A stretch of 64,000 bases of DNA from Prevotella sp. (GTDB lineage: Bacteria > Bacteroidota > Bacteroidia > Bacteroidales > Bacteroidaceae): assembly GCA_017623655.1 (NCBI GenBank), contig JAGAON010000009.1:186001-250000 (forward strand). The letters run 5' to 3'. Shown piece by piece: positions 1 through 64,000 of this stretch; positions within the stretch are counted from its first letter, which is position 1; each line of letters begins with the position of its first letter. Made by a program: the position numbers and the translations under genes. The notes beneath the pieces are model-generated. The model worked only from the letters and a program-made list of their open reading frames with translations. It was not told the DNA's origin and did not search any database.

Positions 1-421
1 AGAAGCATTGCCCCATGCAGTCGCCCTCAGTGATGATTATGGCGTTCTCCTCCGACAGCTGGTTGAGATTTGCGAAGGTGGGGCCGAACATCGGGTGCGT
101 GCTTACATAGCGGTGTCCCGTGGTCTCATAAAACTCTTTCAGTCCGGTCTTTACCGACGCAATGTCGCTCAATATGCACTCTTCGCCAAGGAAAGGCAGT
201 ACCTCGTTGAAGGCGGGGATGGTGTATTTCACCGTCGCAGCGTTTATGACGAGTTCCGGTTTGAACGCCCTTACCTCTTCAAGGTCGGTGAAACGCTGGC
301 AGTTGTAGGTGAACCTCATGCGCCTCGCGTCCTTTTCATATACCCCGACTTCATGGTCAAAGCTGAGCAGGTCGATGAAGAACGAACCCATCTTACCCGC
401 TCCGAGAACCAATATCTTCAT
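1..421 (-). CDS. tyrA: Prephenate dehydrogenase, C-terminus beyond window edge
   Basis: This is the N-terminal 140 residues of an NAD(P)-dependent prephenate dehydrogenase, which makes 4-hydroxyphenylpyruvate for tyrosine. The start ATG is at 419-421 and the frame stays open to base 1. It opens with MKILVLGAGKMG, the GxGxxG nucleotide-binding loop of a Rossmann fold. It then shows the family motifs DIASVK (about residue 93) and STHPMFGP (about residue 115), the latter carrying the catalytic histidine region. It lies 12 bases after the DAHP synthase/chorismate mutase gene and is the fourth gene of the aromatic operon. It should share control by the leader-peptide attenuator upstream of pheA. 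The C-terminal dimerisation half is not visible. Confidence 0.9.
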   Translation of the reverse strand, partial: MKILVLGAGKMGSFFIDLLSFDHEVGVYEKDARRMRFTYNCQRFTDLEEVRAFKPELVINAATVKYTIPAFNEVLPFLGEECILSDIASVKTGLKEFYETTGHRYVSTHPMFGPTFANLNQLSEENAIIITEGDCMGQCF

Positions 422-433
422 TTTCTTGCGGTC

Positions 434-1498
434 TTATTTGTTTATAATCTCCAGCTGCTGGCGTACTGATTCCTCATGTATCGCCTCGAAAACGGTCTTC
501 ACAAACTGCTCGCTCATGCCGCAAAGTGCACCCTGTGCGCCGCGTTTGTCAAGTATCTCGTTGTATCGTCCGGTTTGCAACACGGTCATGTTGTGCTCCT
601 TTTTGTACTGGCCTATCTCCCGGCAGACGCGGAAACGCTGTGAGAGCAGGTCCAGAAGCTTGTCGTCCTGTTCGTCTATCTGCTTGCGGAGCATCTGTAT
701 GTTCTCTGTTGTGGTAGTCTCGTCACGCACTTGCAGTAATGTGAGTATGTAGTCCAGCACGTCCGGTGTCACCTGTTGCTTGGCGTCACTCCATGCGCAG
801 TCCGGGTTACAATGGCTCTCGACAATCAGTCCGTCGGCGCCAAGGTCCATGGCCTGCTGGCACAATGGCGCGATAAGCTCGCGCCTTCCGCCTATGTGGC
901 TGGGGTCACACACGATGGGAAGGTTAGGTATTCGTCTGCGCAACTCAATCGGAATCTGCCACATCGGGAGGTTACGGTAAATCTTTTTGTCGTAAGACGA
1001 GAAGCCGCGGTGTATCGCTCCCAGCTTCTTCACGCCTGCAAGGTTTATGCGTTCCAGCGCTCCTATCCACAGTTCAAGGTCGGGGTTCACCGGATTCTTC
1101 ACGAGAACGGGAATCTCTATGCCCTTCATCGCGTCGGCAATTTCCTGCATCGCGAACGGGTTTGCCGATGTACGGGCGCCTATCCACATCAGGTCGATGC
1201 CGTATTTCATGGCGAGCTCCACGTGGTCGGGTGTCGCCACCTCGGTACACATCATCATTCCCGTCTCCTTCTTGGCCTCAGCCATCCATTTCAGGGCCGG
1301 TTCTCCGTTACCCTCAAAGCCTCCCGGCTTTGTGCGCGGCTTCCATACGCCGGCGCGGAACATGTGGCATCCTTTCTGCGCAAGCTGTCTTGCGGTTGTC
1401 ATTACCTGTTCTTCCGTCTCTGCGGAGCAAGGTCCCGCTATCACGAACGGGCGTTTGTTGTCACTGGGAAGGTTCAGTGCTTCAAGTTCTAATTCCAT
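434..1498 (-). CDS. Bifunctional DAHP synthase / chorismate mutase
   Basis: A 354-residue fusion enzyme for the first step of the shikimate pathway (phosphoenolpyruvate plus erythrose 4-phosphate to DAHP) and for conversion of chorismate to prephenate. Residues 1-255 are a class I DAHP synthase barrel: the IAGPCSAE motif is at about 20, the KPRTKPGGFEG substrate loop at about 53, and IHRGFSSY and CDPSHIGG follow. Residues 258-354 form an AroQ-type helical chorismate mutase (RKQIDEQDDKLLDLLSQR). The fusion order, synthase then mutase, is common in Bacteroidetes. The mutase domain may act as the feedback sensor, as in related fusions. It sits 32 bases after the aminotransferase and 12 bases before tyrA. 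Confidence 0.93.
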   Translation of the reverse strand: MELELEALNLPSDNKRPFVIAGPCSAETEEQVMTTARQLAQKGCHMFRAGVWKPRTKPGGFEGNGEPALKWMAEAKKETGMMMCTEVATPDHVELAMKYGIDLMWIGARTSANPFAMQEIADAMKGIEIPVLVKNPVNPDLELWIGALERINLAGVKKLGAIHRGFSSYDKKIYRNLPMWQIPIELRRRIPNLPIVCDPSHIGGRRELIAPLCQQAMDLGADGLIVESHCNPDCAWSDAKQQVTPDVLDYILTLLQVRDETTTTENIQMLRKQIDEQDDKLLDLLSQRFRVCREIGQYKKEHNMTVLQTGRYNEILDKRGAQGALCGMSEQFVKTVFEAIHEESVRQQLEIINK

Positions 1499-1530
1499 AG
1501 TTGTATGTGTTTTTTATTGTTGTTATATTA

Positions 1531-2703
1531 TTATTTGTTCATCATTCCCTCTATTCTCGCCAGGGCTTCCTTCATTTTCTCGTCCTTGGCGCACAGTGAT
1601 ATGCGTATATACCTTTCGCCGTTGCTTCCGAATATCATTCCCGGAGTAATGAACACACGCGCCTCGTGCAGTACCTTCTCCGTCAGATCCTCAACCGTAT
1701 TATAGCTGTCAGGTATCTTTCCCCACAGGAACATGCCTACGGAGTCCTTGTCATATTTACAGTCCAGCACGTCCATTATCCGCTCCGCTATCACCCGGCG
1801 GCGCTTGTAGTTGTCGTAATTGTTCTCCCTGTGCCATCCGTCCTCGTTGTGGTAAGCCTCCGCAGCGGCCAGTTGTATGCCGCGGAAGGTACCTGAGTCG
1901 ATGTTGGACTTTATCTTAAGAATCCAGGAAATGAACGTGCTGTTGGTAGCGACCATGCCCACTCGCCATCCCGGCATATTGTGGCTCTTCGACATTGAGT
2001 TAAACTCTATGCAGCAATCTTTCGCTCCCGGCACCTGCAACAGTGACATCGGGTTATCGTTTATGATGAAAGAGTAGGGATTATCGTTCACCACCACGAT
2101 GTTATGTTCCTGTGCGAACCTCACCAACCGCTCGTAAGTCTCCCGTCGCGCGTTGCCGCCTGTCGGCATATTAGGGTAGTTTGTCCACATAATCTTGACC
2201 TTGCTGAGGTCCATTTGCTCCAAAGCCTCGAAGTCAGGCTGCCATCCGTTGTTCTCCATGAGGTCATAGTTCACTATCTTCTGCCCCAGAATCTTTGACA
2301 ATGAGGTGTATGTCGGATAGCCGGGGTTTGGCACCAGCACCTCATCACCGGGGTTACACAGTGCGAGAGTGACGTGCAGTATGGCCTCTTTCGAGCCGAT
2401 CATCGGCTGTATCTCCGTCTTCGGGTCAAGCTCCACGCCGTACCAGCGTTTGTAGAAGTATGCCATGGCCTCGCGCAACTCCGGTGTTCCCACCGTGGGT
2501 TGGTAGCCATGGGCGGACGGATCATGCGCCACTTCGCACAGTTTGTTTACTGTTGCCTCTGACGGAGGCATGTCCGGCGAGCCTATTGCGAGGGATATTA
2601 TGTCCATTCCCTTGGCGTTCAGCTCCGCCACTTCCTTTAATTTACGGCTGAAGTAATACTCCTGCACTGCTGACAGGCGGTCAGCGGGTTTTATGTTTGT
2701 CAT
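1531..2703 (-). CDS. PLP-dependent aminotransferase, probably aromatic
   Basis: A 390-residue class I/II fold-type I aminotransferase. The PLP lysine is visible in SMSKSHNMPGWRVG (about residue 239), the PLP-contacting NYPNMPTGG at about 174, and a C-terminal arginine region YIRISLC at about 369. The family transfers amino groups between aromatic or aspartate amino acids and 2-oxoglutarate. Position between pheA and the DAHP synthase/chorismate mutase gene makes the last transamination to phenylalanine and tyrosine the likely job, though the sequence alone does not fix the substrate. A 111-base gap to pheA holds a C/G-rich inverted repeat (CCCCCTTCCGGCTCCCCCGA) of the kind scattered in Bacteroidetes intergenic DNA. 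Confidence 0.85.
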   Translation of the reverse strand: MTNIKPADRLSAVQEYYFSRKLKEVAELNAKGMDIISLAIGSPDMPPSEATVNKLCEVAHDPSAHGYQPTVGTPELREAMAYFYKRWYGVELDPKTEIQPMIGSKEAILHVTLALCNPGDEVLVPNPGYPTYTSLSKILGQKIVNYDLMENNGWQPDFEALEQMDLSKVKIMWTNYPNMPTGGNARRETYERLVRFAQEHNIVVVNDNPYSFIINDNPMSLLQVPGAKDCCIEFNSMSKSHNMPGWRVGMVATNSTFISWILKIKSNIDSGTFRGIQLAAAEAYHNEDGWHRENNYDNYKRRRVIAERIMDVLDCKYDKDSVGMFLWGKIPDSYNTVEDLTEKVLHEARVFITPGMIFGSNGERYIRISLCAKDEKMKEALARIEGMMNK

Positions 2704-2814
2704 GCTTATGTTGTATTGAAGCCCCCTTCCGGCTCCCCCGAGGGGGAGAGTTGCGGGTGTTGTTTGTTAACGTTGGAGTTTTAATTCTTAACTTTTAATT
2801 TTTAATTTGCCACG

Positions 2815-3645
2815 TCATGCCGATTTGTATTCGCCGAGAATGAGCAGGTCCTTGGTCAGAGGCATGATGGCATCTATGCTTTGCCGGTATCGTGTCAGGT
2901 CGTCATACGTCACATCTACATAGAAGAGGTACTCCCATTCCCTGCCGATAATCGGCAGAGACTGTATCTTCGTCAGGTTAATCTTGTAGAAAGACAGTAT
3001 TGACAGCACCTGCGACAGCGAGCCTTCCTCATGCGGCAGCGAGAAAACGATGCTCGACTTGTCCGACTCGTTGAGTGCTCTCAGGAAGTCAGCCTTACGC
3101 GGGTCTGACATGATGAGGAAGCGTGTGTAGTTGTGCGGGTTGTCCTCCACGTGGTTTTCCAGCACCTCCAGCCCGTAAAGTTCGGCCGCATCTGCATGGC
3201 AAAGGGCCGCCACGCCGTGCAGTTTGTTCTCTGCTATGCGCTTGGCGGAGCCTGCCGTGTCCTCATCCTCCACCATTTTCAGGTTGGGATGCTTTGACAG
3301 GTATTTGCAGCACTGCGCCAATGCCACGGGATGTGAATGCACCTCTCTCAGGTCTTCCAGCTTCTGTCCCGGCAGGCAGCAGATGCAGTGGCTTATGTGG
3401 GTCTTGTGCTCGCCGACGACAGTCATTCCCGACTCCCTGAGCAACTCGTAGTTGTGAAGCAAAGAACCCGCTATCGTGTTCTCTATCGCCATGATGCCGA
3501 TGATGGTAGGGTCCTGTTTCATGTGCCCGAACACCTCCTCGAATGTGGAGCAGCATATAATCTGCAACTGTTCACCCTCGAAATAGTGGTGCGCTGTGAT
3601 GTCATGGAAAGACCCTATCTCACCTTGTATAGCTATTCTCTTCAT
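2815..3645 (-). CDS. pheA: Prephenate dehydratase with ACT domain
   Basis: A 276-residue monofunctional prephenate dehydratase that makes phenylpyruvate. Residues 1-185 form the catalytic domain, with the conserved N-terminal IQGEIGSFHD, ENTIAGSL at about 55 and the catalytic TRF motif (NYTRFLIM) at about 172. Residues 195-270 are an ACT domain. Its two phenylalanine-binding motifs differ from the usual GALV and ESRP: here they read GSLS and QSLP, so feedback inhibition by Phe may be altered; this is an inference. It is the first structural gene of the operon, and its 5' leader carries a Phe/Tyr leader peptide and a terminator hairpin ending about 50 bases before the start. Confidence 0.93.
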   Translation of the reverse strand: MKRIAIQGEIGSFHDITAHHYFEGEQLQIICCSTFEEVFGHMKQDPTIIGIMAIENTIAGSLLHNYELLRESGMTVVGEHKTHISHCICCLPGQKLEDLREVHSHPVALAQCCKYLSKHPNLKMVEDEDTAGSAKRIAENKLHGVAALCHADAAELYGLEVLENHVEDNPHNYTRFLIMSDPRKADFLRALNESDKSSIVFSLPHEEGSLSQVLSILSFYKINLTKIQSLPIIGREWEYLFYVDVTYDDLTRYRQSIDAIMPLTKDLLILGEYKSA

Positions 3646-3683
3646 CTTTTTGCGTGTATATATTATATATTAATGTGTTGTTG

Positions 3684-3727
3684 GCGTATAAAACAAAAGT
3701 CCCGTGTAGTATTCTACGCGGGACTTT
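3684..3727 (-). terminator. Attenuator terminator hairpin of the pheA operon
   Basis: Read on the minus strand, bases 3727 to 3696 form a 14-bp stem (AAAGTCCCGCGTAG / CTACACGGGACTTT) with one G-U pair and a 4-base loop, followed by TTTTGTTTTAT. This is a textbook intrinsic terminator, yet it sits between the leader peptide (stop at 3768) and pheA (start at 3645), so it would cut off the operon. The 5' arm TCCCGC can pair instead with GCGGGA inside codons 21-22 of the leader peptide, giving a competing antiterminator. Confidence 0.85.
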
Positions 3728-3767
3728 GCATTTATCATTTTATTGCTGATAGTCTTTAAGTTGAAAT

Positions 3768-3845
3768 TTACACGCAACTTCCCGCTTCACAGTCTTCTGC
3801 AAAGTAAAAGTAAAAATAAAAGAAAGATGCGTATGAATTGTTCAT
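3768..3845 (-). CDS. Phe/Tyr-rich leader peptide controlling the pheA operon
   Basis: A 25-codon ORF, too short for usual gene calling, starts at ATG 3845 and stops at TAA 3768. Codons 8-15 encode FFYFYFYF without interruption; with Tyr5 there are five Phe and four Tyr codons out of 25. It lies about 37 bases after the predicted transcription start and 40 bases before the terminator hairpin. A ribosome stalled in codons 8-15 would leave codons 21-22 (GCG GGA) free to pair with the terminator's 5' arm. A ribosome reaching the stop codon would cover them and let the terminator form. The operon makes both Phe and Tyr, matching the mixed codon run. The architecture is like E. coli pheL; the peptide itself is not homologous. 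Confidence 0.88.
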   Translation of the reverse strand: MNNSYASFFYFYFYFAEDCEAGSCV

Positions 3846-3888
3846 TGTCTTGTTTGTCGCTTTTGGCGTTTTGTTCGTAATTCGTGTG

Positions 3889-3920
3889 CAAAAGTAATGT
3901 TTTTTATCGGAACTCGCAAA
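3889..3920 (-). promoter_or_regulatory. Promoter of the pheA leader and operon
   Basis: On the minus strand TTTG (3920-3917) is followed after exactly 20 bases by TACTTTTG (3896-3889), matching the Bacteroidetes -33/-7 consensus. The predicted start near 3882 gives a short 5' end before the leader peptide ATG at 3845. Confidence 0.75.
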
Positions 3921-4092
3921 TTTTTCAGCAAAAAATCGCAAGATGAACGAAAAAAAGTTGCGTTTGGCATGATGATATTATACACATAATATATGTACTT
4001 GTTTATGGCTTTGCCTTGATAATAAGCACGGAATATTGTCGTACAACAGTGAGAGAGCCGTACGCCTCCTGACGGACTATGTTTATAAACGG

Positions 4093-4290
4093 ACGTTGTA
4101 GGGACGCACCTTGGTGCGTCCGCCGATACTGGAAAAACGGTGAAACGGACGCACCAAGGTACGTCCCTACAAGACGTTGCTATTCAAGGTATTACAAAAG
4201 CCGTTGCAAAAGGGTGCTGTTTACACTGCAAACAGGTGCTGATTACAACGTAAAAGGGTGCTGATTGCAACGTAATCAGCACCCTTTTAC
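4093..4290. repeat. Composite intergenic repeat, copy 1
   Basis: Two modules lie side by side. Bases 4096-4122 and 4146-4172 are 27-bp inverted copies (one mismatch) around GGACGCACCTTGGTGCGTCC, which is itself a palindrome. Bases 4208-4273 are three 22-bp direct units (AAAAGGGTGCTGATTACAACGT type), closed by an inverted part-unit to 4290. The same composite recurs at six other places in the window. The flanking DNA between the pheA promoter and the pgk terminator shows no gene. Confidence 0.85.
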
Positions 4291-4415
4291 ATTAACCTCG
4301 GTAACGCATTTAATTGCAAAGAATGTCCCTACAACGGGTTTGCAAATCATCGTGGCGGGACATTAATGACGTGTCTGCTTCGTCTCTCCCCACGCTGTAC
4401 GCCGGCAAACAAATG

Positions 4416-4453
4416 AAAATCCCCTGCCATGAGGTTGCTCACGTCAGGGGATT
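4416..4453 (-). terminator. Intrinsic terminator of pgk
   Basis: On the minus strand AATCCCCTG and CAGGGGATT form a 9-bp stem with partial inner pairing, followed by TTTCATTT. It lies 29 bases after the pgk stop codon. Confidence 0.75.
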
Positions 4454-4481
4454 GTTATATTTAATATTGTATCGTCAGGCA

Positions 4482-5729
4482 TTACTCACCCTTAACGGCA
4501 GCCACACCCGGGAGCACCTTGCCCTCGATAGCCTCGAGAAGCGCACCGCCGCCGGTAGAGATGTATGACACCTTGTCGGCAAGACCGAACTTGTTTACAC
4601 AAGCAACGGAGTCACCGCCGCCGATGAGAGAGAACGCACCCTCGGCCGTTGCCTCGGCGATTGCGTTGCCGATAGCGCGTGAACCGCCGCAGAAGTTGTC
4701 GAACTCGAACACGCCGGCAGGACCGTTCCAGAGGATGGTCTTGCAGCCCTTGATGGCCTCGGCAAACTTCTTCTGAGCCTCAGGACCTGCGTCAAGTCCT
4801 TCCCAACCCTCCGGTATGGCGTTAGACGGAGCGACCTTCTGGTTGGCATCGTTGGAGAATGCGTCAGCGATGACGGCATCCGGAGCCATGACGAGTTCCA
4901 CACCGTTCTTCTTTGCAAGTTCCTCAACGCCGAGAGCGACGTCGAGTTTGTCGTCCTCGCAGATGGACTGGCCGATCTGTCCGCCGTGAGCCTTGGCGAA
5001 AGTATATGTCATGCCGCCGCAGAGGATGAGCTTATCAACCTTGCCGAGGAGGTTCTCGATGATGCCGATCTTTGATGATACCTTTGAGCCTCCCATGATA
5101 GCGATGAACGGACGCTTGATGTTGCCGAGCACGTTGTCAACGGCCTGCACCTCCTTCTCCATGAGAAGGCCGAGCATCTTGTTGTCAGCGTCGAAGTAGT
5201 CAGCGATGACGGCGGTAGAGGCGTGCTTGCGGTGAGCTGTTCCGAAAGCGTCCATCACCCAGCAGTCAGCGTAAGAAGCGAGTTTCTTGGCAAACTCCTT
5301 CTGTGACGCCTTCATGGCCTTCTTGGCCTCGTCGTACTCAGGTGTGCCCTTTTCCACGCCTACCGGCTTGCCTTCTTCCTCCGGATAGTAACGCAGGTTC
5401 TCAAGCAAAAGCACCTCACCCGGTTTCAGAGCCGCAGCCTCAGCGTCAGCCTTCTGACAGTCGGAGACGAACTTCACGGGTGTGCCGAGAGCCGCTGACA
5501 CCGCGTCAACAATCTGACCGAGGGAAAGCTCAGGCTTAACCTTGCCCTTCGGCTTGCCCATGTGGGACATGATGATGAGCGAACCGCCCTTCTCAAGAAT
5601 GAGCTTAAGGGTAGGAAGGGCACCCTTGATGCGGGTGTCGTCAGTAATCTTGCCATCCTGAAGAGGCACGTTGAAATCTACGCGAACGATGGCTTTCTTG
5701 CCAGCAAAATTGTAATCGTTGATCTTCAT
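4482..5729 (-). CDS. pgk: Phosphoglycerate kinase
   Basis: A 415-residue cytoplasmic glycolytic enzyme converting 1,3-bisphosphoglycerate and ADP to 3-phosphoglycerate and ATP. Visible signatures are [12 protein letters not shown] (about residue 16), SHMGKPKG (about 55), [11 protein letters not shown] (about 160), [10 protein letters not shown] (about 210) and the nucleotide-binding [13 protein letters not shown] near the C-terminus. Length and motifs are normal. It is a single-gene unit: a terminator follows it, and kdsC upstream is divergent. A -7-like TAACTTTG (5789-5782 on the minus strand) precedes it, but no good -33 box stands at the proper distance. Confidence 0.97.
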
Positions 5730-5894
5730 TTCTGTAAATAAATTATGATAAAGTTGTATGTCTCACAAAAACGTTTGCTTGCAAAGTTACGAAGTTTTTT
5801 CCGAAATAACGGTAATTAAGGGTGTTTAATTTATATTTTGGTGCGGTTTTTCCGTTTTTATGCAAAGTAGAGTTTGCATTTTCCTTACAAAAAG

Positions 5895-5925
5895 TTGGCC
5901 GGGCGGCGTTTTTTTAGTAATTTTG
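5895..5925 (+). promoter_or_regulatory. Promoter of kdsC
   Basis: TTG at 5895-5897 within GTTGG, then 20 bases from 5898 to 5917, then TAATTTTG at 5918-5925. This fits the Bacteroidetes consensus and lies 41 bases before the kdsC ATG. Confidence 0.65.
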
Positions 5926-5966
5926 CAAGCGGCAAAAACACCTAACATACAAACAAAAGCCGCATA

Positions 5967-6485
5967 ATGATAAACTATGATTTAAGCAAGATAAGCACCA
6001 TTATCTTCGACGTTGACGGCGTGTTGTCAACCGGCACCATACCGATGAGCGCGGAAGGAGAGCCCATGCGCACCATAAACATAAAGGACGGGTACGCCAT
6101 ACAGCTGGCGGTGAAGCTCGGACTGCGCCTGGCTATAATAACGGGAGGCGTGGACGACTCCGTGATGAAACGCTACTCGAAGTTAGGCATGAAGGACATC
6201 TTCATGGGATGCGGCGTGAAGCTGGAGGTTTACAGGAAGTACATGGCCGACAAAGGCATCAGTCCGGAAGAGGTATTGTATGTCGGCGACGACATTCCCG
6301 ACTACGAGGTGATGCGCGAAGTGGGCTGCGCCTGCTGTCCGAAGGATGCCTGTCCTGACATAAAAGCCATCAGCCGCTACGTCAGTCCGTACGGTGGCGG
6401 CATGGGATGTGCGCGTGACATCATCGAGCAAGTGATGCGCGCAAAGGGCCTGTGGCTTACAAGTGAAAAGGCGTTCGGATGGTAA
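5967..6485 (+). CDS. kdsC: KdsC-like HAD phosphatase (Kdo 8-phosphate phosphatase)
   Basis: A 172-residue class C0 HAD phosphatase that removes phosphate from 3-deoxy-D-manno-octulosonate 8-phosphate to give Kdo for lipopolysaccharide. The nucleophile motif FDVDGVLS (about residue 14), the IITGG threonine motif (about 57) and YVGDDIPDYEVM with the metal-binding aspartates (about 109) are all present. Length fits KdsC, which lacks a cap domain. It has its own promoter and is followed by a 100-base gap before the thioesterase gene. That gap contains only imperfect inverted GAGTTATGAG / CTCATACTC sequences. Confidence 0.88.
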   Translation: MINYDLSKISTIIFDVDGVLSTGTIPMSAEGEPMRTINIKDGYAIQLAVKLGLRLAIITGGVDDSVMKRYSKLGMKDIFMGCGVKLEVYRKYMADKGISPEEVLYVGDDIPDYEVMREVGCACCPKDACPDIKAISRYVSPYGGGMGCARDIIEQVMRAKGLWLTSEKAFGW

Positions 6486-6587
6486 CGCGTCCGTTTTGAG
6501 TTTTGGGGTGTGAGTTATGAGCCATCGCTCATACTCTCGACCGACTACTCATGACTTACAACTATAAACTTATAACTCTACCACTTA

Positions 6588-6983
6588 ATGGAATATATAT
6601 ATGAACATAAGGACAAGGTGCGCGACTATGAGTGCGACTTGCAAGGCATTGTGAACAACGCCAACTACCAACATTATACGGAACACGCAAGACATGAGTT
6701 CCTTCTGACACGCGATATCAGCTTTGCCGAACTGCACGAGCAAGGCATTGACTGCGTGGTGTCAGGCATAGAGATGCGCTTCAAGGCCCCGTTAAAGAGC
6801 AGGGACGAGTATGTCGTGCGCATAAATGTAAGGAAAGAGGGGATAAGATATATCTTTTTGCAGGACATTTACCGCCTGCCGGACAACAAACTGTGCCTCA
6901 AGGCCAAGGTGGAGGCCGTGTGTGTCGTTAACGGGAAGCTGGGAGACTGTGACATATTGGAGCGAAGCTTATGCAACTGTTGA
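6588..6983 (+). CDS. Acyl-CoA thioesterase, 4HBT hot-dog fold
   Basis: A 131-residue single hot-dog-fold protein of the 4-hydroxybenzoyl-CoA thioesterase family (YbgC-like). The motif YECDLQGIVNNANYQHYTEHAR (positions about 14-35) contains the catalytic aspartate and the V-N-N-A-N-Y helix start typical of the family. Substrate is probably a short or medium acyl-CoA but cannot be told from sequence. Its last 13 bases overlap the start of the next gene, so the two are translationally coupled. Confidence 0.85.
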   Translation: MEYIYEHKDKVRDYECDLQGIVNNANYQHYTEHARHEFLLTRDISFAELHEQGIDCVVSGIEMRFKAPLKSRDEYVVRINVRKEGIRYIFLQDIYRLPDNKLCLKAKVEAVCVVNGKLGDCDILERSLCNC

Positions 6984-8542
6984 AGCAACTATACACCGAA
7001 TGGAAAGGTGAGGAGCCGGAAAAGATGGAGAAACTGCCCGGAGCGGGCAGTAACCGGGAGTACTATCGCATTGCGGACGCCAAAGGAAACACCGTCATCG
7101 GCTGTAAGGGAACGTCCAAAGAGGAGAACCATGCCTTCCTGACGCTTGCGCGACACTTTACGAAACGCAAGCTGCCTGTGCCGCACATATACGCCAAAAG
7201 CGATGACGAGATGCGGTACCTGCAAGAGGATCTCGGCCAGTTGTCGCTGTTTGAGGCGATAAAAGGCGGCCGTGACGCCGGCGGACGATACACTTTGAAG
7301 GAGCGGGAACTGCTGAAAAGAACCATAAGGCAGTTGCCTAACCTGCAAATACGCGGTGCCCGCGGACTGGATTTCAGCGTGTGCTACCCCCAGCCGGAGT
7401 TCGATACGGAGGGCGTTTTGTTTGACCTCAACTACTTCAAGTACTGTTTCTTGAAGGCTACGGGGCTGGACTTCCACGAGTTGAAGTTAGAAGCCAACTT
7501 CCGGTTGCTGTCAAAAGACCTGACGTGTGAGAGCGTCCAAGGCGGGGAGACGGTGCTGCCAAAGGCGGAAGCGTTCCTTTACAGGGACTTCCAGGCACGC
7601 AACGTGATGCTTGACAAGGACGGGAATCCGTACTTCATCGACTTCCAAGGGGGCAGGAAAGGGCCGTACTATTACGACGTTGCGTCATTCCTCTGGCAGG
7701 CATCGGCACGTTACAGCGACGCCTTGCGCAAGGAACTGGTGGAAGAATACTACGATGCCCTGAAGCATTATACCGAGGTTCCGTCGTTCAAGTACTTCAA
7801 CGAGCGGCTGCAACTGTTCGTGTTGTTCCGCACACTTCAAGTGCTTGGCGCATACGGTTTCCGCGGTTACTTCGAGCGCAAGGCGCATTTCATACAGAGC
7901 ATACCGCCCGCCATACAGAACATCCGCCGCCTGATAGAGGACAACGACTTCCCCTATCCTTACCTGATGGATGTGCTGAAGCGTCTGACGGAACTGCCTC
8001 AGTTTGCCGTCGAGCCGGAGAAGCCGGCGGCAAGAAAGGACGGTTACCGCACAACGGACCGCAATCCATACACCACCTACCCCACTGACGGCAAGGCAAC
8101 GTTTTCCAAATACGACGGCAAAGGGCCGTTGGTGGTCAAGGTTTTCTCCTTCTCTTTCCACAAAGGCATACCGGAAGACGAGTCGGGAAACGGCGGAGGC
8201 TACGTGTTCGACTGCCGAAGCACGCACAATCCGGGGCGTTATGAGCCTTACAAGCAACTGACCGGCATAGACGAGCCTGTCATCCGCTTCCTTGAAGACG
8301 ACGGTGAGATTCTCACTTTCCTCGACTCCGTGTATAAACTCGCTGACGCCCACGTGGCGAGATACATACAACGCGGCTTCACTTCGCTGATGTTCTCCTT
8401 CGGATGCACGGGCGGCCAGCACCGTTCCGTGTATTCCGCGCAACACCTTGCGGAGCATATCAGCGACAAATTCGGCGTTGAGGTCAGACTGGTACACCGC
8501 GAACAGAAAATAGAACAGACGTTCCCAAGGAAGGGAATTTAA
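6971..8542 (+). CDS. Sugar kinase-like (APH family) fused to RapZ C-terminal domain
   Basis: A 523-residue fusion. Residues 1-330 form an aminoglycoside-phosphotransferase-like kinase: a glycine-rich LPGAGSNREYYRI (about 22), then the Brenner motif YRDFQARNVM (about 208) and YFIDFQGGRKGP with the metal-binding Asp (about 222). It is closest in type to the AmgK-like amino-sugar kinases. Residues about 390-520 match the C-terminal domain of RapZ, with FSFSFHKGIP, YVFDCRS.HNP and the hallmark GCTGGQHRSVY (about 477). The RapZ P-loop domain is absent. In E. coli this RapZ domain senses glucosamine-6-phosphate and binds small RNAs. Here a link to cell-wall amino-sugar recycling is inferred. It overlaps the thioesterase by 13 bases. 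Confidence 0.82.
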   Translation: MQLLKQLYTEWKGEEPEKMEKLPGAGSNREYYRIADAKGNTVIGCKGTSKEENHAFLTLARHFTKRKLPVPHIYAKSDDEMRYLQEDLGQLSLFEAIKGGRDAGGRYTLKERELLKRTIRQLPNLQIRGARGLDFSVCYPQPEFDTEGVLFDLNYFKYCFLKATGLDFHELKLEANFRLLSKDLTCESVQGGETVLPKAEAFLYRDFQARNVMLDKDGNPYFIDFQGGRKGPYYYDVASFLWQASARYSDALRKELVEEYYDALKHYTEVPSFKYFNERLQLFVLFRTLQVLGAYGFRGYFERKAHFIQSIPPAIQNIRRLIEDNDFPYPYLMDVLKRLTELPQFAVEPEKPAARKDGYRTTDRNPYTTYPTDGKATFSKYDGKGPLVVKVFSFSFHKGIPEDESGNGGGYVFDCRSTHNPGRYEPYKQLTGIDEPVIRFLEDDGEILTFLDSVYKLADAHVARYIQRGFTSLMFSFGCTGGQHRSVYSAQHLAEHISDKFGVEVRLVHREQKIEQTFPRKGI

Positions 8543-8544
8543 TC

Positions 8545-9495
8545 ATGCCGATAATCAGATTCCTCAAAAACTGGACACTCCCGGTATCAATGATAACGGG
8601 AGCCTTGGCCTACCTGATAGGCCGCGAGTTGCCTTTCACGGCCGGCGCAAAGGCGGATTTGCTCTGGATGACGGAGATGTTGCAGCCCATACTGCTGTTC
8701 CTGATGCTCTTCGTGTCCTTCTGTAAGATAAAGCCCTCAGCCCTTCGCCCGCACAGGTGGCACGTATGGCTGATGCTAACCCAATGCACACTGTTCACCG
8801 TCTGCTGCCTGCTGCTGTGGCTTTTCCCGCAGACTGACGCGCGATTGGTAATAGAGGGTTTCATGCTTGCCGTGGTATGCCCCACCGCTACGGCCTGCGC
8901 CGTGGTGACGCAGAAGCTCGGCGGCGACTCGGCGGCAACCACCTCCTACACCATCATCATCAACATGGCGGTGGCCTTGCTGTGCCCCCTGCTCCTTCCG
9001 GTGGCTCACCCGCAGGCAGGAATGACGTTCATACCCGCCTTCATCACTATAATAAACAAGGTGTTCCCGCTGCTTATCGTCCCGTTGTTCCTCTCATGGT
9101 TCGTGAGATACCTCATGCCCCGCTTCCACAGCATGATACTCCGGCAGAAAGATTTGGCCTTCTATATGTGGGCAGTGTCGCTGGCCATAGCCATTGCGGT
9201 AACTTGCAGGGCACTGGTACACAGCGACGAGAGCCTTTGGCACGTGGGAGGCATAGCCGTAGCGACACTGGCAGCCTGCCTGTTCCAGTTCGCTTTCGGC
9301 AAATGGATAGGCAGGCACTACGGCATGAGGCTTGAAGCCGGACAGGCGATGGGGCAGAAAAACACGGTGTTCATAATCTGGCTGGGCTACACTTTCCTTT
9401 CTCCCATCACCGCGACAGCAGGCGGTTTCTATTCCATCTGGCACAACGTGATGAACTCCTACCAGCTTTACAAGAAGAGGAAAGGAACATTGTAG
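8545..9495 (+). CDS. BASS-type membrane transporter
   Basis: A 316-residue integral membrane protein with about nine or ten hydrophobic helices spread through its length. The pattern VCPTATACAVVTQKLGGD (about residue 112) and a late GQAMGQKNTVF (about 265) fit the bile acid:sodium symporter superfamily, whose two discontinuous core helices carry such polar turns. The substrate is unknown; other BASS members move bile acids, pyruvate, pantothenate or arsenite. It begins 2 bases after the kinase-RapZ gene and ends the three-gene operon. Confidence 0.72.
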   Translation: MPIIRFLKNWTLPVSMITGALAYLIGRELPFTAGAKADLLWMTEMLQPILLFLMLFVSFCKIKPSALRPHRWHVWLMLTQCTLFTVCCLLLWLFPQTDARLVIEGFMLAVVCPTATACAVVTQKLGGDSAATTSYTIIINMAVALLCPLLLPVAHPQAGMTFIPAFITIINKVFPLLIVPLFLSWFVRYLMPRFHSMILRQKDLAFYMWAVSLAIAIAVTCRALVHSDESLWHVGGIAVATLAACLFQFAFGKWIGRHYGMRLEAGQAMGQKNTVFIIWLGYTFLSPITATAGGFYSIWHNVMNSYQLYKKRKGTL

Positions 9496-9562
9496 AAGAT
9501 AAACGGATGCTGACAGCAACGCAAACGCCATCAACTTCCCGACGCAAATAATTGCAAACATC

Positions 9563-9801
9563 GTTGTAGGGACGCACGTTGGTGCGTCCGCCGATACCGT
9601 AAACGCGATGATTCGGACGCGCCCGCTCGGCTTGGCCGCTTGCCATAGGCTTTATGCCGGCGGCACCAAGGCGCGTCCCTACAAGGCGTTGAAAATCAAG
9701 GCATAACAAAAGCCTCCGCAAAAGGGTGCTGATTGCATTGTAAAAGGGTGCTGATTACACAGTGATCAGGTGCTGATTACAGTGTAATCAGCACCCTTTT
9801 G
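9563..9801. repeat. Composite intergenic repeat, copy 2
   Basis: The inverted-repeat module (9563-9690) has its second arm interrupted by about 45 bp (CCGCTCGGCTTGGCCGCTTG... to ...GCCGGCGGCACC, about 9622-9667). The tandem module holds 22-bp units at 9720-9741, 9742-9763 and 9764-9785, plus an inverted part-unit to 9801. It lies between the convergent BASS transporter and yraN genes. The rest of this 418-base gap holds only the yraN terminator. Confidence 0.85.
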
Positions 9802-9893
9802 TTTCGGGACCGTCAAGCGTTTGCCGCACGAAGCAAAAAACACACGGCGCAGAGACGATGTACCACATCGTCCCAATAACCATTGGCGGCATG

Positions 9894-9937
9894 AAAAACA
9901 AGCGTCCCGGCCGCTACCAGCAACCGGGACGCTTGTT
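9894..9937 (-). terminator. Terminator overlapping the end of yraN
   Basis: On the minus strand AACAAGCGTCCCGG (9937-9924) and CCGGGACGCTTGTT (9910-9897) form a perfect 14-bp stem with a 13-base loop, followed by a run of T. The yraN stop codon (9916-9914) lies in the loop, so the 5' arm codes for the last residues of the protein. Confidence 0.8.
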
Positions 9938-10351
9938 GTAATATGCGCTTTTGCGCTGTCTGTCCGTAAACTGATACCTCGACGTTACGTCAAAGGCATC
10001 CTCCTTATGTTCTATGGTAAACCCGCCGTCCGGCGTGCCTGTGACGGATATTGTGTCGTAACGCACGGCGAGATGGTCCAGCCGGAAGAGCCTGACATAA
10101 TCCGCCGTGGCGATGATTATGTTGTTGCGCTTCTCCGTGTCTATCGCCTTGTCCGGCTCACCCATCATCGCCGTAGTGCGTGTCTTCACTTCCACCACCA
10201 ACAGCGTGGTCATATCCTCGTCTATCGCGACGATGTCAATGTCGCGGTGTCCGCTGCGCCAGTCACGGTGCCTGATGTACCATCCCTTCTTTATCAGGTA
10301 TTCCTCCGCCACGTCCTCACCCCGGCGTCCGAGGTCATTGTGGGCTGCCAT
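9914..10351 (-). CDS. yraN: YraN/UPF0102 family endonuclease-like protein
   Basis: A 145-residue member of the UPF0102 (YraN) family, a restriction-endonuclease-like fold of unproven cellular role. The family signature is clear: LGRRGEDVAEEYL near the N-terminus, then GHRDIDIVAID (about residue 34) and LLVVEVKTRT (about 49), giving the D...ExK nuclease-type motif. It is some 20-25 residues longer than many homologues, with a basic tail that is encoded within the terminator stem. It starts 5 bases after the DUF4301 gene and is cotranscribed with it. Confidence 0.88.
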   Translation of the reverse strand: MAAHNDLGRRGEDVAEEYLIKKGWYIRHRDWRSGHRDIDIVAIDEDMTTLLVVEVKTRTTAMMGEPDKAIDTEKRNNIIIATADYVRLFRLDHLAVRYDTISVTGTPDGGFTIEHKEDAFDVTSRYQFTDRQRKSAYYNKRPGCW

Positions 10352-10356
10352 AGGGA

Positions 10357-11874
10357 TTACTGGTGCTGTTCGCGCAGCAGGTCATTGACCGTCTTGACCG
10401 GGTTGAACGTGCCGAGAGGCACTTCCACGAACACTGTTGACCAGTCGCTCATGGCTCCGTTCCACAGTCCGGGCAGCTCCAGCGCACGCAGTTCCTTGCC
10501 GTTCTTGCTCTTGGAAGAGATGAAGCCCGTGGTCTTGTCAACATAGTCGGGCAGGTTATAGGCGTTGCCCTTGGCGTCCCTCACGGCGCATACGAGGTCA
10601 ACGGGGTTGAAGTGCGTGCCGTTTGTGAACATCTGCATATACTCCTTGTTGGCCTTGTCTATCTGGCTTGACTCCAATATCTGCAATGACACGGTGCCGT
10701 CCTGATTGTAGGTGAGGAAAGGTCCTCCGCCCGGTTCGCCCACATTCTTCACCACTCCGCACACGCGCATCGGGCGGTTGAGCTTGTTTTTGAGGTAGAT
10801 GACGAGTTCCGCGTCTTCCAGTTCCTTTATGTCGCTCTTGCGGCAGCACAGGTCTTGCTGCACAAAGCGGATTATCTCTTCCAGCTTGGCATGGTCATAC
10901 TGTCCGCCCTCAAGCACCTGTGCATACTCAAACGCCTTTGCCTGCAACGTCACGAGCACTCCGGCGATGACCTGTTTCCACTGCACCGTCTCCGGTTTCA
11001 GGCGGTCCGGCACCACATTGTCTATGTTTTTGATGAATACAACGTCGGCGTTTATCTCGTTGAGGTTCTCTATCAGCGCGCCGTGTCCGGCCGGTCTGAA
11101 CAGCAGCGAGCCGTCACTGTTGCGGAACAACGTGTTGTCCGGATTCACGGCAACGGTGTCCGTTGACGGCTTTTGCTCGGAGAAGGAGATGTTGTACTTC
11201 ACACCGTATTTTGATTCGTACTTTGCCGTCTTGTCGGCCACCTTCTGTTTGAAGAACGGCAGGTGCTCGTGGCTCACGGTAAAGTGTACGTTTGCCTCGC
11301 CGTTGGATGCGGCGTACAGTGCGCCCTCAACCAGATGCTCCTCCATAGGCGTGCGTGCGCCGTCGTCATATTTATGGAATGTCAGCATACCCTTCGGCAA
11401 CTGGCCGTAATTCAGCCCTCCGGCAGTGAGCATATTGGCCGCGACGGCCTTGTAATTGCCTTCCGCCATGAGCGTGTCGATGTCTTTCCCCTCGTTTTTC
11501 ACACACACATCGTTCAGTTCTTCGTAGAAGGCGAAGTCCTTGATGTGCGCAAAATATTTCTTCTCGAAGTCGGTCGTGGGTTCTGAGTAGTCTGCATCTA
11601 CAAAGGCGAACATATCCTTGAACATACGGCTTGCGGCTCCGGAAGCGGGCACGAACTTCACTATCTGTTTCCCGGAAGCCTTGTATGCCTCCCACGCCTT
11701 GACGTAATTGTCAATCTCTTCCGCCGAAGGGGCGATGATACCACGGCCTATCGCCGCCGCGGCTTCCAGTTTCAGAAAGGGAAAACCGTTCTCGAATTGC
11801 TTGAGTTGTGTGTCGATTTGTTGCCGGCTGATACCTTTTTCAGCCAGCTGCTTGAGGTCTTTTTCTTCTAACAT
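10357..11874 (-). CDS. DUF4301 family protein
   Basis: A 505-residue cytoplasmic protein of the DUF4301 family, found widely in Bacteroidetes and without a known function. The start is set at ATG 11874 (MLEEKDLKQLAEKG). The open frame runs 61 codons further, but that stretch contains the promoter and has no family resemblance. Features visible are a glycine/serine-rich FVPASGAASRMFKDM (about residue 77) that may be a phosphate-binding loop and a FRPAGHGALIENLN segment (about 260). It recalls sugar nucleotidyltransferase-like folds, but this is a guess. No signal peptide or membrane segment. Confidence 0.8.
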   Translation of the reverse strand: MLEEKDLKQLAEKGISRQQIDTQLKQFENGFPFLKLEAAAAIGRGIIAPSAEEIDNYVKAWEAYKASGKQIVKFVPASGAASRMFKDMFAFVDADYSEPTTDFEKKYFAHIKDFAFYEELNDVCVKNEGKDIDTLMAEGNYKAVAANMLTAGGLNYGQLPKGMLTFHKYDDGARTPMEEHLVEGALYAASNGEANVHFTVSHEHLPFFKQKVADKTAKYESKYGVKYNISFSEQKPSTDTVAVNPDNTLFRNSDGSLLFRPAGHGALIENLNEINADVVFIKNIDNVVPDRLKPETVQWKQVIAGVLVTLQAKAFEYAQVLEGGQYDHAKLEEIIRFVQQDLCCRKSDIKELEDAELVIYLKNKLNRPMRVCGVVKNVGEPGGGPFLTYNQDGTVSLQILESSQIDKANKEYMQMFTNGTHFNPVDLVCAVRDAKGNAYNLPDYVDKTTGFISSKSKNGKELRALELPGLWNGAMSDWSTVFVEVPLGTFNPVKTVNDLLREQHQ

Positions 11875-11937
11875 AGTATTAATTTTGGTGGTTTGTATGT
11901 ATTGCCTTTTGGTGGTTTTGCTATCGGTTGTTGGTTG

Positions 11938-11969
11938 CAAAGTTAAAGAATAAATCACATATAGCCAAA
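11938..11969 (-). promoter_or_regulatory. Promoter of the DUF4301-yraN operon
   Basis: On the minus strand TTTG (11969-11966), 20 bases, TAACTTTG (11945-11938). A transcription start near 11931 lies 57 bases before the chosen ATG and rules out the longer open frame as the protein. Confidence 0.75.
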
Positions 11970-12008
11970 TTTTTGCATGCTTTTTCACGCTAATCTTATT
12001 AAGATTTT

Positions 12009-12040
12009 CTTGCAAATTCCTACTTTTTGTTGTAACTTTG
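12009..12040 (+). promoter_or_regulatory. Promoter of the LytTR response regulator gene
   Basis: CTTG at 12009-12012, 20 bases, TAACTTTG at 12033-12040. The 5' untranslated region of about 73 bases contains a hairpin (GGCAAAC / GTTTGCC, 12053-12079). It is divergent from the DUF4301 promoter. Confidence 0.7.
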
Positions 12041-12119
12041 CAGAATGAGAGCGGCAAACACGCCTTCCGTGCGTTTGCCCGCGATGTTGCGATCCCTTTC
12101 TGTATAGCATTCTTATTAT

Positions 12120-12875
12120 ATGAAGATAGTAATATTTGAAGATGAGATATACACCTTCCATCAGCTTCGGCACATGCTGGAAGACATGAGTCCGGAGTAT
12201 GATGTCATAGGCCCCATACCGTCAGTGGAACAGGGTCGGGAGTATCTTTCGCTGCATCACGACACCGACATCATAATAGCCGATGTGGAACTGAATGACG
12301 GTCTCGTCTTTGACGCGCTGACATACGCCCCTGCCGATGTGCCGGTAATCTTCACGGCTGCCACCGGCGACAATGCGCTAAGGGCTTTCGGCTTTTACAG
12401 CCTGTCGTATCTTTTGAAGCCGGTAAGCGACGGATACCTTGCCGATGCCATGCGGAAGGCCGCCATACTGATTGCCGCAAGGAAACAGCCGGCGGCGGAA
12501 AAAACAAGAATGCTGCGCAGGACGCGGCAGAATCTCTACCGTGAGCGCTTTGTGGTGAAATCATTTAACGGCGAGAGGATGATTTCTCTATCTACCATAC
12601 AATATATAGTCTCTGAGCATAAGTCCACGTATCTGGTGTTGCTTGACGGGACATCGTGCCCCGTCGATATGCCGCTCAGTACGCTGGAGGAACAGCTTGA
12701 CCCGGAGAAATTTATGAGGGTCAACCGCAAGTACATCGTTCCGGTGGAACTGGTAAGCGGAATGGAGCGGCTGGTCAACGGCAAAGAGCTTCTTAAACTG
12801 AAATCGGACAGGTCGCCGGAAATAATTATCAGTCGCACACGCAAAGCGCAAGTGCGCAAATGGTTGGACCGGTAA
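12120..12875 (+). CDS. LytTR-family response regulator
   Basis: A 251-residue two-component response regulator of the LytR/AlgR type. Residues 1-118 are a receiver domain with the acidic pocket FEDE (about 7-9), the phosphoacceptor Asp in IIIADVEL (about 59), a TAA switch motif (about 80) and the conserved lysine in LLKP (about 102). Residues 148-250 are the LytTR DNA-binding domain, marked by FMRVNRKYIVP near residue 200. No histidine kinase gene is adjacent, so it is an orphan in this window. Directly downstream is a pair of direct repeats with 21-bp spacing, before an acyl-CoA ligase operon that it may control. Confidence 0.9.
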   Translation: MKIVIFEDEIYTFHQLRHMLEDMSPEYDVIGPIPSVEQGREYLSLHHDTDIIIADVELNDGLVFDALTYAPADVPVIFTAATGDNALRAFGFYSLSYLLKPVSDGYLADAMRKAAILIAARKQPAAEKTRMLRRTRQNLYRERFVVKSFNGERMISLSTIQYIVSEHKSTYLVLLDGTSCPVDMPLSTLEEQLDPEKFMRVNRKYIVPVELVSGMERLVNGKELLKLKSDRSPEIIISRTRKAQVRKWLDR

Positions 12876-12909
12876 GGACACTTCGGAAGGCAAAAAGGAC
12901 ACTTCGGAA
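12874..12909. promoter_or_regulatory. Direct repeats upstream of the acyl-CoA ligase operon
   Basis: AAGGACACTTCGGAA occurs at 12874-12888 and again, identical over 15 bases, at 12895-12909, a period of 21 bp or two helical turns. LytTR proteins bind pairs of direct repeats with about this period, and the gene just upstream encodes a LytTR protein. The repeats lie about 55-90 bases before the predicted start of the next operon, a typical activator position. The binding partner is inference. Confidence 0.5.
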
Positions 12910-12950
12910 TTAATAAACGTTAATCCAATCCCTATCATTTGGTGTTTTAA

Positions 12951-12958
12951 TACTTTTG
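12951..12958 (+). promoter_or_regulatory. -7 element before the acyl-CoA ligase gene
   Basis: TACTTTTG matches the Bacteroidetes -7 box and lies 33 bases before the ATG. No TTTG or TTG stands 20 bases upstream, so the promoter may need an activator. Confidence 0.45.
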
Positions 12959-12991
12959 CATTGCATTTAGCAAAATCTGTAAAACGAACAA

Positions 12992-14650
12992 ATGATAGGA
13001 AATTATTTACAAAAAGAACAATTCTCTTCATACGAGGACTTCCTGCAAAATTTTAAGGTGGAGGTGCCCGATGACTTTAACTTCGGGTATGATGTCATCG
13101 ACGCTTACGCAGAGAAAATGCCTGAGAAAGAGGCTATAATGTGGGTAAACGACCGTGGGGAGAAGAAGCATGTCACGTATCGCGCTTTCAAGAACACCAC
13201 AGATCGCTGCGCGGCTTTCCTGCAAGGCATCGGCGTTGAGAAGGGTGACAGGGTGATGTTGATACTGAAACGCCGCATAGAGTGGTGGTACACGATGGTG
13301 GCTTTGCACAAGATCGGTGCGGTGGCAATACCTGCCACGCACATGTTGACGGACAAGGACATACTGTATAGGTGCCACATGGCGAGCATAAGCTGTATCG
13401 TTGCCTGCGGAGATCCGCTGGTGTTGAACCACGTTCAGAAGGCACGCAGGTTCAGCCCGACGCTCAGACACTGCATATCCATAGGCCCAACCGTGCCGAA
13501 CGGATGGTTCGACTATTGGCGGGGAATAGAAGAAGCCGACACGTTCGTGATGCCGAAGCGCAACAAAGTGACTGACAATTTCCTGCTTTACTTTACCAGC
13601 GGCACTACGGGAGAGCCCAAAATGGTGATGCATGACTTCTCATATCCGCTGGCACACATCGTTACCGCCAAGTACTGGCACAACATACACGAAGGCTCAC
13701 TGCACCTTACGCTGGCCGATACGGGCTGGGGCAAGGCCGTATGGGGCAAGTTTTACGGTCAGATGCTGGCCGGCGGAACCGTCTTTGTGTATGACTATGA
13801 GGGGCATTTCAGTCCTGCCAACCTGCTGAAAGTGCTTCAGGACTATCACGTAACATCGTTCTGTGCGCCGCCTACGATATACCGTTTCCTTATAAGGGAG
13901 GACATTTCAGCCTACAATCTGTCCGCCCTCGAATGGTGCACCACTGCCGGCGAGGCTCTGAACCCAAGCGTTTTCGACGAGTGGAAGAAGAAAACGGGAA
14001 TCACAATATATGAGTCTTACGGACAAACGGAAACTACTCTCGTAGTGGGCACGTACCCATGGGTGAAGCCTAAGCCCGGTTCCATGGGCGTACGCAGCCC
14101 GCAGTTTGACATAGACGTGGTGGATGAGCACGGTAACCGCGTGAAGCCGATGGAGCATGGAGAGCTTGTAATACGTGTGGGGGACAGGAAACCGCTCGGA
14201 TTGTTCAAGTGTTACTACCGCAATGACGAGATGACGGAGAAGCGGATACAGAACGGCTTGTACTTCACCGGCGACATAGTGTATTATGATGAGGAAAAGT
14301 ATCTGTGGTATGTGTCACGCGCTGACGACGTGATAAAGACCTCCGGCTATCGTGTCGGACCCTTTGAGGTGGAGTCGGCACTGATGAGTCATCCCGCCGT
14401 TGTGGAGTGTGCGATAACCGCTGTGCCCGATGACATACGCGGACAGATAATAAAGGCCAGCATCGTTCTGGCCGAAGAGTACAGGGCAAAGGCTGGCGAT
14501 ACGCTGAAAAAGGAGTTGCAGGATCATGTGAAACGTGAGACTGCGCCGTACAAATATCCGCGAATCGTGGAGTTCGTTGATGAGCTTCCCAAGACTATCA
14601 GCGGCAAGATACGCCGTGTCGAGATACGGGAGAATGACATAAAGCAATAG
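12992..14650 (+). CDS. AMP-binding acyl-CoA synthetase
   Basis: A 552-residue enzyme of the acyl-adenylate-forming superfamily that activates a carboxylic acid with ATP and joins it to CoA. The P-loop-like YFTSGTTGEPKMV is at about residue 194, the adenine-binding YESYGQTETT at about 335, the hinge region YFTGDIVYYDEE at about 425, and the C-terminal catalytic lysine lies in KTISGKIRR near 538. Overall it resembles medium-chain (ACSM-like) ligases more than acetyl-CoA synthetase, which is longer. It leads an operon with a thioesterase (3-base gap) and truA. Confidence 0.85.
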   Translation: MIGNYLQKEQFSSYEDFLQNFKVEVPDDFNFGYDVIDAYAEKMPEKEAIMWVNDRGEKKHVTYRAFKNTTDRCAAFLQGIGVEKGDRVMLILKRRIEWWYTMVALHKIGAVAIPATHMLTDKDILYRCHMASISCIVACGDPLVLNHVQKARRFSPTLRHCISIGPTVPNGWFDYWRGIEEADTFVMPKRNKVTDNFLLYFTSGTTGEPKMVMHDFSYPLAHIVTAKYWHNIHEGSLHLTLADTGWGKAVWGKFYGQMLAGGTVFVYDYEGHFSPANLLKVLQDYHVTSFCAPPTIYRFLIREDISAYNLSALEWCTTAGEALNPSVFDEWKKKTGITIYESYGQTETTLVVGTYPWVKPKPGSMGVRSPQFDIDVVDEHGNRVKPMEHGELVIRVGDRKPLGLFKCYYRNDEMTEKRIQNGLYFTGDIVYYDEEKYLWYVSRADDVIKTSGYRVGPFEVESALMSHPAVVECAITAVPDDIRGQIIKASIVLAEEYRAKAGDTLKKELQDHVKRETAPYKYPRIVEFVDELPKTISGKIRRVEIRENDIKQ

Positions 14651-14653
14651 GAT

Positions 14654-15091
14654 ATGGAAGAAGAACCGCAGCAAGTGACTTTCAGTCATCAGATTCCTGC
14701 ACAGCTAAGGTTTTCTGACGTTGACCGTTTCGGCCACGTAAACAACTCCGTTTATTTCTCTTTGTTTGACATGAGCAAGGAAAGATACTTCATGGATGTG
14801 GTGGGGAAAGACGCTCTTCAGCAGGTGAGCATCGTGGTGGCCAATATCAACGCCAACTTTCTCGCGCCTATTTACTATCCTGACGAGATTGTCATACAGA
14901 CGTCCGTCGTGCATCTTGGCAACAAGAGTTTCACTCTCCGGCAGCGTGCCGTCAATGTGCGCACCAAGGAGGTGAAGTGCGATTGCCGGACAGTGATGGT
15001 GTGTTTCGACATGAATGACAAGGTGTCGATACCGATGCCGGATTACTTTAAGAGCAAGATTGCGGAATTTGAGGGACATAGCCTGTCATAA
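14654..15091 (+). CDS. Acyl-CoA thioesterase, 4HBT hot-dog fold
   Basis: A 145-residue hot-dog thioesterase. The family motif RFSDVDRFGHVNNSVYFSLFD (residues about 18-38) includes the catalytic Asp and the H-V-N-N-x-x-Y helix. It sits between an acyl-CoA ligase and truA with gaps of 3 and 2 bases. It probably hydrolyses an acyl-CoA from the same metabolic branch as the ligase product, though ligase and thioesterase together could form a futile cycle unless their specificities differ. It is only distantly similar to the thioesterase at 6588-6983. Confidence 0.85.
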   Translation: MEEEPQQVTFSHQIPAQLRFSDVDRFGHVNNSVYFSLFDMSKERYFMDVVGKDALQQVSIVVANINANFLAPIYYPDEIVIQTSVVHLGNKSFTLRQRAVNVRTKEVKCDCRTVMVCFDMNDKVSIPMPDYFKSKIAEFEGHSLS

Positions 15092-15093
15092 AT

Positions 15094-15891
15094 ATGCGTT
15101 ATTTCATTCACCTTTCATACGACGGCACGCGCTATCACGGATGGCAGATACAGCCCAACGGCGTATCCGTTGAGGGCGAGATAGAGCGTTGTCTGTCCAC
15201 GTTGCTGCACACACCGGTTGACATTGTTGGTGCGGGACGCACCGATGCCGGTGTCCACGCAAGGCACATGGTGGCGCATTTTGATGCCGTCCTGCCTGAT
15301 TTCAGGTGCAAGGGCGGCGGTATGTCAACCTTGGAGTTCCGTCTTAACAGGATGCTTCCGCCGGACATTGCCATACACAAGGTGGAGGAAGTGGACGATA
15401 CAATGCACGCAAGGTTCTCCGCAAAGGCAAGGACGTACCACTATTACGTCTCCACCGCCCGCTCCCCGTTCGGGAGACAATACGTCTGGCAGACGCATTT
15501 CGACCTTGATTTCCCGCTGATGAACGAGGCGGCGGCCATGCTTACGGACTATAACGACTTCGCTTGTTTCTGCAAAAGCCACACGGATGTGAAGACCACG
15601 CTGTGTGATGTGATGGAAGCGGGATGGATTCCGATGGACGGTAACGCCGTAAACCCGGTGCAACCGCTGTCCGCAGGGGACGTATCCGCAACCACGGAGT
15701 GGTATTTCCGCATCAAGGCCAACCGCTTTCTCCGCAACATGGTGCGTGCCATTGTCGGCACATTGGTTGAGGTTGGCCGTCACCGCATGACGCTTGACGA
15801 CTTCCGTCAGGTCATAGAAGGCAGGAAACGCACGCAGGCCGGCGAGTCGATGCCCGGTCATGCTCTGTTTCTTGAGCGCATAGAATACTGA
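15094..15891 (+). CDS. truA: tRNA pseudouridine(38-40) synthase TruA
   Basis: A 265-residue pseudouridine synthase modifying positions 38-40 in the tRNA anticodon stem. It shows SYDGTRYHGWQIQPNG at the N-terminus, the catalytic aspartate in GAGRTDAGVHA (about residue 50) and the late FLRNMVRAIVGTLVEVG (about 208). Length fits the family. It is the last gene of the ligase-thioesterase-truA operon and is followed by repeat copy 3. Confidence 0.95.
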   Translation: MRYFIHLSYDGTRYHGWQIQPNGVSVEGEIERCLSTLLHTPVDIVGAGRTDAGVHARHMVAHFDAVLPDFRCKGGGMSTLEFRLNRMLPPDIAIHKVEEVDDTMHARFSAKARTYHYYVSTARSPFGRQYVWQTHFDLDFPLMNEAAAMLTDYNDFACFCKSHTDVKTTLCDVMEAGWIPMDGNAVNPVQPLSAGDVSATTEWYFRIKANRFLRNMVRAIVGTLVEVGRHRMTLDDFRQVIEGRKRTQAGESMPGHALFLERIEY

Positions 15892-15935
15892 CCTTCCATT
15901 CCTATATTATATCTTGTAAGTCCAAATACAAAAAC

Positions 15936-16172
15936 AAACAGGTGCTGATTACCGTGTAATCAGCACCTGTTTGCGTTATAATCAGCACCAGATTACAATG
16001 TAATCAGCACCCTTTTGCAACGGCTTTTGTTATGCCTTGATTTCCAATCCGTTGTAGGGACGCACCTTCTTGCCGCCGGCATAAAGCCTATGGCAAGCGG
16101 CCAAGCCGAGCGGGTGCGTCCGAATCATCGGCCTTTCACACACCGGCGGACGCACCAAAGGGCGTCCCTACA
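15936..16172. repeat. Composite intergenic repeat, copy 3, reversed
   Basis: The whole composite is inverted relative to copies 1, 2, 5 and 6. Four 22-bp units stand at 15936-15957 (direct) and 15958-15979, 15980-16001 and 16002-16023 (inverted). The inverted-repeat module follows at 16051-16172, with the 45-bp insert at about 16066-16111. It fills the gap between the convergent truA and GH28-GH105 genes. Confidence 0.85.
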
Positions 16173-16187
16173 TCATGGAACAGGATA

Positions 16188-18881
16188 TTAATACCCCGCC
16201 TTATAGCCGTCACGCTCCATCTCAAGCGACGCCCAGATGAACGGGCCAATGCCTTTCGCGTCGTTGTCACGGATGGGTTCGGACATATAATAGTCAAAAG
16301 AACCGTCACGGTTAGGGCTCTTGTTTGGGCCAAGTCCGCTGACAGCGCAGCAGCGTGTGAGGGAGATGGTCTTGTCATCGTTAACCTTTATGAAGTTCTT
16401 TATTATGCCCTCATACGCCTTTACACCGGCTGCCTTGAAGTCGATGTCGCCGGCTCCCGCGGCTTTTGCCGCCTCACAAAGAGGCGCAGGCTTAACACCG
16501 GCTGCCCAGTTGTCCTTGGTCGGCAGATAACCGAGGCGCGCGCCTTTCAGCAGGCAGTATGTGAACATACTGGAAGCGGTGGCCTCAAGATAGTTGCGGT
16601 CGTCCTTAACGTCCATCACGTCATACCACAGTCCGGTCTTCTTGTCCTGATATTTCACGACAGCGGTCATTGCCTGCTGCAACATATCTATGACTTCACC
16701 GCGGCGTGCATAGTTTTCCGGCAGAGCATCGAGTATCTCCACCATCGCCATGGTGAACCATCCCATCGCGCGTGCCCATGTGTGCTTTGACAATCCGGTC
16801 TCTTTGTCAGCCCAGAACATTGAGTTCGTCTCGTCCCAAGCGTGTTTCCACAGCCCGGTCTTGGCGTCGTATGTGCGCTTGAAGGTCTTGCCTATCTGGT
16901 CAACAGCGTCGTCATAGTACTTGACGGCCTTCTTCTGACCGCGCAACTCCTCTGCTCCGAGGGTGTAGAAAGGCAGTCCCATGTATATGCCGTCAAGCCA
17001 CACCTGATTGGCATAGATGGCCTTGTGCCACCATACGCCCTCTTTTGTACGCGGCTGTTCCTCTAATTGCCTGAACAGTGTCTGCAAGGCGAGGTCAGAA
17101 CCCTTGTGTGGGAACAGACGATTGGAACGCAGTATGAAGCGGGCGGTACGCACATTGTCGAGGTTGTAGTCGGCAAGTTTGTAGCCGGTTATCTCACCTT
17201 TCTCGGTAATCATCTTCGCGGGGTACTGCAATACGTAGTCCTTGAAGATGGGGTTCATGTATGCCTGATATACGTCGAGTATGCCTTCAAGCTCGATGCC
17301 CATCACATAGCTCCACTTTCCGTTCGGCCTTTTCTTGGGATCGGTGAAGTCAAGGTAATAGGCTTGCGGCACTCTCTGCATCTCGCTCCATGCCATCCAC
17401 TCGGAATAATGGCTGAAAGGCGGCTGTGAAAGCACCAGTTCACCATTGATGCGGAGGTTGTCGAAGTTGATGTCGTGACTCTTTCCCGTGCGGCGCACCT
17501 TCTCGTCGGTGACTCCGTTGAACGTACAGTTCTTTACATTTATATTATATATGTTGTCGTGATCGTCCAGTCCGTTGAGCAATATGCCGTACTTTGACTT
17601 CTGACAGGTGACGTTCTCCATATACACATTGCGCACAGTCGGGATGTGACCACGTTCTGCCGGCTCCTTCGGTTCGTACATAAGGTTGATTCGAAGCACC
17701 GCTTCACGGCACTGGCCGACCTCTATGTTGCGCATATATACATTCTCGGTAACGCCTCCGCGGCACGTGTTTGTCTTGATACGGAGAACGCGGTCGAGGT
17801 TCGGGGAGTCCATCTTACAGTTCTCCGCGAATACGTTACGCACGCCGGCGGAAATCTCTGAGCCGAGAACCACACCGCCATGGCCGTCAGCCATGGTGCA
17901 ACCGCGGACGATAATGTTCTGTGACGGCACCGGAGTGCGGCGTCCGTCGGCGTTGCGGCCGGACTTGATGGCGATACAGTCGTCACCGGTGTCGAACACA
18001 CAGTCCTCGATAAGGACGTCCTCGCAGGACTCCGGGTCACAGCCGTCACCGTTAGGTCCGTCGTTGATAACCTTCACTCTCCTTACCGTTATGTTCTTGG
18101 AAAGGGTCGGAGTGATTACCCAGAACGGTGAACGGAGCATCGTTACGTCTTCTATAAGGATGTTCTTGCACTCGTAGAAGTTCACCAGTTGCGGGCGCAT
18201 TCCGCAGCCCTTGCCAAAGATACGCTCCTCTGTCGGAATGCCGTTATCGGCCATCCACAGTAGAGTCTCACGGCTGGAGCGGTATGTTCCGTCGGCTTTC
18301 TTGGTGCGATACTTCTCCGGTCCGGCGTATGGATAGCCATTTTGGGCTTCCGGTGTCTTGCCTTTCACGAAGCCAAACTTAGCGGCTCCGCACCACTGCC
18401 ACCATGTATCGTTCTCGCCGCTGCCGTCAAGCGTACCCTCACCACTTATCGCGATGTTCTCCGCCTGATAGGCATAGACGCATGGGGAATAGTTCATTAT
18501 GTCGAGACCTTCCCAGCGTGTCTTGACGAGCGGGTACAGGTCGGGATTGTAGGCGAACTGTAATACCGCGCCTTTTTCCACTCTCAGGTTGACGTTTGAC
18601 TGCATACGTATCGCTCCGGTGTTCCAAGTTCCGGCCGGAACTACAACCGTTCCGCCGCCTTTCTTGGAGCAAGCGGCGATAGCGGCGTTGATAGCCTTCT
18701 GGTTCTTTGCGGCATCTGCCTTGACAGACGCTCCGTATTTCGTTATCGGATAAGTCTTGTCCTTGAACGTAGGAGCAACGATACGGCTCTCAATCTGTTT
18801 GTACAAAGCCTCGTCCCAACCCTGGGCATTAACCGTAGCGACAGCCACCAATGCCAATAATAAGTTCAAAAGTTTCCTCAT
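16188..18881 (-). CDS. Secreted GH28-GH105 pectinase fusion
   Basis: An 897-residue secreted enzyme. Residues 1-20 are a signal peptide (MRKLLNLLLALVAVATVNAQ). Residues about 45-480 are a GH28 polygalacturonase right-handed beta-helix with the catalytic set NGDGCDPES (about 275), GDDCIAIKSGRN (about 299), DGHGG (about 332) and RIKTN.CRGG (about 367). Residues about 520-895 look like a GH105 alpha/alpha barrel: ANQVWLDGIYMGLPFY (about 640) and THE HTWARAMGWF segment (about 715), the unsaturated rhamnogalacturonyl/galacturonyl hydrolase type. Such a fusion could cut pectin chains and remove terminal uronic acids in one protein. It is separated from yebC by a hairpin and is probably its own unit. 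Confidence 0.87.
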   Translation of the reverse strand: MRKLLNLLLALVAVATVNAQGWDEALYKQIESRIVAPTFKDKTYPITKYGASVKADAAKNQKAINAAIAACSKKGGGTVVVPAGTWNTGAIRMQSNVNLRVEKGAVLQFAYNPDLYPLVKTRWEGLDIMNYSPCVYAYQAENIAISGEGTLDGSGENDTWWQWCGAAKFGFVKGKTPEAQNGYPYAGPEKYRTKKADGTYRSSRETLLWMADNGIPTEERIFGKGCGMRPQLVNFYECKNILIEDVTMLRSPFWVITPTLSKNITVRRVKVINDGPNGDGCDPESCEDVLIEDCVFDTGDDCIAIKSGRNADGRRTPVPSQNIIVRGCTMADGHGGVVLGSEISAGVRNVFAENCKMDSPNLDRVLRIKTNTCRGGVTENVYMRNIEVGQCREAVLRINLMYEPKEPAERGHIPTVRNVYMENVTCQKSKYGILLNGLDDHDNIYNINVKNCTFNGVTDEKVRRTGKSHDINFDNLRINGELVLSQPPFSHYSEWMAWSEMQRVPQAYYLDFTDPKKRPNGKWSYVMGIELEGILDVYQAYMNPIFKDYVLQYPAKMITEKGEITGYKLADYNLDNVRTARFILRSNRLFPHKGSDLALQTLFRQLEEQPRTKEGVWWHKAIYANQVWLDGIYMGLPFYTLGAEELRGQKKAVKYYDDAVDQIGKTFKRTYDAKTGLWKHAWDETNSMFWADKETGLSKHTWARAMGWFTMAMVEILDALPENYARRGEVIDMLQQAMTAVVKYQDKKTGLWYDVMDVKDDRNYLEATASSMFTYCLLKGARLGYLPTKDNWAAGVKPAPLCEAAKAAGAGDIDFKAAGVKAYEGIIKNFIKVNDDKTISLTRCCAVSGLGPNKSPNRDGSFDYYMSEPIRDNDAKGIGPFIWASLEMERDGYKAGY

Positions 18882-18923
18882 TAGGTAGTAGTTTTGTTAG
18901 TTAGTAATTAGTCAGTTCCGCCT

Positions 18924-18956
18924 CACCGGCCTTTCCCTAATCCGGGAAAGGCGGTG
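18924..18956 (-). terminator. Hairpin after yebC
   Basis: On the minus strand CACCG-CCTTTCCC pairs with GGGAAAGG-C-CGGTG (one bulge) around a 6-base loop. No T-run follows, so termination is only partly supported. Confidence 0.45.
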
Positions 18957-18971
18957 AAACGGCATATATTC

Positions 18972-19715
18972 TTAATCCTCCGCCGGCTTCATGTTAGTGT
19001 AAACGGTCTGCACGTCGTCAAATTCCTCGAGCTTTTCTATCATCTTGTCGATAGTGGCACGCTGCTCCTCGTCCACGTCTTTCAAGTCATTCGGAATGTA
19101 AGTGAACTCTCCGCCAATGTCTTCAAAGCCTTTATCCTCAAGGAAATGCTGTATCTGGGCGTATGACTTGGGGTCACCATATATGGAAATGGTGGTTTCA
19201 TCCTTCTCCTCATCATAGTTTTCGTCGAACTCATCATCCACGTTCAGGTCGATAAGTTCAAGTATCAGGTCGTCCATGTCTATGTCTTCCTTCTTCTTGA
19301 AGGTAAAGACACACTTGTGGTCAAACAGGAATGACAGTGAGCCTGTGGTGCCAAGGTTGCCTGAGAACTTGTTGAACACGGAGCGGACGTCAGCCACTGT
19401 TCTTGTGGTATTGTCCGTAAGGGTATCTACAAAGACCGCGATTCCGTGAGGACCATAGCCCTCGTATGTCACTTCCTTATAGTCTGACTGGTCTTTTCCC
19501 AACGCGTTCTTGATGGCACGCTCTATGTTATCCTTCGGCATATTCTCTCGTTTGCACGTCGCAATGATTGAACGCAGCGTAGGATTTGTTTCCGGTTCCG
19601 GGCCACCGGCCTTCACTGCTATCGCAATCTGCTTGCCAAGACGCGTGAATGTCTTTGCCATGTGTCCCCAACGCTTCATTTTCGTAGCTTTACGGTATTC
19701 AAATGCTCTTCCCAT
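18972..19715 (-). CDS. YebC/PmpR family regulatory protein
   Basis: A 247-residue cytoplasmic protein of the YebC/PmpR family, long listed as transcription regulators and in part shown to act on translation in other bacteria. The N-terminal MGRAFEYRKATKMKRW and the KRENMPKDNIERAIKNALGK segment (about residue 57) and YEGYGPHGIAVFVD (about 88) are the family hallmarks. It begins 38 bases after pheT and is likely cotranscribed with it. The C-terminal half is strongly acidic, as usual for Bacteroidetes members. Confidence 0.92.
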   Translation of the reverse strand: MGRAFEYRKATKMKRWGHMAKTFTRLGKQIAIAVKAGGPEPETNPTLRSIIATCKRENMPKDNIERAIKNALGKDQSDYKEVTYEGYGPHGIAVFVDTLTDNTTRTVADVRSVFNKFSGNLGTTGSLSFLFDHKCVFTFKKKEDIDMDDLILELIDLNVDDEFDENYDEEKDETTISIYGDPKSYAQIQHFLEDKGFEDIGGEFTYIPNDLKDVDEEQRATIDKMIEKLEEFDDVQTVYTNMKPAED

Positions 19716-19753
19716 TGGTTTGAATTGAATTTATATTATTGTTATTGTCTTTA

Positions 19754-22216
19754 TTATCTTAATTCGCAGTCGAGCTGCTTTTTCAGGTTTGTTATGAGCT
19801 TGTTCATTATGGATTCTATCTGCTTGTCACCCATTGTCTTCTCGGTATCTTGCAGAATGAAGTTGACAGCGTATGACTTCTTGCCCTCAGGCAGTTTGTC
19901 TCCCTCATAGACATCAAACAGTTCCACGCGCTTGAGGAGTTTCTTTTCCGTCTGTCTCGCCACTCTCTCCACCTCGGCGAACTCCACATTCTTGTCGAGG
20001 AGCAATGCGAGGTCACGGCTGACGGCAGGGTATTTCGGCACTTCCGTGAAGTGTACGGCCGCCTTTTTCACTGCGTTTGTCACCTGAGTCCAGTTTATGT
20101 CCGCAAAGAACACCTCGCGGTCAATGTCCGCCTGCTTCTGTATCTTCTTGCATACGACACCCATTTCCACGAGCACCTTGCCCCCGCGGTTCTTCAATGT
20201 CATGCCGGTGGCGAACACGTCGTTCTCTGTCTTTTCGGCAACAAGCATTCCCTGCGGCACGCCTATGCGCCGAAGTATGTTGTAAACGTGCGCCTTCAAC
20301 TCGTAGAAAGAACTGTCCTCGTCAGCGTGTATCCATGAACCCTCCACGCGTTTGCCCGTAATCCAGAGGCCGAGGTGGCTCTCTTCCGTATAGGCACGCA
20401 TCGGGTTCTCGTCATCCCGCTTGTCATTGTTGTGGTGATAGCAGTTGCCGAACTCGAAGAAACGCAGGTTTGCCATGCGGCGGTTGGCGTTGCGCATGAT
20501 GCTCTCCAAGCCTCCGAAGAGCAATGACTGACGCATTACGTTGAGATCGGATGACAGCGGATTGACTATGGAGACGAGTTTGTCGGCCGGATAAGCCTTC
20601 AGGTCGGTGTAGTAAGCACCCTTTGTCAGCGAATTGTTGAGTATCTCGTTGAACCCCGCGCCCACAAGTTGCTCGGCAACAAGGTTCATCAGTTTGTGGC
20701 GCTGGTCCTCAAAGCCTTTCACCACGAGTGAAGACTTGAGCTGTGTAGGTATCTCCACGTTGTTGTAACCGTATATACGCAGTATGTCTTCCACCACGTC
20801 ACAGGGGCGTTGCACGTCCACCCTGTATGCCGGCACAGTTATGTCGAGTCCCGTCTCGTCCTCCCCGTTAACCGTAACTTCCAGTGTTTTCAGTATGCTC
20901 TTTACGGTGTCACGGCCTATTTCCTTGCCTATCAGCCTGTCAACGTAATCATAGTCCAGCCTCATCCGCGGGTTTTCTATCGGATTGGGATATACATCCT
21001 TTATCTCCATGCTGACCTTCGCGCCGGCAAGTTCCTTGCACAGTATGGCGGCCTGCTGCAAGGCGTATATCGTTCCGTTGGGGTCTATGCCGCGCTCGAA
21101 GCGGAACGACGCGTCAGTTGACAGTCCGTGGCGGCGTGCCGACTTGCGAATCCATGTGGGATGGAAGTATGCGGACTCCAATACCACGTTCTTTGTGGTC
21201 TCGTATGTACCCGAGCCTTTTCCGCCAAACACTCCGGCGATGCACATCGGCTCCTCCGCATTGCAGATGGCGAGGTCGTGTTCTCCCAAGATATGCTCCA
21301 CCCCGTCGAGCGTGACGAACCGCTTGCCCTCGTTTTGGTCACGCACCACGATCTTATGCCCCGTCACCATGTCGGCGTCAAAGCAGTGCAGGGGCTGCCC
21401 GTAGGCCATCATTATATAGTTGGTAATATCCACTATGTTGTTGATTGGCCGCAGACCGATGACGTTCAGCTTGTTTTTCAGCCAGTCGGGAGACTCCTTC
21501 ACCTCACAGTCCGTAAGGCTTACGCAGGCATAGCGGCGGCAAGCCTCCGCGTTCTGTATCTCCACCTCCACGGGCAACGCATTGTCATCCACGGCAAAGG
21601 CGTCGCATGACGGACGGTGAAGGGATGTCTTGTGACCGTTCTGCACAAGCCATGCGTAGAGGTCGCGAGCCACTCCGTAGTGCGACAAAGCGTCAGCACG
21701 GTTGGCGGTTATATCGACTTCTATCAGCCAGTCGCTCTCTATGTTGTAGTATTCCGCCGCCGGTTGTCCCACGGGTGCGTCCTCCGGCAACACGATGATG
21801 CCGGCGTGGTCCGTGCCGATGCCTATCTCGTCCTCCGCGCAAATCATGCCGTTGGACTCCACACCGCGCAGCTTTGACTTCTTGATGACGAACTCCTTGT
21901 CGCCGTCATAGAGCTTGCAGCCGATGTCAGCGACTATCACTTTCTGTCCGGCCGCCACGTTTGGCGCGCCACAGACTATCTGCGACGGAGTCTCCTTGCC
22001 AAGGTTCACGGTGCAAACGTGCATGTGGTCTGAATCGGGATGCGGCTCGCAGGTAAGCACCTGACCCACGTAAAGCCCTTTCAAACCGCCCTTTATGGTC
22101 TGTACCTCCTCCAAGGCATCGACCTCAAGACCGGTGCTTGTCAGCGCGGCGCACACCTCTTCGGCGGTAAGGTCGAAGTCAACGTACTCTTTAAGCCATT
22201 TGTATGAAATGTTCAT
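19754..22216 (-). CDS. pheT: Phenylalanyl-tRNA synthetase beta subunit
   Basis: The 820-residue beta chain of the (alpha-beta)2 phenylalanyl-tRNA synthetase. The start is ATG 22216 (MNISYKWLKEYV); 90 further open codons upstream cover the promoter and belong to no known domain. Domains in order are a tRNA-binding OB fold (about 40-155, LTCEPHPDSDHMHVC), the B3/B4 region (about 210-400), B5 (about 410-485), the catalytic-like core (about 490-700) and the C-terminal FDX-ACB anticodon-binding domain (about 725-820, FTEVPKYPAVSRDLALL). pheS is not nearby in this window. It shares its transcript with yebC. Confidence 0.96.
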   Translation of the reverse strand: MNISYKWLKEYVDFDLTAEEVCAALTSTGLEVDALEEVQTIKGGLKGLYVGQVLTCEPHPDSDHMHVCTVNLGKETPSQIVCGAPNVAAGQKVIVADIGCKLYDGDKEFVIKKSKLRGVESNGMICAEDEIGIGTDHAGIIVLPEDAPVGQPAAEYYNIESDWLIEVDITANRADALSHYGVARDLYAWLVQNGHKTSLHRPSCDAFAVDDNALPVEVEIQNAEACRRYACVSLTDCEVKESPDWLKNKLNVIGLRPINNIVDITNYIMMAYGQPLHCFDADMVTGHKIVVRDQNEGKRFVTLDGVEHILGEHDLAICNAEEPMCIAGVFGGKGSGTYETTKNVVLESAYFHPTWIRKSARRHGLSTDASFRFERGIDPNGTIYALQQAAILCKELAGAKVSMEIKDVYPNPIENPRMRLDYDYVDRLIGKEIGRDTVKSILKTLEVTVNGEDETGLDITVPAYRVDVQRPCDVVEDILRIYGYNNVEIPTQLKSSLVVKGFEDQRHKLMNLVAEQLVGAGFNEILNNSLTKGAYYTDLKAYPADKLVSIVNPLSSDLNVMRQSLLFGGLESIMRNANRRMANLRFFEFGNCYHHNNDKRDDENPMRAYTEESHLGLWITGKRVEGSWIHADEDSSFYELKAHVYNILRRIGVPQGMLVAEKTENDVFATGMTLKNRGGKVLVEMGVVCKKIQKQADIDREVFFADINWTQVTNAVKKAAVHFTEVPKYPAVSRDLALLLDKNVEFAEVERVARQTEKKLLKRVELFDVYEGDKLPEGKKSYAVNFILQDTEKTMGDKQIESIMNKLITNLKKQLDCELR

Positions 22217-22290
22217 TTGTATATATATGTTTGTTATTTTGATTTCGTTTGTCGCGTACCTTATTAATAGTGACGCATATATAAACGGTG

Positions 22291-22322
22291 CAAAGTTACA
22301 AAAAAATAGCCGATTGAGCAAA
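22291..22322 (-). promoter_or_regulatory. Promoter of pheT
   Basis: On the minus strand TTTG (22322-22319), 20 bases, TAACTTTG (22298-22291). The start near 22284 gives a leader of about 68 bases with no leader peptide of aromatic codons. Confidence 0.78.
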
Positions 22323-22411
22323 CTATTTGCATTTTTTTTGTGAATGCGCGGAGATTGGCCGGAAACGCCGTTGTAACGCCTCATAACGGCACACGCAACG
22401 GGGCAAGTTGC

Positions 22412-22499
22412 AATATGCGGCTGATTACACAGCAAACAGGTGCTGATTACAACGTAAAAGGGTGCTGATTGCAGTGTAATCAGCACCCTTTTATAACGT
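22412..22499. repeat. 22-bp tandem repeat, copy 4 (no inverted-repeat module)
   Basis: A decayed unit (22412-22433), two direct units (22434-22455, 22456-22477) and one inverted unit (22478-22499). The 5' neighbouring module present elsewhere is missing, replaced by unrelated DNA. It lies upstream of the pheT promoter. Confidence 0.8.
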
Positions 22500-22664
22500 A
22501 ACTTGTATAGAATTGATTTTCAATATATTACAGATAATAAGACTTAAAACAGCGTTTTCCGTCACGAAAAGGGAAGGGGAATCGCACGGAAAACACAATA
22601 AAACACGGCACAAACAGGCTTCTGACGCCGACACACAGAACGCACAATTTAGGGACACAATGCT

Positions 22665-22760
22665 ACATAAAACACGAAACTCTCACACTTCACAGTGTAA
22701 GAGTTTCAATCTCAATAGGTATTAGCTTTGTTTAAGGTAAAAAGATTGTATTCAGGATAA
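22665..22760 (-). ncRNA. Candidate small RNA between the dedA-like gene and pheT
   Basis: A consensus promoter (22767-22798) points into a gene-free stretch, and 55 bases after the predicted start lies a 14-bp stem (GAAACTCTTACACT / AGTGTGAGAGTTTC, one G-U pair when read on the minus strand) capped by a GTGA loop of the GNRA type and followed by GTGTTTTAT. No ATG-started ORF lies between. This would give a transcript of about 95 bases. A second hairpin (GTTTTCCGT / ACGGAAAAC, 22552-22592) lies further downstream. The remaining DNA of 22500-22896 shows no gene. Function unknown. Confidence 0.45.
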
Positions 22761-22766
22761 CGATTG

Positions 22767-22798
22767 CAAAGTTACTATATTTTGTTGGTTGTTGCAAA
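22767..22798 (-). promoter_or_regulatory. Promoter of the candidate small RNA
   Basis: On the minus strand TTTG (22798-22795), exactly 20 bases, TAACTTTG (22774-22767), with no protein start within 500 bases downstream. It is 99 bases beyond the dedA-like gene's stop codon. Confidence 0.6.
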
Positions 22799-22896
22799 CT
22801 TTTTACCAAATATTTTTGAAAATCGTGTATTTTCAACCGAATTTTTTATTGACTTCCGTCATTTTATAGGAAAAACACAACTTTTTAACAGTCGTC

Positions 22897-23544
22897 TTAG
22901 GCTTCACTTGCATTCTTTTTATAAAATTTCTTAACGGCAAAATATACCGCCACGAGCAACAGGACGGCAAGTATTCCATACTTGATTACATTGTAATACT
23001 CCGCAACCTTAGCGTCAAGTTGGTCTGCCGGAACCACGGAATGGAGGTGATAGCCTATCGCCGCAAGCACGCAATTCCATAATCCGGCACCTAACGTGGT
23101 GTAAAGCAGGAAACGCCAGAAGTTCATCTTCGCCAGTCCGGCAGGCACGGAGATGAGCTGCCGGATTACGGGCACAAGGCGGCCGGTGAGTGTTGCCACC
23201 ACTCCATGCTCGTCAAAATAACGCTCCGCCTTCTCTATCTTATCCTGATTCAGCAGGCACAACTTGCCCCAGCGGCTGTTTGCGAAACTGTAAATGATGG
23301 GACGGCCGAGGTAATAGGCGGCCGCATAGTTTATGACCGCGCCGCAGTCGGCTCCAAGGGTGGCGTAAAAGATTACCAGCCAGATGTTAAGCGTTCCGGC
23401 GGCAGCCTGATATGCTGCGGGAGGAACGAAGATTTCAGACGGTACCGGTATCACTGTGCTCTCGAGAAGCATGCCTACAAAGACCTCCGGATACCCTATA
23501 TTGGACAGGAGGGAGCCGATGTAAGATAAGAATTGTTCAAACAT
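22897..23544 (-). CDS. DedA family membrane protein
   Basis: A 215-residue inner-membrane protein of the DedA/SNARE-associated family, related to flippases for undecaprenyl phosphate and other lipids. It shows the family pattern ESTVIPVPSEIFVPPAAY (about 29-46) and FLTGRLVPVIRQLISVPAGLAKM-type segment (TLTGRLVPVIRQ at about 118) with the conserved basic and proline residues. About five hydrophobic stretches are visible, the last near the basic C-terminus. It follows the TPR gene by 63 bases and may share its transcript with glnS and the TPR gene. Confidence 0.88.
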   Translation of the reverse strand: MFEQFLSYIGSLLSNIGYPEVFVGMLLESTVIPVPSEIFVPPAAYQAAAGTLNIWLVIFYATLGADCGAVINYAAAYYLGRPIIYSFANSRWGKLCLLNQDKIEKAERYFDEHGVVATLTGRLVPVIRQLISVPAGLAKMNFWRFLLYTTLGAGLWNCVLAAIGYHLHSVVPADQLDAKVAEYYNVIKYGILAVLLLVAVYFAVKKFYKKNASEA

Positions 23545-23607
23545 AATGTTGTTGATGATGGCGCAAGGCTGTGGAAATAATATGCCCTGCCGTTTTAATT
23601 ATTTGTT

Positions 23608-25104
23608 TTATCGTTTATTTCCAAGTTCTATGTCCAGATAATCCCGCGGCTCCGTGCCCGGCGGGAAATGCTCGCCAAGGACGCTGGAGATGTCAAGCGG
23701 CGCCAGTTCCACGGCGTATTTAAGGTAGTACATATACTCTTCGCGCTTGGCAAGACTGTAACATGCCCCCGTAAGGAAGGCCAGATACTGGGGCGGACAA
23801 GACTTATATCCGTCGGCCTCATGTTGTTTCACCACCTCTTTCAGTATGGTATAGGCCATTGAAAACAGTCCCGCCTCATGACAGATGACACCTATATGCG
23901 CAAGGGTTTTCAGGTCATAGCCGGACGATTCGGCCGCCTTGTTGAAGAAAGCCAGCGCCCTCTGCACCTCATACTGTTCCATGCAGACCGCGCCTCGCAG
24001 CAAATCGGCTTCGCCTTCGCCCACTTCCGTATCTTCCATACGGTCACAGCACTTCATGGCAAGCGTCTCGTCACCCGACTTGGCCGCTATAATCGCACAG
24101 GTGCGGAGGGCTTCACGCAACTGGGTCGGCGGGAAATCGTCCAGATGTTCCAACACTATCTTGACGTGTTCGTATGCCTCTTCCAGCTTATACTGGTACA
24201 AGAGCGTGGTGGCAAGGAGCAGTTCACCGGCAGGATCGTCAGGACATAGCTCGACATAACGCTCGAAACTGCTTCTGGCCTCATCCAGACGATTCAGCGC
24301 ATAAAGGCTGTTCCCCTTGGAAAGATAAGGCTCCGGCTCGCCGGGTGATATGGCAATGGCGTATTCTGCGCTCTGTAACGCCTCGTAATATTGCGCCATC
24401 TGGAACTGCGCATCGCTCATCATGAGCCATGCGACAACGTTATATGCATCGGCATCGATAACCTTGTTTATCACGCCAACGGCCTCTTCCCAACGTTTTT
24501 GGTCCAGATAAATCCGCGCCCAAGTGTCATAATATTCGGTGGAGGCGCCATTTTCCGGCACAATAGCCTTCTTCATCCATCGCTCCGCATAGTCTGTATA
24601 ACCGTGGTCACAATACATCATCGCCACATCAAGGGCGAAATCAGGCTCATCTTCGTCCTCGTCCATATCGTCAGAGAAACCTTCTGACGGGCGGGTCTCC
24701 ATGTATTTCTCGTATTTCTCGCACAGATAACTCTCCGCCTTGGCCGCCCCGCCATCGCTAAGCATCACCTCCGCCGTTACATAAACGGCCTCCAGAGACT
24801 CCACTTCCTCCTTCACCTGAGAGAGAAGGGACTTCGCTCTCGCCACGTCTCCGTAGTCAACAAGAGCCATACGGGCCTTGAACAGCAACGGAGAAGACTC
24901 TGTCGGGTGCAGTTCCAGGCAGTAATCGGCCGCTGCCTCGGCCTTGTCAAGCTCACCGGAGATATGATAATACTCCGCGATGTCTATCAAGTCGTCCGAG
25001 TCAAAGAACACCAGTCCACCCGCCTCCAACGCGTTTTCGTATTGGAGAAGCAGGTGTTTGAACTCTGACGAGTGTATATATTTGGCAAATTCTGCTGACG
25101 ACAT
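23608..25104 (-). CDS. Tetratricopeptide repeat protein
   Basis: A 498-residue cytoplasmic protein without signal peptide, built of helical TPR-type repeats. Examples are the segment around LDKAEAAADYCLELHPTESS (about 55-75), WEEAVGVINKVIDADAYNVV (about 205) and YEALQSAEYAIAISPGEPEPY (about 240). An acidic DDMDEDEDEPD patch is at about 143. Such proteins act as scaffolds; no partner can be named. It starts 55 bases after glnS and is followed by the DedA gene, so a three-gene transcript is plausible. Confidence 0.82.
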   Translation of the reverse strand: MSSAEFAKYIHSSEFKHLLLQYENALEAGGLVFFDSDDLIDIAEYYHISGELDKAEAAADYCLELHPTESSPLLFKARMALVDYGDVARAKSLLSQVKEEVESLEAVYVTAEVMLSDGGAAKAESYLCEKYEKYMETRPSEGFSDDMDEDEDEPDFALDVAMMYCDHGYTDYAERWMKKAIVPENGASTEYYDTWARIYLDQKRWEEAVGVINKVIDADAYNVVAWLMMSDAQFQMAQYYEALQSAEYAIAISPGEPEPYLSKGNSLYALNRLDEARSSFERYVELCPDDPAGELLLATTLLYQYKLEEAYEHVKIVLEHLDDFPPTQLREALRTCAIIAAKSGDETLAMKCCDRMEDTEVGEGEADLLRGAVCMEQYEVQRALAFFNKAAESSGYDLKTLAHIGVICHEAGLFSMAYTILKEVVKQHEADGYKSCPPQYLAFLTGACYSLAKREEYMYYLKYAVELAPLDISSVLGEHFPPGTEPRDYLDIELGNKR

Positions 25105-25159
25105 GTTATCATTCGGGTGTTAACCGCCCGCCGGTAAACGGCCGGCGGCAAGGCTACGC

Positions 25160-26917
25160 CTACTTCTTCCAGTTGTCTTTCAGGCCTACCGTGCGGTTGA
25201 ACACCGGTTTTTCCGGCGTTGTGTCGGGGTCAGGCATAAAGTAACCTATGCGCTGGAACTGCAAATAGTCGCCCGGTTTCTTGTCCGCCGCCCACTCTTC
25301 TATGTAGCAGTCGGTAAGCACTTTCAGCGAATCCGGGTTCATCATACGCTTCATTGCGTCCAGATCCGTCAGGCCTTCTTCCTTTGTCAGCCGCGCTTTC
25401 TCGTCCCTCGGGTTCTCCACTTGCCACAAACGGTCATAGAGACGAACCTCGCATCGGCGGCAATGTTCCGCACTAACCCAGTGCAATGTCTTGCCCTTTA
25501 TCTTGCGGTCTGCACCCGGCATACCGCTTTTTGTCTCCGGATCATACTCGGCATACACCTCTGTTATGTTGCCGTCAGCGTCCTTCTTGCAGAAATTCTC
25601 TTCCGGACATTTGATTATATAGCCGTTTTTCAGGCGCACTTCCTTACCCGGTCCCAGTCTGAAAAACTTCTTCGGAGCGTCTTCCATGAAGTCATCCCGC
25701 TCTATCCAAAGCGTCCTTGAGAACGTAATCTCATGCGTCCCGCTCTGCGGATCCTCCGGGTTGTTGACGGCAACCATCTGCTCAGTCTGCCCTTCCGGGT
25801 AGTTTGTGATGACCAGTTTCAACGGGTTCAGCACGGCAGAAACACGCTCCGCGCGGCTGTTAAGGTCCTCACGCACCGAGCTTTCCAGCAAAGCCATCTC
25901 GTTAAGAGCGTCAAACGTGGTGTAGCCTATCTTGTTTATGAACTTGTTTATGGCCTCCGGCGAATAGCCATGTCGGCGGAATCCGCAGATGGTCGGCATA
26001 CGCGGATCGTCCCATCCGCTTACAAGTCCTTCCTTGACAAGCAGCAACAGGTTACGTTTCGACATGAGTGTGTAAGAAAGATTGAGCTTGTTGAACTCTA
26101 TCTGGCGCGGGCGGTTGTCGTCCATGCAGGCCGTTTCCCCGTTCATCTCCTTCAACCAGTCAAGGAACAGGTCGTACAACGGACGGTGAACCACGAACTC
26201 CAGCGTGCAGAGTGAGTGTGTAACGCCCTCGAAATAGTCGGACTGTCCGTGTGTGAAGTCATACATTGGATATGCGTTCCACTTGCTGCCCGTGCGGTAA
26301 TGCGGTATGTTCATCACCCTGTACATAATCGGGTCACGGAAGTGCATATTAGGGTTCGCCATGTCAATCTTCGCCCTCAGCACCATTTTTCCCGGCTCCA
26401 TGTTGCCTGAGTTCATCTCTTCGAAGAGGCGAAGGCTCTCTTCCGCCGGCCTGTCACGGTACGGAGAGTTCTGTCCGGGCTGCGTCGGCGTGCCCTTCTG
26501 CTGCGCTATCTGCTCCGCCGTCTGCTCGTCAACGTATGCCCTACCCTGCTTTATAAGTGCCACGGCGAAGTCCCACAGCTGTTGGAAGTAGTCGGAAGCG
26601 TAGCATATCTTGCCCCATTTGTACCCCAGCCACTCTATGTCCCGCTTAATGGCCTCAACGTATTCGTCGTCCTCCTTCTGCGGGTTGGTGTCGTCAAAGC
26701 GCAGGTTGCACACGCCGCCATACTTGCGTGCCGCCCCGAAGTCCAAAGCGATAGCCTTGGCATGGCCTATGTGCAGGTATCCGTTCGGTTCCGGCGGGAA
26801 GCGCGTCTGTATGCGTCCGCCGTTCTTGCCGGCCGCAAGGTCGGCCTCAATCCTCTGCTCTATGAAGTTCAATGACTTCTTCTCCTCTGCCGGAGCTGTA
26901 CTTTCCGTATTCTGCAT
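25160..26917 (-). CDS. glnS: Glutaminyl-tRNA synthetase
   Basis: A class I aminoacyl-tRNA synthetase of about 585 residues, charging tRNA-Gln. The HIGH motif appears in RFPPEPNGYLHIGHAKA (about 36), the KMSKS-type motif as TLMSKRN (about 270), and the C-terminal beta-barrel anticodon domain ends the protein. The start is set at ATG 26917 (MQNTES). The frame continues to 26950, but the -7 promoter box occupies 26948-26955, so the upstream Met cannot be used; ATG 26926 remains possible. Presence of glnS implies direct Gln-tRNA charging. Confidence 0.95.
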   Translation of the reverse strand: MQNTESTAPAEEKKSLNFIEQRIEADLAAGKNGGRIQTRFPPEPNGYLHIGHAKAIALDFGAARKYGGVCNLRFDDTNPQKEDDEYVEAIKRDIEWLGYKWGKICYASDYFQQLWDFAVALIKQGRAYVDEQTAEQIAQQKGTPTQPGQNSPYRDRPAEESLRLFEEMNSGNMEPGKMVLRAKIDMANPNMHFRDPIMYRVMNIPHYRTGSKWNAYPMYDFTHGQSDYFEGVTHSLCTLEFVVHRPLYDLFLDWLKEMNGETACMDDNRPRQIEFNKLNLSYTLMSKRNLLLLVKEGLVSGWDDPRMPTICGFRRHGYSPEAINKFINKIGYTTFDALNEMALLESSVREDLNSRAERVSAVLNPLKLVITNYPEGQTEQMVAVNNPEDPQSGTHEITFSRTLWIERDDFMEDAPKKFFRLGPGKEVRLKNGYIIKCPEENFCKKDADGNITEVYAEYDPETKSGMPGADRKIKGKTLHWVSAEHCRRCEVRLYDRLWQVENPRDEKARLTKEEGLTDLDAMKRMMNPDSLKVLTDCYIEEWAADKKPGDYLQFQRIGYFMPDPDTTPEKPVFNRTVGLKDNWKK

Positions 26918-26947
26918 TTTACACATATCTCTTCGTCTTTTTGCCCA

Positions 26948-26979
26948 CAAAGTTAGTTATTTTTTCCCAAAAAGCCAGA
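26948..26979 (-). promoter_or_regulatory. Promoter of glnS
   Basis: On the minus strand a weak TCTG-like -33 (near 26979-26976), 20 bases, TAACTTTG (26955-26948). It decides the glnS start as described there. Confidence 0.55.
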
Positions 26980-27036
26980 CAAAGGCGGCATTATTTTCAC
27001 GCTGACGCCATAAAAACATATTTTATTATATGATTG

Positions 27037-27068
27037 TTGCCTCCTTCAACAATTTTTTATTATCTTTG
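27037..27068 (+). promoter_or_regulatory. Promoter of the DUF4230 gene pair
   Basis: TTG at 27037-27039, 20 bases after the box edge, TATCTTTG at 27061-27068. The first ATG (27076) follows only 7 bases later, so the mRNA would have almost no 5' leader. Confidence 0.65.
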
Positions 27069-27075
27069 CGCTCAA

Positions 27076-27759
27076 ATGAAACAGAAGCGCATTATCATCA
27101 TTTCCATCCTGTCACTGGCCGTGCTGGCCATCGTGACCACGTTCGCATTGAGGAACTGCGGCAACGGCAATGAGCCGGGAGACGCCGCAACCGCGCGCAT
27201 AGACACCATCCCCTACATGATGACACGTATGCAGCAGGTCTCGCGTCTGAACACCGCCGAGCTGAAAGTACACAAGATTATCACCCACGACGACATCATG
27301 AAACTGTCAGGAACGGTGCTGGGCAAAGAGCTGTCCGTCAACATTCCCGCCGGGAAACGTAAGGTGGCGATACCGCTTTACGCCACGATAAAGGCGAGCA
27401 TAGACCTGACCAAGCTGACGGCCGACGACTTCCTGCGCTACGGAGACAAGATAGAGGTGCTGCTGCCGCAGCCGGACGTCGTGATAACGGAGACGCACAT
27501 AGACCACGAGGGCATAAAGCAATACGTGGCACTGACACGCAGCCGCTTCTCCGACGAGGAGCTTCTCTCATACGAACGGCAGGGACGGGCGGCGATAGAG
27601 CGTGACATTCCCTCGATGAACATAACGGCCGTGGCCAAGGAAAGCGCGGCACGACAGCTTATACCCATAATACAGGCAATGGGATTTGCGGAAGAGAACA
27701 TAACCATTTCATTCAGAAACGATGGCAGGAATAATACGATTCTTAGGAAAACTGAGTAA
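27076..27759 (+). CDS. DUF4230 protein, first of a pair
   Basis: A 227-residue protein starting MKQKRIIIISILSL. ATG 27076 is preferred over the open frame from 27034, because the promoter lies in that stretch. Residues about 5-24 are a single hydrophobic segment that anchors or exports the protein; the rest is a DUF4230 domain facing the envelope. Function is unknown. The C-terminal 38 bases overlap the next DUF4230 gene, so the two proteins are made together and may form a complex. Confidence 0.8.
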   Translation: MKQKRIIIISILSLAVLAIVTTFALRNCGNGNEPGDAATARIDTIPYMMTRMQQVSRLNTAELKVHKIITHDDIMKLSGTVLGKELSVNIPAGKRKVAIPLYATIKASIDLTKLTADDFLRYGDKIEVLLPQPDVVITETHIDHEGIKQYVALTRSRFSDEELLSYERQGRAAIERDIPSMNITAVAKESAARQLIPIIQAMGFAEENITISFRNDGRNNTILRKTE

Positions 27760-28342
27760 CGGTCTCAACCGCCTCACCGTGCTCCTGACCAGCGTGGCCG
27801 TCCTTGCCGCCGTAGGGGTGGCGCTGTGGCTCGTGCATACGGTGCGGAACAGCGGGCTGTCCATAGGCGCTGACGACACGATAGACCCCACGCCGACCAT
27901 GGTGGAGCGCATGAGGGCGATAGGGCAATGGGAGTTTCTTGAAATAAACGACGAGGAAATCATCGACACAATGCGCACGGGATTCTTCTCCGACGACGAG
28001 TTGGTGAGGATTTATTACGGCACTCTGCGCATAGGCATTGACCTGCGCGAATGTTCGGAGGACTGGATAAAGGTGGAGAAGGACACCATACGCGTCACCA
28101 TACCGGACGTTAAGCTGCTTGACTACAACTTCATCGACGAGGCACGCACACGCTCTTTCTTTGAAAGCGGGACGTGGAGTCATGCCGACCGCAAGGCTAT
28201 GTACGAGAAAGCGAGGCGGCTGATGACGGAAAGATGCCTTACAAAGGAAAACATGGACGTTGCGCAAGCCAACGCGCGTGAGCAAATTACAAGGATGCTG
28301 CAACCCGTTGCCGAGCCGAAAACGGTAAAGGTGATGCTGTGA
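27722..28342 (+). CDS. DUF4230 protein, second of a pair
   Basis: A 206-residue DUF4230 paralogue. It has a membrane segment at about residues 18-40 (LTVLLTSVAVLAAVGVALWL), followed by the DUF4230 region with YYGTLRIGIDLREC (about 98) and VTIPDVKLLDYNFID (about 126). The matching order of features in the upstream protein (TIKASIDLTKL, KIEVLLPQPDVV) shows the two came from a duplication. Its start lies inside the upstream gene in another frame. Function unknown. Confidence 0.78.
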   Translation: MAGIIRFLGKLSNGLNRLTVLLTSVAVLAAVGVALWLVHTVRNSGLSIGADDTIDPTPTMVERMRAIGQWEFLEINDEEIIDTMRTGFFSDDELVRIYYGTLRIGIDLRECSEDWIKVEKDTIRVTIPDVKLLDYNFIDEARTRSFFESGTWSHADRKAMYEKARRLMTERCLTKENMDVAQANAREQITRMLQPVAEPKTVKVML

Positions 28343-28359
28343 CGATTCCCAAACGGTGG

Positions 28360-28603
28360 TGTAGGGACGCACCTTGGTGCGTCCGCCTATGCCGGGAAAT
28401 GCGGGGATTCGGACGCACCCGCTCGGCTTTGCCGCTTGCCATAGGCTTTATGCCGGCGGCAAGAAGGTGCGTCCCTACAAGGCATCGTAACGGCACGCCA
28501 TACTACCCGCAAAACAAAAGGGTGCTGATTACCCGGTAAACAGGTGCTGATTACAATGTAAAAGGGTGCTGATTGCGATGTAATCAGGTGCTGATTGCGG
28601 AGG
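28360..28603. repeat. Composite intergenic repeat, copy 5
   Basis: The inverted-repeat module spans 28360-28480 with the 45-bp insert at about 28420-28463. Four direct 22-bp units follow at 28516-28537, 28538-28559, 28560-28581 and 28582-28603, here without the inverted closing unit. Confidence 0.85.
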
Positions 28604-28653
28604 CATTTGCAACACCATAGATTTCAGTCACTTGCAAATACGTCTCCATACAT

Positions 28654-28961
28654 GACGTAATAAGCCCTGAAAGGGCGGAATATTAAAGCCCGGGGTGAAA
28701 ACCCCGGGGAAATAACGGACATACGAAAGCAGTATCGGAACCCCGTAGCCGACAGGCGAGGAGCACAAAGTGCGACGAGGGGTGATAACAACTATCGATG
28801 TCCACAATACGTTTCAGAGGATGCACAAAACACCCCTCGGTGTCCTGCGGACACCTCGCCTACCAACTTTGGGGTGCCAATACGTTTTCGATGTCAAACC
28901 TCCAATCCCCGGGGTTTGCACCCCGTGCTATGATATGTCGCCCTTTCAGGGCTTTATACGA
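28654..28961. mobile_element. MITE-like palindromic element, no transposase
   Basis: About 310 bp bounded by imperfect terminal inverted repeats of some 55 bp: both ends carry AAGCCCTGAAAGGGCG and, inside it, a CCCGGGGT...ACCCCGGGG stem. The interior contains further inverted pairs, CGAGGGGTG (28776-28784) with CACCCCTCG (28831-28839) and GGCGAGG with CCTCGCC. No ORF of note is inside. It lies between repeat copy 5 and the SGNH hydrolase gene. Confidence 0.6.
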
Positions 28962-29027
28962 CATTGAATTATATATAGAATATACAGTAAACCTATTTCA
29001 ACCACTTGTAAAAACGTTAAACAATAC

Positions 29028-29747
29028 ATGAAGAAAACTTTATTTACCCTCCTGTTGCTGCTCGCGACAGCCGCCTCATTCGCAAAGGGAGGCACGGAAA
29101 AAGACACACTGCGGTACTCCATTCTCGGCGACAGCTACTCCACATACGAGGGCTATCTGACGCCGGATACCAACCTGATATGGTACTTCCGTCCGGAGAA
29201 CAAGGCGCTGAACCGCAAGAATGACGTGCGAAGCGTGGAGCAGACATGGTGGTATCAGACGATAAAAGGGCTGAACGGCAAACTGGAAACGAACAATTCC
29301 TACTCCGGCTCAACCATCTGCCGCACAGGATATAAGGACAAGGCGGGCGTACATCAGGACTACTCAGACCGCGCTTTCATCACACGCAGCAACAAACTGG
29401 GCAATCCTGACGTGATACTTGTGTGCGGAGCGACAAACGACAGCTGGGCAGGAGCGCCGATAGGAGAATACGTCTATGGCAACTGGACGGACAAGGAACT
29501 GTACGCTTTCCGCCCCGCCATGGCGAAACTGCTGCACGACCTGAGGGCGAACTACCCCACGGCACGCATCGTCTTCATACTCAACACAGGGCTGAGACCG
29601 TCCGTCAACGAGTCAGTACACACCATCTGCCGCCATTACGGCGTGCCCTGCATCGACCTGAAAGACATCGACAAGCAGCAAGGACACCCTTCCGTCGCTG
29701 GAATGAAGGCCATGGCGGAACAGGTTATGGCGTTCCTTAAAAAGTAA
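29028..29747 (+). CDS. Secreted SGNH/GDSL hydrolase
   Basis: A 239-residue secreted or periplasmic hydrolase. Residues 1-19 are a signal peptide (MKKTLFTLLLLLATAASFA). The catalytic serine block is ILGDSYSTYEG (about 33), the glycine/asparagine blocks are in VCGATNDSWAG (about 132), and a late GHPSVAGMKAM (about 221) carries the catalytic histidine. The family removes acyl groups, often acetyl. Next to a GH28 gene 24 bases downstream, de-acetylation of pectin is a reasonable inference. Confidence 0.83.
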   Translation: MKKTLFTLLLLLATAASFAKGGTEKDTLRYSILGDSYSTYEGYLTPDTNLIWYFRPENKALNRKNDVRSVEQTWWYQTIKGLNGKLETNNSYSGSTICRTGYKDKAGVHQDYSDRAFITRSNKLGNPDVILVCGATNDSWAGAPIGEYVYGNWTDKELYAFRPAMAKLLHDLRANYPTARIVFILNTGLRPSVNESVHTICRHYGVPCIDLKDIDKQQGHPSVAGMKAMAEQVMAFLKK

Positions 29748-29771
29748 CAACAACCAACTAACTAAACTAAC

Positions 29772-31160
29772 ATGACAAAAAAACTTTCCATTTTGTGTGC
29801 CGTCATCTGCACACTGCTGTCCCTTTCCGCCTCGGGGGCGAAGAAACAAGAGGCCAAGTATGTGACGCATACCGTGTCGGCACCGTTCGCCATGGAGCCG
29901 ATAAAGGAATATGTGTTTCCCGAGAAACGCTTTCCCATCACCAAATACGGAGCAAAACCCGGCGGCGAATACAGCAACACGAAGGCCATAGACAAGGCCA
30001 TCAAGGCGTGCAACAAGGCCGGAGGCGGCACGGTAGTGGTGCCGAAGGGCGAGTGGCTGACCGGCCCGATACACTTCATGAGCAACGTTAACCTGCATCT
30101 TGACGAGGGAGCGGTGCTCGTTTTCTCTGACAACTACATGGAATACCTGCCTGCCGTGCAGACATCATGGGAGGGTCTGGAATGCTTCAACTACTCACCG
30201 CTGGTCTATGCGTTCCAATGTGAGAACATAGCCATTACCGGAACAGGCAAACTGCAACCGCGCATCAAGGGCTGGTCACCATGGTTCAAACGCCCGAAGG
30301 AACACCTTGAGGCCTCAAAGCAGCTCTATACATGGGGCGCAACGGACGTGCCCGTGGAACAAAGACAAATGGCTGTGGGGAAGAACAATATGCGCCCGCA
30401 CCTCATTCACTTCAACCGCTGCCGCAACATACTGCTGGACGGTTTCCGCATCAACGGCTCGCCGTTCTGGACAATACACCTCTTCCTGTGCGACGGAGGC
30501 ATAGCCCGCAACCTGAACGTGTATGCCCACAACCACAACAACGACGGCATTGACCTTGAAATGACACGTAACGTGCTGGTGGAGAATTGCAGTTTCGACC
30601 AAGGGGACGACGCCATCGTCATCAAATCAGGCCGCAACCGCGACGCATGGCGTGTGAACCAGCCAACGGAGAACGTGGTAATACGTAACTGCAAGGTGGT
30701 GAAAGGACATTGTTTCCTTGGCATCGGCAGCGAGATGAGCGGCGGAGTGCGCAACATATACATGGAAAACTGCGAGGCAACGGACAGCGTCTTCCGCATG
30801 ATGTACCTTAAAACGAACCACCGCCGCGGCGGCTTCATACATCATATATATATGAAAAACTGCAAGGGAACGTGCGCGGGACGTATGTTTGAGATTGACA
30901 CCGACGTGCTGTATCAATGGAAAGACCTCGTGCCGACATACGAGACACGCATCACTCCCATACATGACATATACATGGAGGACTGTGAAATGAAGAGAGC
31001 GGACGCCATATATGAAATCAAAGGCGACGCCCGCAAGCCGGTACATGATATTTATCTGAAGAACCTTAAAGTGGGATTGGTGCGCAAGTTCATCAATAAG
31101 AGCAGCAATACGTTTAATGTCAGGACAGAGAACGTGACCTACGACAAGACCGGGTTTTAG
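29772..31160 (+). CDS. GH28 polygalacturonase
   Basis: A 462-residue GH28 right-handed beta-helix enzyme with a signal peptide (MTKKLSILCAVICTLLSLSA). Catalytic-site motifs are NNDGIDLE (about 256), GDDAIVIKSGRN (about 276), KGHCFLGIGSE (about 312) and LKTNHRRGG (about 346). The family hydrolyses alpha-1,4-galacturonosyl bonds in pectin or terminal uronic acids. It pairs with the SGNH hydrolase as a small operon. It is shorter than, and clearly distinct from, the GH28-GH105 fusion 12 kb away, with which it shares only the core. Confidence 0.9.
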   Translation: MTKKLSILCAVICTLLSLSASGAKKQEAKYVTHTVSAPFAMEPIKEYVFPEKRFPITKYGAKPGGEYSNTKAIDKAIKACNKAGGGTVVVPKGEWLTGPIHFMSNVNLHLDEGAVLVFSDNYMEYLPAVQTSWEGLECFNYSPLVYAFQCENIAITGTGKLQPRIKGWSPWFKRPKEHLEASKQLYTWGATDVPVEQRQMAVGKNNMRPHLIHFNRCRNILLDGFRINGSPFWTIHLFLCDGGIARNLNVYAHNHNNDGIDLEMTRNVLVENCSFDQGDDAIVIKSGRNRDAWRVNQPTENVVIRNCKVVKGHCFLGIGSEMSGGVRNIYMENCEATDSVFRMMYLKTNHRRGGFIHHIYMKNCKGTCAGRMFEIDTDVLYQWKDLVPTYETRITPIHDIYMEDCEMKRADAIYEIKGDARKPVHDIYLKNLKVGLVRKFINKSSNTFNVRTENVTYDKTGF

Positions 31161-31162
31161 TT

Positions 31163-31254
31163 TTTCAGGTTAAAGGTTTGGGGTTGTAGGTTTAAGGTCA
31201 CATCGCTTTTACGGCACGACCTTAAACCTACAACCCCAAACCTTTAACCTGAAA
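31163..31254. terminator. Perfect 37-bp inverted repeat between convergent genes
   Basis: Bases 31163-31199 and 31218-31254 are exact inverted copies (37 bp each, AGGTTAAAGGTTTGGGGTTG... core) around an 18-base loop. It begins 3 bases after the GH28 stop and ends 5 bases before the stop of the convergent gene, so it can act as a two-way terminator or mRNA 3' end protector. It lacks a T-run on either strand. Confidence 0.7.
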
Positions 31255-31259
31255 CCTCA

Positions 31260-33281
31260 CTACTTGACCACCAAACGGTTGTCAATCATGCGCGTCATGT
31301 AGCTTTGTATGATGCCTTTCAGCTCACGTTCCATGGCGGCGAAACGGGCTTTCAGCTCCGGTTCGTCCTTCAAGTCACGCGACATGAACCAGTCATCCTT
31401 ATAATTATACGCCGCAAGGACGTGCTGTCCGTCAAAGCGGATGACGTAATCACCCTTCACAAGTTGGTAAACTCCATTGTTATAGTTTACCGCCCACGTC
31501 TCATTATCAGCCATACCGAACAGGTCCGAGCCAAAAGCCACGTAGGAATCCGCATATCCTAAGTACGACAACACGGTCGGCATGATGTCTATCTGCTGCG
31601 CGACGGCATGGCGACGGCCATGCGGCATCTCGCCGGAAGGGTCGAAAAAGAATATCGGCGAGCCAAACAATCCGAGGTCGGTGGCATACTCCTGATGGTC
31701 GTTTATGTTGGTATGGTCGGACGTAAACACGAAGATTGTGTTCTTATACCACGGTTGTCTGCTTGCCGTCTCAAAGAACTTACGCAGTGACATATCCGTA
31801 TATCTGATACATTTGTGTATCGGATTGTCCTCTTCCCCCGGCAAATCAAACTCCCGTTCGTATTTCTCCGGTATCTTATACGGATGATGGCTTGACGCGG
31901 TAAACACCGCAGTGACGAACGGTTCCTTCATTTCCGTCATCTTCAAGGCATAGAATTGCAGGAACGGTTCGTCCCATATAGCCCACATTCCGTCGTAGTC
32001 CTCATCGCCACGAAAGCGTTTGTCTTGGTTAAACTCCGTCCTTCCGTAGTATTTCTGGAACCCAGTTGTCTTGGCAAAGGCCTCAAAACCCATGCTGCCA
32101 TTCTCCGCCCCATGGAAGAAAGCGGACGTGTATCCGCACTTGCCAAGCTCTCCTGCCAGTCCGCTGACGTTGTTAAGGGAGGCCGGAGTGAGGAAGAACG
32201 GCTCCACAAAGAACGGTATGCCTGACAGGATGGAGGGCATGCCGTCAATGCTCTTGCGCCCGTTGGCGAAGGTATAGTCAAAGGATAGCGACTGCCCCAG
32301 CAGCTTATCGACGAACGGTGTATAGCCCTTGTATTTGCCGTCATCCAGCTTTTCGTTGTATGCCCCTATGTATTCACGGCCGAAACTCTCCACTATCAGC
32401 ACCACCACGTTCTTCTTTCGCTTCACAGTCTCCGTCGCCTTGCCGCCGGGGTTGTGCACGGGCGAGTAGATATTGTCAAGCTCCCGCTCCGTGAAATAGC
32501 CGGGATTGCTGAACACGTCCTTGCCGGTTGTCCTGATAAGAGAGAACGGTGTGTTGAGAACTATCGCCGCCTCTACGGGACGGTTGACGTACTTGTTGGC
32601 GTTACTGATGGTTATCGGTCTCACGGCAGTGGTGAAACCGCCGCGCATTCCGGCAACGCAACAGGGGACAAAGCACAGCAGGCACACCAGCTGCACTATG
32701 TAATAGACAATGTAAGTCCTTGTGTTCGCCCCAAGACGGAAGATTGCCGGAAACACGTACAGCCTGCCCATGAGCCAGATTATGGCCACTCCCGCCACCA
32801 CAAGATACCAATATGCCAGCACGGCATCGGCAAAAACGCCGGCGAGATTGCCCTCATTGGCGAACTCGTGCATTACCGTCATCGTTGTGCGGCGGCCCGT
32901 ATAGGTGAAATAAACGGCGTCGGCAAGGTTGATAACCACAGCCACGCTGTTCACCCAAAGGTACAGCGAGCGGCAGAACCTTTGCCAGGCCACAGTCTCC
33001 TTGAAATGCAACGGCAGCAGCATCAGCAACGCATACAACGCGTTTGTGTAGAGTATGGCCGACGTGTCAAACAACAACGAGCCGCTGAACAGTGACAACA
33101 ACGACAGGCTGCCGAAGCCTTCGCCGAAGGTTCGCCAGTTGACCGCCACGTAGATGATGCGGCAAAGCATGTAAACAACGTATGCCGTGACAAGGTTACA
33201 AAGCATGGCGAGAACGGAAGAAACGTATGTTCCGTTCCTGCCCGGCAAGATTTTATCCCACAATTTCGTCTTTCCCCTCAT
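31260..33281 (-). CDS. LTA-synthase-like membrane phosphotransferase (sulfatase fold)
   Basis: A protein of 673 residues when started at ATG 33281. The open frame reaches 33329, but the promoter -7 box (33317-33324) overlaps that start. The N-terminal 230 residues hold about five membrane helices. The rest is a periplasmic alkaline-phosphatase-superfamily domain with VVVLIVESFGREY (about 303), NGRKSIDGMPSI (about 345, likely nucleophile region), FTSDHTNINDHQEY (about 535) and late metal-site residues. Homologues move phosphoglycerol or phosphoethanolamine onto envelope glycans (LtaS, OpgB, EptA types). The exact substrate is unknown. Confidence 0.82.
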   Translation of the reverse strand: MRGKTKLWDKILPGRNGTYVSSVLAMLCNLVTAYVVYMLCRIIYVAVNWRTFGEGFGSLSLLSLFSGSLLFDTSAILYTNALYALLMLLPLHFKETVAWQRFCRSLYLWVNSVAVVINLADAVYFTYTGRRTTMTVMHEFANEGNLAGVFADAVLAYWYLVVAGVAIIWLMGRLYVFPAIFRLGANTRTYIVYYIVQLVCLLCFVPCCVAGMRGGFTTAVRPITISNANKYVNRPVEAAIVLNTPFSLIRTTGKDVFSNPGYFTERELDNIYSPVHNPGGKATETVKRKKNVVVLIVESFGREYIGAYNEKLDDGKYKGYTPFVDKLLGQSLSFDYTFANGRKSIDGMPSILSGIPFFVEPFFLTPASLNNVSGLAGELGKCGYTSAFFHGAENGSMGFEAFAKTTGFQKYYGRTEFNQDKRFRGDEDYDGMWAIWDEPFLQFYALKMTEMKEPFVTAVFTASSHHPYKIPEKYEREFDLPGEEDNPIHKCIRYTDMSLRKFFETASRQPWYKNTIFVFTSDHTNINDHQEYATDLGLFGSPIFFFDPSGEMPHGRRHAVAQQIDIMPTVLSYLGYADSYVAFGSDLFGMADNETWAVNYNNGVYQLVKGDYVIRFDGQHVLAAYNYKDDWFMSRDLKDEPELKARFAAMERELKGIIQSYMTRMIDNRLVVK

Positions 33282-33316
33282 ATTATCCTTTACTTTATGA
33301 TAAATAAAACCGGTGA

Positions 33317-33348
33317 CAAAATTACTCATTATTCATGAGATACACAAG
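33317..33348 (-). promoter_or_regulatory. Promoter of the phosphotransferase gene
   Basis: On the minus strand CTTG (33348-33345), 20 bases, TAATTTTG (33324-33317). The start near 33310 lies after the most upstream Met and supports ATG 33281, which is preceded by AAAGGATAAT. Confidence 0.65.
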
Positions 33349-33378
33349 GAATGTGAGGTTATTTGTCGTGAGGAACGC

Positions 33379-33417
33379 AAAAAATACGCTGCTACTCCTC
33401 ACGAGCGGCAGCGTATT
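33379..33417 (-). terminator. Terminator of the small-ORF transcript
   Basis: On the minus strand AATACGCTGC (33417-33408) pairs with GCAGCGTATT (33392-33383) around a 15-base loop and is followed by TTTTTTGC. It ends a unit upstream of, and separate from, the phosphotransferase promoter. Confidence 0.8.
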
Positions 33418-33451
33418 AAAAGTATGTTTAACTATTTTCTTTTTATTCTGT

Positions 33452-33477
33452 AAAGAAAAACCTCACGGTTTTTCTTT
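33452..33477 (-). other. Hairpin with GNRA-type loop in the small-ORF transcript
   Basis: On the minus strand AAAGAAAAACC, loop GTGA, GGTTTTTCTTT: a perfect 11-bp stem with a GNRA-type loop. It could be a weak first terminator or an mRNA-stability element. In one frame it reads as a 16-codon basic ORF starting ATGGCAAAG, which is probably incidental. Confidence 0.6.
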
Positions 33478-33564
33478 GCCATCCAAGAGTTAAACAATCT
33501 TTTCTAACCTAATAACTAAAACCTAAATCTATTATATCTACTAACCTAAACAATATTCCTGTCT

Positions 33565-33642
33565 TTACTCCTGACCGTCTTTCGGGTAGGTTACGGTATA
33601 AGAACCGCGTCCCTTGCCCTTCGACTTTGTCAAGTTTGTCAT
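33565..33642 (-). CDS. Small protein of 25 residues, unknown function
   Basis: ATG 33642 to TAA 33565, preceded by AAGGAAAAAGG, an unusually good ribosome-binding site for this phylum. The peptide starts MTNLTKSKGKGRGSYTV and ends PKDGQE: a basic, glycine-rich first half and no hydrophobic stretch, so it is neither a signal peptide nor a membrane toxin. It lies alone in a transcript of about 430 bases with its own promoter (33816-33847) and terminator (33379-33417). GTTTAGGTTAGTAG occurs both before (about 33715) and after (about 33540) the ORF on the same strand. I do not recognise a family. It may be a translated regulator or only the coded part of a structured RNA. Confidence 0.55.
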   Translation of the reverse strand: MTNLTKSKGKGRGSYTVTYPKDGQE

Positions 33643-33815
33643 CCTTTTTCCTTCAATCTTTCTTACCTCACGGTCTGCACCGTTGTGCTGTTACCTATCA
33701 AACCAATAATTACTACTAACCTAAACTATCTTCACTATCTTTCTGATATCCTATCTTGCAATCTTTTTGATATACCTTTTCACGTCTCAGAAACTCTTTG
33801 TTCCTTTTGACAATG

Positions 33816-33847
33816 CAAAGGTACGACGTTTTCACTGTGTGCGCAAA
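33816..33847 (-). promoter_or_regulatory. Promoter of the small-ORF transcript
   Basis: On the minus strand TTTG (33847-33844), exactly 20 bases, TACCTTTG (33823-33816). The start near 33809 leaves a 5' leader of about 167 bases before the small ORF. Confidence 0.7.
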
Positions 33848-33990
33848 CAATTTTCAAAAAATCTTTTCTAAAAGACTATATAATTGACCCAAATCAACGT
33901 TTGTGTGCGCACACAATAACAAAAACGGCATTTCCCGGTTATTTTCAGCCTCCCGCGGCAAGCTAACAGACAAAGGCGCAGAGACGCTTG

Positions 33991-34063
33991 CACGGCAAGA
34001 TGCCGTGCCTACCTTTGCGGAACAGCATGACAGGCGGGACAGCGGACACGGCATCTTGCCGTG
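33991..34063. repeat. Inverted pair of CACGGCAAGATGCCGTG
   Basis: CACGGCAAGATGCCGTG (33991-34007) recurs as its reverse complement at 34047-34063. Each copy is itself near-palindromic, the same design as the GGACGCACC module but with a different sequence. Between 33848 and 34158 nothing else is seen. Confidence 0.6.
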
Positions 34064-34158
34064 GAATAAGGAAAGAGCAACAAGCATCCTCCGGCACAAT
34101 GGTTACAAAGACCATTGCAAACATCGCCCTCCTCCCGCCACGATGATTATCAAATAAT

Positions 34159-34420
34159 GTTGTATGGACGCACCTTGGTGCGTCCGCCGATACGGATGAA
34201 TATATCCGCCATTGTGGGGAACGCGGCGATTCGGATGCACCCGCTCGGCTTGGCCGCTTGCCATAGGCTTTATGCCGGCGGCAAGAAGGTGCGTCCCTAC
34301 AAGACGTTGCGGTTCAAGGTATTACGAATGGCGCTGCAAAAGGGTGCTGATTACCGTGTGAACAGGTGCTGATTACACAGTAAAAGGGTGCTGATTGCAA
34401 CGTAATCAGCACCCTTTTAC
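34159..34420. repeat. Composite intergenic repeat, copy 6
   Basis: Inverted-repeat module 34159-34303, with a longer middle than other copies and the 45-bp insert at about 34240-34286. Three direct 22-bp units follow at 34338-34359, 34360-34381 and 34382-34403, closed by the inverted part-unit to 34420. It lies 55 bases after the end of the GH128-like gene. Confidence 0.85.
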
Positions 34421-34475
34421 TTAGGACCTCGATATTGTTATTGTTTTATCGGGGTAACACCTTTAATGAAAGGCA

Positions 34476-37400
34476 TCATTTCCTTACGCCCTTAACCTTG
34501 TCTGTCACGATGATGCCGGCAGCGTCAGGCTTCACCCTCTGTCCCGCAAGGTTGTAGAATCTTGCCTCTTTTGCAGCGGCGTCAGCCTGCACCTGCCCTA
34601 CGCCTGTGGGTTTGGCAATCCCTTCCGTAGGCAGGGTAAGCCCCGTCCAGCCGTCAGGCAGCATGGGAAGGTTCTCTACTTTGGTGATATAGCCTGTGTA
34701 TGAGACAATAGGATAACGCTCCGTCACGAGCTTCCACTTGCCGTCTGTAAGGACAACGGCGTTGAGAGGATACTTCGCGGAGGTCTGGAATATTCCGCGA
34801 AGACCGTTGACATTGGTCTTGGCGTATGACGCCGCAGAGCCTGACTCGTAGAAGAGCACGTTGCGTGAGGGCTGTGCCTTATATATATAAGGTGTGCCGG
34901 CAACGGTCTCTTCCGTCACTTCCTCGATGCCGATGTAGAGCGAATCGGCGGAGAGACCCGCTATCTTATACAGCGTAACGCCCTCCGGCGCACTTATGAC
35001 GTATGGCGTGCAGACTGTTCCCCAGCCCTCCGCATCAGCGGTGCAGAGTTGCATCGGGATGTGACGAAGCACGAAATCCGTGGCGCACCACCATCCCTCA
35101 CGGTTGTCACCGGCAGACGCAGGCTCGCCGTAGCGCATCCATTGCTTGTCCTTCGCACCGTTCTTGGAACCTTCAAAGCCTATGGCAGCTGAGCCCTTGG
35201 GGGCTATATAGACGAAAGGCGTGGTGAGAGTGTTCCACTTTTCCGCGTCGGTGAAGTTGGGAAGGTCAAGCAGTCCGTAACGCAGCGGCTGTGAAGCGAG
35301 CGAGTCTTCGCCCGCCACGATGTAGGCGTGCTGGTCATTCTCACACAGATGTTGGGTCGAGGCCTTGCATTCAAGGGCGTAAAGTCCTCCGTCAAGATTG
35401 GTGAGTGACTGTCTGACCGCCATCGTCTGGTTCTCGTTTCCGGCCGCACCGATGTTCCACCATGCGTTCCAGCACTTCTTGCCGGACTGCGTTGTGGCGG
35501 ACTGGTCGCCGCCGGTGTAAGTGCCGCTCTTCACGCTCCAGCCTACGGTAGAGGAGAAATCGGGATTAGAGATGACGCCTTCCGCCGTGACGGCCGGCAA
35601 CGCCTGTGCCACAAGTGCCTTCAAGGCGGCGAGGTCTTCAAGGTAACCCGCCGCGCTTGTCTGCGTAAAATTCTTTACGGCATCATACAATTCGCTGATT
35701 CTGGACGCTCCTGCAAGGTTACAGTCCTTTATCAACTGCACGTCAGCGGCAAGCGAATCAACCGCCGTGCGCTGCCGTATGCACTGCAATGCGGTCTTGA
35801 GGGCAGTCTCTATCTCTGTCGCCGTCACGCCGCTTTCTTCCACATACGACTGCAAAATGGTGTTCAGCCGCGGCATGAAGGTGTTGTATTCCTTGAACAT
35901 CCCAAAGCGTTTCAACTCGCACTCCATGGCATCGGCAAGTGCTTCGTCCCTTGTGTCGAAAAGCCTTGCCACCATCAGGTTGCCGATCATTACCTTACCG
36001 CCAAGGTTAGTGAGGTTTATGCCGAGGACATTGTCTGTCGTGACGGTGAAGGCGGAGCCTACTTTCGCCCACTTTGACACTTCGGGAAATTCCAGACGGC
36101 GGTTGACACCGATGGTACTTGTGCCGGAAACGAAGCGTTGGTAACTGGGATTGGTGTTGCAAGAAGCGCCGGCAGCATAATAGCTGGCGTTTTTCTCAAG
36201 GGTGACATAGCGCACGATGGACTGCGCGTCGGTCTTTGACGTGCTGCTGCCATAGCACTGCAAGTATGCGCCCCCGTCTATACCGCCCTTGGGAACGACC
36301 TGATAATACGGCGCGTCAAGAGCCCCGCCCGCAGCATTCGTCCAGTCCTTGAATCCTAAGTCGAAGCTGCCGTTGACAAGAATGTTGCCTCCAAGATACA
36401 TGGTCTTGGAGCCATCGCCGGTGACAACGGTCACACCGTCGCCAAATTCAAGGTTCTCGTTGACGGCCGTAGCCTCGTTTGTCATGCGCTCCTTGCCTCT
36501 AAGGTCTATGATACGGACACGGAACTTATCGCCGTCAACGCCGTCAACGCTTTCTTTATAGCCCGCCGGCAGCTCCTGCTGAGCCACTGTCATAAGGGTA
36601 GCCCACGTTGTCTTTCCGGCTTTCTTGCACTGTATCTCCATCAACTGGTTGTATTCTCCGTTAGCGTCACGCCACTCCAGCGTCACTTTCCCGCTCACTT
36701 TATCATACGATGCCGTCAGGTCTGACGGGTCATACTGCGGAGGTGTGTTAGGTATCTTCTCGTAATCACGGTTGTATGCCAGCCCTGACTCTACGCCGGC
36801 GTAATACTCTCCCGCTATGGAGAGTTCCCCGTCCTTTATTATCTTGGAGCAGTCCGCCTCGCTGTTCCAGTATGCGTAACGCTCGACATACGGCGAATTG
36901 TTGATGTTCGGGATTATCTTCTTCAGCTCATCCGCATTCTTCTGCTGGTTTTCTTTGGAATAAGTACGGTCCGTAGCGAATATGCCGTTGTTGTTCCACG
37001 ATGCTCCCCACACCCATTCTGATATCCAGATGGGGCGGCCTCCGTATGTGTCGTAGTAGTATTTCCAGTTGTTGAAATTGCCGCTCGGCCAATAACAGTG
37101 CAGGTCAAGCAGGTCACAGCGCCAGCCTCTGGCGTCAACGGAGTCTATAAACGCTTTCAGGTGTGACATACTTCCGTCATGGGAGCTTTCCGAACACAGC
37201 CTCATTCCGGTACGCATGAGGTTCTCCCAGTTGGCGAGGACGGTCTCCACAGACTGCGGATGGTCGTCAGAAGCGTTGCCGGGCTCATTGTTTGTCTTCA
37301 TGTGGCATGAGTAAGTGACTCCTCCGCAGTCTGCGGAAGACGGCCAATCCTCATATATATGGTTCGGCACACACTCCGCATCAGGCAGCCGGCTCTCGCC

Positions 37401-38120
37401 AAGTCCCCAACTGTAACACCATGATGATGTGATAAGGCTGTTCTCATGCTCACGCGTGTCACTGGCAAGTCCTTTCTTCTGGGCGTCGTACCATTGGAAC
37501 ACACGGTATGAAGAGATGCGCCTGTCAAGCACTGTCGGAAGGTTGGCTATCTCCAAGTCCTCCTTGTCCGCAATGAAACAACGGCTGTATCCCCTACCCT
37601 CCGCACGTGTGGAGAAGGTCACCATGTATCCTCTTTTCAGCTTGAAACTGCGTATCTTGTTGTTCAGCTTGGCGTCAGTAAGGGTGTTCATGTAACCGCC
37701 TGAGTTCTCAAGGCCGAAGTCATTGACCGCCGTACCGCCGAAATTGGTTTCGGAATATACCGTAAGGGGTTTGATATTGCTTGAATAAGGCAGTATTATG
37801 GTGCCGTGCGCATACATCTTCACCTGACAGTTGGTACCGTTTACCGCCTGCGCACCGTTGACATAGACATGACCTCTGAGCCAACTGCTGATGACAACAC
37901 TCGGCCGTACCGACGCGACAATGACCACCGCGTGCTCCGTATTGGTTATATCCACACGTCCGTTATCCGTAAACGGCGTGGCGGATGTTATCACATAATC
38001 AACGTCATCGGCCACGGTGACAGCGGTGCTGACCTGTGACACCGTGGCGACAGTGTTCGCCCACGCCATCACCGAAGCCATAATCGAGATGACAAAACTT
38101 AGCATTCTCCTCTTTTTCAT
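34476..38120 (-). CDS. Secreted GH128-like glucanase, multidomain
   Basis: A 1214-residue secreted protein, start ATG 38120 (MKKRRMLSFVIS) with a signal peptide to about residue 22. Residues about 210-430 resemble the GH128 (Asl1-like) catalytic core: WCYSWGLGE, then NNEPG with a probable acid/base Glu (about 279) and WISEWVWG with a probable nucleophile Glu (about 368). GH128 enzymes cut beta-1,3-glucan. A fibronectin-III-like region (about 455-555) and two beta-sandwich modules of the NPDF...GW type (near 580 and 880) follow. The C-terminus (FYNLAGQRVK..., last 30 residues) resembles a type IX secretion or sorting tail. It is the last gene of the locus. Confidence 0.72.
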   Translation of the reverse strand: MKKRRMLSFVISIMASVMAWANTVATVSQVSTAVTVADDVDYVITSATPFTDNGRVDITNTEHAVVIVASVRPSVVISSWLRGHVYVNGAQAVNGTNCQVKMYAHGTIILPYSSNIKPLTVYSETNFGGTAVNDFGLENSGGYMNTLTDAKLNNKIRSFKLKRGYMVTFSTRAEGRGYSRCFIADKEDLEIANLPTVLDRRISSYRVFQWYDAQKKGLASDTREHENSLITSSWCYSWGLGESRLPDAECVPNHIYEDWPSSADCGGVTYSCHMKTNNEPGNASDDHPQSVETVLANWENLMRTGMRLCSESSHDGSMSHLKAFIDSVDARGWRCDLLDLHCYWPSGNFNNWKYYYDTYGGRPIWISEWVWGASWNNNGIFATDRTYSKENQQKNADELKKIIPNINNSPYVERYAYWNSEADCSKIIKDGELSIAGEYYAGVESGLAYNRDYEKIPNTPPQYDPSDLTASYDKVSGKVTLEWRDANGEYNQLMEIQCKKAGKTTWATLMTVAQQELPAGYKESVDGVDGDKFRVRIIDLRGKERMTNEATAVNENLEFGDGVTVVTGDGSKTMYLGGNILVNGSFDLGFKDWTNAAGGALDAPYYQVVPKGGIDGGAYLQCYGSSTSKTDAQSIVRYVTLEKNASYYAAGASCNTNPSYQRFVSGTSTIGVNRRLEFPEVSKWAKVGSAFTVTTDNVLGINLTNLGGKVMIGNLMVARLFDTRDEALADAMECELKRFGMFKEYNTFMPRLNTILQSYVEESGVTATEIETALKTALQCIRQRTAVDSLAADVQLIKDCNLAGASRISELYDAVKNFTQTSAAGYLEDLAALKALVAQALPAVTAEGVISNPDFSSTVGWSVKSGTYTGGDQSATTQSGKKCWNAWWNIGAAGNENQTMAVRQSLTNLDGGLYALECKASTQHLCENDQHAYIVAGEDSLASQPLRYGLLDLPNFTDAEKWNTLTTPFVYIAPKGSAAIGFEGSKNGAKDKQWMRYGEPASAGDNREGWWCATDFVLRHIPMQLCTADAEGWGTVCTPYVISAPEGVTLYKIAGLSADSLYIGIEEVTEETVAGTPYIYKAQPSRNVLFYESGSAASYAKTNVNGLRGIFQTSAKYPLNAVVLTDGKWKLVTERYPIVSYTGYITKVENLPMLPDGWTGLTLPTEGIAKPTGVGQVQADAAAKEARFYNLAGQRVKPDAAGIIVTDKVKGVRK

Positions 38121-38162
38121 AATGTTCCGTATGTTTGGTTTTACATTTTTCCTAATACAAAA

Positions 38163-38202
38163 GATTGGCAGAGGCCGCACTGACGTGCGTCCCTTGCCAA
38201 TC
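38163..38202 (-). other. Intergenic hairpin before the GH128-like gene
   Basis: GATTGGCA (38163-38170) pairs with TGCCAATC (38195-38202), with an inner GCAC / GTGC stem. It sits in the 95-base gap between two genes of the locus and may tune mRNA processing or expression of the last gene. Confidence 0.5.
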
Positions 38203-38215
38203 ATACTACAACTAA

Positions 38216-40573
38216 CTAATCAACTTTCACCGCCTTGTGGTTCTGTATATATACGCCGGCAGGAAGTGAACGCAGGTCTGTTCCCACGAACTGTCCGCTG
38301 AGATTATAGACTGCATTGTCTGCTTTCTTATCCTTACTGAGACCTACTTCTTTCACCGCCGTAATCTCATCCAGCGTCAAAGGGCCATAGTAATAAAGGC
38401 GGAAGTTGTCAAAACACGTCCATGACGAGCCTATTTCATTCGCGCCACGCAGGTAAAGGCTAAGGTTTCCGGCAGCGGATATGTATGCGGTAACCTCGTT
38501 ATCATACGCTCCTTTTGCGAAATGCGCCGCGGCACTTGCCATGTCATTCGGGATATATGAGCCGTCCGCCATCTTCTTGTCGGATGAATGCAGGGAAGAA
38601 ACGCTGCGCTCCGCCATTATGTTCTTGATGGCCTTCGAGCCCAATGACGTGCTTTGCAACCAGATATTCACCGTCACGTTGTCTTTGCCGGACGTGTAGG
38701 CGTTATATACGTCAGTGTAAGAACCAGGACGTTGGAATGCCTGCACCTTCATGGTGTATGTCCCTTTCGGCATGGACTTGACGGTTGTCGTGGCGCTGAC
38801 TCTGGTCTGATAGAACTCTATCTCGCCATAATTGCGCACTGCTCCCGACGACATTGACCAGCCATCCGTGCCTGTATCGAAAGAAGGATTGGCCATAAAC
38901 GCAGTCAGGTCAAACGGTTTCTCCGTGTCCGTCACCGCCACTTGTTCAAGAAACGCCTTGCCTGCCGCCAACAGTTCGTCCGCATATCCTAAGATTTCCG
39001 CCGCCACTGTCGATGCGTTACACTTCGATGTAAGGTCGGCAACGGTCTCCGCCAAAGCGTTATCCGCCCCCTGCACCAGTTCCCTGTGCGGCGTATTGGC
39101 GAGCGATTCCACTATATTCTTGTTCTTTAAGAATCCGTCTCTTGCGGCAACACTGCTGCTGTTCTCCATGTCGGAAGCCTGGGCGGCTGTGAGGAAGACC
39201 CATCTCTGCACCTGCTTATTGTCCGCAAGGCTCAGCGACTGCACCGTTGTGGCACCGTTTGAGGATGCTGTCAGGCAGCCGGGAGCGGCGGAACTGTTGT
39301 CAGGATGAATCACCCAGTAGCCCCGTTGCGGCGTTACAAGACTGCCGGAAGCCGTTGTTATGTCCGTGCGAGACCGCATAAAGTGGAAATTCTCGGCCTC
39401 GGTGGGCTGTGTGCGGCTAACGGTTCTGATGCCGTCAAGCCCTGTTGACGCATAAGTCATGTAATAACCGGTTGCGGCATTACGCAGCTGGTAGTACTGG
39501 TTGCCCGGTGTGAACGTCACAAACCATGCCGCCGCATCGTTTTTCGCGGCCTCTTCAGCCGTCATCTCCTGCCATTTCAGCTTGTGATTGGCATCTTCCA
39601 CGAGGAAGGAACTATACAGGCCGTAACCGTCACTCTCGTTCTTTATGTAATATTTCACGTCGTCTTCCTGGTCGAAAGAATAGCACGGAAGGCCAAAACT
39701 GAACGATGTCGTGGGCGGAAGGCCGTCCTCGCACACCGCCTGCGCTATGAGACTGTTGCCTATATACAGCACTTCCGTACCGGCATCCTCATGCGCTCCG
39801 TTGATGCCGTAAGGCCAAAGGTGCGTGACATCGCCATTGAGAACCGCAGTAGTACTATTGTCCCAGAAGCGCAACACGTCCGTGGCTCTGTCTCCAAGCC
39901 ACCGTCCTGTACCGCTGCCGGCACGCAACGGCGACGCGGAACCGTTCCATACGGTGTGTGTTCCCACACCAATCGCATGCAAAGCCTCGTGCATTATCGT
40001 TCCCGTCTGCTGGTAAGAGGAGTTCGGCCCTACCCTCAGCCAGCCGCCGTAAGAGCAGTCTGCCGTTGGCGTTGACGCCCCGTAGTGCACGCTTAGGTGC
40101 AAACCTCCGATACTGGTAAGGCTGTTCCAGTAATCGACACAGCGACTTACGGCATTGTTTATCCGTGTGTTCTCGGCGTCACTGCCGCCATTGTCGTATG
40201 ACCATGATATTGTTCCCTCCGGCAATGTGATGATTTTTATGGCGTCACCATAACCTATACTTCCGTCCGCCGCCTTGGCGTAAGCCCGCGCATAGTACTT
40301 GGTGGCGGGCGCAAGTCCCTTCATCCAGTATATCAAACCATTGTTTGACAAAGTCGTTCTCGTGGTGTTGTCATTCACGGTAGGCTCTTTCGTCTCCGCA
40401 CTCCAGCAGAACCCGCGCTCCGTTATGGCAGAGCCGTTGGCCTTAAAGGTAGCGCGTCCGAACGCCATTGTGGCTCCCCGGGCAGACCGGGTGTCGGTAA
40501 CCACAGTGGGAGCCTGCGCTGACAGCTGCATGGAAGCGAGCAGGGACAAAGATAATATTATCGCTTTCTTCAT
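38216..40573 (-). CDS. Secreted zinc metalloprotease-like protein
   Basis: A 785-residue secreted protein (start ATG 40573, MKKAIILSLSLLASMQLSA). Residues about 20-120 are a fibronectin-III-like domain. Residues about 120-300 look like a metzincin-type protease: IMHEALHAIGVGTH at about 193 gives HExxH, then G, then a third His one residue later than in the usual HExxHxxGxxH. A central region (about 320-470) recalls a ricin-type trefoil. Residues about 575-725 are the same NPSF...GW beta-sandwich module found in two other proteins of the locus. It ends with a VYNLSGQFV...LPAGVYIQN tail. It may cut proteins attached to the target glycan. Activity is not proven by sequence. Confidence 0.65.
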   Translation of the reverse strand: MKKAIILSLSLLASMQLSAQAPTVVTDTRSARGATMAFGRATFKANGSAITERGFCWSAETKEPTVNDNTTRTTLSNNGLIYWMKGLAPATKYYARAYAKAADGSIGYGDAIKIITLPEGTISWSYDNGGSDAENTRINNAVSRCVDYWNSLTSIGGLHLSVHYGASTPTADCSYGGWLRVGPNSSYQQTGTIMHEALHAIGVGTHTVWNGSASPLRAGSGTGRWLGDRATDVLRFWDNSTTAVLNGDVTHLWPYGINGAHEDAGTEVLYIGNSLIAQAVCEDGLPPTTSFSFGLPCYSFDQEDDVKYYIKNESDGYGLYSSFLVEDANHKLKWQEMTAEEAAKNDAAAWFVTFTPGNQYYQLRNAATGYYMTYASTGLDGIRTVSRTQPTEAENFHFMRSRTDITTASGSLVTPQRGYWVIHPDNSSAAPGCLTASSNGATTVQSLSLADNKQVQRWVFLTAAQASDMENSSSVAARDGFLKNKNIVESLANTPHRELVQGADNALAETVADLTSKCNASTVAAEILGYADELLAAGKAFLEQVAVTDTEKPFDLTAFMANPSFDTGTDGWSMSSGAVRNYGEIEFYQTRVSATTTVKSMPKGTYTMKVQAFQRPGSYTDVYNAYTSGKDNVTVNIWLQSTSLGSKAIKNIMAERSVSSLHSSDKKMADGSYIPNDMASAAAHFAKGAYDNEVTAYISAAGNLSLYLRGANEIGSSWTCFDNFRLYYYGPLTLDEITAVKEVGLSKDKKADNAVYNLSGQFVGTDLRSLPAGVYIQNHKAVKVD

Positions 40574-40614
40574 CATTACTATATCTATAATGGTTTTCTT
40601 TATCATCGTTTCAA

Positions 40615-43344
40615 TCAGTCATTCACCATCACCTTCACGCCGTTCTTAACGTAAACGCCTTTCGGAAGAGTGCTGTCCGTCACCTGCTGACCGCCAAGGT
40701 TATATACACTTCCCGTCTCCCTGACACCTGTTGCGGGCACATTATCCACCGATGTAGGGTCGCCGCCGGCCATAACCTCACGCACTTCATCGGCGGAAAG
40801 CGCCGCATCATATATCCGCAGGTCGTCAACGGCACCCGTCATGAGCGGGTCTGCGGCAAACTGACTGCGTCCTATGTAGTTGCGTACAGGCTTGAAGTCC
40901 GCCGGACGGATGGTTATGTCACTGCCGGAAACTACCGCCTCGCCATCTACATACAGCGTAACGGCATCCGGAGCGAGCGTTACGGCAAGGTGATGCCATC
41001 CCGTTTCCAGAGTCGGGGCGGACAGAACCTGCTCGTCTCCTCCGTCTTTCAGCACCACACGCATCTCAGATCCGTTGCCGGGTGTGAGGAAGAAATATTG
41101 CTCCGTGCCGTTGCCGAAGTCAAACACACGCTGCCATGCCGTCTGCGTCGCGTCTATATTGACCCATGCGCTGATCGTCATCGTGGCGTGATGAGCCACC
41201 GCCGGCGGCAACATCAGGTACGAACCGCCGGCAAGTACGGCTGCCGCCGTCCCTTCCTTCATGCCTTCCGTAACGTATGCCACCGTGCCTTCCGCCACGG
41301 CATCGTTCACATTCTCCGTAGCATCCTCCGCCATCCCGTCAAAAGAGTAGCGTGCCACGAGTGTGGGGCGGTTCCCGTTCACGCCCCATGCGGCCGTCAC
41401 CGTACCGGAAGCGGCGGACCTGTTGCGGCTCTTGTCAACCGCCTTTACCTTGTAGGCGTATTCCATTCCGCGCACGGCACTGTTGTCTATGAACGCCGTA
41501 CCGGCTATCATGCGGCCTATTACGTCCCACGACGCCGGCTCGGCAAGGTCTGCCGAGGCCTGAGCGCGCAGCACCTCATATCCGTCGATGTCGGTTTCCG
41601 AGCCGGCAGTCCACTCCAGTCTTACCGACGCAGACTGCACGACAGCCTTCAATCCCTTCGGAGCGGCGGGAGCAATCTTTTCCAGTTTCGCCTTCACCGG
41701 CATGAAACGCCACAGTTGGTTGGCCGCACCTGTCAGCTTTCCCTGCTGCAAATATCCGTTCTTTGACATGGAAGAGTTCCTTATTTCAAGGTAAAGTCCA
41801 CTGTGTCGTGAACGCAGATACCAGTTGCCATTGCCCGCATACTCGGCGAACCACTGCTCGTTGGTGCCGCCGCTGCCGGCATATCCTATCACCTCTCCGC
41901 CTTCCGCGGTGCTCCAGTCCTTCAAGTCCATCAACTGGGTCTTGTCCCTCACGCTGCGCAAGAAGAAGTAACTGTAATCTCCGCCCACCGTGCTTGCCAC
42001 CGGCTCCACCGTCCACTGCTGGTGCGTAGCGGCGTAAGCTGACGAGTAAGCCATCTGCGTTATGTTGAGGCCATTGCCTTTCGCGCCATTGTAAAAGCCG
42101 AGACACATTGACGAGTTGACGTTCATTATGACGAAAGTCCCGCCCGTCAGGCATTCGGTCGGCACGTCCTCACCGCTGTGCAGCTGTATCATCCTCTCGG
42201 CGTTGGTCTGCCCCTGCTGGTAGCCCGTGCCTCCGGGAATGGTCATCGTGTAAGTGTTCACCGGACCATACCCGTCAAAATACACCGGCCTGTCAGTGGC
42301 TATAAAGTCAAACGACGATGTGTTAGCCTGTCTTTCCGACGAGCCTATGAAGGCATCCGTGCGTCCGTCCGCACGTTTATAGACCGCCGCGGCAGTCCAT
42401 GCGGCACGGTTCTCGGCATATCCTATCTCCTTTCCGTAATATGACGCCTTGCAGTATTCTCCTCGTGCGGCACCGTCCCATCCCCACCAGATGCCTGTCT
42501 GCATTCCGTAGTGCGCGCCAATAAAGGCCTCACCCACGTTATGCAGCTCATCGGCGGTGGCATGGTTGCCGTCGGAACGCACCTTCTGCCAAAAGGCGGC
42601 GTAGTTGTCGAAAGAACCGGCAAGCTGGTGTGTGTTGCCTTCCGTCACGTAAGGCTTCATGTAGTTGTACCAAGACAGCGCCTTGTCACAGTTCAGCGTG
42701 TTGCCGGCAGAGATGCGTATGCCCTTCAACTCCTCGTCCTCGCTGATCAGTTTTGCTATCGCCCGGAAGTGCGACATGGTGCCTTCGCCCCATGCCGTGT
42801 AGTCCGGCTCGTTGAAAGGCGCTATCGTCTCCACGGCAAACCCCTTGGATTTAATATATTTCACGCTCGCCTTTATCACCTTGTACCATTCTTCCGGCTT
42901 GCCGTAGTAGTTGGTAGAGTTCAGGGCTTCGTGGTCACAGTTCAGCGTGACGGTACGCACTCCGCTCAGGGCTATATGGTTCAGCCGCGACTGCAACGCC
43001 GCCTGCTGTGCGGCAGAGAGGTTGCCTGAGGCATCCACAAGGTCGCTCGGCTGGAACGACACGCGCCCGGTGGCCATTACATCCGTGCCGATGTAGTTTG
43101 TGCCGCGTATTACATTGTCCTCGCTGTCCCACGCCGTGTCCATACCCCAGAGTATGGGTGAGGCGGGTATAGAGCTTTGGCCGATGTCGGCAGAAGCCTT
43201 GAAACTGAGGGGTACGGCGTTGGCGGCACCGCCTTTCATCATCATCGACGCGTTAGGGGTGCGCTGCGCGAACAGCAGGTGTCCTCCCTTCTCCACGGAA
43301 AAAGGAAGAGCTAACAGGGTTGCGAATATAATGTGCTTGGTCAT
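40615..43344 (-). CDS. Secreted GH-A-type glycosidase with ricin and LamG domains
   Basis: A 909-residue secreted protein (ATG 43344, MTKHIIFATLLAL). Residues about 50-400 look like a clan GH-A TIM barrel, closest in style to GH30: ILWGMDTAW, then IAPFNEPDY with the probable acid/base Glu at about 179. The nucleophile cannot be placed with certainty. Residues about 420-570 are a ricin-type trefoil with QQW and QLW repeats, about 580-665 a fibronectin-III domain and about 680-855 a LamG/concanavalin-like jelly roll. The tail SVYNLGGQQV...LPKGVYVKNG resembles the other secreted proteins' ends. It is 209 bases after susD, with repeat copy 7 in the gap. Confidence 0.72.
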   Translation of the reverse strand: MTKHIIFATLLALPFSVEKGGHLLFAQRTPNASMMMKGGAANAVPLSFKASADIGQSSIPASPILWGMDTAWDSEDNVIRGTNYIGTDVMATGRVSFQPSDLVDASGNLSAAQQAALQSRLNHIALSGVRTVTLNCDHEALNSTNYYGKPEEWYKVIKASVKYIKSKGFAVETIAPFNEPDYTAWGEGTMSHFRAIAKLISEDEELKGIRISAGNTLNCDKALSWYNYMKPYVTEGNTHQLAGSFDNYAAFWQKVRSDGNHATADELHNVGEAFIGAHYGMQTGIWWGWDGAARGEYCKASYYGKEIGYAENRAAWTAAAVYKRADGRTDAFIGSSERQANTSSFDFIATDRPVYFDGYGPVNTYTMTIPGGTGYQQGQTNAERMIQLHSGEDVPTECLTGGTFVIMNVNSSMCLGFYNGAKGNGLNITQMAYSSAYAATHQQWTVEPVASTVGGDYSYFFLRSVRDKTQLMDLKDWSTAEGGEVIGYAGSGGTNEQWFAEYAGNGNWYLRSRHSGLYLEIRNSSMSKNGYLQQGKLTGAANQLWRFMPVKAKLEKIAPAAPKGLKAVVQSASVRLEWTAGSETDIDGYEVLRAQASADLAEPASWDVIGRMIAGTAFIDNSAVRGMEYAYKVKAVDKSRNRSAASGTVTAAWGVNGNRPTLVARYSFDGMAEDATENVNDAVAEGTVAYVTEGMKEGTAAAVLAGGSYLMLPPAVAHHATMTISAWVNIDATQTAWQRVFDFGNGTEQYFFLTPGNGSEMRVVLKDGGDEQVLSAPTLETGWHHLAVTLAPDAVTLYVDGEAVVSGSDITIRPADFKPVRNYIGRSQFAADPLMTGAVDDLRIYDAALSADEVREVMAGGDPTSVDNVPATGVRETGSVYNLGGQQVTDSTLPKGVYVKNGVKVMVND

Positions 43345-43408
43345 ATCGAAACAGTAAATGAGTAGTAAAAATCCAACTATGCTTACGGCCGCATACGGGC
43401 TTCTCCGC

Positions 43409-43496
43409 AAAAGGGCGCTGATTGCATTGTAAAAGGCACCAGTTTACAGTGTAATCAGCATCCTTTTACAATGCAATCAGCGCCCTTTTACAGAGG
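43409..43496. repeat. 22-bp tandem repeat, copy 7 (inside the locus)
   Basis: Four 22-bp units: two direct (43409-43430, 43431-43452, the second decayed) and two inverted (43453-43474, 43475-43496). The arrangement can fold into a long hairpin between susD and the glycosidase gene. The inverted-repeat module is absent. Confidence 0.8.
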
Positions 43497-43553
43497 TCTT
43501 TGTATTTTATTGTAATCCAATATCTTATACTTGCATCAAGGCAAACAGGCAAA

Positions 43554-45332
43554 TCAATAGCCAATGCCTATCTGTCCGTTCCATTTCAGATACCAGTTGT
43601 TGGTGTCCGTCAGGTCGGGCAGCATGGCCTTCATTGCCGCCACATTGCCGGCTCCCTTGCGGTTGTAAACCTTATTGGCAAGGTATGACGGATCGTTACG
43701 CCTCAGCGCAACGCGCATGAGGTCATAGAAACGGTGCCCCTCGAAAGAAAACTCCAGAGCTTCCTCGTCCATTATCATGTCCTCCACCTTCTCCTGCTGC
43801 CACTCCCTGAGAGCCTTCGGATCGGTGATGGCATTGTTTACAGGCATCTTGTAGTGCGGGTTTTCCGGAGAGAAACCGCATCCCCGGCTGTGTATGCCAA
43901 GGGTGTTGGAGTTTGACAGCAGGTTATCCGGTCTGTAAACAATGTAGCGCGCATCCGGGAACTGGAAGGTGTTGAGCAGCATGGCGGCTTCTTCCGCGGA
44001 ATAGTACTTGGCTATGCTGTCGGTGATAATCTTGTTGCTTATGCCGGAAGCGAGTATCTGGTACGCGAAGTGCGGGTAACCGGCGCGGTTGATGGCCTCC
44101 GCCATACGCAGATAGACCATGGTGCGGCGGTAGATATGTATGTTTCCGTTCTTCGTACCGTACTTACGGATATACTGGGATGTGTACTTTGTTCCGTCAG
44201 GCGTGATGCTATTGTCATTTCTCTGGCACGTTGCCAACAGTCTTAGGTCACCGTCCCAATAAGCGTCCTGCCTCTTAGGAGCTATGACATACTTCCTGTT
44301 CTTGGTGTCATAATGGCAATAGAACTGCTCCGCCGAAAGGTTCTCCAATGCCTTTGAAGGCACAAGGGAAACCTTATAGTCATTGTCCGAGGACGTATTG
44401 AGGATGTTACCCAACTGGCTGTAATGTCCTTCCGACGGAATGGAGTCCATGGGAATGACGGTTATGACCTCGGCATTGGAAGAGGCGTTCTCGGTAAGAA
44501 GGGAGGAAACCCAGCTGCCACCGGCGCTCATCCATGAGGTATTATCCCTGTACTCAAATGAATCTGTACCTGTGGGATAGGATGAGTTGTCGCCGTTGCG
44601 GTTGGTAATATAGCCATAGTAGTACTTGGCCGCTTCCATGTAGTCACCGTTCCAAAGGCTGAGGTCACCGAGTATCAGCCGCATAGGTATGAAGAACATC
44701 TTTGACGGCTGGCCCTTGATGTTTCCGTAATCCGGGTATTCCTGATCGACAAGTTCTTTCAGACCGTCCTCATTAAGGAAGTACCGGCATACGCCCTTGA
44801 TGTCTATCGGCTCATAGTCACGCTCTGAGTCCTCCTTGGTCATGATGGGTGTGGTGACGAAAGGCACCTTGCCGTAGGTCGTGACCAGTTGCAGGTACGT
44901 CCACGCGCGTATCGCCTTGACGGCGGCGTACTCTGCCTTGAAGATGTTTTCATTACGGTTGTTCCTCATCGCCGTGTCCGCCTTGGCGATGAAATAGTTA
45001 CAGTTGTTGATGATGGCATAGTAGTCGCGCGGCACATTATAGGCGTTATCATCGCCTACGGTGAATGTGGCGAGGGCGCGAAGGTCTGACGATGTAGCCT
45101 CTGTGACATCCGTAAGGTCACCCCGCACTTCACCGAACAGCACCGTGCGGTCTGCTATCGCCTGCAATTTGTTCAGGATGCCGGTGACGGAGTATATGGT
45201 GTCCGTGGCATTGCTGAGGTGATCGTCATCCGCATTGATGATATAGTTGGAATCTTCCTCGAAGAAATCCGAGCAGGAAGAGAAAGACAACACCATGCAG
45301 ATTGTTGCTATCATTAAATATATGCGTTTCAT
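43554..45332 (-). CDS. SusD/RagB family glycan-binding lipoprotein
   Basis: A 592-residue outer-membrane lipoprotein. The signal peptide ends in the lipobox FSSC (Cys about 20), followed by SDFFEED, a short acidic export signal typical of surface lipoproteins. The SusD fold shows in AEYAAVKAIRAWTYLQLVTTYGKVPFVTTP (positions about 133-162) and the C-terminal EALEFSFEGHRFYDLMRVA (about 538). It would cap the SusC-like porin encoded 52 bases upstream and hold the oligosaccharide. Second of two SusC/D pairs in the operon. Confidence 0.92.
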   Translation of the reverse strand: MKRIYLMIATICMVLSFSSCSDFFEEDSNYIINADDDHLSNATDTIYSVTGILNKLQAIADRTVLFGEVRGDLTDVTEATSSDLRALATFTVGDDNAYNVPRDYYAIINNCNYFIAKADTAMRNNRNENIFKAEYAAVKAIRAWTYLQLVTTYGKVPFVTTPIMTKEDSERDYEPIDIKGVCRYFLNEDGLKELVDQEYPDYGNIKGQPSKMFFIPMRLILGDLSLWNGDYMEAAKYYYGYITNRNGDNSSYPTGTDSFEYRDNTSWMSAGGSWVSSLLTENASSNAEVITVIPMDSIPSEGHYSQLGNILNTSSDNDYKVSLVPSKALENLSAEQFYCHYDTKNRKYVIAPKRQDAYWDGDLRLLATCQRNDNSITPDGTKYTSQYIRKYGTKNGNIHIYRRTMVYLRMAEAINRAGYPHFAYQILASGISNKIITDSIAKYYSAEEAAMLLNTFQFPDARYIVYRPDNLLSNSNTLGIHSRGCGFSPENPHYKMPVNNAITDPKALREWQQEKVEDMIMDEEALEFSFEGHRFYDLMRVALRRNDPSYLANKVYNRKGAGNVAAMKAMLPDLTDTNNWYLKWNGQIGIGY

Positions 45333-45384
45333 ATTCTGATTGGTTTATTGTGGTTATATGAAGACCTGTGACATGATATAATCC

Positions 45385-48300
45385 TTACAGATTTATCTTC
45401 ACGCCTGCAATCACACTGCGGCTCTGGCTGAGGCAACCTGTGTCCACGCCCTGACCGATAACTGCCGAGGTGCTTGAGAACTCCGGATCTGTTCCGAGAT
45501 ACTTGGTGACGGTGAAGAGATTGTTGCCCTGTATCCAGAACTCCAGGCCTTGAAGGAATGTGGAGTTCATAGGCAGCTTGTAGCTGAGGGTGACGCTCTT
45601 CAGACGGAGATATGAGCCGTCCTCTATCCAGCGGTCGCTGAACCGGGAGTTGCCCATAGGATCGTCGAACGTAATCCGCGGCACGGCGGTAATCTGATTC
45701 TCAGACATCCAGCGCTGGGTCAGCGTAGTTGTCTGATTGAGGAAACGGCTGCCGCTCTCCAACTGCTGGCGCATATAGTTGAACACATCATTGCCCACGC
45801 AGTAGTTGAAGTTCAGATCCAGTTTGAAGCGCTTGTAACCAACGCTGGCGAAGATGTTGCCATAAACGTCAGGATTGGGGTCACCGATGATGACCTTGTC
45901 CAGTTCGCTGATTTCACCGTCGCCGTTCTGGTCTATGAAATGCACGTCACCGGCCTCGAAATCGACTTTTGCACCGGTAGCGTCAACGATATAAAGGTTG
46001 TTCGTTGTCCTGCCTTTGCTGTTGATATGCTCCTTGCCTGCCGCAGCGGCTTCCTCCGTTGAGGCGAACACACGGTCGGATGTCTGATAGCCGTAGAACA
46101 CACCGGCCGGTTGGCCGACAGCTGTCAATATGTTCTTCTCTCCATAATAGGATGAAGTATAGTTGCCGTTGGGAAGGGAGGTGATCTCGTTCTTGTAGTG
46201 GCCTAATGACGCTCCGACCTCCACATTCCAGTCTTTGGACACTACGGGTCTGCCCTTTAACGTGAAGTCAAAGCCCGTATTCTTCATCTTGCCGGAGTTT
46301 GCCCAGTTGTATTCCAGGCCGGAGAGGAAACTCAGTTGTTGCAACGAAAGGAGGTCTGAGGTGACACCGGTGAAGAAATTGAATCCGAAGAACACACGGC
46401 TGTCAAGGAACATGGCCTCCAAGCCGGCGTTGAAACGCTTGGTGGTTTCCCACTTGATCTTAGTGTTGCCTATGCCTGAGAACGACAATGCGGAGACATC
46501 GCTGAGGTAAAGGGTTGACGCGAAGTAGCTCTGTGCGGCAAAGATGTCGATGTTATCATTGCCGCTGATGTCGTAGCCGGCCGTGAGCTTAAGGTAGTCA
46601 AGTCCCTTTACACCTGCCAGCCAAGGCTCGTTTGTCAGAACCCATGAGCCTTGCACTGACGGGAATATGGCCCAACGTGCGCCGAATGCCTTGACACCGC
46701 CGTCGGCTTCCTTGCCGAAACGGGAAGAGCCTGTGGCCGTAAGGTTGACCTGTGCGTAGTAACGCCCGAGATAGTTGTAGTTGCCTTGCACGTACCAGTC
46801 CAGCGTGCGCCATGAGCGTTCGTAACCGTCTGACTGGGAGTTGAGCAGGGATGTGCCCATGAATGGCGTCTTGTCGCTACCGGTATTATAGCCCAACTGG
46901 GTGCTGTTGGTGAAGTTCTCGAAATTGAGACGTGCGCCACCGAAGACTGAAACATCGTGGGCGTTGTAGCGTTCCGCCCATGAAAGGCGTGTGTCACTCT
47001 GCACTGAGTTGTGCTTGGAAGACAAAGAGCTTACCTCATTGTCACGTGTTCCGGAAACACTCTGCACATAGTATGACGGCACACCGTTGATGGGTATGTA
47101 GTATTTCTCGCTGGTATTCACGAGGGTATAGCTGAAATGCTCACTCAGCGTCAGATTGTTGCCGAAGCGGTATTTAGGCGTTACAGCGATATTGAACAAG
47201 GAATTTTCAAAGCGATTCTTGTTCTCCGCATCGGCATACAGATTGAATGCCGCCGGGTTGCCGAGCTTGTAGTTATATCCTTTCTTGCCTGCCAAAGCCT
47301 CATCAAGGTATATCTCGTCATCAGTATCGAACGTATTGTCACTCAACTGGCCGTTGCCGTAAGCGTAAGGGCTGAGGAAGGGTGACTTGACGTAAGCGAG
47401 GAAAGACGGTGCGGTAGGCGTACCCTCAACATATTGTGACGGTGCTCCATCGTCACGGATGTTGCGTGTGGTGTTGCTGAAAGACGCATCGAAACGCACG
47501 TCAAACCTGCTTGTAAGGGCAATGTCGGTATTGAAGCGAACGTTCAGGCGGTCCATGTCATTGTAGTCCAACGTACTCTGATGGGAGATATAACCTACTG
47601 AGAGATTGTATTGCGCCACCTCGTCACCGCCTTCCACATTGATACCGTAATTCTGGGTCATGGCTGTGCGATAGATTTCTTTCTTCCAGTCGGTATTATT
47701 GTGGTATTGCTTGTAGTAATAATAGGTAGGATCCTCGTTAAGGAACTTGAAAGAGGTGTTGGTGGTGCCGGTGCCTTTAAGCAGTTCCGAGGCATAGCCG
47801 CGATACTGTTCCGCATCCATCATGGAGTAATACTTTGGCTCAAAGCTGACACCTGCGGACAGACTGGCGGTGATGCGCGTTGACATACTCTTGCTGCGGC
47901 GGGTGGTTATCTGTATCACGCCGTTAGCTCCACGTGCGCCGTAAAGGGCTGTACCGTTACGCAGCACCTTGATGTCGGCGATGTCATGCGTGTTGATGGA
48001 AGAGAGTATGTCGTTGAAGAAGCCGCTGTGGAGCATGGCATTGTCATACTGCTGGTCCATTATCACGCCGTCAACCACTACGAGTGGCTGCGCGTTGACA
48101 TTGACGGAGTTGAGTCCCTGCACGAATGTCACCGCACCTACACCGGGCGTGCCGTTACGGGTGGTGGTGAAAGCGTATGCGCCGAGCTGTTTCTGTAATT
48201 CGTCCTTGATGTTGGCGGCGCTGCTGTACTGGAAGTCTGTGGCAGACTGTTCAGCCGTAACGTTGGTTGTTTCTACACTGCCGTTGCCGAAGAAAGTGCC

Positions 48301-48666
48301 GTAAAGACGCACGTCTTTCTGCATCTCGCCTCCTGTCAGGCCAACTGTCACGGAGCCATGGTCTGGTGTAGAGACAAACAAAGCGGACGAGAATACAGGC
48401 ACGCCAAAGGTATATACGCCCTGATCATCGGTGAGCGTACTGTAACCTTCCACACCTGAAGCCTTCACGATGGCGCCACTGACGGGATTGCCGGTAGCGG
48501 AATCTATGACACGTCCCTTCACTGTGCGCGTCTCATATTTCTTAACCTGAACCTTAGGAGCCTTCTGTATTTCGGTGTCCTGTTCGTTGTCTGTTTCTTC
48601 CTGTGCTGATACATACACGGGGAACGCCATGAGCAACGCCAGTCCTGTTAATATATGTCGTTTCAT
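45385..48666 (-). CDS. SusC/RagA TonB-dependent transporter
   Basis: A 1093-residue outer-membrane importer. After a signal peptide (MKRHILTGLALLMAFPVYVSA) comes an acidic linker, a carboxypeptidase-like domain (VKGRVIDSATGNPVSGAIV, about 48), a plug domain (PLVVVDGVIM about 195; IADIKVLRNGTALYGARGANGVIQI about 230) and a 22-strand barrel ending in ...VIAGVKINL with the aromatic-poor but hydrophobic C-terminus. It imports glycan pieces powered by TonB. No N-terminal STN domain is present, so it lacks the signalling extension. It pairs with the SusD 52 bases downstream. Confidence 0.93.
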   Translation of the reverse strand: MKRHILTGLALLMAFPVYVSAQEETDNEQDTEIQKAPKVQVKKYETRTVKGRVIDSATGNPVSGAIVKASGVEGYSTLTDDQGVYTFGVPVFSSALFVSTPDHGSVTVGLTGGEMQKDVRLYGTFFGNGSVETTNVTAEQSATDFQYSSAANIKDELQKQLGAYAFTTTRNGTPGVGAVTFVQGLNSVNVNAQPLVVVDGVIMDQQYDNAMLHSGFFNDILSSINTHDIADIKVLRNGTALYGARGANGVIQITTRRSKSMSTRITASLSAGVSFEPKYYSMMDAEQYRGYASELLKGTGTTNTSFKFLNEDPTYYYYKQYHNNTDWKKEIYRTAMTQNYGINVEGGDEVAQYNLSVGYISHQSTLDYNDMDRLNVRFNTDIALTSRFDVRFDASFSNTTRNIRDDGAPSQYVEGTPTAPSFLAYVKSPFLSPYAYGNGQLSDNTFDTDDEIYLDEALAGKKGYNYKLGNPAAFNLYADAENKNRFENSLFNIAVTPKYRFGNNLTLSEHFSYTLVNTSEKYYIPINGVPSYYVQSVSGTRDNEVSSLSSKHNSVQSDTRLSWAERYNAHDVSVFGGARLNFENFTNSTQLGYNTGSDKTPFMGTSLLNSQSDGYERSWRTLDWYVQGNYNYLGRYYAQVNLTATGSSRFGKEADGGVKAFGARWAIFPSVQGSWVLTNEPWLAGVKGLDYLKLTAGYDISGNDNIDIFAAQSYFASTLYLSDVSALSFSGIGNTKIKWETTKRFNAGLEAMFLDSRVFFGFNFFTGVTSDLLSLQQLSFLSGLEYNWANSGKMKNTGFDFTLKGRPVVSKDWNVEVGASLGHYKNEITSLPNGNYTSSYYGEKNILTAVGQPAGVFYGYQTSDRVFASTEEAAAAGKEHINSKGRTTNNLYIVDATGAKVDFEAGDVHFIDQNGDGEISELDKVIIGDPNPDVYGNIFASVGYKRFKLDLNFNYCVGNDVFNYMRQQLESGSRFLNQTTTLTQRWMSENQITAVPRITFDDPMGNSRFSDRWIEDGSYLRLKSVTLSYKLPMNSTFLQGLEFWIQGNNLFTVTKYLGTDPEFSSTSAVIGQGVDTGCLSQSRSVIAGVKINL

Positions 48667-48705
48667 ATCTATTGTTGTTTGGTGATTTGTCGTTTACTCC
48701 TTTTT

Positions 48706-50484
48706 TTACTCGTCATGAGGTTTGAAGACTATGCAGTCTATTCTCAATGTCTTGGTATGCGTGCCCTGAGTCACATTTGAATTGGTGACCATGCCGGAGA
48801 TGAGCATCTTCACCTGCGCTTCCGATACACTGTAAGAGGAGGTGGGGAAGGTATATGTTCCGACGAACACGGAATCCACGCTGACACCGTCCTTATTGCT
48901 AAGGTTCCTGACCTTCACTGCCGATGCGGGTTGGTTAGGTGTCTTGGTCTTGTCATTGCCGGGGAAGACGGGATACTTCTTATTTATCCCGTTCTTGTCC
49001 ATATAATAGGCATTGCCGTCGAGGTCATGACACTGCAAACTGCACTCGAACTTGGTGGGAAGGCGCTGCGACGCCGGGGCGAGAGTGTCGCCGGCCTCTG
49101 CCGGAGCCATCACGACATACACGTCATACGGAACGTTTGAAAGCACGTTACGGATGTCAAACAGTGCTTTGGTGACATTACCGGAGCCTGTGGTCATAAG
49201 CGTAAGATAGCCATGGCCGGAGACTTGACGGTAGAATTTGTTGTCACTGCTCACGCTGGTGTATTCTGCCGGCTGGGTATCACCATAGGGATTAGTGGTG
49301 CTTCTCACGTTAAGGGAGTCGATGGTTCTGCTGCTTTCCGCCTCCATCACAATCTCCTTCACCAAGTCATGCCGCGGGCTTATCTTCCAATCGTAGGATT
49401 TCTTTATGGTGCCGTTGCTGCAAGCGACATCTGTTGTACCGTGGAATATACCGCCGGGCTCAAAGGGACGGTCGTAAATGTAGTATCTCTTGTCGAAAGA
49501 ACCGTAATAGTATTCCCTCAAATCGTATGGTATGGCATTGGTGGATATGATGGAATCAAGCGCCGTGGTGGTTCTGAGGAGCGGATTCTCCGTCACACTG
49601 AACACCGTACCCTCAAGGATCTTGATACGCGGGAAAATGAACTCGAAAGAGTCGCGCTCCGCCACTTCTTTGTCATAAACAAAGTAGGGTTTGTTCTGCA
49701 TGAGCAGTTTGTCCCATACTTCATTTGTAGGAGCGAGACACACATAGCTGCTATCCTCTGAATTGAGAAGAGCATTGAGCCAATCGGTGAGAATCTCGTT
49801 CTGTGTGACCGTGACGGAATCGAGATAATGAATCTTGCCGTCTTGGATCTCACCCGCCACGCTCTGCTCAGGCAGGAACTTCTCTATGCTGTATTTGTAG
49901 ATGAAGTTGCGCACACTGTCAAGTTCCGGGTCTTTGTCAAAATATTCCAGTATGTTCGGATCGTATGCTGACTGTCCGTTAACTGTGAAGAGTATGCCGT
50001 TACCGGTGGTGACATTGCTGCGTACATAGTCATGATTGGCGAACGATGATTTGCCGAAAGCCACACGCTTGCCGTTCATCATGACCACCGTTGTGTCCGG
50101 GGTGGCGGAAGAGACGGAATAGTTGTATAACGCTACATGATTCTGCACAAATTCCTTTATGGCAGCGTTCTTGGAGCCTTTGAGGCCACGTGCGAGCTGC
50201 TCATTGTAACGCTGTATCACAGCATCACGGTCTGCCTCGGTGAAATGGTCGTTGGTAGGCGCAAAAACAGTAAATATCTGGCTGCTGCCCAATGCGGCGT
50301 CATAATCTGTGGCCTCCAGCACCGATTTGAAATTTGTCAGTTGGCTGTCATCACTGATGGCTTGCCATAGCGAGCCGCTGCCAAGTGTCTTTGCCTCATA
50401 GTGCTCATCCCACTCGTCGGTGCAGGAACAGGTGACACCGGCAAGCGTCAGAGCTACCGCGGTTATTATCTTGTTATATTTCAT
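48706..50484 (-). CDS. Fasciclin-domain lipoprotein
   Basis: A 592-residue lipoprotein with a lipobox VTCSC (Cys about 19-21). At least one FAS1 domain is clear (about 35-190): FTVFAPTNDHF (about 70) followed by IKEFVQNHVALYNYSV (about 108). A second FAS1-like region starts near YVCLAPTNEVWDKLL (about 250). The C-terminal third is a beta-rich segment without a named family (YDVYVVMAPAEAGD, about 452). In Bacteroidetes such proteins stand beside SusC/D pairs and are thought to be surface glycan-binding partners. It lies 39 bases before susC. Confidence 0.78.
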   Translation of the reverse strand: MKYNKIITAVALTLAGVTCSCTDEWDEHYEAKTLGSGSLWQAISDDSQLTNFKSVLEATDYDAALGSSQIFTVFAPTNDHFTEADRDAVIQRYNEQLARGLKGSKNAAIKEFVQNHVALYNYSVSSATPDTTVVMMNGKRVAFGKSSFANHDYVRSNVTTGNGILFTVNGQSAYDPNILEYFDKDPELDSVRNFIYKYSIEKFLPEQSVAGEIQDGKIHYLDSVTVTQNEILTDWLNALLNSEDSSYVCLAPTNEVWDKLLMQNKPYFVYDKEVAERDSFEFIFPRIKILEGTVFSVTENPLLRTTTALDSIISTNAIPYDLREYYYGSFDKRYYIYDRPFEPGGIFHGTTDVACSNGTIKKSYDWKISPRHDLVKEIVMEAESSRTIDSLNVRSTTNPYGDTQPAEYTSVSSDNKFYRQVSGHGYLTLMTTGSGNVTKALFDIRNVLSNVPYDVYVVMAPAEAGDTLAPASQRLPTKFECSLQCHDLDGNAYYMDKNGINKKYPVFPGNDKTKTPNQPASAVKVRNLSNKDGVSVDSVFVGTYTFPTSSYSVSEAQVKMLISGMVTNSNVTQGTHTKTLRIDCIVFKPHDE

Positions 50485-50515
50485 AGTGATTGCGAATATG
50501 GTTCGTTATTAATTA

Positions 50516-52600
50516 TTAAAGGTCGTCTTCTGCCTGTCCGCCGGCATTGACACCGTACACACTCTTCGGAACAAGCTCCAGATAGTCAAGCATCACATCT
50601 CGTTTCGCTACGCCGGGTACACCCTGTGGAGCAACTTTGACGATACGCAGGACGTGGTCCTCACCGGGTTTGATATTGACCGTACACAATACTTTACGGA
50701 CAGTAGAGGATTGCTTGGCAAACCTTTCACCCGTGTTGATGTTGTTGTTGGCATCATGGAAGATGGAATAAGGGCCTCTGTAATATCCTTTGTTCTTCAA
50801 TATCTTGAAGTCTTCGGCGCGTTTCTCGTCATCATCCCTTATATTGAGATAATCCGGGAAAGCGGTTGCGCCATAGATAGCGGATGACTCTATACGGGTA
50901 TCCATATTAAGAGGTATGCCCTGTGCCTTGTCGTCAAAATAGATTTGGACGGTTCCACGTTTCGCTCCCTGACTGGCATCCATCGGCGCGAAGCCAAGGC
51001 GTATCTGCCACTCTGTCTCGAACGGTACAGGAGGGATAACAAAAGACAGGTCAAACATTCCGTTGGCTATCATCTCATCACCGTGCATTGAGTAATAGTT
51101 ACTGCGCGGACGGCGGTAGATGAAGTGACCGGTTTTGGTATTGTCCAAGAATTTTACATTCTTCAGATAACCATCAGGGAAATAATAGTTCTTGCCGTAT
51201 TTGTAACTGTCATCGTAAATATCCTGATTGTCATATTTGAGATAGTCACCGTTCATACGGATATTGTTGGTCATTATCTCAGGGAAGAGAGTGGAGAAGT
51301 CCATGCGTATGCGGCAGTTCTGCACCTCGTCACGTGTTGTCTCGTCGAACTTGATGATGTCGTCAAGATAGAAATATACACCGTTGTAGGCGTCGGTGGT
51401 GTATTCACTCTCAACGGAAGGCAGGACATGAGTGCCACGCACAAAATGTTCGTCGTCATAGCGGCGGTTGATATAACGGTCGCCCAGTACTCCGTCTGGC
51501 CCCGTCCACTTGGAAACGTTAAGGCGCTCTACCTTTATCATGGTGTAAGGCAACATGGTGGTGTACCAGTCCGTAGTGTTCACAAGGTCTTTGTCAACGC
51601 CAACGTCATCGCGGACGGTGAGGAAGTTATATCCCTGCACGTTGCGGTCAAGCAGATGATATGCCATAAAACGGTAAAGAGGGTTGATGGGTTCCGTGAT
51701 ACGGTCGAAAGCGTGCTCAGGTTTGTTGACATCGTTTGGATACATGACATCATAGATGCTGCACGCAAGGTCATAGAGACCGCGTAGGTCTGTGACATTG
51801 TATTTGGCCTTGAGAACATCATCCGGCACAAGGAATGCGGTGAAGCCGTAAAGATGCTCATCAGGCGGCAACGCCACTTCTTTTATGCTACCGCCGGTTT
51901 CATACGTTATCTTCTCGTTGGTGGTTTTATAGTCGTTGTCCTTATATGCCTCCAGCTTTTCAGACAGTTTTGTGGCTTCCAGCGCCTGAGAATAGAGACT
52001 GACGCGGGGGTTCTTGGCAACGAGTGACGGAACGGACAGAGTGGAGTTCTCTATCACGGCACTGACCGGCTGCATGATACCGTTCTCCACGGAGTCGTCC
52101 TGATGCGCGAAGTATATCTGGGACTTGGCGTTGATAACCACCACGGAATTATCATCAGAGTCAAACTCATGCGTTATCTGCAGATTACGGCGCATCATGT
52201 TCTGTGTGGGCAGCACGCTGGTAGTGTTGTCTCCGCCCATATCGGCTACCGCATACATCTCATTGACAAGATGCGTGCGTGCCAGTGTGTCACATTCGGC
52301 ATCGGTCAGCGTTTCCATCGTCTTGCCTTTCTGCGCAAGATATGCGTTGATGGCGTCATTGTTCGGCACGAAACAGGTATAGCGTCCGTATGCAGACAAC
52401 TGGTCCATCAGCCCGGCACGTTGCACAATGGTGGCAAACTGACTGTACTGTGCATTGGTTGTGAGGTATTCGCTCATCATCTGACCCGTGAAGGAATAGA
52501 AGTTGTCTCCGTCAGGCTCGTCGTTACATGACTGCATGGCGGGAACGGTGAAAGCGAAAAGACTCATCAAAAACAATATGTTCTGTGTTATTTTCTTCAT
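50516..52600 (-). CDS. Fasciclin-domain lipoprotein
   Basis: A 694-residue lipoprotein; the lipobox is MQSC (Cys about 25). A FAS1 domain occupies about 40-200: YSQFATIVQRAGL, then YTCFVPNNDAINAYL (about 73) and TLARTHLVNEMY (about 106). A second FAS1-like region begins near GFTAFLVPDDVLKAKY (about 250). The C-terminal 250 residues are beta-rich and resemble the corresponding part of the neighbouring fasciclin protein (both have a PPVPFETEWQIRLGF or YDVYVVMAP type strand), so the two may be diverged duplicates. It is 63 bases after susD and 31 bases before the next fasciclin gene. Confidence 0.76.
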   Translation of the reverse strand: MKKITQNILFLMSLFAFTVPAMQSCNDEPDGDNFYSFTGQMMSEYLTTNAQYSQFATIVQRAGLMDQLSAYGRYTCFVPNNDAINAYLAQKGKTMETLTDAECDTLARTHLVNEMYAVADMGGDNTTSVLPTQNMMRRNLQITHEFDSDDNSVVVINAKSQIYFAHQDDSVENGIMQPVSAVIENSTLSVPSLVAKNPRVSLYSQALEATKLSEKLEAYKDNDYKTTNEKITYETGGSIKEVALPPDEHLYGFTAFLVPDDVLKAKYNVTDLRGLYDLACSIYDVMYPNDVNKPEHAFDRITEPINPLYRFMAYHLLDRNVQGYNFLTVRDDVGVDKDLVNTTDWYTTMLPYTMIKVERLNVSKWTGPDGVLGDRYINRRYDDEHFVRGTHVLPSVESEYTTDAYNGVYFYLDDIIKFDETTRDEVQNCRIRMDFSTLFPEIMTNNIRMNGDYLKYDNQDIYDDSYKYGKNYYFPDGYLKNVKFLDNTKTGHFIYRRPRSNYYSMHGDEMIANGMFDLSFVIPPVPFETEWQIRLGFAPMDASQGAKRGTVQIYFDDKAQGIPLNMDTRIESSAIYGATAFPDYLNIRDDDEKRAEDFKILKNKGYYRGPYSIFHDANNNINTGERFAKQSSTVRKVLCTVNIKPGEDHVLRIVKVAPQGVPGVAKRDVMLDYLELVPKSVYGVNAGGQAEDDL

Positions 52601-52663
52601 TGTCGTTAATTTTTCTGCGGCGGCATTCCGTTTCTTGGCATAATGAAAGGAATGGGGCTGCGG

Positions 52664-54418
52664 TTATCTGTTAGCTTCAAAACTGCCGTTCTCTCCACTG
52701 CCGAATGCAGGATTCTGCTTCAACTTCGGATTGGCTTTCAGTTCATCAAGGTTATAAGGCCAGTAGATGGCATCCATCTTCTGCATCTTGCTTTCTACTA
52801 TGCCTCTTAAATCCACACTTTTGTTGGCTACGTTTGAACGGAGATAGTCTGTATTGCCGTCACGCTGTGAACGGCGCACAAGGTCAAAGTATCTCTTGCC
52901 CTCAAACATCAGTTCCCTGTTACGCTCCGCATAAACCAGTTCCGTGATGTCCGCCTTGTTCTTGTAGTTGGTATGAACAAGTGTGTCCTTAAGATCATAC
53001 TGCATCACAGAACGTTTGTTTACGGCATTGACAAGCTTGAAGGCTTCTTCAAGACGAAGCTGGTCCTGCTGTGACAGGGCGTCTCCATTTGCATCGGACA
53101 TGAGTTGTGACAAGGCCTCCGCCTTCAACAGCATGATGTCGGTAAGACGGTAGATGATATAGTTGGCCTTGTTACGTGACTCCTCCTTATCGCCGTGAGT
53201 GGGATAAAAACCGCCAATACTATAACTCTTTGATGACGGGTCATACATAAACATGCCACTGTAAGCATACTTCATGATGCCAAGCCCCATCAGATTCTCG
53301 TAACCACGGGCGTCCTTTCCCTTGTTACTGCTGTCAAACACCTTATAGACTTCGTTTTTCTGGTCATTGCCCACGTATGAGGTACAAACAGTATAAGGTA
53401 CTCCTCTGCCCCAGAAGAAATCGCTGACCGGTCCGTTTGAAATCTGCCTGTCACCGCTTTCTTTATCGAAATTAAGTTCAAAGATGCTCTCCATACTATT
53501 GCCTTGCACAAATATAGAAGAGAAAGCCTGTCCGAACATATTGGTGTAACCGTCATACAGCGTATGAATAAGCGGGTAACCATTGGTAATCTTAAAGTAT
53601 GTGGGGGATATTTTATTTTCCTCCGCGTCCTTCTTCTTGGCCTTTATGATGAGGTCTGCGTACTCGATGCACTTCTGATAGTCCTGCTTCCATAGATACA
53701 TCTCACACAGCAGGGCGTGTATGAAGTTAAGCGTCACTCTGCCGGTGTTGTAATATGCGGCAAGCCCCGTGGCTTCCGGATATTTCGTTATGGCGTCGCC
53801 TTTAACCGCCTCCAACGATGCTATGAGTTTGTCCAGCACCTCATTGAAAGGCATTACCGGCTGAGCCAACTCCTGACTGTCATCAAGATATGCTTCTTCG
53901 GTATAGGGCACGTCACGGAATGTGCGTATAAGATAGAAATAGCAAAGGGAACGTATTGCCGTAACCTCGGCTATGTCCGCCCGCAACTCACTCTGAGTGT
54001 ATGACGGGTCTTTTTCCGCTACACCGGGAGCGTATTCTATGACGGTGTTGCACCGGTTTATTATATTGTAGAAATCACCCCAATATGTATAGGGGTTGTT
54101 GGCCATGATGTTCTCTTTAAGTATTCTCTCAAGGCTCACATCCTTGTCAATGATTCCGTTGTTGATTATGTTCTCAGCACGGAACTCGCCCCATATCATC
54201 ATCCTGCTCAGCATGGCGTATGACTCCATACCGGAATAACAGCCGGCGATGATGTTCTTCACATCCGCCTCTTCATTCCAGAACTGTTCCAAGGTAATGA
54301 CATTCTGCGGTTCCACTTCAAGGAAGTCACTGCAACCGGAAAGCAAACCTCCGGCAGGCAGTGCGGCCGCAACCACAGCCAAGGTTCTCACCTTATTATA
54401 TAATGTGTTCTTTTTCAT
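52664..54418 (-). CDS. SusD/RagB family glycan-binding lipoprotein
   Basis: A 584-residue SusD-like surface lipoprotein. The lipobox is LLSGC (Cys about 29), followed by SDFLEVEPQN, the usual SusD opening. TPR-like helices contain ADIAEVTAIRSLCYFYLIRTFRDVPYT (positions about 149-175), and the C-terminal family signature ERNRELMFEGKRYFDLVR is at about 512. It belongs with the SusC gene 17 bases upstream and differs strongly from the other SusD in the operon, so the two pairs probably bind different parts or sizes of the substrate. Confidence 0.93.
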   Translation of the reverse strand: MKKNTLYNKVRTLAVVAAALPAGGLLSGCSDFLEVEPQNVITLEQFWNEEADVKNIIAGCYSGMESYAMLSRMMIWGEFRAENIINNGIIDKDVSLERILKENIMANNPYTYWGDFYNIINRCNTVIEYAPGVAEKDPSYTQSELRADIAEVTAIRSLCYFYLIRTFRDVPYTEEAYLDDSQELAQPVMPFNEVLDKLIASLEAVKGDAITKYPEATGLAAYYNTGRVTLNFIHALLCEMYLWKQDYQKCIEYADLIIKAKKKDAEENKISPTYFKITNGYPLIHTLYDGYTNMFGQAFSSIFVQGNSMESIFELNFDKESGDRQISNGPVSDFFWGRGVPYTVCTSYVGNDQKNEVYKVFDSSNKGKDARGYENLMGLGIMKYAYSGMFMYDPSSKSYSIGGFYPTHGDKEESRNKANYIIYRLTDIMLLKAEALSQLMSDANGDALSQQDQLRLEEAFKLVNAVNKRSVMQYDLKDTLVHTNYKNKADITELVYAERNRELMFEGKRYFDLVRRSQRDGNTDYLRSNVANKSVDLRGIVESKMQKMDAIYWPYNLDELKANPKLKQNPAFGSGENGSFEANR

Positions 54419-54435
54419 TGTCGTAGAATTAATGT

Positions 54436-57400
54436 TTAGAAATCCACTGTCATACCAAAGGTGTAGGACTTAGCGCGCGGTGTCTGACCATAATCGATGG
54501 CCGGCGACGTTCCCGCAGCACTTATGTCGGGGTCAACTCCTGTGTAGCTTGTTATGACAAACGGGTTATTGGCACTGACATAGAAGCTGACCTTGTTGAG
54601 ACCTATCCATTTAAGGTACTTCTTCTTCAACGTGTAGGATAGCTGTGCGTATGTCATACGCAGATAGTCACCGTCCTCCACGAACCGGTCGCTCAACAAT
54701 GTGTTGTAGTTCGTATCCTTGCCATACATGGCACGAGGTATGGTCGTCTCGTCACCTTCCTTGCGCCAACGGTAGTTTACCGCCTGACTTTGGTTGTCAT
54801 TGTTTATCATTGCCTCGGAATAAAGACGGGCACGGTTGATTATCTTGAAACCAAGACGATAAGAGAACTGTGTGCTCAGACGCCAGTCGCCGTATGTGAA
54901 CGCGAAACCGAAACCACCCATAAGTTTTGGAAGTGATGAACCGAGATAGACAATGTCAAGCGCATTAATCTGACCATCGTTGTTGACATCCTCATACATG
55001 GCGTCACCACCATAGAACTTGTAGCCAGAGCCGCCGTTAACACCGGAACCGTCATTAGAATATGCGAAGACCATACGCACCGGTTCGCCCTTGTCGTTGC
55101 GTATTATCCTGCCGTCCGCCGTCTGCGCCACCGGTACGGTCAGCCCATCCGCAATGAACTTCTCCTGTAATTGCTGCTGTGTCATAGCATCTACCTGTCC
55201 GGCATCATACGACATACCCTTCTTATCATATATTTCCTTGAACCTCTGAGGTGTAATATCCTTGAAGGTATCATACTGATACTGATAGACACCCTTATAG
55301 CGGAAGCCATAGATGGAGTTGTTAGGGTTGTTCAGCTGCACACGCTCCATTATCTGGTTGTTCTCGTTGTTGAACGTCGTGTTCTTGTTCGCCAACAACG
55401 TCTCATCCATCTCAAGAATCCTGCTCTTACTGTTGGAGAAGTTGGCATTGATGTCCATGGTGAACTTGCCAATCTTCAAGAGTTTGTTGGTATTGACGTG
55501 GAACTCCCATCCAGTATTGCGCATCTTGCCGTCATTACGGTAATCAACAGTGGCAAAACCGGTATTTGACGGGATGCGGAAGTTCGGCATCAATATGTCC
55601 GATACCGTCTCATTATACATTTCGAACGTCACGTTCAGTTTGTCAGACATGAATCCCAAATCAAAACCAAGGTTATATTTGTTGGACTTCTGCCACTTCA
55701 AGTTCGTAAGTTTAAGGTTTGTCGGGTACATGGCCGACATATCCAGATACTGCGATGCGGAAGCATACTTTGACGTGTAAAGGTAGTCCTTGTTAGGTGC
55801 AGAGCCGGTGTAAGCCCAGCTCGGACGTATCGAGAGCATTGACAGCCATCCGCGGAATCTTTCCATAAACGGCTCGTCTATGACATTCCATCGCAGAGAC
55901 ACTGACGGGAAGTAGCCCCACCTGTTGTCCGGACCGAACTTCGTGGTACCGTCGGCACGCAATGTGAAATCGACCATATAGCGGCTCTTGTAAGCATAGT
56001 GCGTGGAGAAAGTGAAAAACAGCGAGCGTCCTTCCGAGAACCAAGAGGACAAACCATTGTTCTTACCTCCGGCATACGGGCTCTCTATACCACCTGACGG
56101 CAATCCGGTAGCACTGGTTGACTGACCGTTGGAGTTCCATGTAGATAGCTCCATACGTCCCATGGCAAGCAAAGAGTGATCCTTGTTATTGAAAGAAGGT
56201 ATGAAAGTAAGTGTGTGTTTCGTTGTGAGAGACACATCCTTCTTGTTCTCATTGAAAGCATTGTTCACACCTTTCTGCCATTCCGTCGTAACAAGTTCAG
56301 ACGGATAGAACTTGTCTGTATATCTGTTGGATATTCTCATATATACCTGTCCTCTCCATGTCAGTCGGTGATGATCCTCATCCAGTCCGAGCAACTCATA
56401 GTTAAGCACGAGTTCCGGGTTGAGGTCATACGTCGTCATGATGTTCTTCGCAAGATATGCGCTTGCCACTGGGTTGACATAAACTCGCTGGTCATCCTTG
56501 AACACGTCACTACCCTTATACAGGCCGCTCTGCAACATATTATAATATGTATCGGTATCATTGCCGTAGATGTCCTCTTCGTATATACTCATGTTAGGCA
56601 TCTTCTTCTGCGCGATCTCCAACAGATTGTCGTAGTTCATGTAGTTCTTGGTGTATGTCATGGCGAAGTTCGTCTGCACACGTATGCGTTCACTGACGTT
56701 ATAGTCAAGGTTTACACGCGTAGAGAAGCGGTTCATCTTCTGCGCAATCACCGAACCCGTCTCATTGTCGAAACCACCGGATATACGGAACAACGCTTTC
56801 TCGCCGCCACCGGAAATGGTGATGTAATGGTTCTGCAAGAAACCCCATTGCGTAACGGCGTCACGCCAATCCGTATTGTCGTCATACTGGTTAGACTCCT
56901 TCCATGTACTGCCAAGATAATTGATTTCCGGAATGTTGCTTGTCGCGTCATTCTGCTGCGGGTTAAAGTAGGACTCCTTCAACAGCATGGTGTAGTCGTC
57001 ACCGCTAAGCAGTTCCATTCCCTTAGGCTGGTATTTGCCTGTCAGCTTGAACGTGTAAGTAAGCCTTGGCTTTCCTTTCGTACCACGCTTTGTCGTTATC
57101 TCTATGACACCGTTGCCACCCTGCGAGCCATATATCGCCGCACCGGCACCATCCTTGATTACGTTGATGGATGCGATGTCCTCCGTGTTCACGTTAAGCA
57201 ACTCCGAGAATTTCTCCTCATTGGCAGTGGTCACGTCAAAGTTCGTCATGTCAAGGTCATCCCTGACATTTCCATCGACAACGATGAGCGGCTGCTCGTT
57301 GGTAAGTCCTGAAAGTGAAGTACTGTTACGCAGCTTCATCACCGAACCTGCACCGAGGTTACCGGAGTTTGCCACGATGTCAAGACCTGCTATACGTCCC

Positions 57401-57882
57401 TGCAACGCCTCATCCACAGACGTTATGCCCAGTCCCTCGAACTCCTTGGCATCGATGGACTGCCTTGCGAAAGACACCTCACGCTCAGGTATAGGCAGCG
57501 AGTTGCCCTGCATACGTTTCTTGGACTTCACGGTCACCTCCTGCAACGTTGTCGAGGATTCCATTTTCACATTATAGGTAGTCTTGTCAAAGCTGAACGT
57601 CTGCGTCTTCAATCCCACGAACGAGATACGCAGTTTGTTCTTCGGATTCTTCACCTTCATGTTGAAGTTACCGTTCATATCAGTTATGGTGGACTCTATG
57701 ATACGTCCATTACCGTCAATCTCGCAGATGGCAGCGCCCATCAACGGTCCGAAGTCATCACTCACCGTACCATGCACGGACGTTATCTGCGCCATTGCCG
57801 CAACGCTGCACAGCAGCATCGCACATACCAAGACAGCAGTCCTGCAATGATGACCTATCATATTTACAGTCATTTGTTTCAT
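54436..57882 (-). CDS. SusC/RagA TonB-dependent transporter
   Basis: A 1148-residue outer-membrane importer with a signal peptide ending near MAQ (about 32). It has a carboxypeptidase-like domain (VHGTVSDDFGPLMGAAI, about 36), a TonB-box-like stretch (LQEVTVKSKK, about 112), a plug domain (PLIVVDGNVRDDL about 202; IASINVIKDGAGAAIYGSQG about 236) and a barrel ending TFGMTVDF with the C-terminal Phe typical of outer-membrane proteins. It pairs with the SusD gene 17 bases downstream and follows a large fasciclin gene by 19 bases. No STN signalling domain is present. Confidence 0.94.
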   Translation of the reverse strand: MKQMTVNMIGHHCRTAVLVCAMLLCSVAAMAQITSVHGTVSDDFGPLMGAAICEIDGNGRIIESTITDMNGNFNMKVKNPKNKLRISFVGLKTQTFSFDKTTYNVKMESSTTLQEVTVKSKKRMQGNSLPIPEREVSFARQSIDAKEFEGLGITSVDEALQGRIAGLDIVANSGNLGAGSVMKLRNSTSLSGLTNEQPLIVVDGNVRDDLDMTNFDVTTANEEKFSELLNVNTEDIASINVIKDGAGAAIYGSQGGNGVIEITTKRGTKGKPRLTYTFKLTGKYQPKGMELLSGDDYTMLLKESYFNPQQNDATSNIPEINYLGSTWKESNQYDDNTDWRDAVTQWGFLQNHYITISGGGEKALFRISGGFDNETGSVIAQKMNRFSTRVNLDYNVSERIRVQTNFAMTYTKNYMNYDNLLEIAQKKMPNMSIYEEDIYGNDTDTYYNMLQSGLYKGSDVFKDDQRVYVNPVASAYLAKNIMTTYDLNPELVLNYELLGLDEDHHRLTWRGQVYMRISNRYTDKFYPSELVTTEWQKGVNNAFNENKKDVSLTTKHTLTFIPSFNNKDHSLLAMGRMELSTWNSNGQSTSATGLPSGGIESPYAGGKNNGLSSWFSEGRSLFFTFSTHYAYKSRYMVDFTLRADGTTKFGPDNRWGYFPSVSLRWNVIDEPFMERFRGWLSMLSIRPSWAYTGSAPNKDYLYTSKYASASQYLDMSAMYPTNLKLTNLKWQKSNKYNLGFDLGFMSDKLNVTFEMYNETVSDILMPNFRIPSNTGFATVDYRNDGKMRNTGWEFHVNTNKLLKIGKFTMDINANFSNSKSRILEMDETLLANKNTTFNNENNQIMERVQLNNPNNSIYGFRYKGVYQYQYDTFKDITPQRFKEIYDKKGMSYDAGQVDAMTQQQLQEKFIADGLTVPVAQTADGRIIRNDKGEPVRMVFAYSNDGSGVNGGSGYKFYGGDAMYEDVNNDGQINALDIVYLGSSLPKLMGGFGFAFTYGDWRLSTQFSYRLGFKIINRARLYSEAMINNDNQSQAVNYRWRKEGDETTIPRAMYGKDTNYNTLLSDRFVEDGDYLRMTYAQLSYTLKKKYLKWIGLNKVSFYVSANNPFVITSYTGVDPDISAAGTSPAIDYGQTPRAKSYTFGMTVDF

Positions 57883-57901
57883 GTTAATGGTTCATTATAG
57901 G

Positions 57902-60673
57902 TTAGTACCTCCAGTCACTATTCTGGCTGTTGTCAAAGAGCAACACACCGTCTATCTGATGCACCACGGCGTTGGAAGACGCTTGCAGCAAGGCTGTCTG
58001 TAAGCCCGGCGTGCCGCTAATCCAATACTCACGGCATATCCTGTTATAAAAATTCCCTGACGTCACCACATTACATGTGTTACCCAACAGGTCCGTCACC
58101 GAATAACCGGAAGCGCCGGCATTTACAGTCAGAGAATAATACCTGTTCGTAGTCGGATTCAGTTTGGCGGTCTCGAATTTCTCCTCGTTCACCTCGCCGC
58201 CGTTCAGGCACACCGCCCTGTCCTGCACATGATAGCGTATGAAGTCATGTATGCGGTTGACAATCTTCTCACACAACTCGTCATCACCTCTGTTATGGGC
58301 TTCCTCAAAGTCATCCCATGTAGGAAGCACATGCCTGTCTATAAGTTCCTGTATCGCCTTGTCGGTAGGAACATATACAGTGTAGTTATAGTTGTCGAAA
58401 AGTGAAAGATTGTAGTTCTCCGTATTGTTGGCACATTTATAAGAACCATCCGTATTTGTCAGCAAAGGATTCCTTAAATAAGGCTCGTTAGTATCATTAC
58501 TCGGATCATGCAAGAGTTCAAAGAACAACTTACATTTGCTTTCCGGCTTATTGGCCTCTTCCTTCAACACTTCATACACAGACTTGGTCGCCGTCTGCGG
58601 AAGGTCAATGAAGTTAGAGGAATTTTCATCCGTGCACACCATATACGTCACACCGTTACCGGTACTGCCCATATCATAAATATAATCAGAAGCAACACTT
58701 ATGTTCTGCCCATAGTCCAGCTGGTAACCGCCTTGGAAGTTCATCGTCCCGTTTGAGCCGTGAGCCTTTATTATGCTTCCCGCCTTCGTACTGTAATACA
58801 ACCGGTCAGATGTTATGACAGCGCCCCCTGCATTGTCGCCGATGATGATGCTGTTGTCAATAAGATCTTGCAGACGGTTATTTATCACGGCCGGCTTCAA
58901 ATCCCTCGGTGAAGAGTTCTGCACCGTCACGTTTCCGTTCTCATCTATGGTACACTTGTATGACTTACCCTTAACCATATTGTTTTCAAACGAGAACTCA
59001 AACAAATTCTGTTGCGGCAGACCATAAGAGCATGGGTCTATGTATCTGAACATCTTGACATCCGGGTTCGCCGTTGACGGTGTTACATTGTAAGGCGCAA
59101 TGAGCGCAAACCGTGAGTCCATCGCCATCAGGTATGGTGAAAAGTCAGAGAATGAATCATACTCCATCTTGTCGGGATCTGATTTACTTGGAGCGCACGA
59201 ACCGCCGATGGCTCTGTCGATAATGGCAGTAACGTTGGCACTGCCCACCAAAGTCGGGAAGATAACGGAACGGTATTTTCCCGGTGAATAAACCTCATCC
59301 ACCAGATACACCACACCGTTACATCCCATGAAGCACTCCTTCACGTGCTCCGCCGTTATGCCAAGTGGTCTCTGTACGTCATTAATCACAGAGCCGAACC
59401 GTGTCGGCAAAGTGGCAAGGAATGACTCCTGCATATTCACATTAATCAGCGGGACAAGTGTGCCGTAAGGTATAGCCTCCCATGAGCCGTAACGTTCGCG
59501 CAAGCTCTTTCCGCCTCCGTTCATCCACCACTCTTCCAGTGCTTCATCGGTAGGCACAATCATCACAGCGGCATCAAAATGCAAATCATTCTTATCTCCG
59601 CCATAATGGTTCCATCCCGGGTCAAATTTCAGCAGGTACTGGTCATCCATCGAGTTATCCCACTCCGCAGCCTTTTTCAGTCCATGATAATTGTAACTGT
59701 TGAAATATCTCAGGTTATACAGCGGCTCCGTAGTATTGAAGGTAGTCTGGTATTTCCTCAACTCGTCACCTGTCACAGCCTCCGGATAGCTCCATCTTTT
59801 AAGGAAGCTCGCCCATCTCGTCATGCGCGGGTCACTGTTGATGATGCCGGCCACATTCTTTGTGCCGTCAACCACTCCGTCAACCACATAGATATATCCG
59901 TTCTTGCAGGTCTGCTCGTCGCTTATGACCTTCTTTCCGTTTATCCATGAATCTTCCGTGGAGTTTGACACACCGTTTGTCACCTTGCTGAGGTCTTCTC
60001 CGGTGATGCCGTTCTTGTTCATAAATTCCGGCAGGAAGTGAATCATCGGGGCATTCGTCCCATCCGTCAGTATCTTTATGTCCTTGCCTTCCTCCCGCAC
60101 GGTCTTCCATGCGTCCATGCTCTCGTCGTCCAACGGATTCACAGGCATATCCGCCATACGGTATGTCTGTATGGTGTCATACACCGAAGCGTAAGTCTCC
60201 CGTCGCATACACTGTCCCGTCTGCGGCGGGTTGCCGCTGACATTGGACATAAGCTCGAGGAGGTAGGCATTGTTAATCATTGAGTTGTTGAACATCATCT
60301 TCTTCTGTGCCGTCGTAAGCTGTTCATAGGTAATGCCCTTTTCCTTGAACCATTCGTCAAACACATCGTCAGGAGTGGCGAACACCGTTCGTGAGCCGGT
60401 CTTTGACAATGTCTCCGTGTAACCGAGTTCGTCAATGAGGCGCAACGTTGTGTTGAAGGTCTTGTGTGACCCGTCCTTCACGGTAATGCCTTCCTGTAAA
60501 CGCTCATAGATGGAGTTACCCAGCCATTCCGGCTGTCCGGTCAGTATGTCCTTGTCACAGGACTGTATCATACCGCAAGCCAAAAACATACCGCAAGCCG
60601 TAAGCACTTGCAGTGACTTGCCTCTACCCCATGCTCTCAAAGCGTCCCATTCTTTTGAATGTATTTTTCTCAT
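57902..60673 (-). CDS. Large multi-fasciclin lipoprotein
   Basis: A 923-residue protein with a long N-terminal region ending in a lipobox-like IQSC (Cys about 39). At least three FAS1-type signatures are visible: RTVFATPDDVFDEWF (about 93), AAVMIVPTDEALEEWW (about 375) and YTVYVPTDKAIQELI (about 775), each followed by helices, so it is probably a string of FAS1 domains separated by beta-rich inserts. It is much longer than the other two fasciclin proteins of the locus and sits directly before susC (19 bases). Likely a surface glycan-binding component; the ligand is unknown. Confidence 0.74.
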   Translation of the reverse strand: MRKIHSKEWDALRAWGRGKSLQVLTACGMFLACGMIQSCDKDILTGQPEWLGNSIYERLQEGITVKDGSHKTFNTTLRLIDELGYTETLSKTGSRTVFATPDDVFDEWFKEKGITYEQLTTAQKKMMFNNSMINNAYLLELMSNVSGNPPQTGQCMRRETYASVYDTIQTYRMADMPVNPLDDESMDAWKTVREEGKDIKILTDGTNAPMIHFLPEFMNKNGITGEDLSKVTNGVSNSTEDSWINGKKVISDEQTCKNGYIYVVDGVVDGTKNVAGIINSDPRMTRWASFLKRWSYPEAVTGDELRKYQTTFNTTEPLYNLRYFNSYNYHGLKKAAEWDNSMDDQYLLKFDPGWNHYGGDKNDLHFDAAVMIVPTDEALEEWWMNGGGKSLRERYGSWEAIPYGTLVPLINVNMQESFLATLPTRFGSVINDVQRPLGITAEHVKECFMGCNGVVYLVDEVYSPGKYRSVIFPTLVGSANVTAIIDRAIGGSCAPSKSDPDKMEYDSFSDFSPYLMAMDSRFALIAPYNVTPSTANPDVKMFRYIDPCSYGLPQQNLFEFSFENNMVKGKSYKCTIDENGNVTVQNSSPRDLKPAVINNRLQDLIDNSIIIGDNAGGAVITSDRLYYSTKAGSIIKAHGSNGTMNFQGGYQLDYGQNISVASDYIYDMGSTGNGVTYMVCTDENSSNFIDLPQTATKSVYEVLKEEANKPESKCKLFFELLHDPSNDTNEPYLRNPLLTNTDGSYKCANNTENYNLSLFDNYNYTVYVPTDKAIQELIDRHVLPTWDDFEEAHNRGDDELCEKIVNRIHDFIRYHVQDRAVCLNGGEVNEEKFETAKLNPTTNRYYSLTVNAGASGYSVTDLLGNTCNVVTSGNFYNRICREYWISGTPGLQTALLQASSNAVVHQIDGVLLFDNSQNSDWRY

Positions 60674-60886
60674 AGCAGGTTAGTATTTTGTTATTATTCT
60701 TTGTTTAGTGTTTGTAAGTTCCGGGGATTCCGGAGTTTTATGTCGCCGCCATGTAGTGTGGCGTATGCTGTCTATTTTAATGGTTGTGCTTCCGGCACAA
60801 TGCGGGAACAGGGCTTTTTCTGACGGCAATGGCACTTGCTCTCCTTGTTCCAACTTCTCGCCATACATTAATAATTTAACAAGATA

Positions 60887-60923
60887 ACAGGGGTAGATCC
60901 CTGCGAAAGAGACCTACTCCTGT
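60887..60923 (-). terminator. Hairpin after the large modular protein gene
   Basis: On the minus strand ACAGG-A-GTAG pairs with CTAC-C-CCTGT with single mismatches around an inner loop, about 65 bases after the stop codon. The tail is T-rich but without a solid run, so termination may be partial. The rest of 60674-60986 shows no gene and no consensus promoter for the fasciclin gene. Confidence 0.4.
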
Positions 60924-60986
60924 ATCGAATATCAATCTTTATGAACTAACTTCACACATAGTTCTTTTCATTCATAAAGTCACTTA

Positions 60987-63900
60987 TCACTTCTTAACCA
61001 CTACGGTCTTAGCTGTCACGTTACCGTCAGCGTCCGTTGTAACAACAACGTTAAGACCATTCTGTACCGCTGAGCGCTTGATGCCGTCGATAGAGTAAAT
61101 CTCCACCTTCACCGGCTCGCTTACTGTCTCAACGCCCTTGACGTCGGTAAATCCGCCTTCTTCCTTCTGGCTGTCAGCGCCGAGGTACCACAGCTGGAAG
61201 TCGTCCATGATTACCCAGCATCCGTTCTTGTGGTCAGCCTGTCTGATACCTATGCGGAGCGTGCCGTCAGTAACCTTGATATTAACACCGTTAAGGTATC
61301 TCTGTGCGGTAGCGTCGCTGAAGTAAGCCACGGCAGAAACCATGTCGTTAGGAACGAAGTACTCTATCTCGTCATTGTTATTGTAAGAAGTCTCGTCGCC
61401 TATTCCTATCTTCTCGGTAGAGGCATTAACATCACTTGCAAGGTGCTCGATAGGCTTCACAACCTCATTCTCACCGGTCTTTGCATAAAGTTCGGCAAGA
61501 GACTTTGTGCCTTCCGCATACTGTGCATAGTCCTCGGCAGTACCAACGTAACGGTCAAATGCCCTTACAGTAACCTGATACATACCGTTTGCTGGAACCT
61601 TTATGTCCTGGTACATATCGAAGTCCTTTTCATAGAACTCAACTGCGAGCGCAGCCTTTTGTGTAGAATTGTTACCGAAGTTGTAACCGGTAGTGCCTTC
61701 CCATCCCTCGATGGAGTTTTCGCCGTCCTTCTCGAAGCTTGGTGTCTGTATCAGTGCCGTGAGGTTCACCGGCTCTTCGTCCGTAGCGTTCTCATATCCG
61801 GCAGGGAGAGCGAGTTTGTACCTGCACTCCTCCAGCTTCTCGATAGCCTCGTTAGCCTGTGCGTCGGTATAAATAGCCATATTGGCTTCAACCTCGCCGA
61901 GGTATTCAGCCACGTCAGCCTTAACAGTCTCTGCCGCATCTGAACTCTCGACATAATCAGCAACAGACTGCATCTTGGTAGAAAGTGAAGAGAAGAGTGT
62001 CACAGACTTGTCTATTGTCTCGGAATAAGAAGCGATAGCCGCAAGAGCGTCAAACATAGCCTTTCCGTCAGTGCCTGCAAGAGTTGCGTTTGCAGTGGTT
62101 ATCAGTTCATGTGCCTTAATCTTCACGTCAGAACCCATAACCTTTGTCAGATCAACACCTGCGATGGCCGTTTCCAGTGCCGGCTTCACCACGTCAGCCT
62201 TAAAGCCCTGATAAGTCAGCTTGAAGCGTGTGAAGATAGCCCAAGAGTCACCAAGCTGGTTGGTAGCACCCTTCACGCCGACACGCATTGCGTCACCCTT
62301 CTTTGCCACAAGGCCGAAAGCGGAAACCTTATATTGGCCATTATCAAACGCGAGACCAGCATCCTGCATTCCGTTAGGATATATATACTCACCGTTAGGA
62401 TCTGTATAAGCCGGTGTATCGGTACCGTTATAATAAGACTCAAGCACCGGAACCTGATACTCGAAGACGTTGGCAAGCGGGGTCTTCATATCGTTCATAT
62501 ATACATAAGCGGTAGAAGCCGGAGCATCATCACGCTTTTCACCGGCAGTGGTAAAGTAAGCCTTCCATGCGTCATCACCACGTCCGTAACGGTAGAAGCC
62601 CTGAACGGAAATCTCATACACGCCTATCGGTGCGTTATCCACGGTCTGGTAGATATCGAAGTCCGGGTTGTTCCAAGCCTCGGCGCATTTCGCATTTTTA
62701 TTGGTCGTAGCGACACCGCCGGCACTCTTGAACGTCCATCCGTTCTCACCGTTAGAGAAGTCGGTATTCTTCAGCCACTCTGTCACGTCCGTACCCTCAG
62801 AGATACTGTTGGCAATGGCTGCCTCGCGGAGTTCTTTCAGTTTAGCAGCCTCAGCTATAATCTCATCTGTCGTAAGAGTCTTTTCCTCCAGATACATATC
62901 CGGCCATTCCATCAGATAGTCATTGAGATTATCCATGTCCTCACCATTGTAGTTCGGGTTATTGGCCACTAACTGTGCAGAGTTTATCTCGTCCTTATAG
63001 GACAGCCATGCGGCGATGTTAGCGTCTATCGCAGCCTGTGCAGCTTCAAGTGCGGCAATGTTAGCCTTCACAGCCTCATAAGTTGTGCCGACAGCGGCAT
63101 TGGTCTTCGCTTCCTCGTATGCCTCCACCACAGACGTGGTAACCTGCATCTCTTCAGCGTTGTAAACCGGAAGGTTCTTGATGATGTCATCATTCCACAA
63201 CTGGTATGCGTCCTCTCCGTTACCATAGTATGTAAGGCCGAAGTTGTTGAAGATAGACCAGTCACCACCGGTAGTAACATCCTTCCTTACACCGATTACG
63301 GCTGTTCCTTCTGAAACAGCGAACATCACGCTGTTGTCCTTATAGAAACCGGCATCGAAGTATGTCTTCGCGGTTTCCATATTGTTTGGAACATAATAGG
63401 TGTCATCACCGTCAGCAACAGTAGATTCGTTACCTCCAAGAGAGTTGTTCGGCTGTATGCCATAGAAAACGTTTACGATAGGTGTGCTAAGAGTGTCGAG
63501 CACCTCTTGTCCCTCAACCTTGTTTACGGCATAGAGCATGGCGTTCTTCTCTTTTCCGGCCTTGAAGTTTTGGTAAGAAACGTCAGACCAACCTGCACGA
63601 TAGTATGCCTGTGAAGTCAGAGCATACACACCCACCGGCATTCCTGTAATCTCCTGATAAGTGTTATATGTCTTGTTGTAATGCTCAGCGTCAGCATAAG
63701 TCTGGAAAACAAAAGCCGTCCCGCTCCATCCCGTACCTTTATTCTCAGCAAAGTCAGGGTTGGCTATCAGTGAGGTCATGTCTTTCGGTTCTGCGGCGGA
63801 AGCCTGGCCGGCCTGGAATGTCTTGATGGCATCCTTCACTCCCTCGAGGGCAGCGTTAAGTTCTTCAACCGTTGAAGCCTCATTGCCATATATCGTCTCG

Positions 63901-64000
63901 TATGCGTCAATGCCGGGAACACCAAGGGCGTCAGCCTCAACAAGCGCATTCCACAGAGGTACGGAAGCATTGTAAATCGCTACGACAGGTTTGCGTTCCT
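60987..64000 (-). CDS. Large secreted modular protein, 5' end beyond window
   Basis: At least 1004 codons. The frame is open to base 64000, so the start and signal peptide are outside; GTG 63839 is an internal valine codon. No catalytic domain is visible. Three copies of a beta-sandwich-like module of about 180-200 residues begin with NPDF/NTDF/TPSF followed by a GW motif (coding near 63770, 62775 and 61765). Each has a G-x-Y core, a YVPNxM motif and ends in an F-x-L-x-Y-x-G strand. Alanine-rich helical segments separate them. The last 35 residues (EIYSIDGIKRSAVQNGLN...) resemble the sorting tails of the locus. It is probably a surface carbohydrate-binding protein. Confidence 0.7.
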   Translation of the reverse strand, partial: ERKPVVAIYNASVPLWNALVEADALGVPGIDAYETIYGNEASTVEELNAALEGVKDAIKTFQAGQASAAEPKDMTSLIANPDFAENKGTGWSGTAFVFQTYADAEHYNKTYNTYQEITGMPVGVYALTSQAYYRAGWSDVSYQNFKAGKEKNAMLYAVNKVEGQEVLDTLSTPIVNVFYGIQPNNSLGGNESTVADGDDTYYVPNNMETAKTYFDAGFYKDNSVMFAVSEGTAVIGVRKDVTTGGDWSIFNNFGLTYYGNGEDAYQLWNDDIIKNLPVYNAEEMQVTTSVVEAYEEAKTNAAVGTTYEAVKANIAALEAAQAAIDANIAAWLSYKDEINSAQLVANNPNYNGEDMDNLNDYLMEWPDMYLEEKTLTTDEIIAEAAKLKELREAAIANSISEGTDVTEWLKNTDFSNGENGWTFKSAGGVATTNKNAKCAEAWNNPDFDIYQTVDNAPIGVYEISVQGFYRYGRGDDAWKAYFTTAGEKRDDAPASTAYVYMNDMKTPLANVFEYQVPVLESYYNGTDTPAYTDPNGEYIYPNGMQDAGLAFDNGQYKVSAFGLVAKKGDAMRVGVKGATNQLGDSWAIFTRFKLTYQGFKADVVKPALETAIAGVDLTKVMGSDVKIKAHELITTANATLAGTDGKAMFDALAAIASYSETIDKSVTLFSSLSTKMQSVADYVESSDAAETVKADVAEYLGEVEANMAIYTDAQANEAIEKLEECRYKLALPAGYENATDEEPVNLTALIQTPSFEKDGENSIEGWEGTTGYNFGNNSTQKAALAVEFYEKDFDMYQDIKVPANGMYQVTVRAFDRYVGTAEDYAQYAEGTKSLAELYAKTGENEVVKPIEHLASDVNASTEKIGIGDETSYNNNDEIEYFVPNDMVSAVAYFSDATAQRYLNGVNIKVTDGTLRIGIRQADHKNGCWVIMDDFQLWYLGADSQKEEGGFTDVKGVETVSEPVKVEIYSIDGIKRSAVQNGLNVVVTTDADGNVTAKTVVVKK

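Follow-up and report, generated by a model that had tools for sequence, protein, structure and literature searches.

Sequence evidence for a ribosome-mediated Phe/Tyr attenuator upstream of pheA that is widespread in the class Bacteroidia

A short element upstream of pheA in Prevotella sp. is, with very high probability, a classical ribosome-mediated transcription attenuator of an operon comprising pheA, an aminotransferase gene, a gene for DAHP synthase/chorismate mutase (DAHPS/CM) and tyrA. Judged by sequence, this putative attenuator is of a known type and is widespread in the class Bacteroidia. It lies on the minus strand of a 64,000-nucleotide stretch of DNA (the window), as do all features of the operon and leader given below, and it marks a leader gene that the initial annotation had called unannotated.

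The operon begins with pheA, which encodes prephenate dehydratase (2815..3645, with its ATG at 3645; Pfam PF00800, E = 7.5e-55). The other members are a class I/II aminotransferase gene (1531..2703; PF00155), the DAHPS/CM gene (434..1498; PF00793 and PF01817) and the start of tyrA, which encodes a prephenate dehydrogenase of 265 aa (1..421; PF02153, E = 2.5e-10); tyrA exceeds the window edge and is seen whole at positions 3624-4421 of locus L196. With all four enzymes identified, the earlier proposal that the operon yields both Phe and Tyr is borne out. Upstream of pheA on the same strand is pgk (PF00162, 4482-5729).

The promoter, leader ORF, antiterminator segment and terminator that had been proposed to precede pheA can all be seen in the minus-strand sequence. 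A TTTG element at -33 (3917..3920) and TACTTTTGC at -7 (3888..3896) form what we take, from the consensus, to be a Bacteroides-type promoter, the -7 element appearing in relatives as TAnn(n)TTTG; a scan for E. coli sigma-70 promoters does not list it. Elsewhere in the genome, a 26-bp stretch (G000:C3:303864-303889) is 92% similar to the promoter portion of the query. The leader ORF (3768..3845) has 25 codons and encodes MNNSYASFFYFYFYFAEDCEAGSCV followed by a stop. Translation of 3845-3768 confirmed the codon run FFYFYFYF, at codons 8-15 (3801..3824), and the sequence places GCGGGA at codons 21-22, as described in the initial annotation.

Mutually exclusive RNA structures can be drawn for this region, which folds far better than shuffled sequence (z = -4.84, 0 of 200 shuffles as good). 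Segment 1 (ACUUUUACUUUGCAG, 3797..3811) is predicted to pair with segment 2 (3772..3792, residues 3792-3777) when no ribosome is present, with a folding energy of -11.3 kcal/mol. Residues 3785-3772 of segment 2 (GCGGGAAGUUGCGU) are also complementary to segment 3 (AUGCAAAGUCCCGC, 3718..3731), the antiterminator partner, which overlaps the 5′ arm of an intrinsic terminator with a U-rich tail (3687..3727; stem 3727-3696, -18.5 kcal/mol). The terminator reads AAAGTCCCGCGTAGAATACTACACGGGACTTT (3727-3696) followed by TGTTTTATA. Its existence is confirmed; the length of 14 bp first given for it is not, as the core forms 13 pairs (9 + 4) and contains one C.A mismatch. A simple terminator scan listed no terminator in 3400-4500, probably because of this mismatch. 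Similarly, the antiterminator is real and its length has to be revised: GCGGGA-AG-UUGCGU (3785-3772) pairs with AUGCAA-AG-UCCCGC (3731-3718) as two 6-bp helices flanking a 2x2 AG/AG loop, with a 2:3 duplex energy of -20.2 kcal/mol. When the complete RNA that starts at segment 2 is folded, the terminator still forms, which counts against the model; antitermination would thus have to be kinetic, as the classical model assumes.

The arrangement resembles the enteric pheL-pheA attenuator, in which a leader ORF with Phe codons and alternative stems precede a terminator in front of pheA. We infer that ribosome stalling, termination and a response to starvation would be combined here in the same way. 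With ample Phe-tRNA and Tyr-tRNA, the ribosome would pass the codon run and reach the leader stop codon, where it would cover segment 2, or segment 2 would pair with segment 1; segment 3 would then be free, the 3:4 terminator would form, and transcription would end ahead of pheA. If Phe or Tyr were short, the ribosome would stall within the run and cover segment 1, allowing segment 2, which starts about 10-12 nt past the last Phe/Tyr codon, to pair with segment 3. The 2:3 pairing would block the terminator and the operon would be transcribed. The proposal of ribosome-stalling attenuation is supported by the codon run, the terminator, the exclusive antiterminator, a 1:2 protector hairpin and the spacing between them.

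Conservation of these parts was assessed in relatives. PheA matches were found in 79 of 100 genomes of the genus, 128 of 151 of the family, 35 of 80 of the order and 27 of 99 of the class. Upstream regions were taken for 78 of the 79 genus matches (a match of 28% identity in G039 was omitted), for the 30 best family matches plus 32 chosen for spread from the list, for 30 of 36 order matches and for all 27 class matches, with some genomes present in more than one draw. Three duplicate places and 7 loci (fused chorismate mutase/PheA, partial or distant matches, or loci lacking upstream sequence) were excluded, and the remaining 183 of 193 regions, each at most 500 nt long, were searched for a short ORF in which 8 consecutive codons include 6 or more for Phe/Tyr. 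Such a leader ORF precedes pheA in 80/83 genus, 48/52 family, 27/27 order and 12/21 class loci, compared with 4, 4, 2 and 1 on the reverse strand and shuffle means of 0.1, 0.25, 0.25 and 0.35, respectively. The comparison of relatives suggested in the initial annotation thus showed the ORF, both alternative stems and the promoter to be conserved, with compensatory changes. Nine of the 21 class loci fail the leader test and 7 of these 9 have an aminotransferase gene beside pheA, which counts against the model.

Further draws extended the distribution. In a public genome collection, where PheA matched at more than 80 loci, 78 of the best 80 pass the leader test, carriers including Phocaeicola vulgatus ATCC 8482, Paraprevotella xylaniphila and Segatella paludivivens. 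In a phylum-wide draw 17 of 29 PheA loci pass: among the 22 loci within the class (7 of whose genomes were already in the class sample), 15 pass at 6 of 8 codons and 20 at 5 of 8, and 2 of 7 loci pass outside the class. None of 20 further PheA loci chosen outside the class passes. The two out-of-class carriers (G433 and G480) have PheA scores of 371 and 335 bits, against at most 279 for other out-of-class PheA, a difference that points to transfer or to mis-binned contigs. A search pattern built for the element as it occurs in the genus gave one match in each of 56 of the 100 genus genomes, 55 of them before pheA (coordinates compared by eye) and one before the aminotransferase gene of G072. 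The 21 genomes that lack a PheA match had none, and a reversed control pattern gave none.

A terminator-like hairpin with a T-rich tail was called by our own script, run without a shuffle control, in 149 of 167 leader-bearing loci; several of the 18 negative loci have a hairpin visible by eye. Twelve of the 149 rows had visibly wrong terminator or leader calls and were removed by hand, and the remaining 137 were used for the promoter, spacing and stop-position counts. The -7 element was found in 63/63 genus loci (8.3 expected in shuffles) and the -33 and -7 elements jointly in 56/63 (0.2 expected); the pair was found in only 17/42 family, 9/22 order and 4/10 class loci.

Spacing between the codon run and the antiterminator was similar at every level, with median distances between the last base of the final Phe/Tyr codon and the start of the 2:3 duplex of 10 nt in the genus, 12 in the family, 11 in the order and 9.5 in the class (63, 42, 22 and 10 loci). 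A ribosome with a codon in its A site covers roughly this distance, so that a ribosome stalled in the run would leave segment 2 free. The end of the leader stop codon falls between roughly the edge of segment 2 and some tens of nucleotides past the start of that segment, most commonly 20-25 nt past that start in the genus and 0-1 or 23-27 nt past it in the family; a ribosome finishing the leader would therefore mostly cover or pass segment 2.

If segments 2 and 3 function as a pair, they should fit each other within a locus. In a permutation test, which ignores relatedness, the mean pairing energy of segment 2 with its own terminator arm in the order (n = 26) was -17.74, compared with -11.47 (sd 0.62) for permuted arms, and 0 of 5000 permutations reached the native value. 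The corresponding means were -20.38 and -18.56 for the genus (0/5000), -19.83 and -17.76 for the family (0/5000), and -16.15 and -12.78 for the class, where 1 of 5000 permutations reached the native value. The small margin in the genus and family is explained by the strong conservation of segment 2 there. A locus's own terminator was the best partner of its segment 2 in 2/69 genus, 2/43 family, 10/26 order and 3/11 class rows, and shuffled segment 2 attained -10 kcal/mol in 52, 44, 22 and 42% of trials, respectively.

Anchored pair counts, which kept 43/69 genus, 37/43 family, 23/26 order and 9/11 class rows, gave a consistent picture at the order level: 64% of 2:3 cells are paired in the true register versus 27-49% in slid registers, and column k = -1 contains GC 5 times, CG 4, AU 2, UA 2 and UG 1, with 9 unpaired (n = 23). 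Double changes in 2:3 pairs showed no excess in the genus (3 versus 1-7 in slid registers), where segment 2 hardly varies and little covariation can be counted, and little excess in the family (28 versus 5-23). Counts for 3:4 pairs are biased because the stems were selected as stems, and we offer only the 2:3 counts as evidence. Together, the permutation test and the order-level pair counts support a mutually exclusive antiterminator by covariation.

The 1:2 protector hairpin is also maintained. Among 78 loci that fit its pattern, 76 pair at the loop-closing position (A-U 46, G-C 26, U-A 2, U-G 2, unpaired 2); by comparison, pairing with the neighbouring base would be possible in 12 of the 78. 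In this part of the leader, the RNA GUGAAGCGGGAAGUUG is read as CEAGSC(V) in the genus of the window and as VKREVV(C) in other genera, and it lies past an early stop codon in other relatives. Its retention across frames and early stops argues that selection keeps the RNA and not the peptide. This bears on the idea that the leader is an arrest peptide, comparable to TnaC, which responds to Trp, so that the nascent sequence itself would stall the ribosome on free Phe or Tyr rather than codon starvation doing so. The C-terminal CEAGSCV is indeed well conserved in the genus, as such a peptide would predict, but in relatives the same region is frame-shifted or truncated by early stops while the RNA is retained; the codon run takes 73 distinct 8-residue forms in 149 leaders (566 F and 523 Y); and its Tyr content tracks the downstream genes, as set out below. 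We regard an arrest peptide as highly improbable.

A riboswitch, T-box or protein-bound leader that senses Phe or Tyr, with the short ORF incidental, would likewise account for a conserved, structured leader ending in a terminator. However, stem sequences vary across the order whereas the ORF with its codons is retained, and searches with Rfam models found no T-box or riboswitch in the window at Rfam thresholds and none at E <= 10 in 3560-4000. This is the least probable of the explanations that we weighed. No Rfam family matched the leader at threshold. Below threshold, the enteric Phe leader (RF01859, Phe_leader) aligned to the same strand and bases as the leader (3842-3688; 17.4 bits, E = 2.4), far short of its gathering threshold of 55 bits. 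The enteric family resembles the element in its leader ORF with Phe codons, its alternative stems and its terminator before pheA, and differs from it in that the codons here are mixed Phe/Tyr, the operon serves both amino acids and the promoter is of the Bacteroides type.

If ribosome-mediated attenuation is at work, the codons in the run should match the products of the genes behind it. An aminotransferase gene lies directly 3′ of pheA in all 55 genus and family leader loci and all 78 leader loci of named genomes with enough flanking sequence, and beside pheA in 22 of 39 order and class leader loci; in 14 of the other 17 the locus contains DAHPS or prephenate dehydrogenase. If any homologue of an aminotransferase, of DAHPS or of TyrA encoded on the same strand within the locus is counted as a Tyr-pathway partner, Tyr occurs in the run of 36/36 order and class leaders with a partner and of 0/3 before a solitary pheA (Fisher p = 1.1e-4 over 39 leaders, relatedness ignored). 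The view that the mixed codons of the window suit a joint operon gains support from this association. The three Phe-only runs are FTHFFFFF (L145), FFFFAFFF (L150, with two Tyr codons outside the run) and FFFFFFRS (L164), and segment 2 and the terminator are still present by eye at all three loci. Two of the genomes concerned carry, in addition to the Phe-only leader at a solitary pheA, a separate mixed leader at Tyr genes (G276, L150 and L348; G266, L145 and L352), the mixed leaders being MIKNISVFAYFYYYFYFSKK and MNNTFGYYAFYYYFFYNN, each with a terminator. In G286, which also has a Phe-only leader at a solitary pheA, the contig begins inside DAHPS. Two genomes run against a simple rule: G338 and G365 have a mixed leader at a pheA that lies beside DAHPS, the matching aminotransferase gene is elsewhere, and no leader was found before that distant gene.

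Among the seven genus and family loci with a negative leader test, five (G072, G097, G244, G152 and G171) have pheA apart from the aminotransferase gene; in these genomes a Phe/Tyr leader and terminator precede the aminotransferase gene, with DAHPS/CM in the same locus. In G098 pheA is beside the aminotransferase gene and no element was found; this appears to be the only failing locus in the genus and family that lost the element outright. At L082 (G241) the run and terminator are present and the leader ORF continues in frame into pheA without a stop, which may be a leader-PheA fusion or a contig error.

The five displaced leaders also bear on whether the terminator merely ends transcription of pgk, with pheA served by another promoter. 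The position of pgk, upstream on the same strand, would allow this. However, a hairpin-like sequence read by eye at 4450-4421 already lies 3′ of pgk, a conserved promoter stands ahead of the leader, many genomes have the element ahead of the same aromatic genes, and in those five genomes it precedes the aminotransferase gene while an element-less pheA sits elsewhere. A pgk terminator has very little chance of being the right explanation, and attenuation of the aromatic operon is strongly preferred.

The initial annotation had also pointed to altered motifs in the ACT domain of PheA (GSLS/QSLP) as a change that could shift control to the RNA. QS.P is found in 110 of 113 PheA loci, and in a second set the altered motifs are present in all 14 loci that fail the leader test. 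Being shared by nearly all of the PheA sequences compared, they do not speak specially for such a shift, and we attach no weight to them.

Comparison within the genus brought out a further structure, a hairpin of the form AAGUUG-CGUGUAAAUUU-CAACUU (3758..3780) whose loop encloses the leader stop codon. This hairpin is present in 40 of 74 anchored genus loci (41 called, one of them mis-anchored; 74 of 83 loci could be anchored), compared with 8% of shuffles. Its arms show compensated changes (TCGTTG/CAACGA in three loci, GAGTTG/CAACTC in one), and by eye it is absent from the group of leaders ending in GRM or GRK. One may picture an ancient Bacteroidia attenuator whose codons were re-tuned with the operon, with Phe and Tyr codons for the joint operon and Phe alone for a solitary pheA, and to which the genus added the stop-codon hairpin as a second checkpoint that, for example, times ribosome release relative to RNA polymerase. 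We consider this fuller scheme rather unlikely.

Other loci of the same genome were also inspected. No His-rich short leader ORF was found upstream of hisG (L335), so that not every amino-acid operon of this bacterium seems to rely on attenuation; a search for ilvD gave no match in the genome, which is rated 60% complete. A 22-bp unit with the core GGTGCTGATTNCAANGTAA occurs upstream of hisG and, within the window, in arrays at seven places (4208-4283, 9725-9796, 15941-16020, 22420-22488, 28521-28596, 34338-34414 and 43414-43493), often with a terminal inverted copy, giving 21 matches in the window versus 0.03 expected. Inverted repeats of the TGTAGGGACGCACC type adjoin five of the six array stretches that were read. 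Near one of the arrays are two Acido-Lenti-1 matches above the Rfam threshold, at 28663-28708 on the minus strand and at 28908-28953 on the forward strand.

Leader-peptide control has been discussed in this phylum before. A 2010 survey states that before its Firmicutes case no leader-peptide system was known beyond Proteobacteria and Actinobacteria (PMC2965389). In Bacteroides thetaiotaomicron, long 5′ UTRs were found to contain short ORFs reminiscent of leader peptides, BT_4401 being an example (PMC7366714); the general idea is the same, and the main text of that paper mentions neither pheA nor phenylalanine. In another paper the portion concerned with leader genes in Bacteroidetes treats them generally, without pheA (PMC4833913). 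Closest to our case, a 2021 study of Flavobacterium psychrophilum reported strong indications that leader peptides attenuate amino-acid operons, and described a pheA 5′ element that is conserved in other Flavobacteriaceae and has no Rfam hit (PMC9723704). Phylum and gene are those of the window element, and the two are likely identical; the relevant section of the paper gives neither codons nor pairing and does not name pheA as one of the leader-peptide cases. According to that section, both leader-peptide attenuation in Bacteroidota and a conserved pheA 5′ element are thus already reported (PMC9723704). For a Phe/Tyr leader in Prevotella or Bacteroidales we found no description in searches of open-access papers; an earlier prediction is possible.

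Taken together, the parts of the element and their conservation, the way the pairings co-evolve, the spacing and the match between codons and gene products, all drawn from sequence comparison, trace one leader-peptide system across much of the class Bacteroidia, with codons that match the products of the downstream genes. Classical attenuation needs a ribosome close behind RNA polymerase, and the element would accordingly be a ready reporter of ribosome-RNA polymerase coupling in Bacteroidota. For the bacterium itself, the switch probably provides a means of turning on the synthesis of Phe and Tyr when either runs short.
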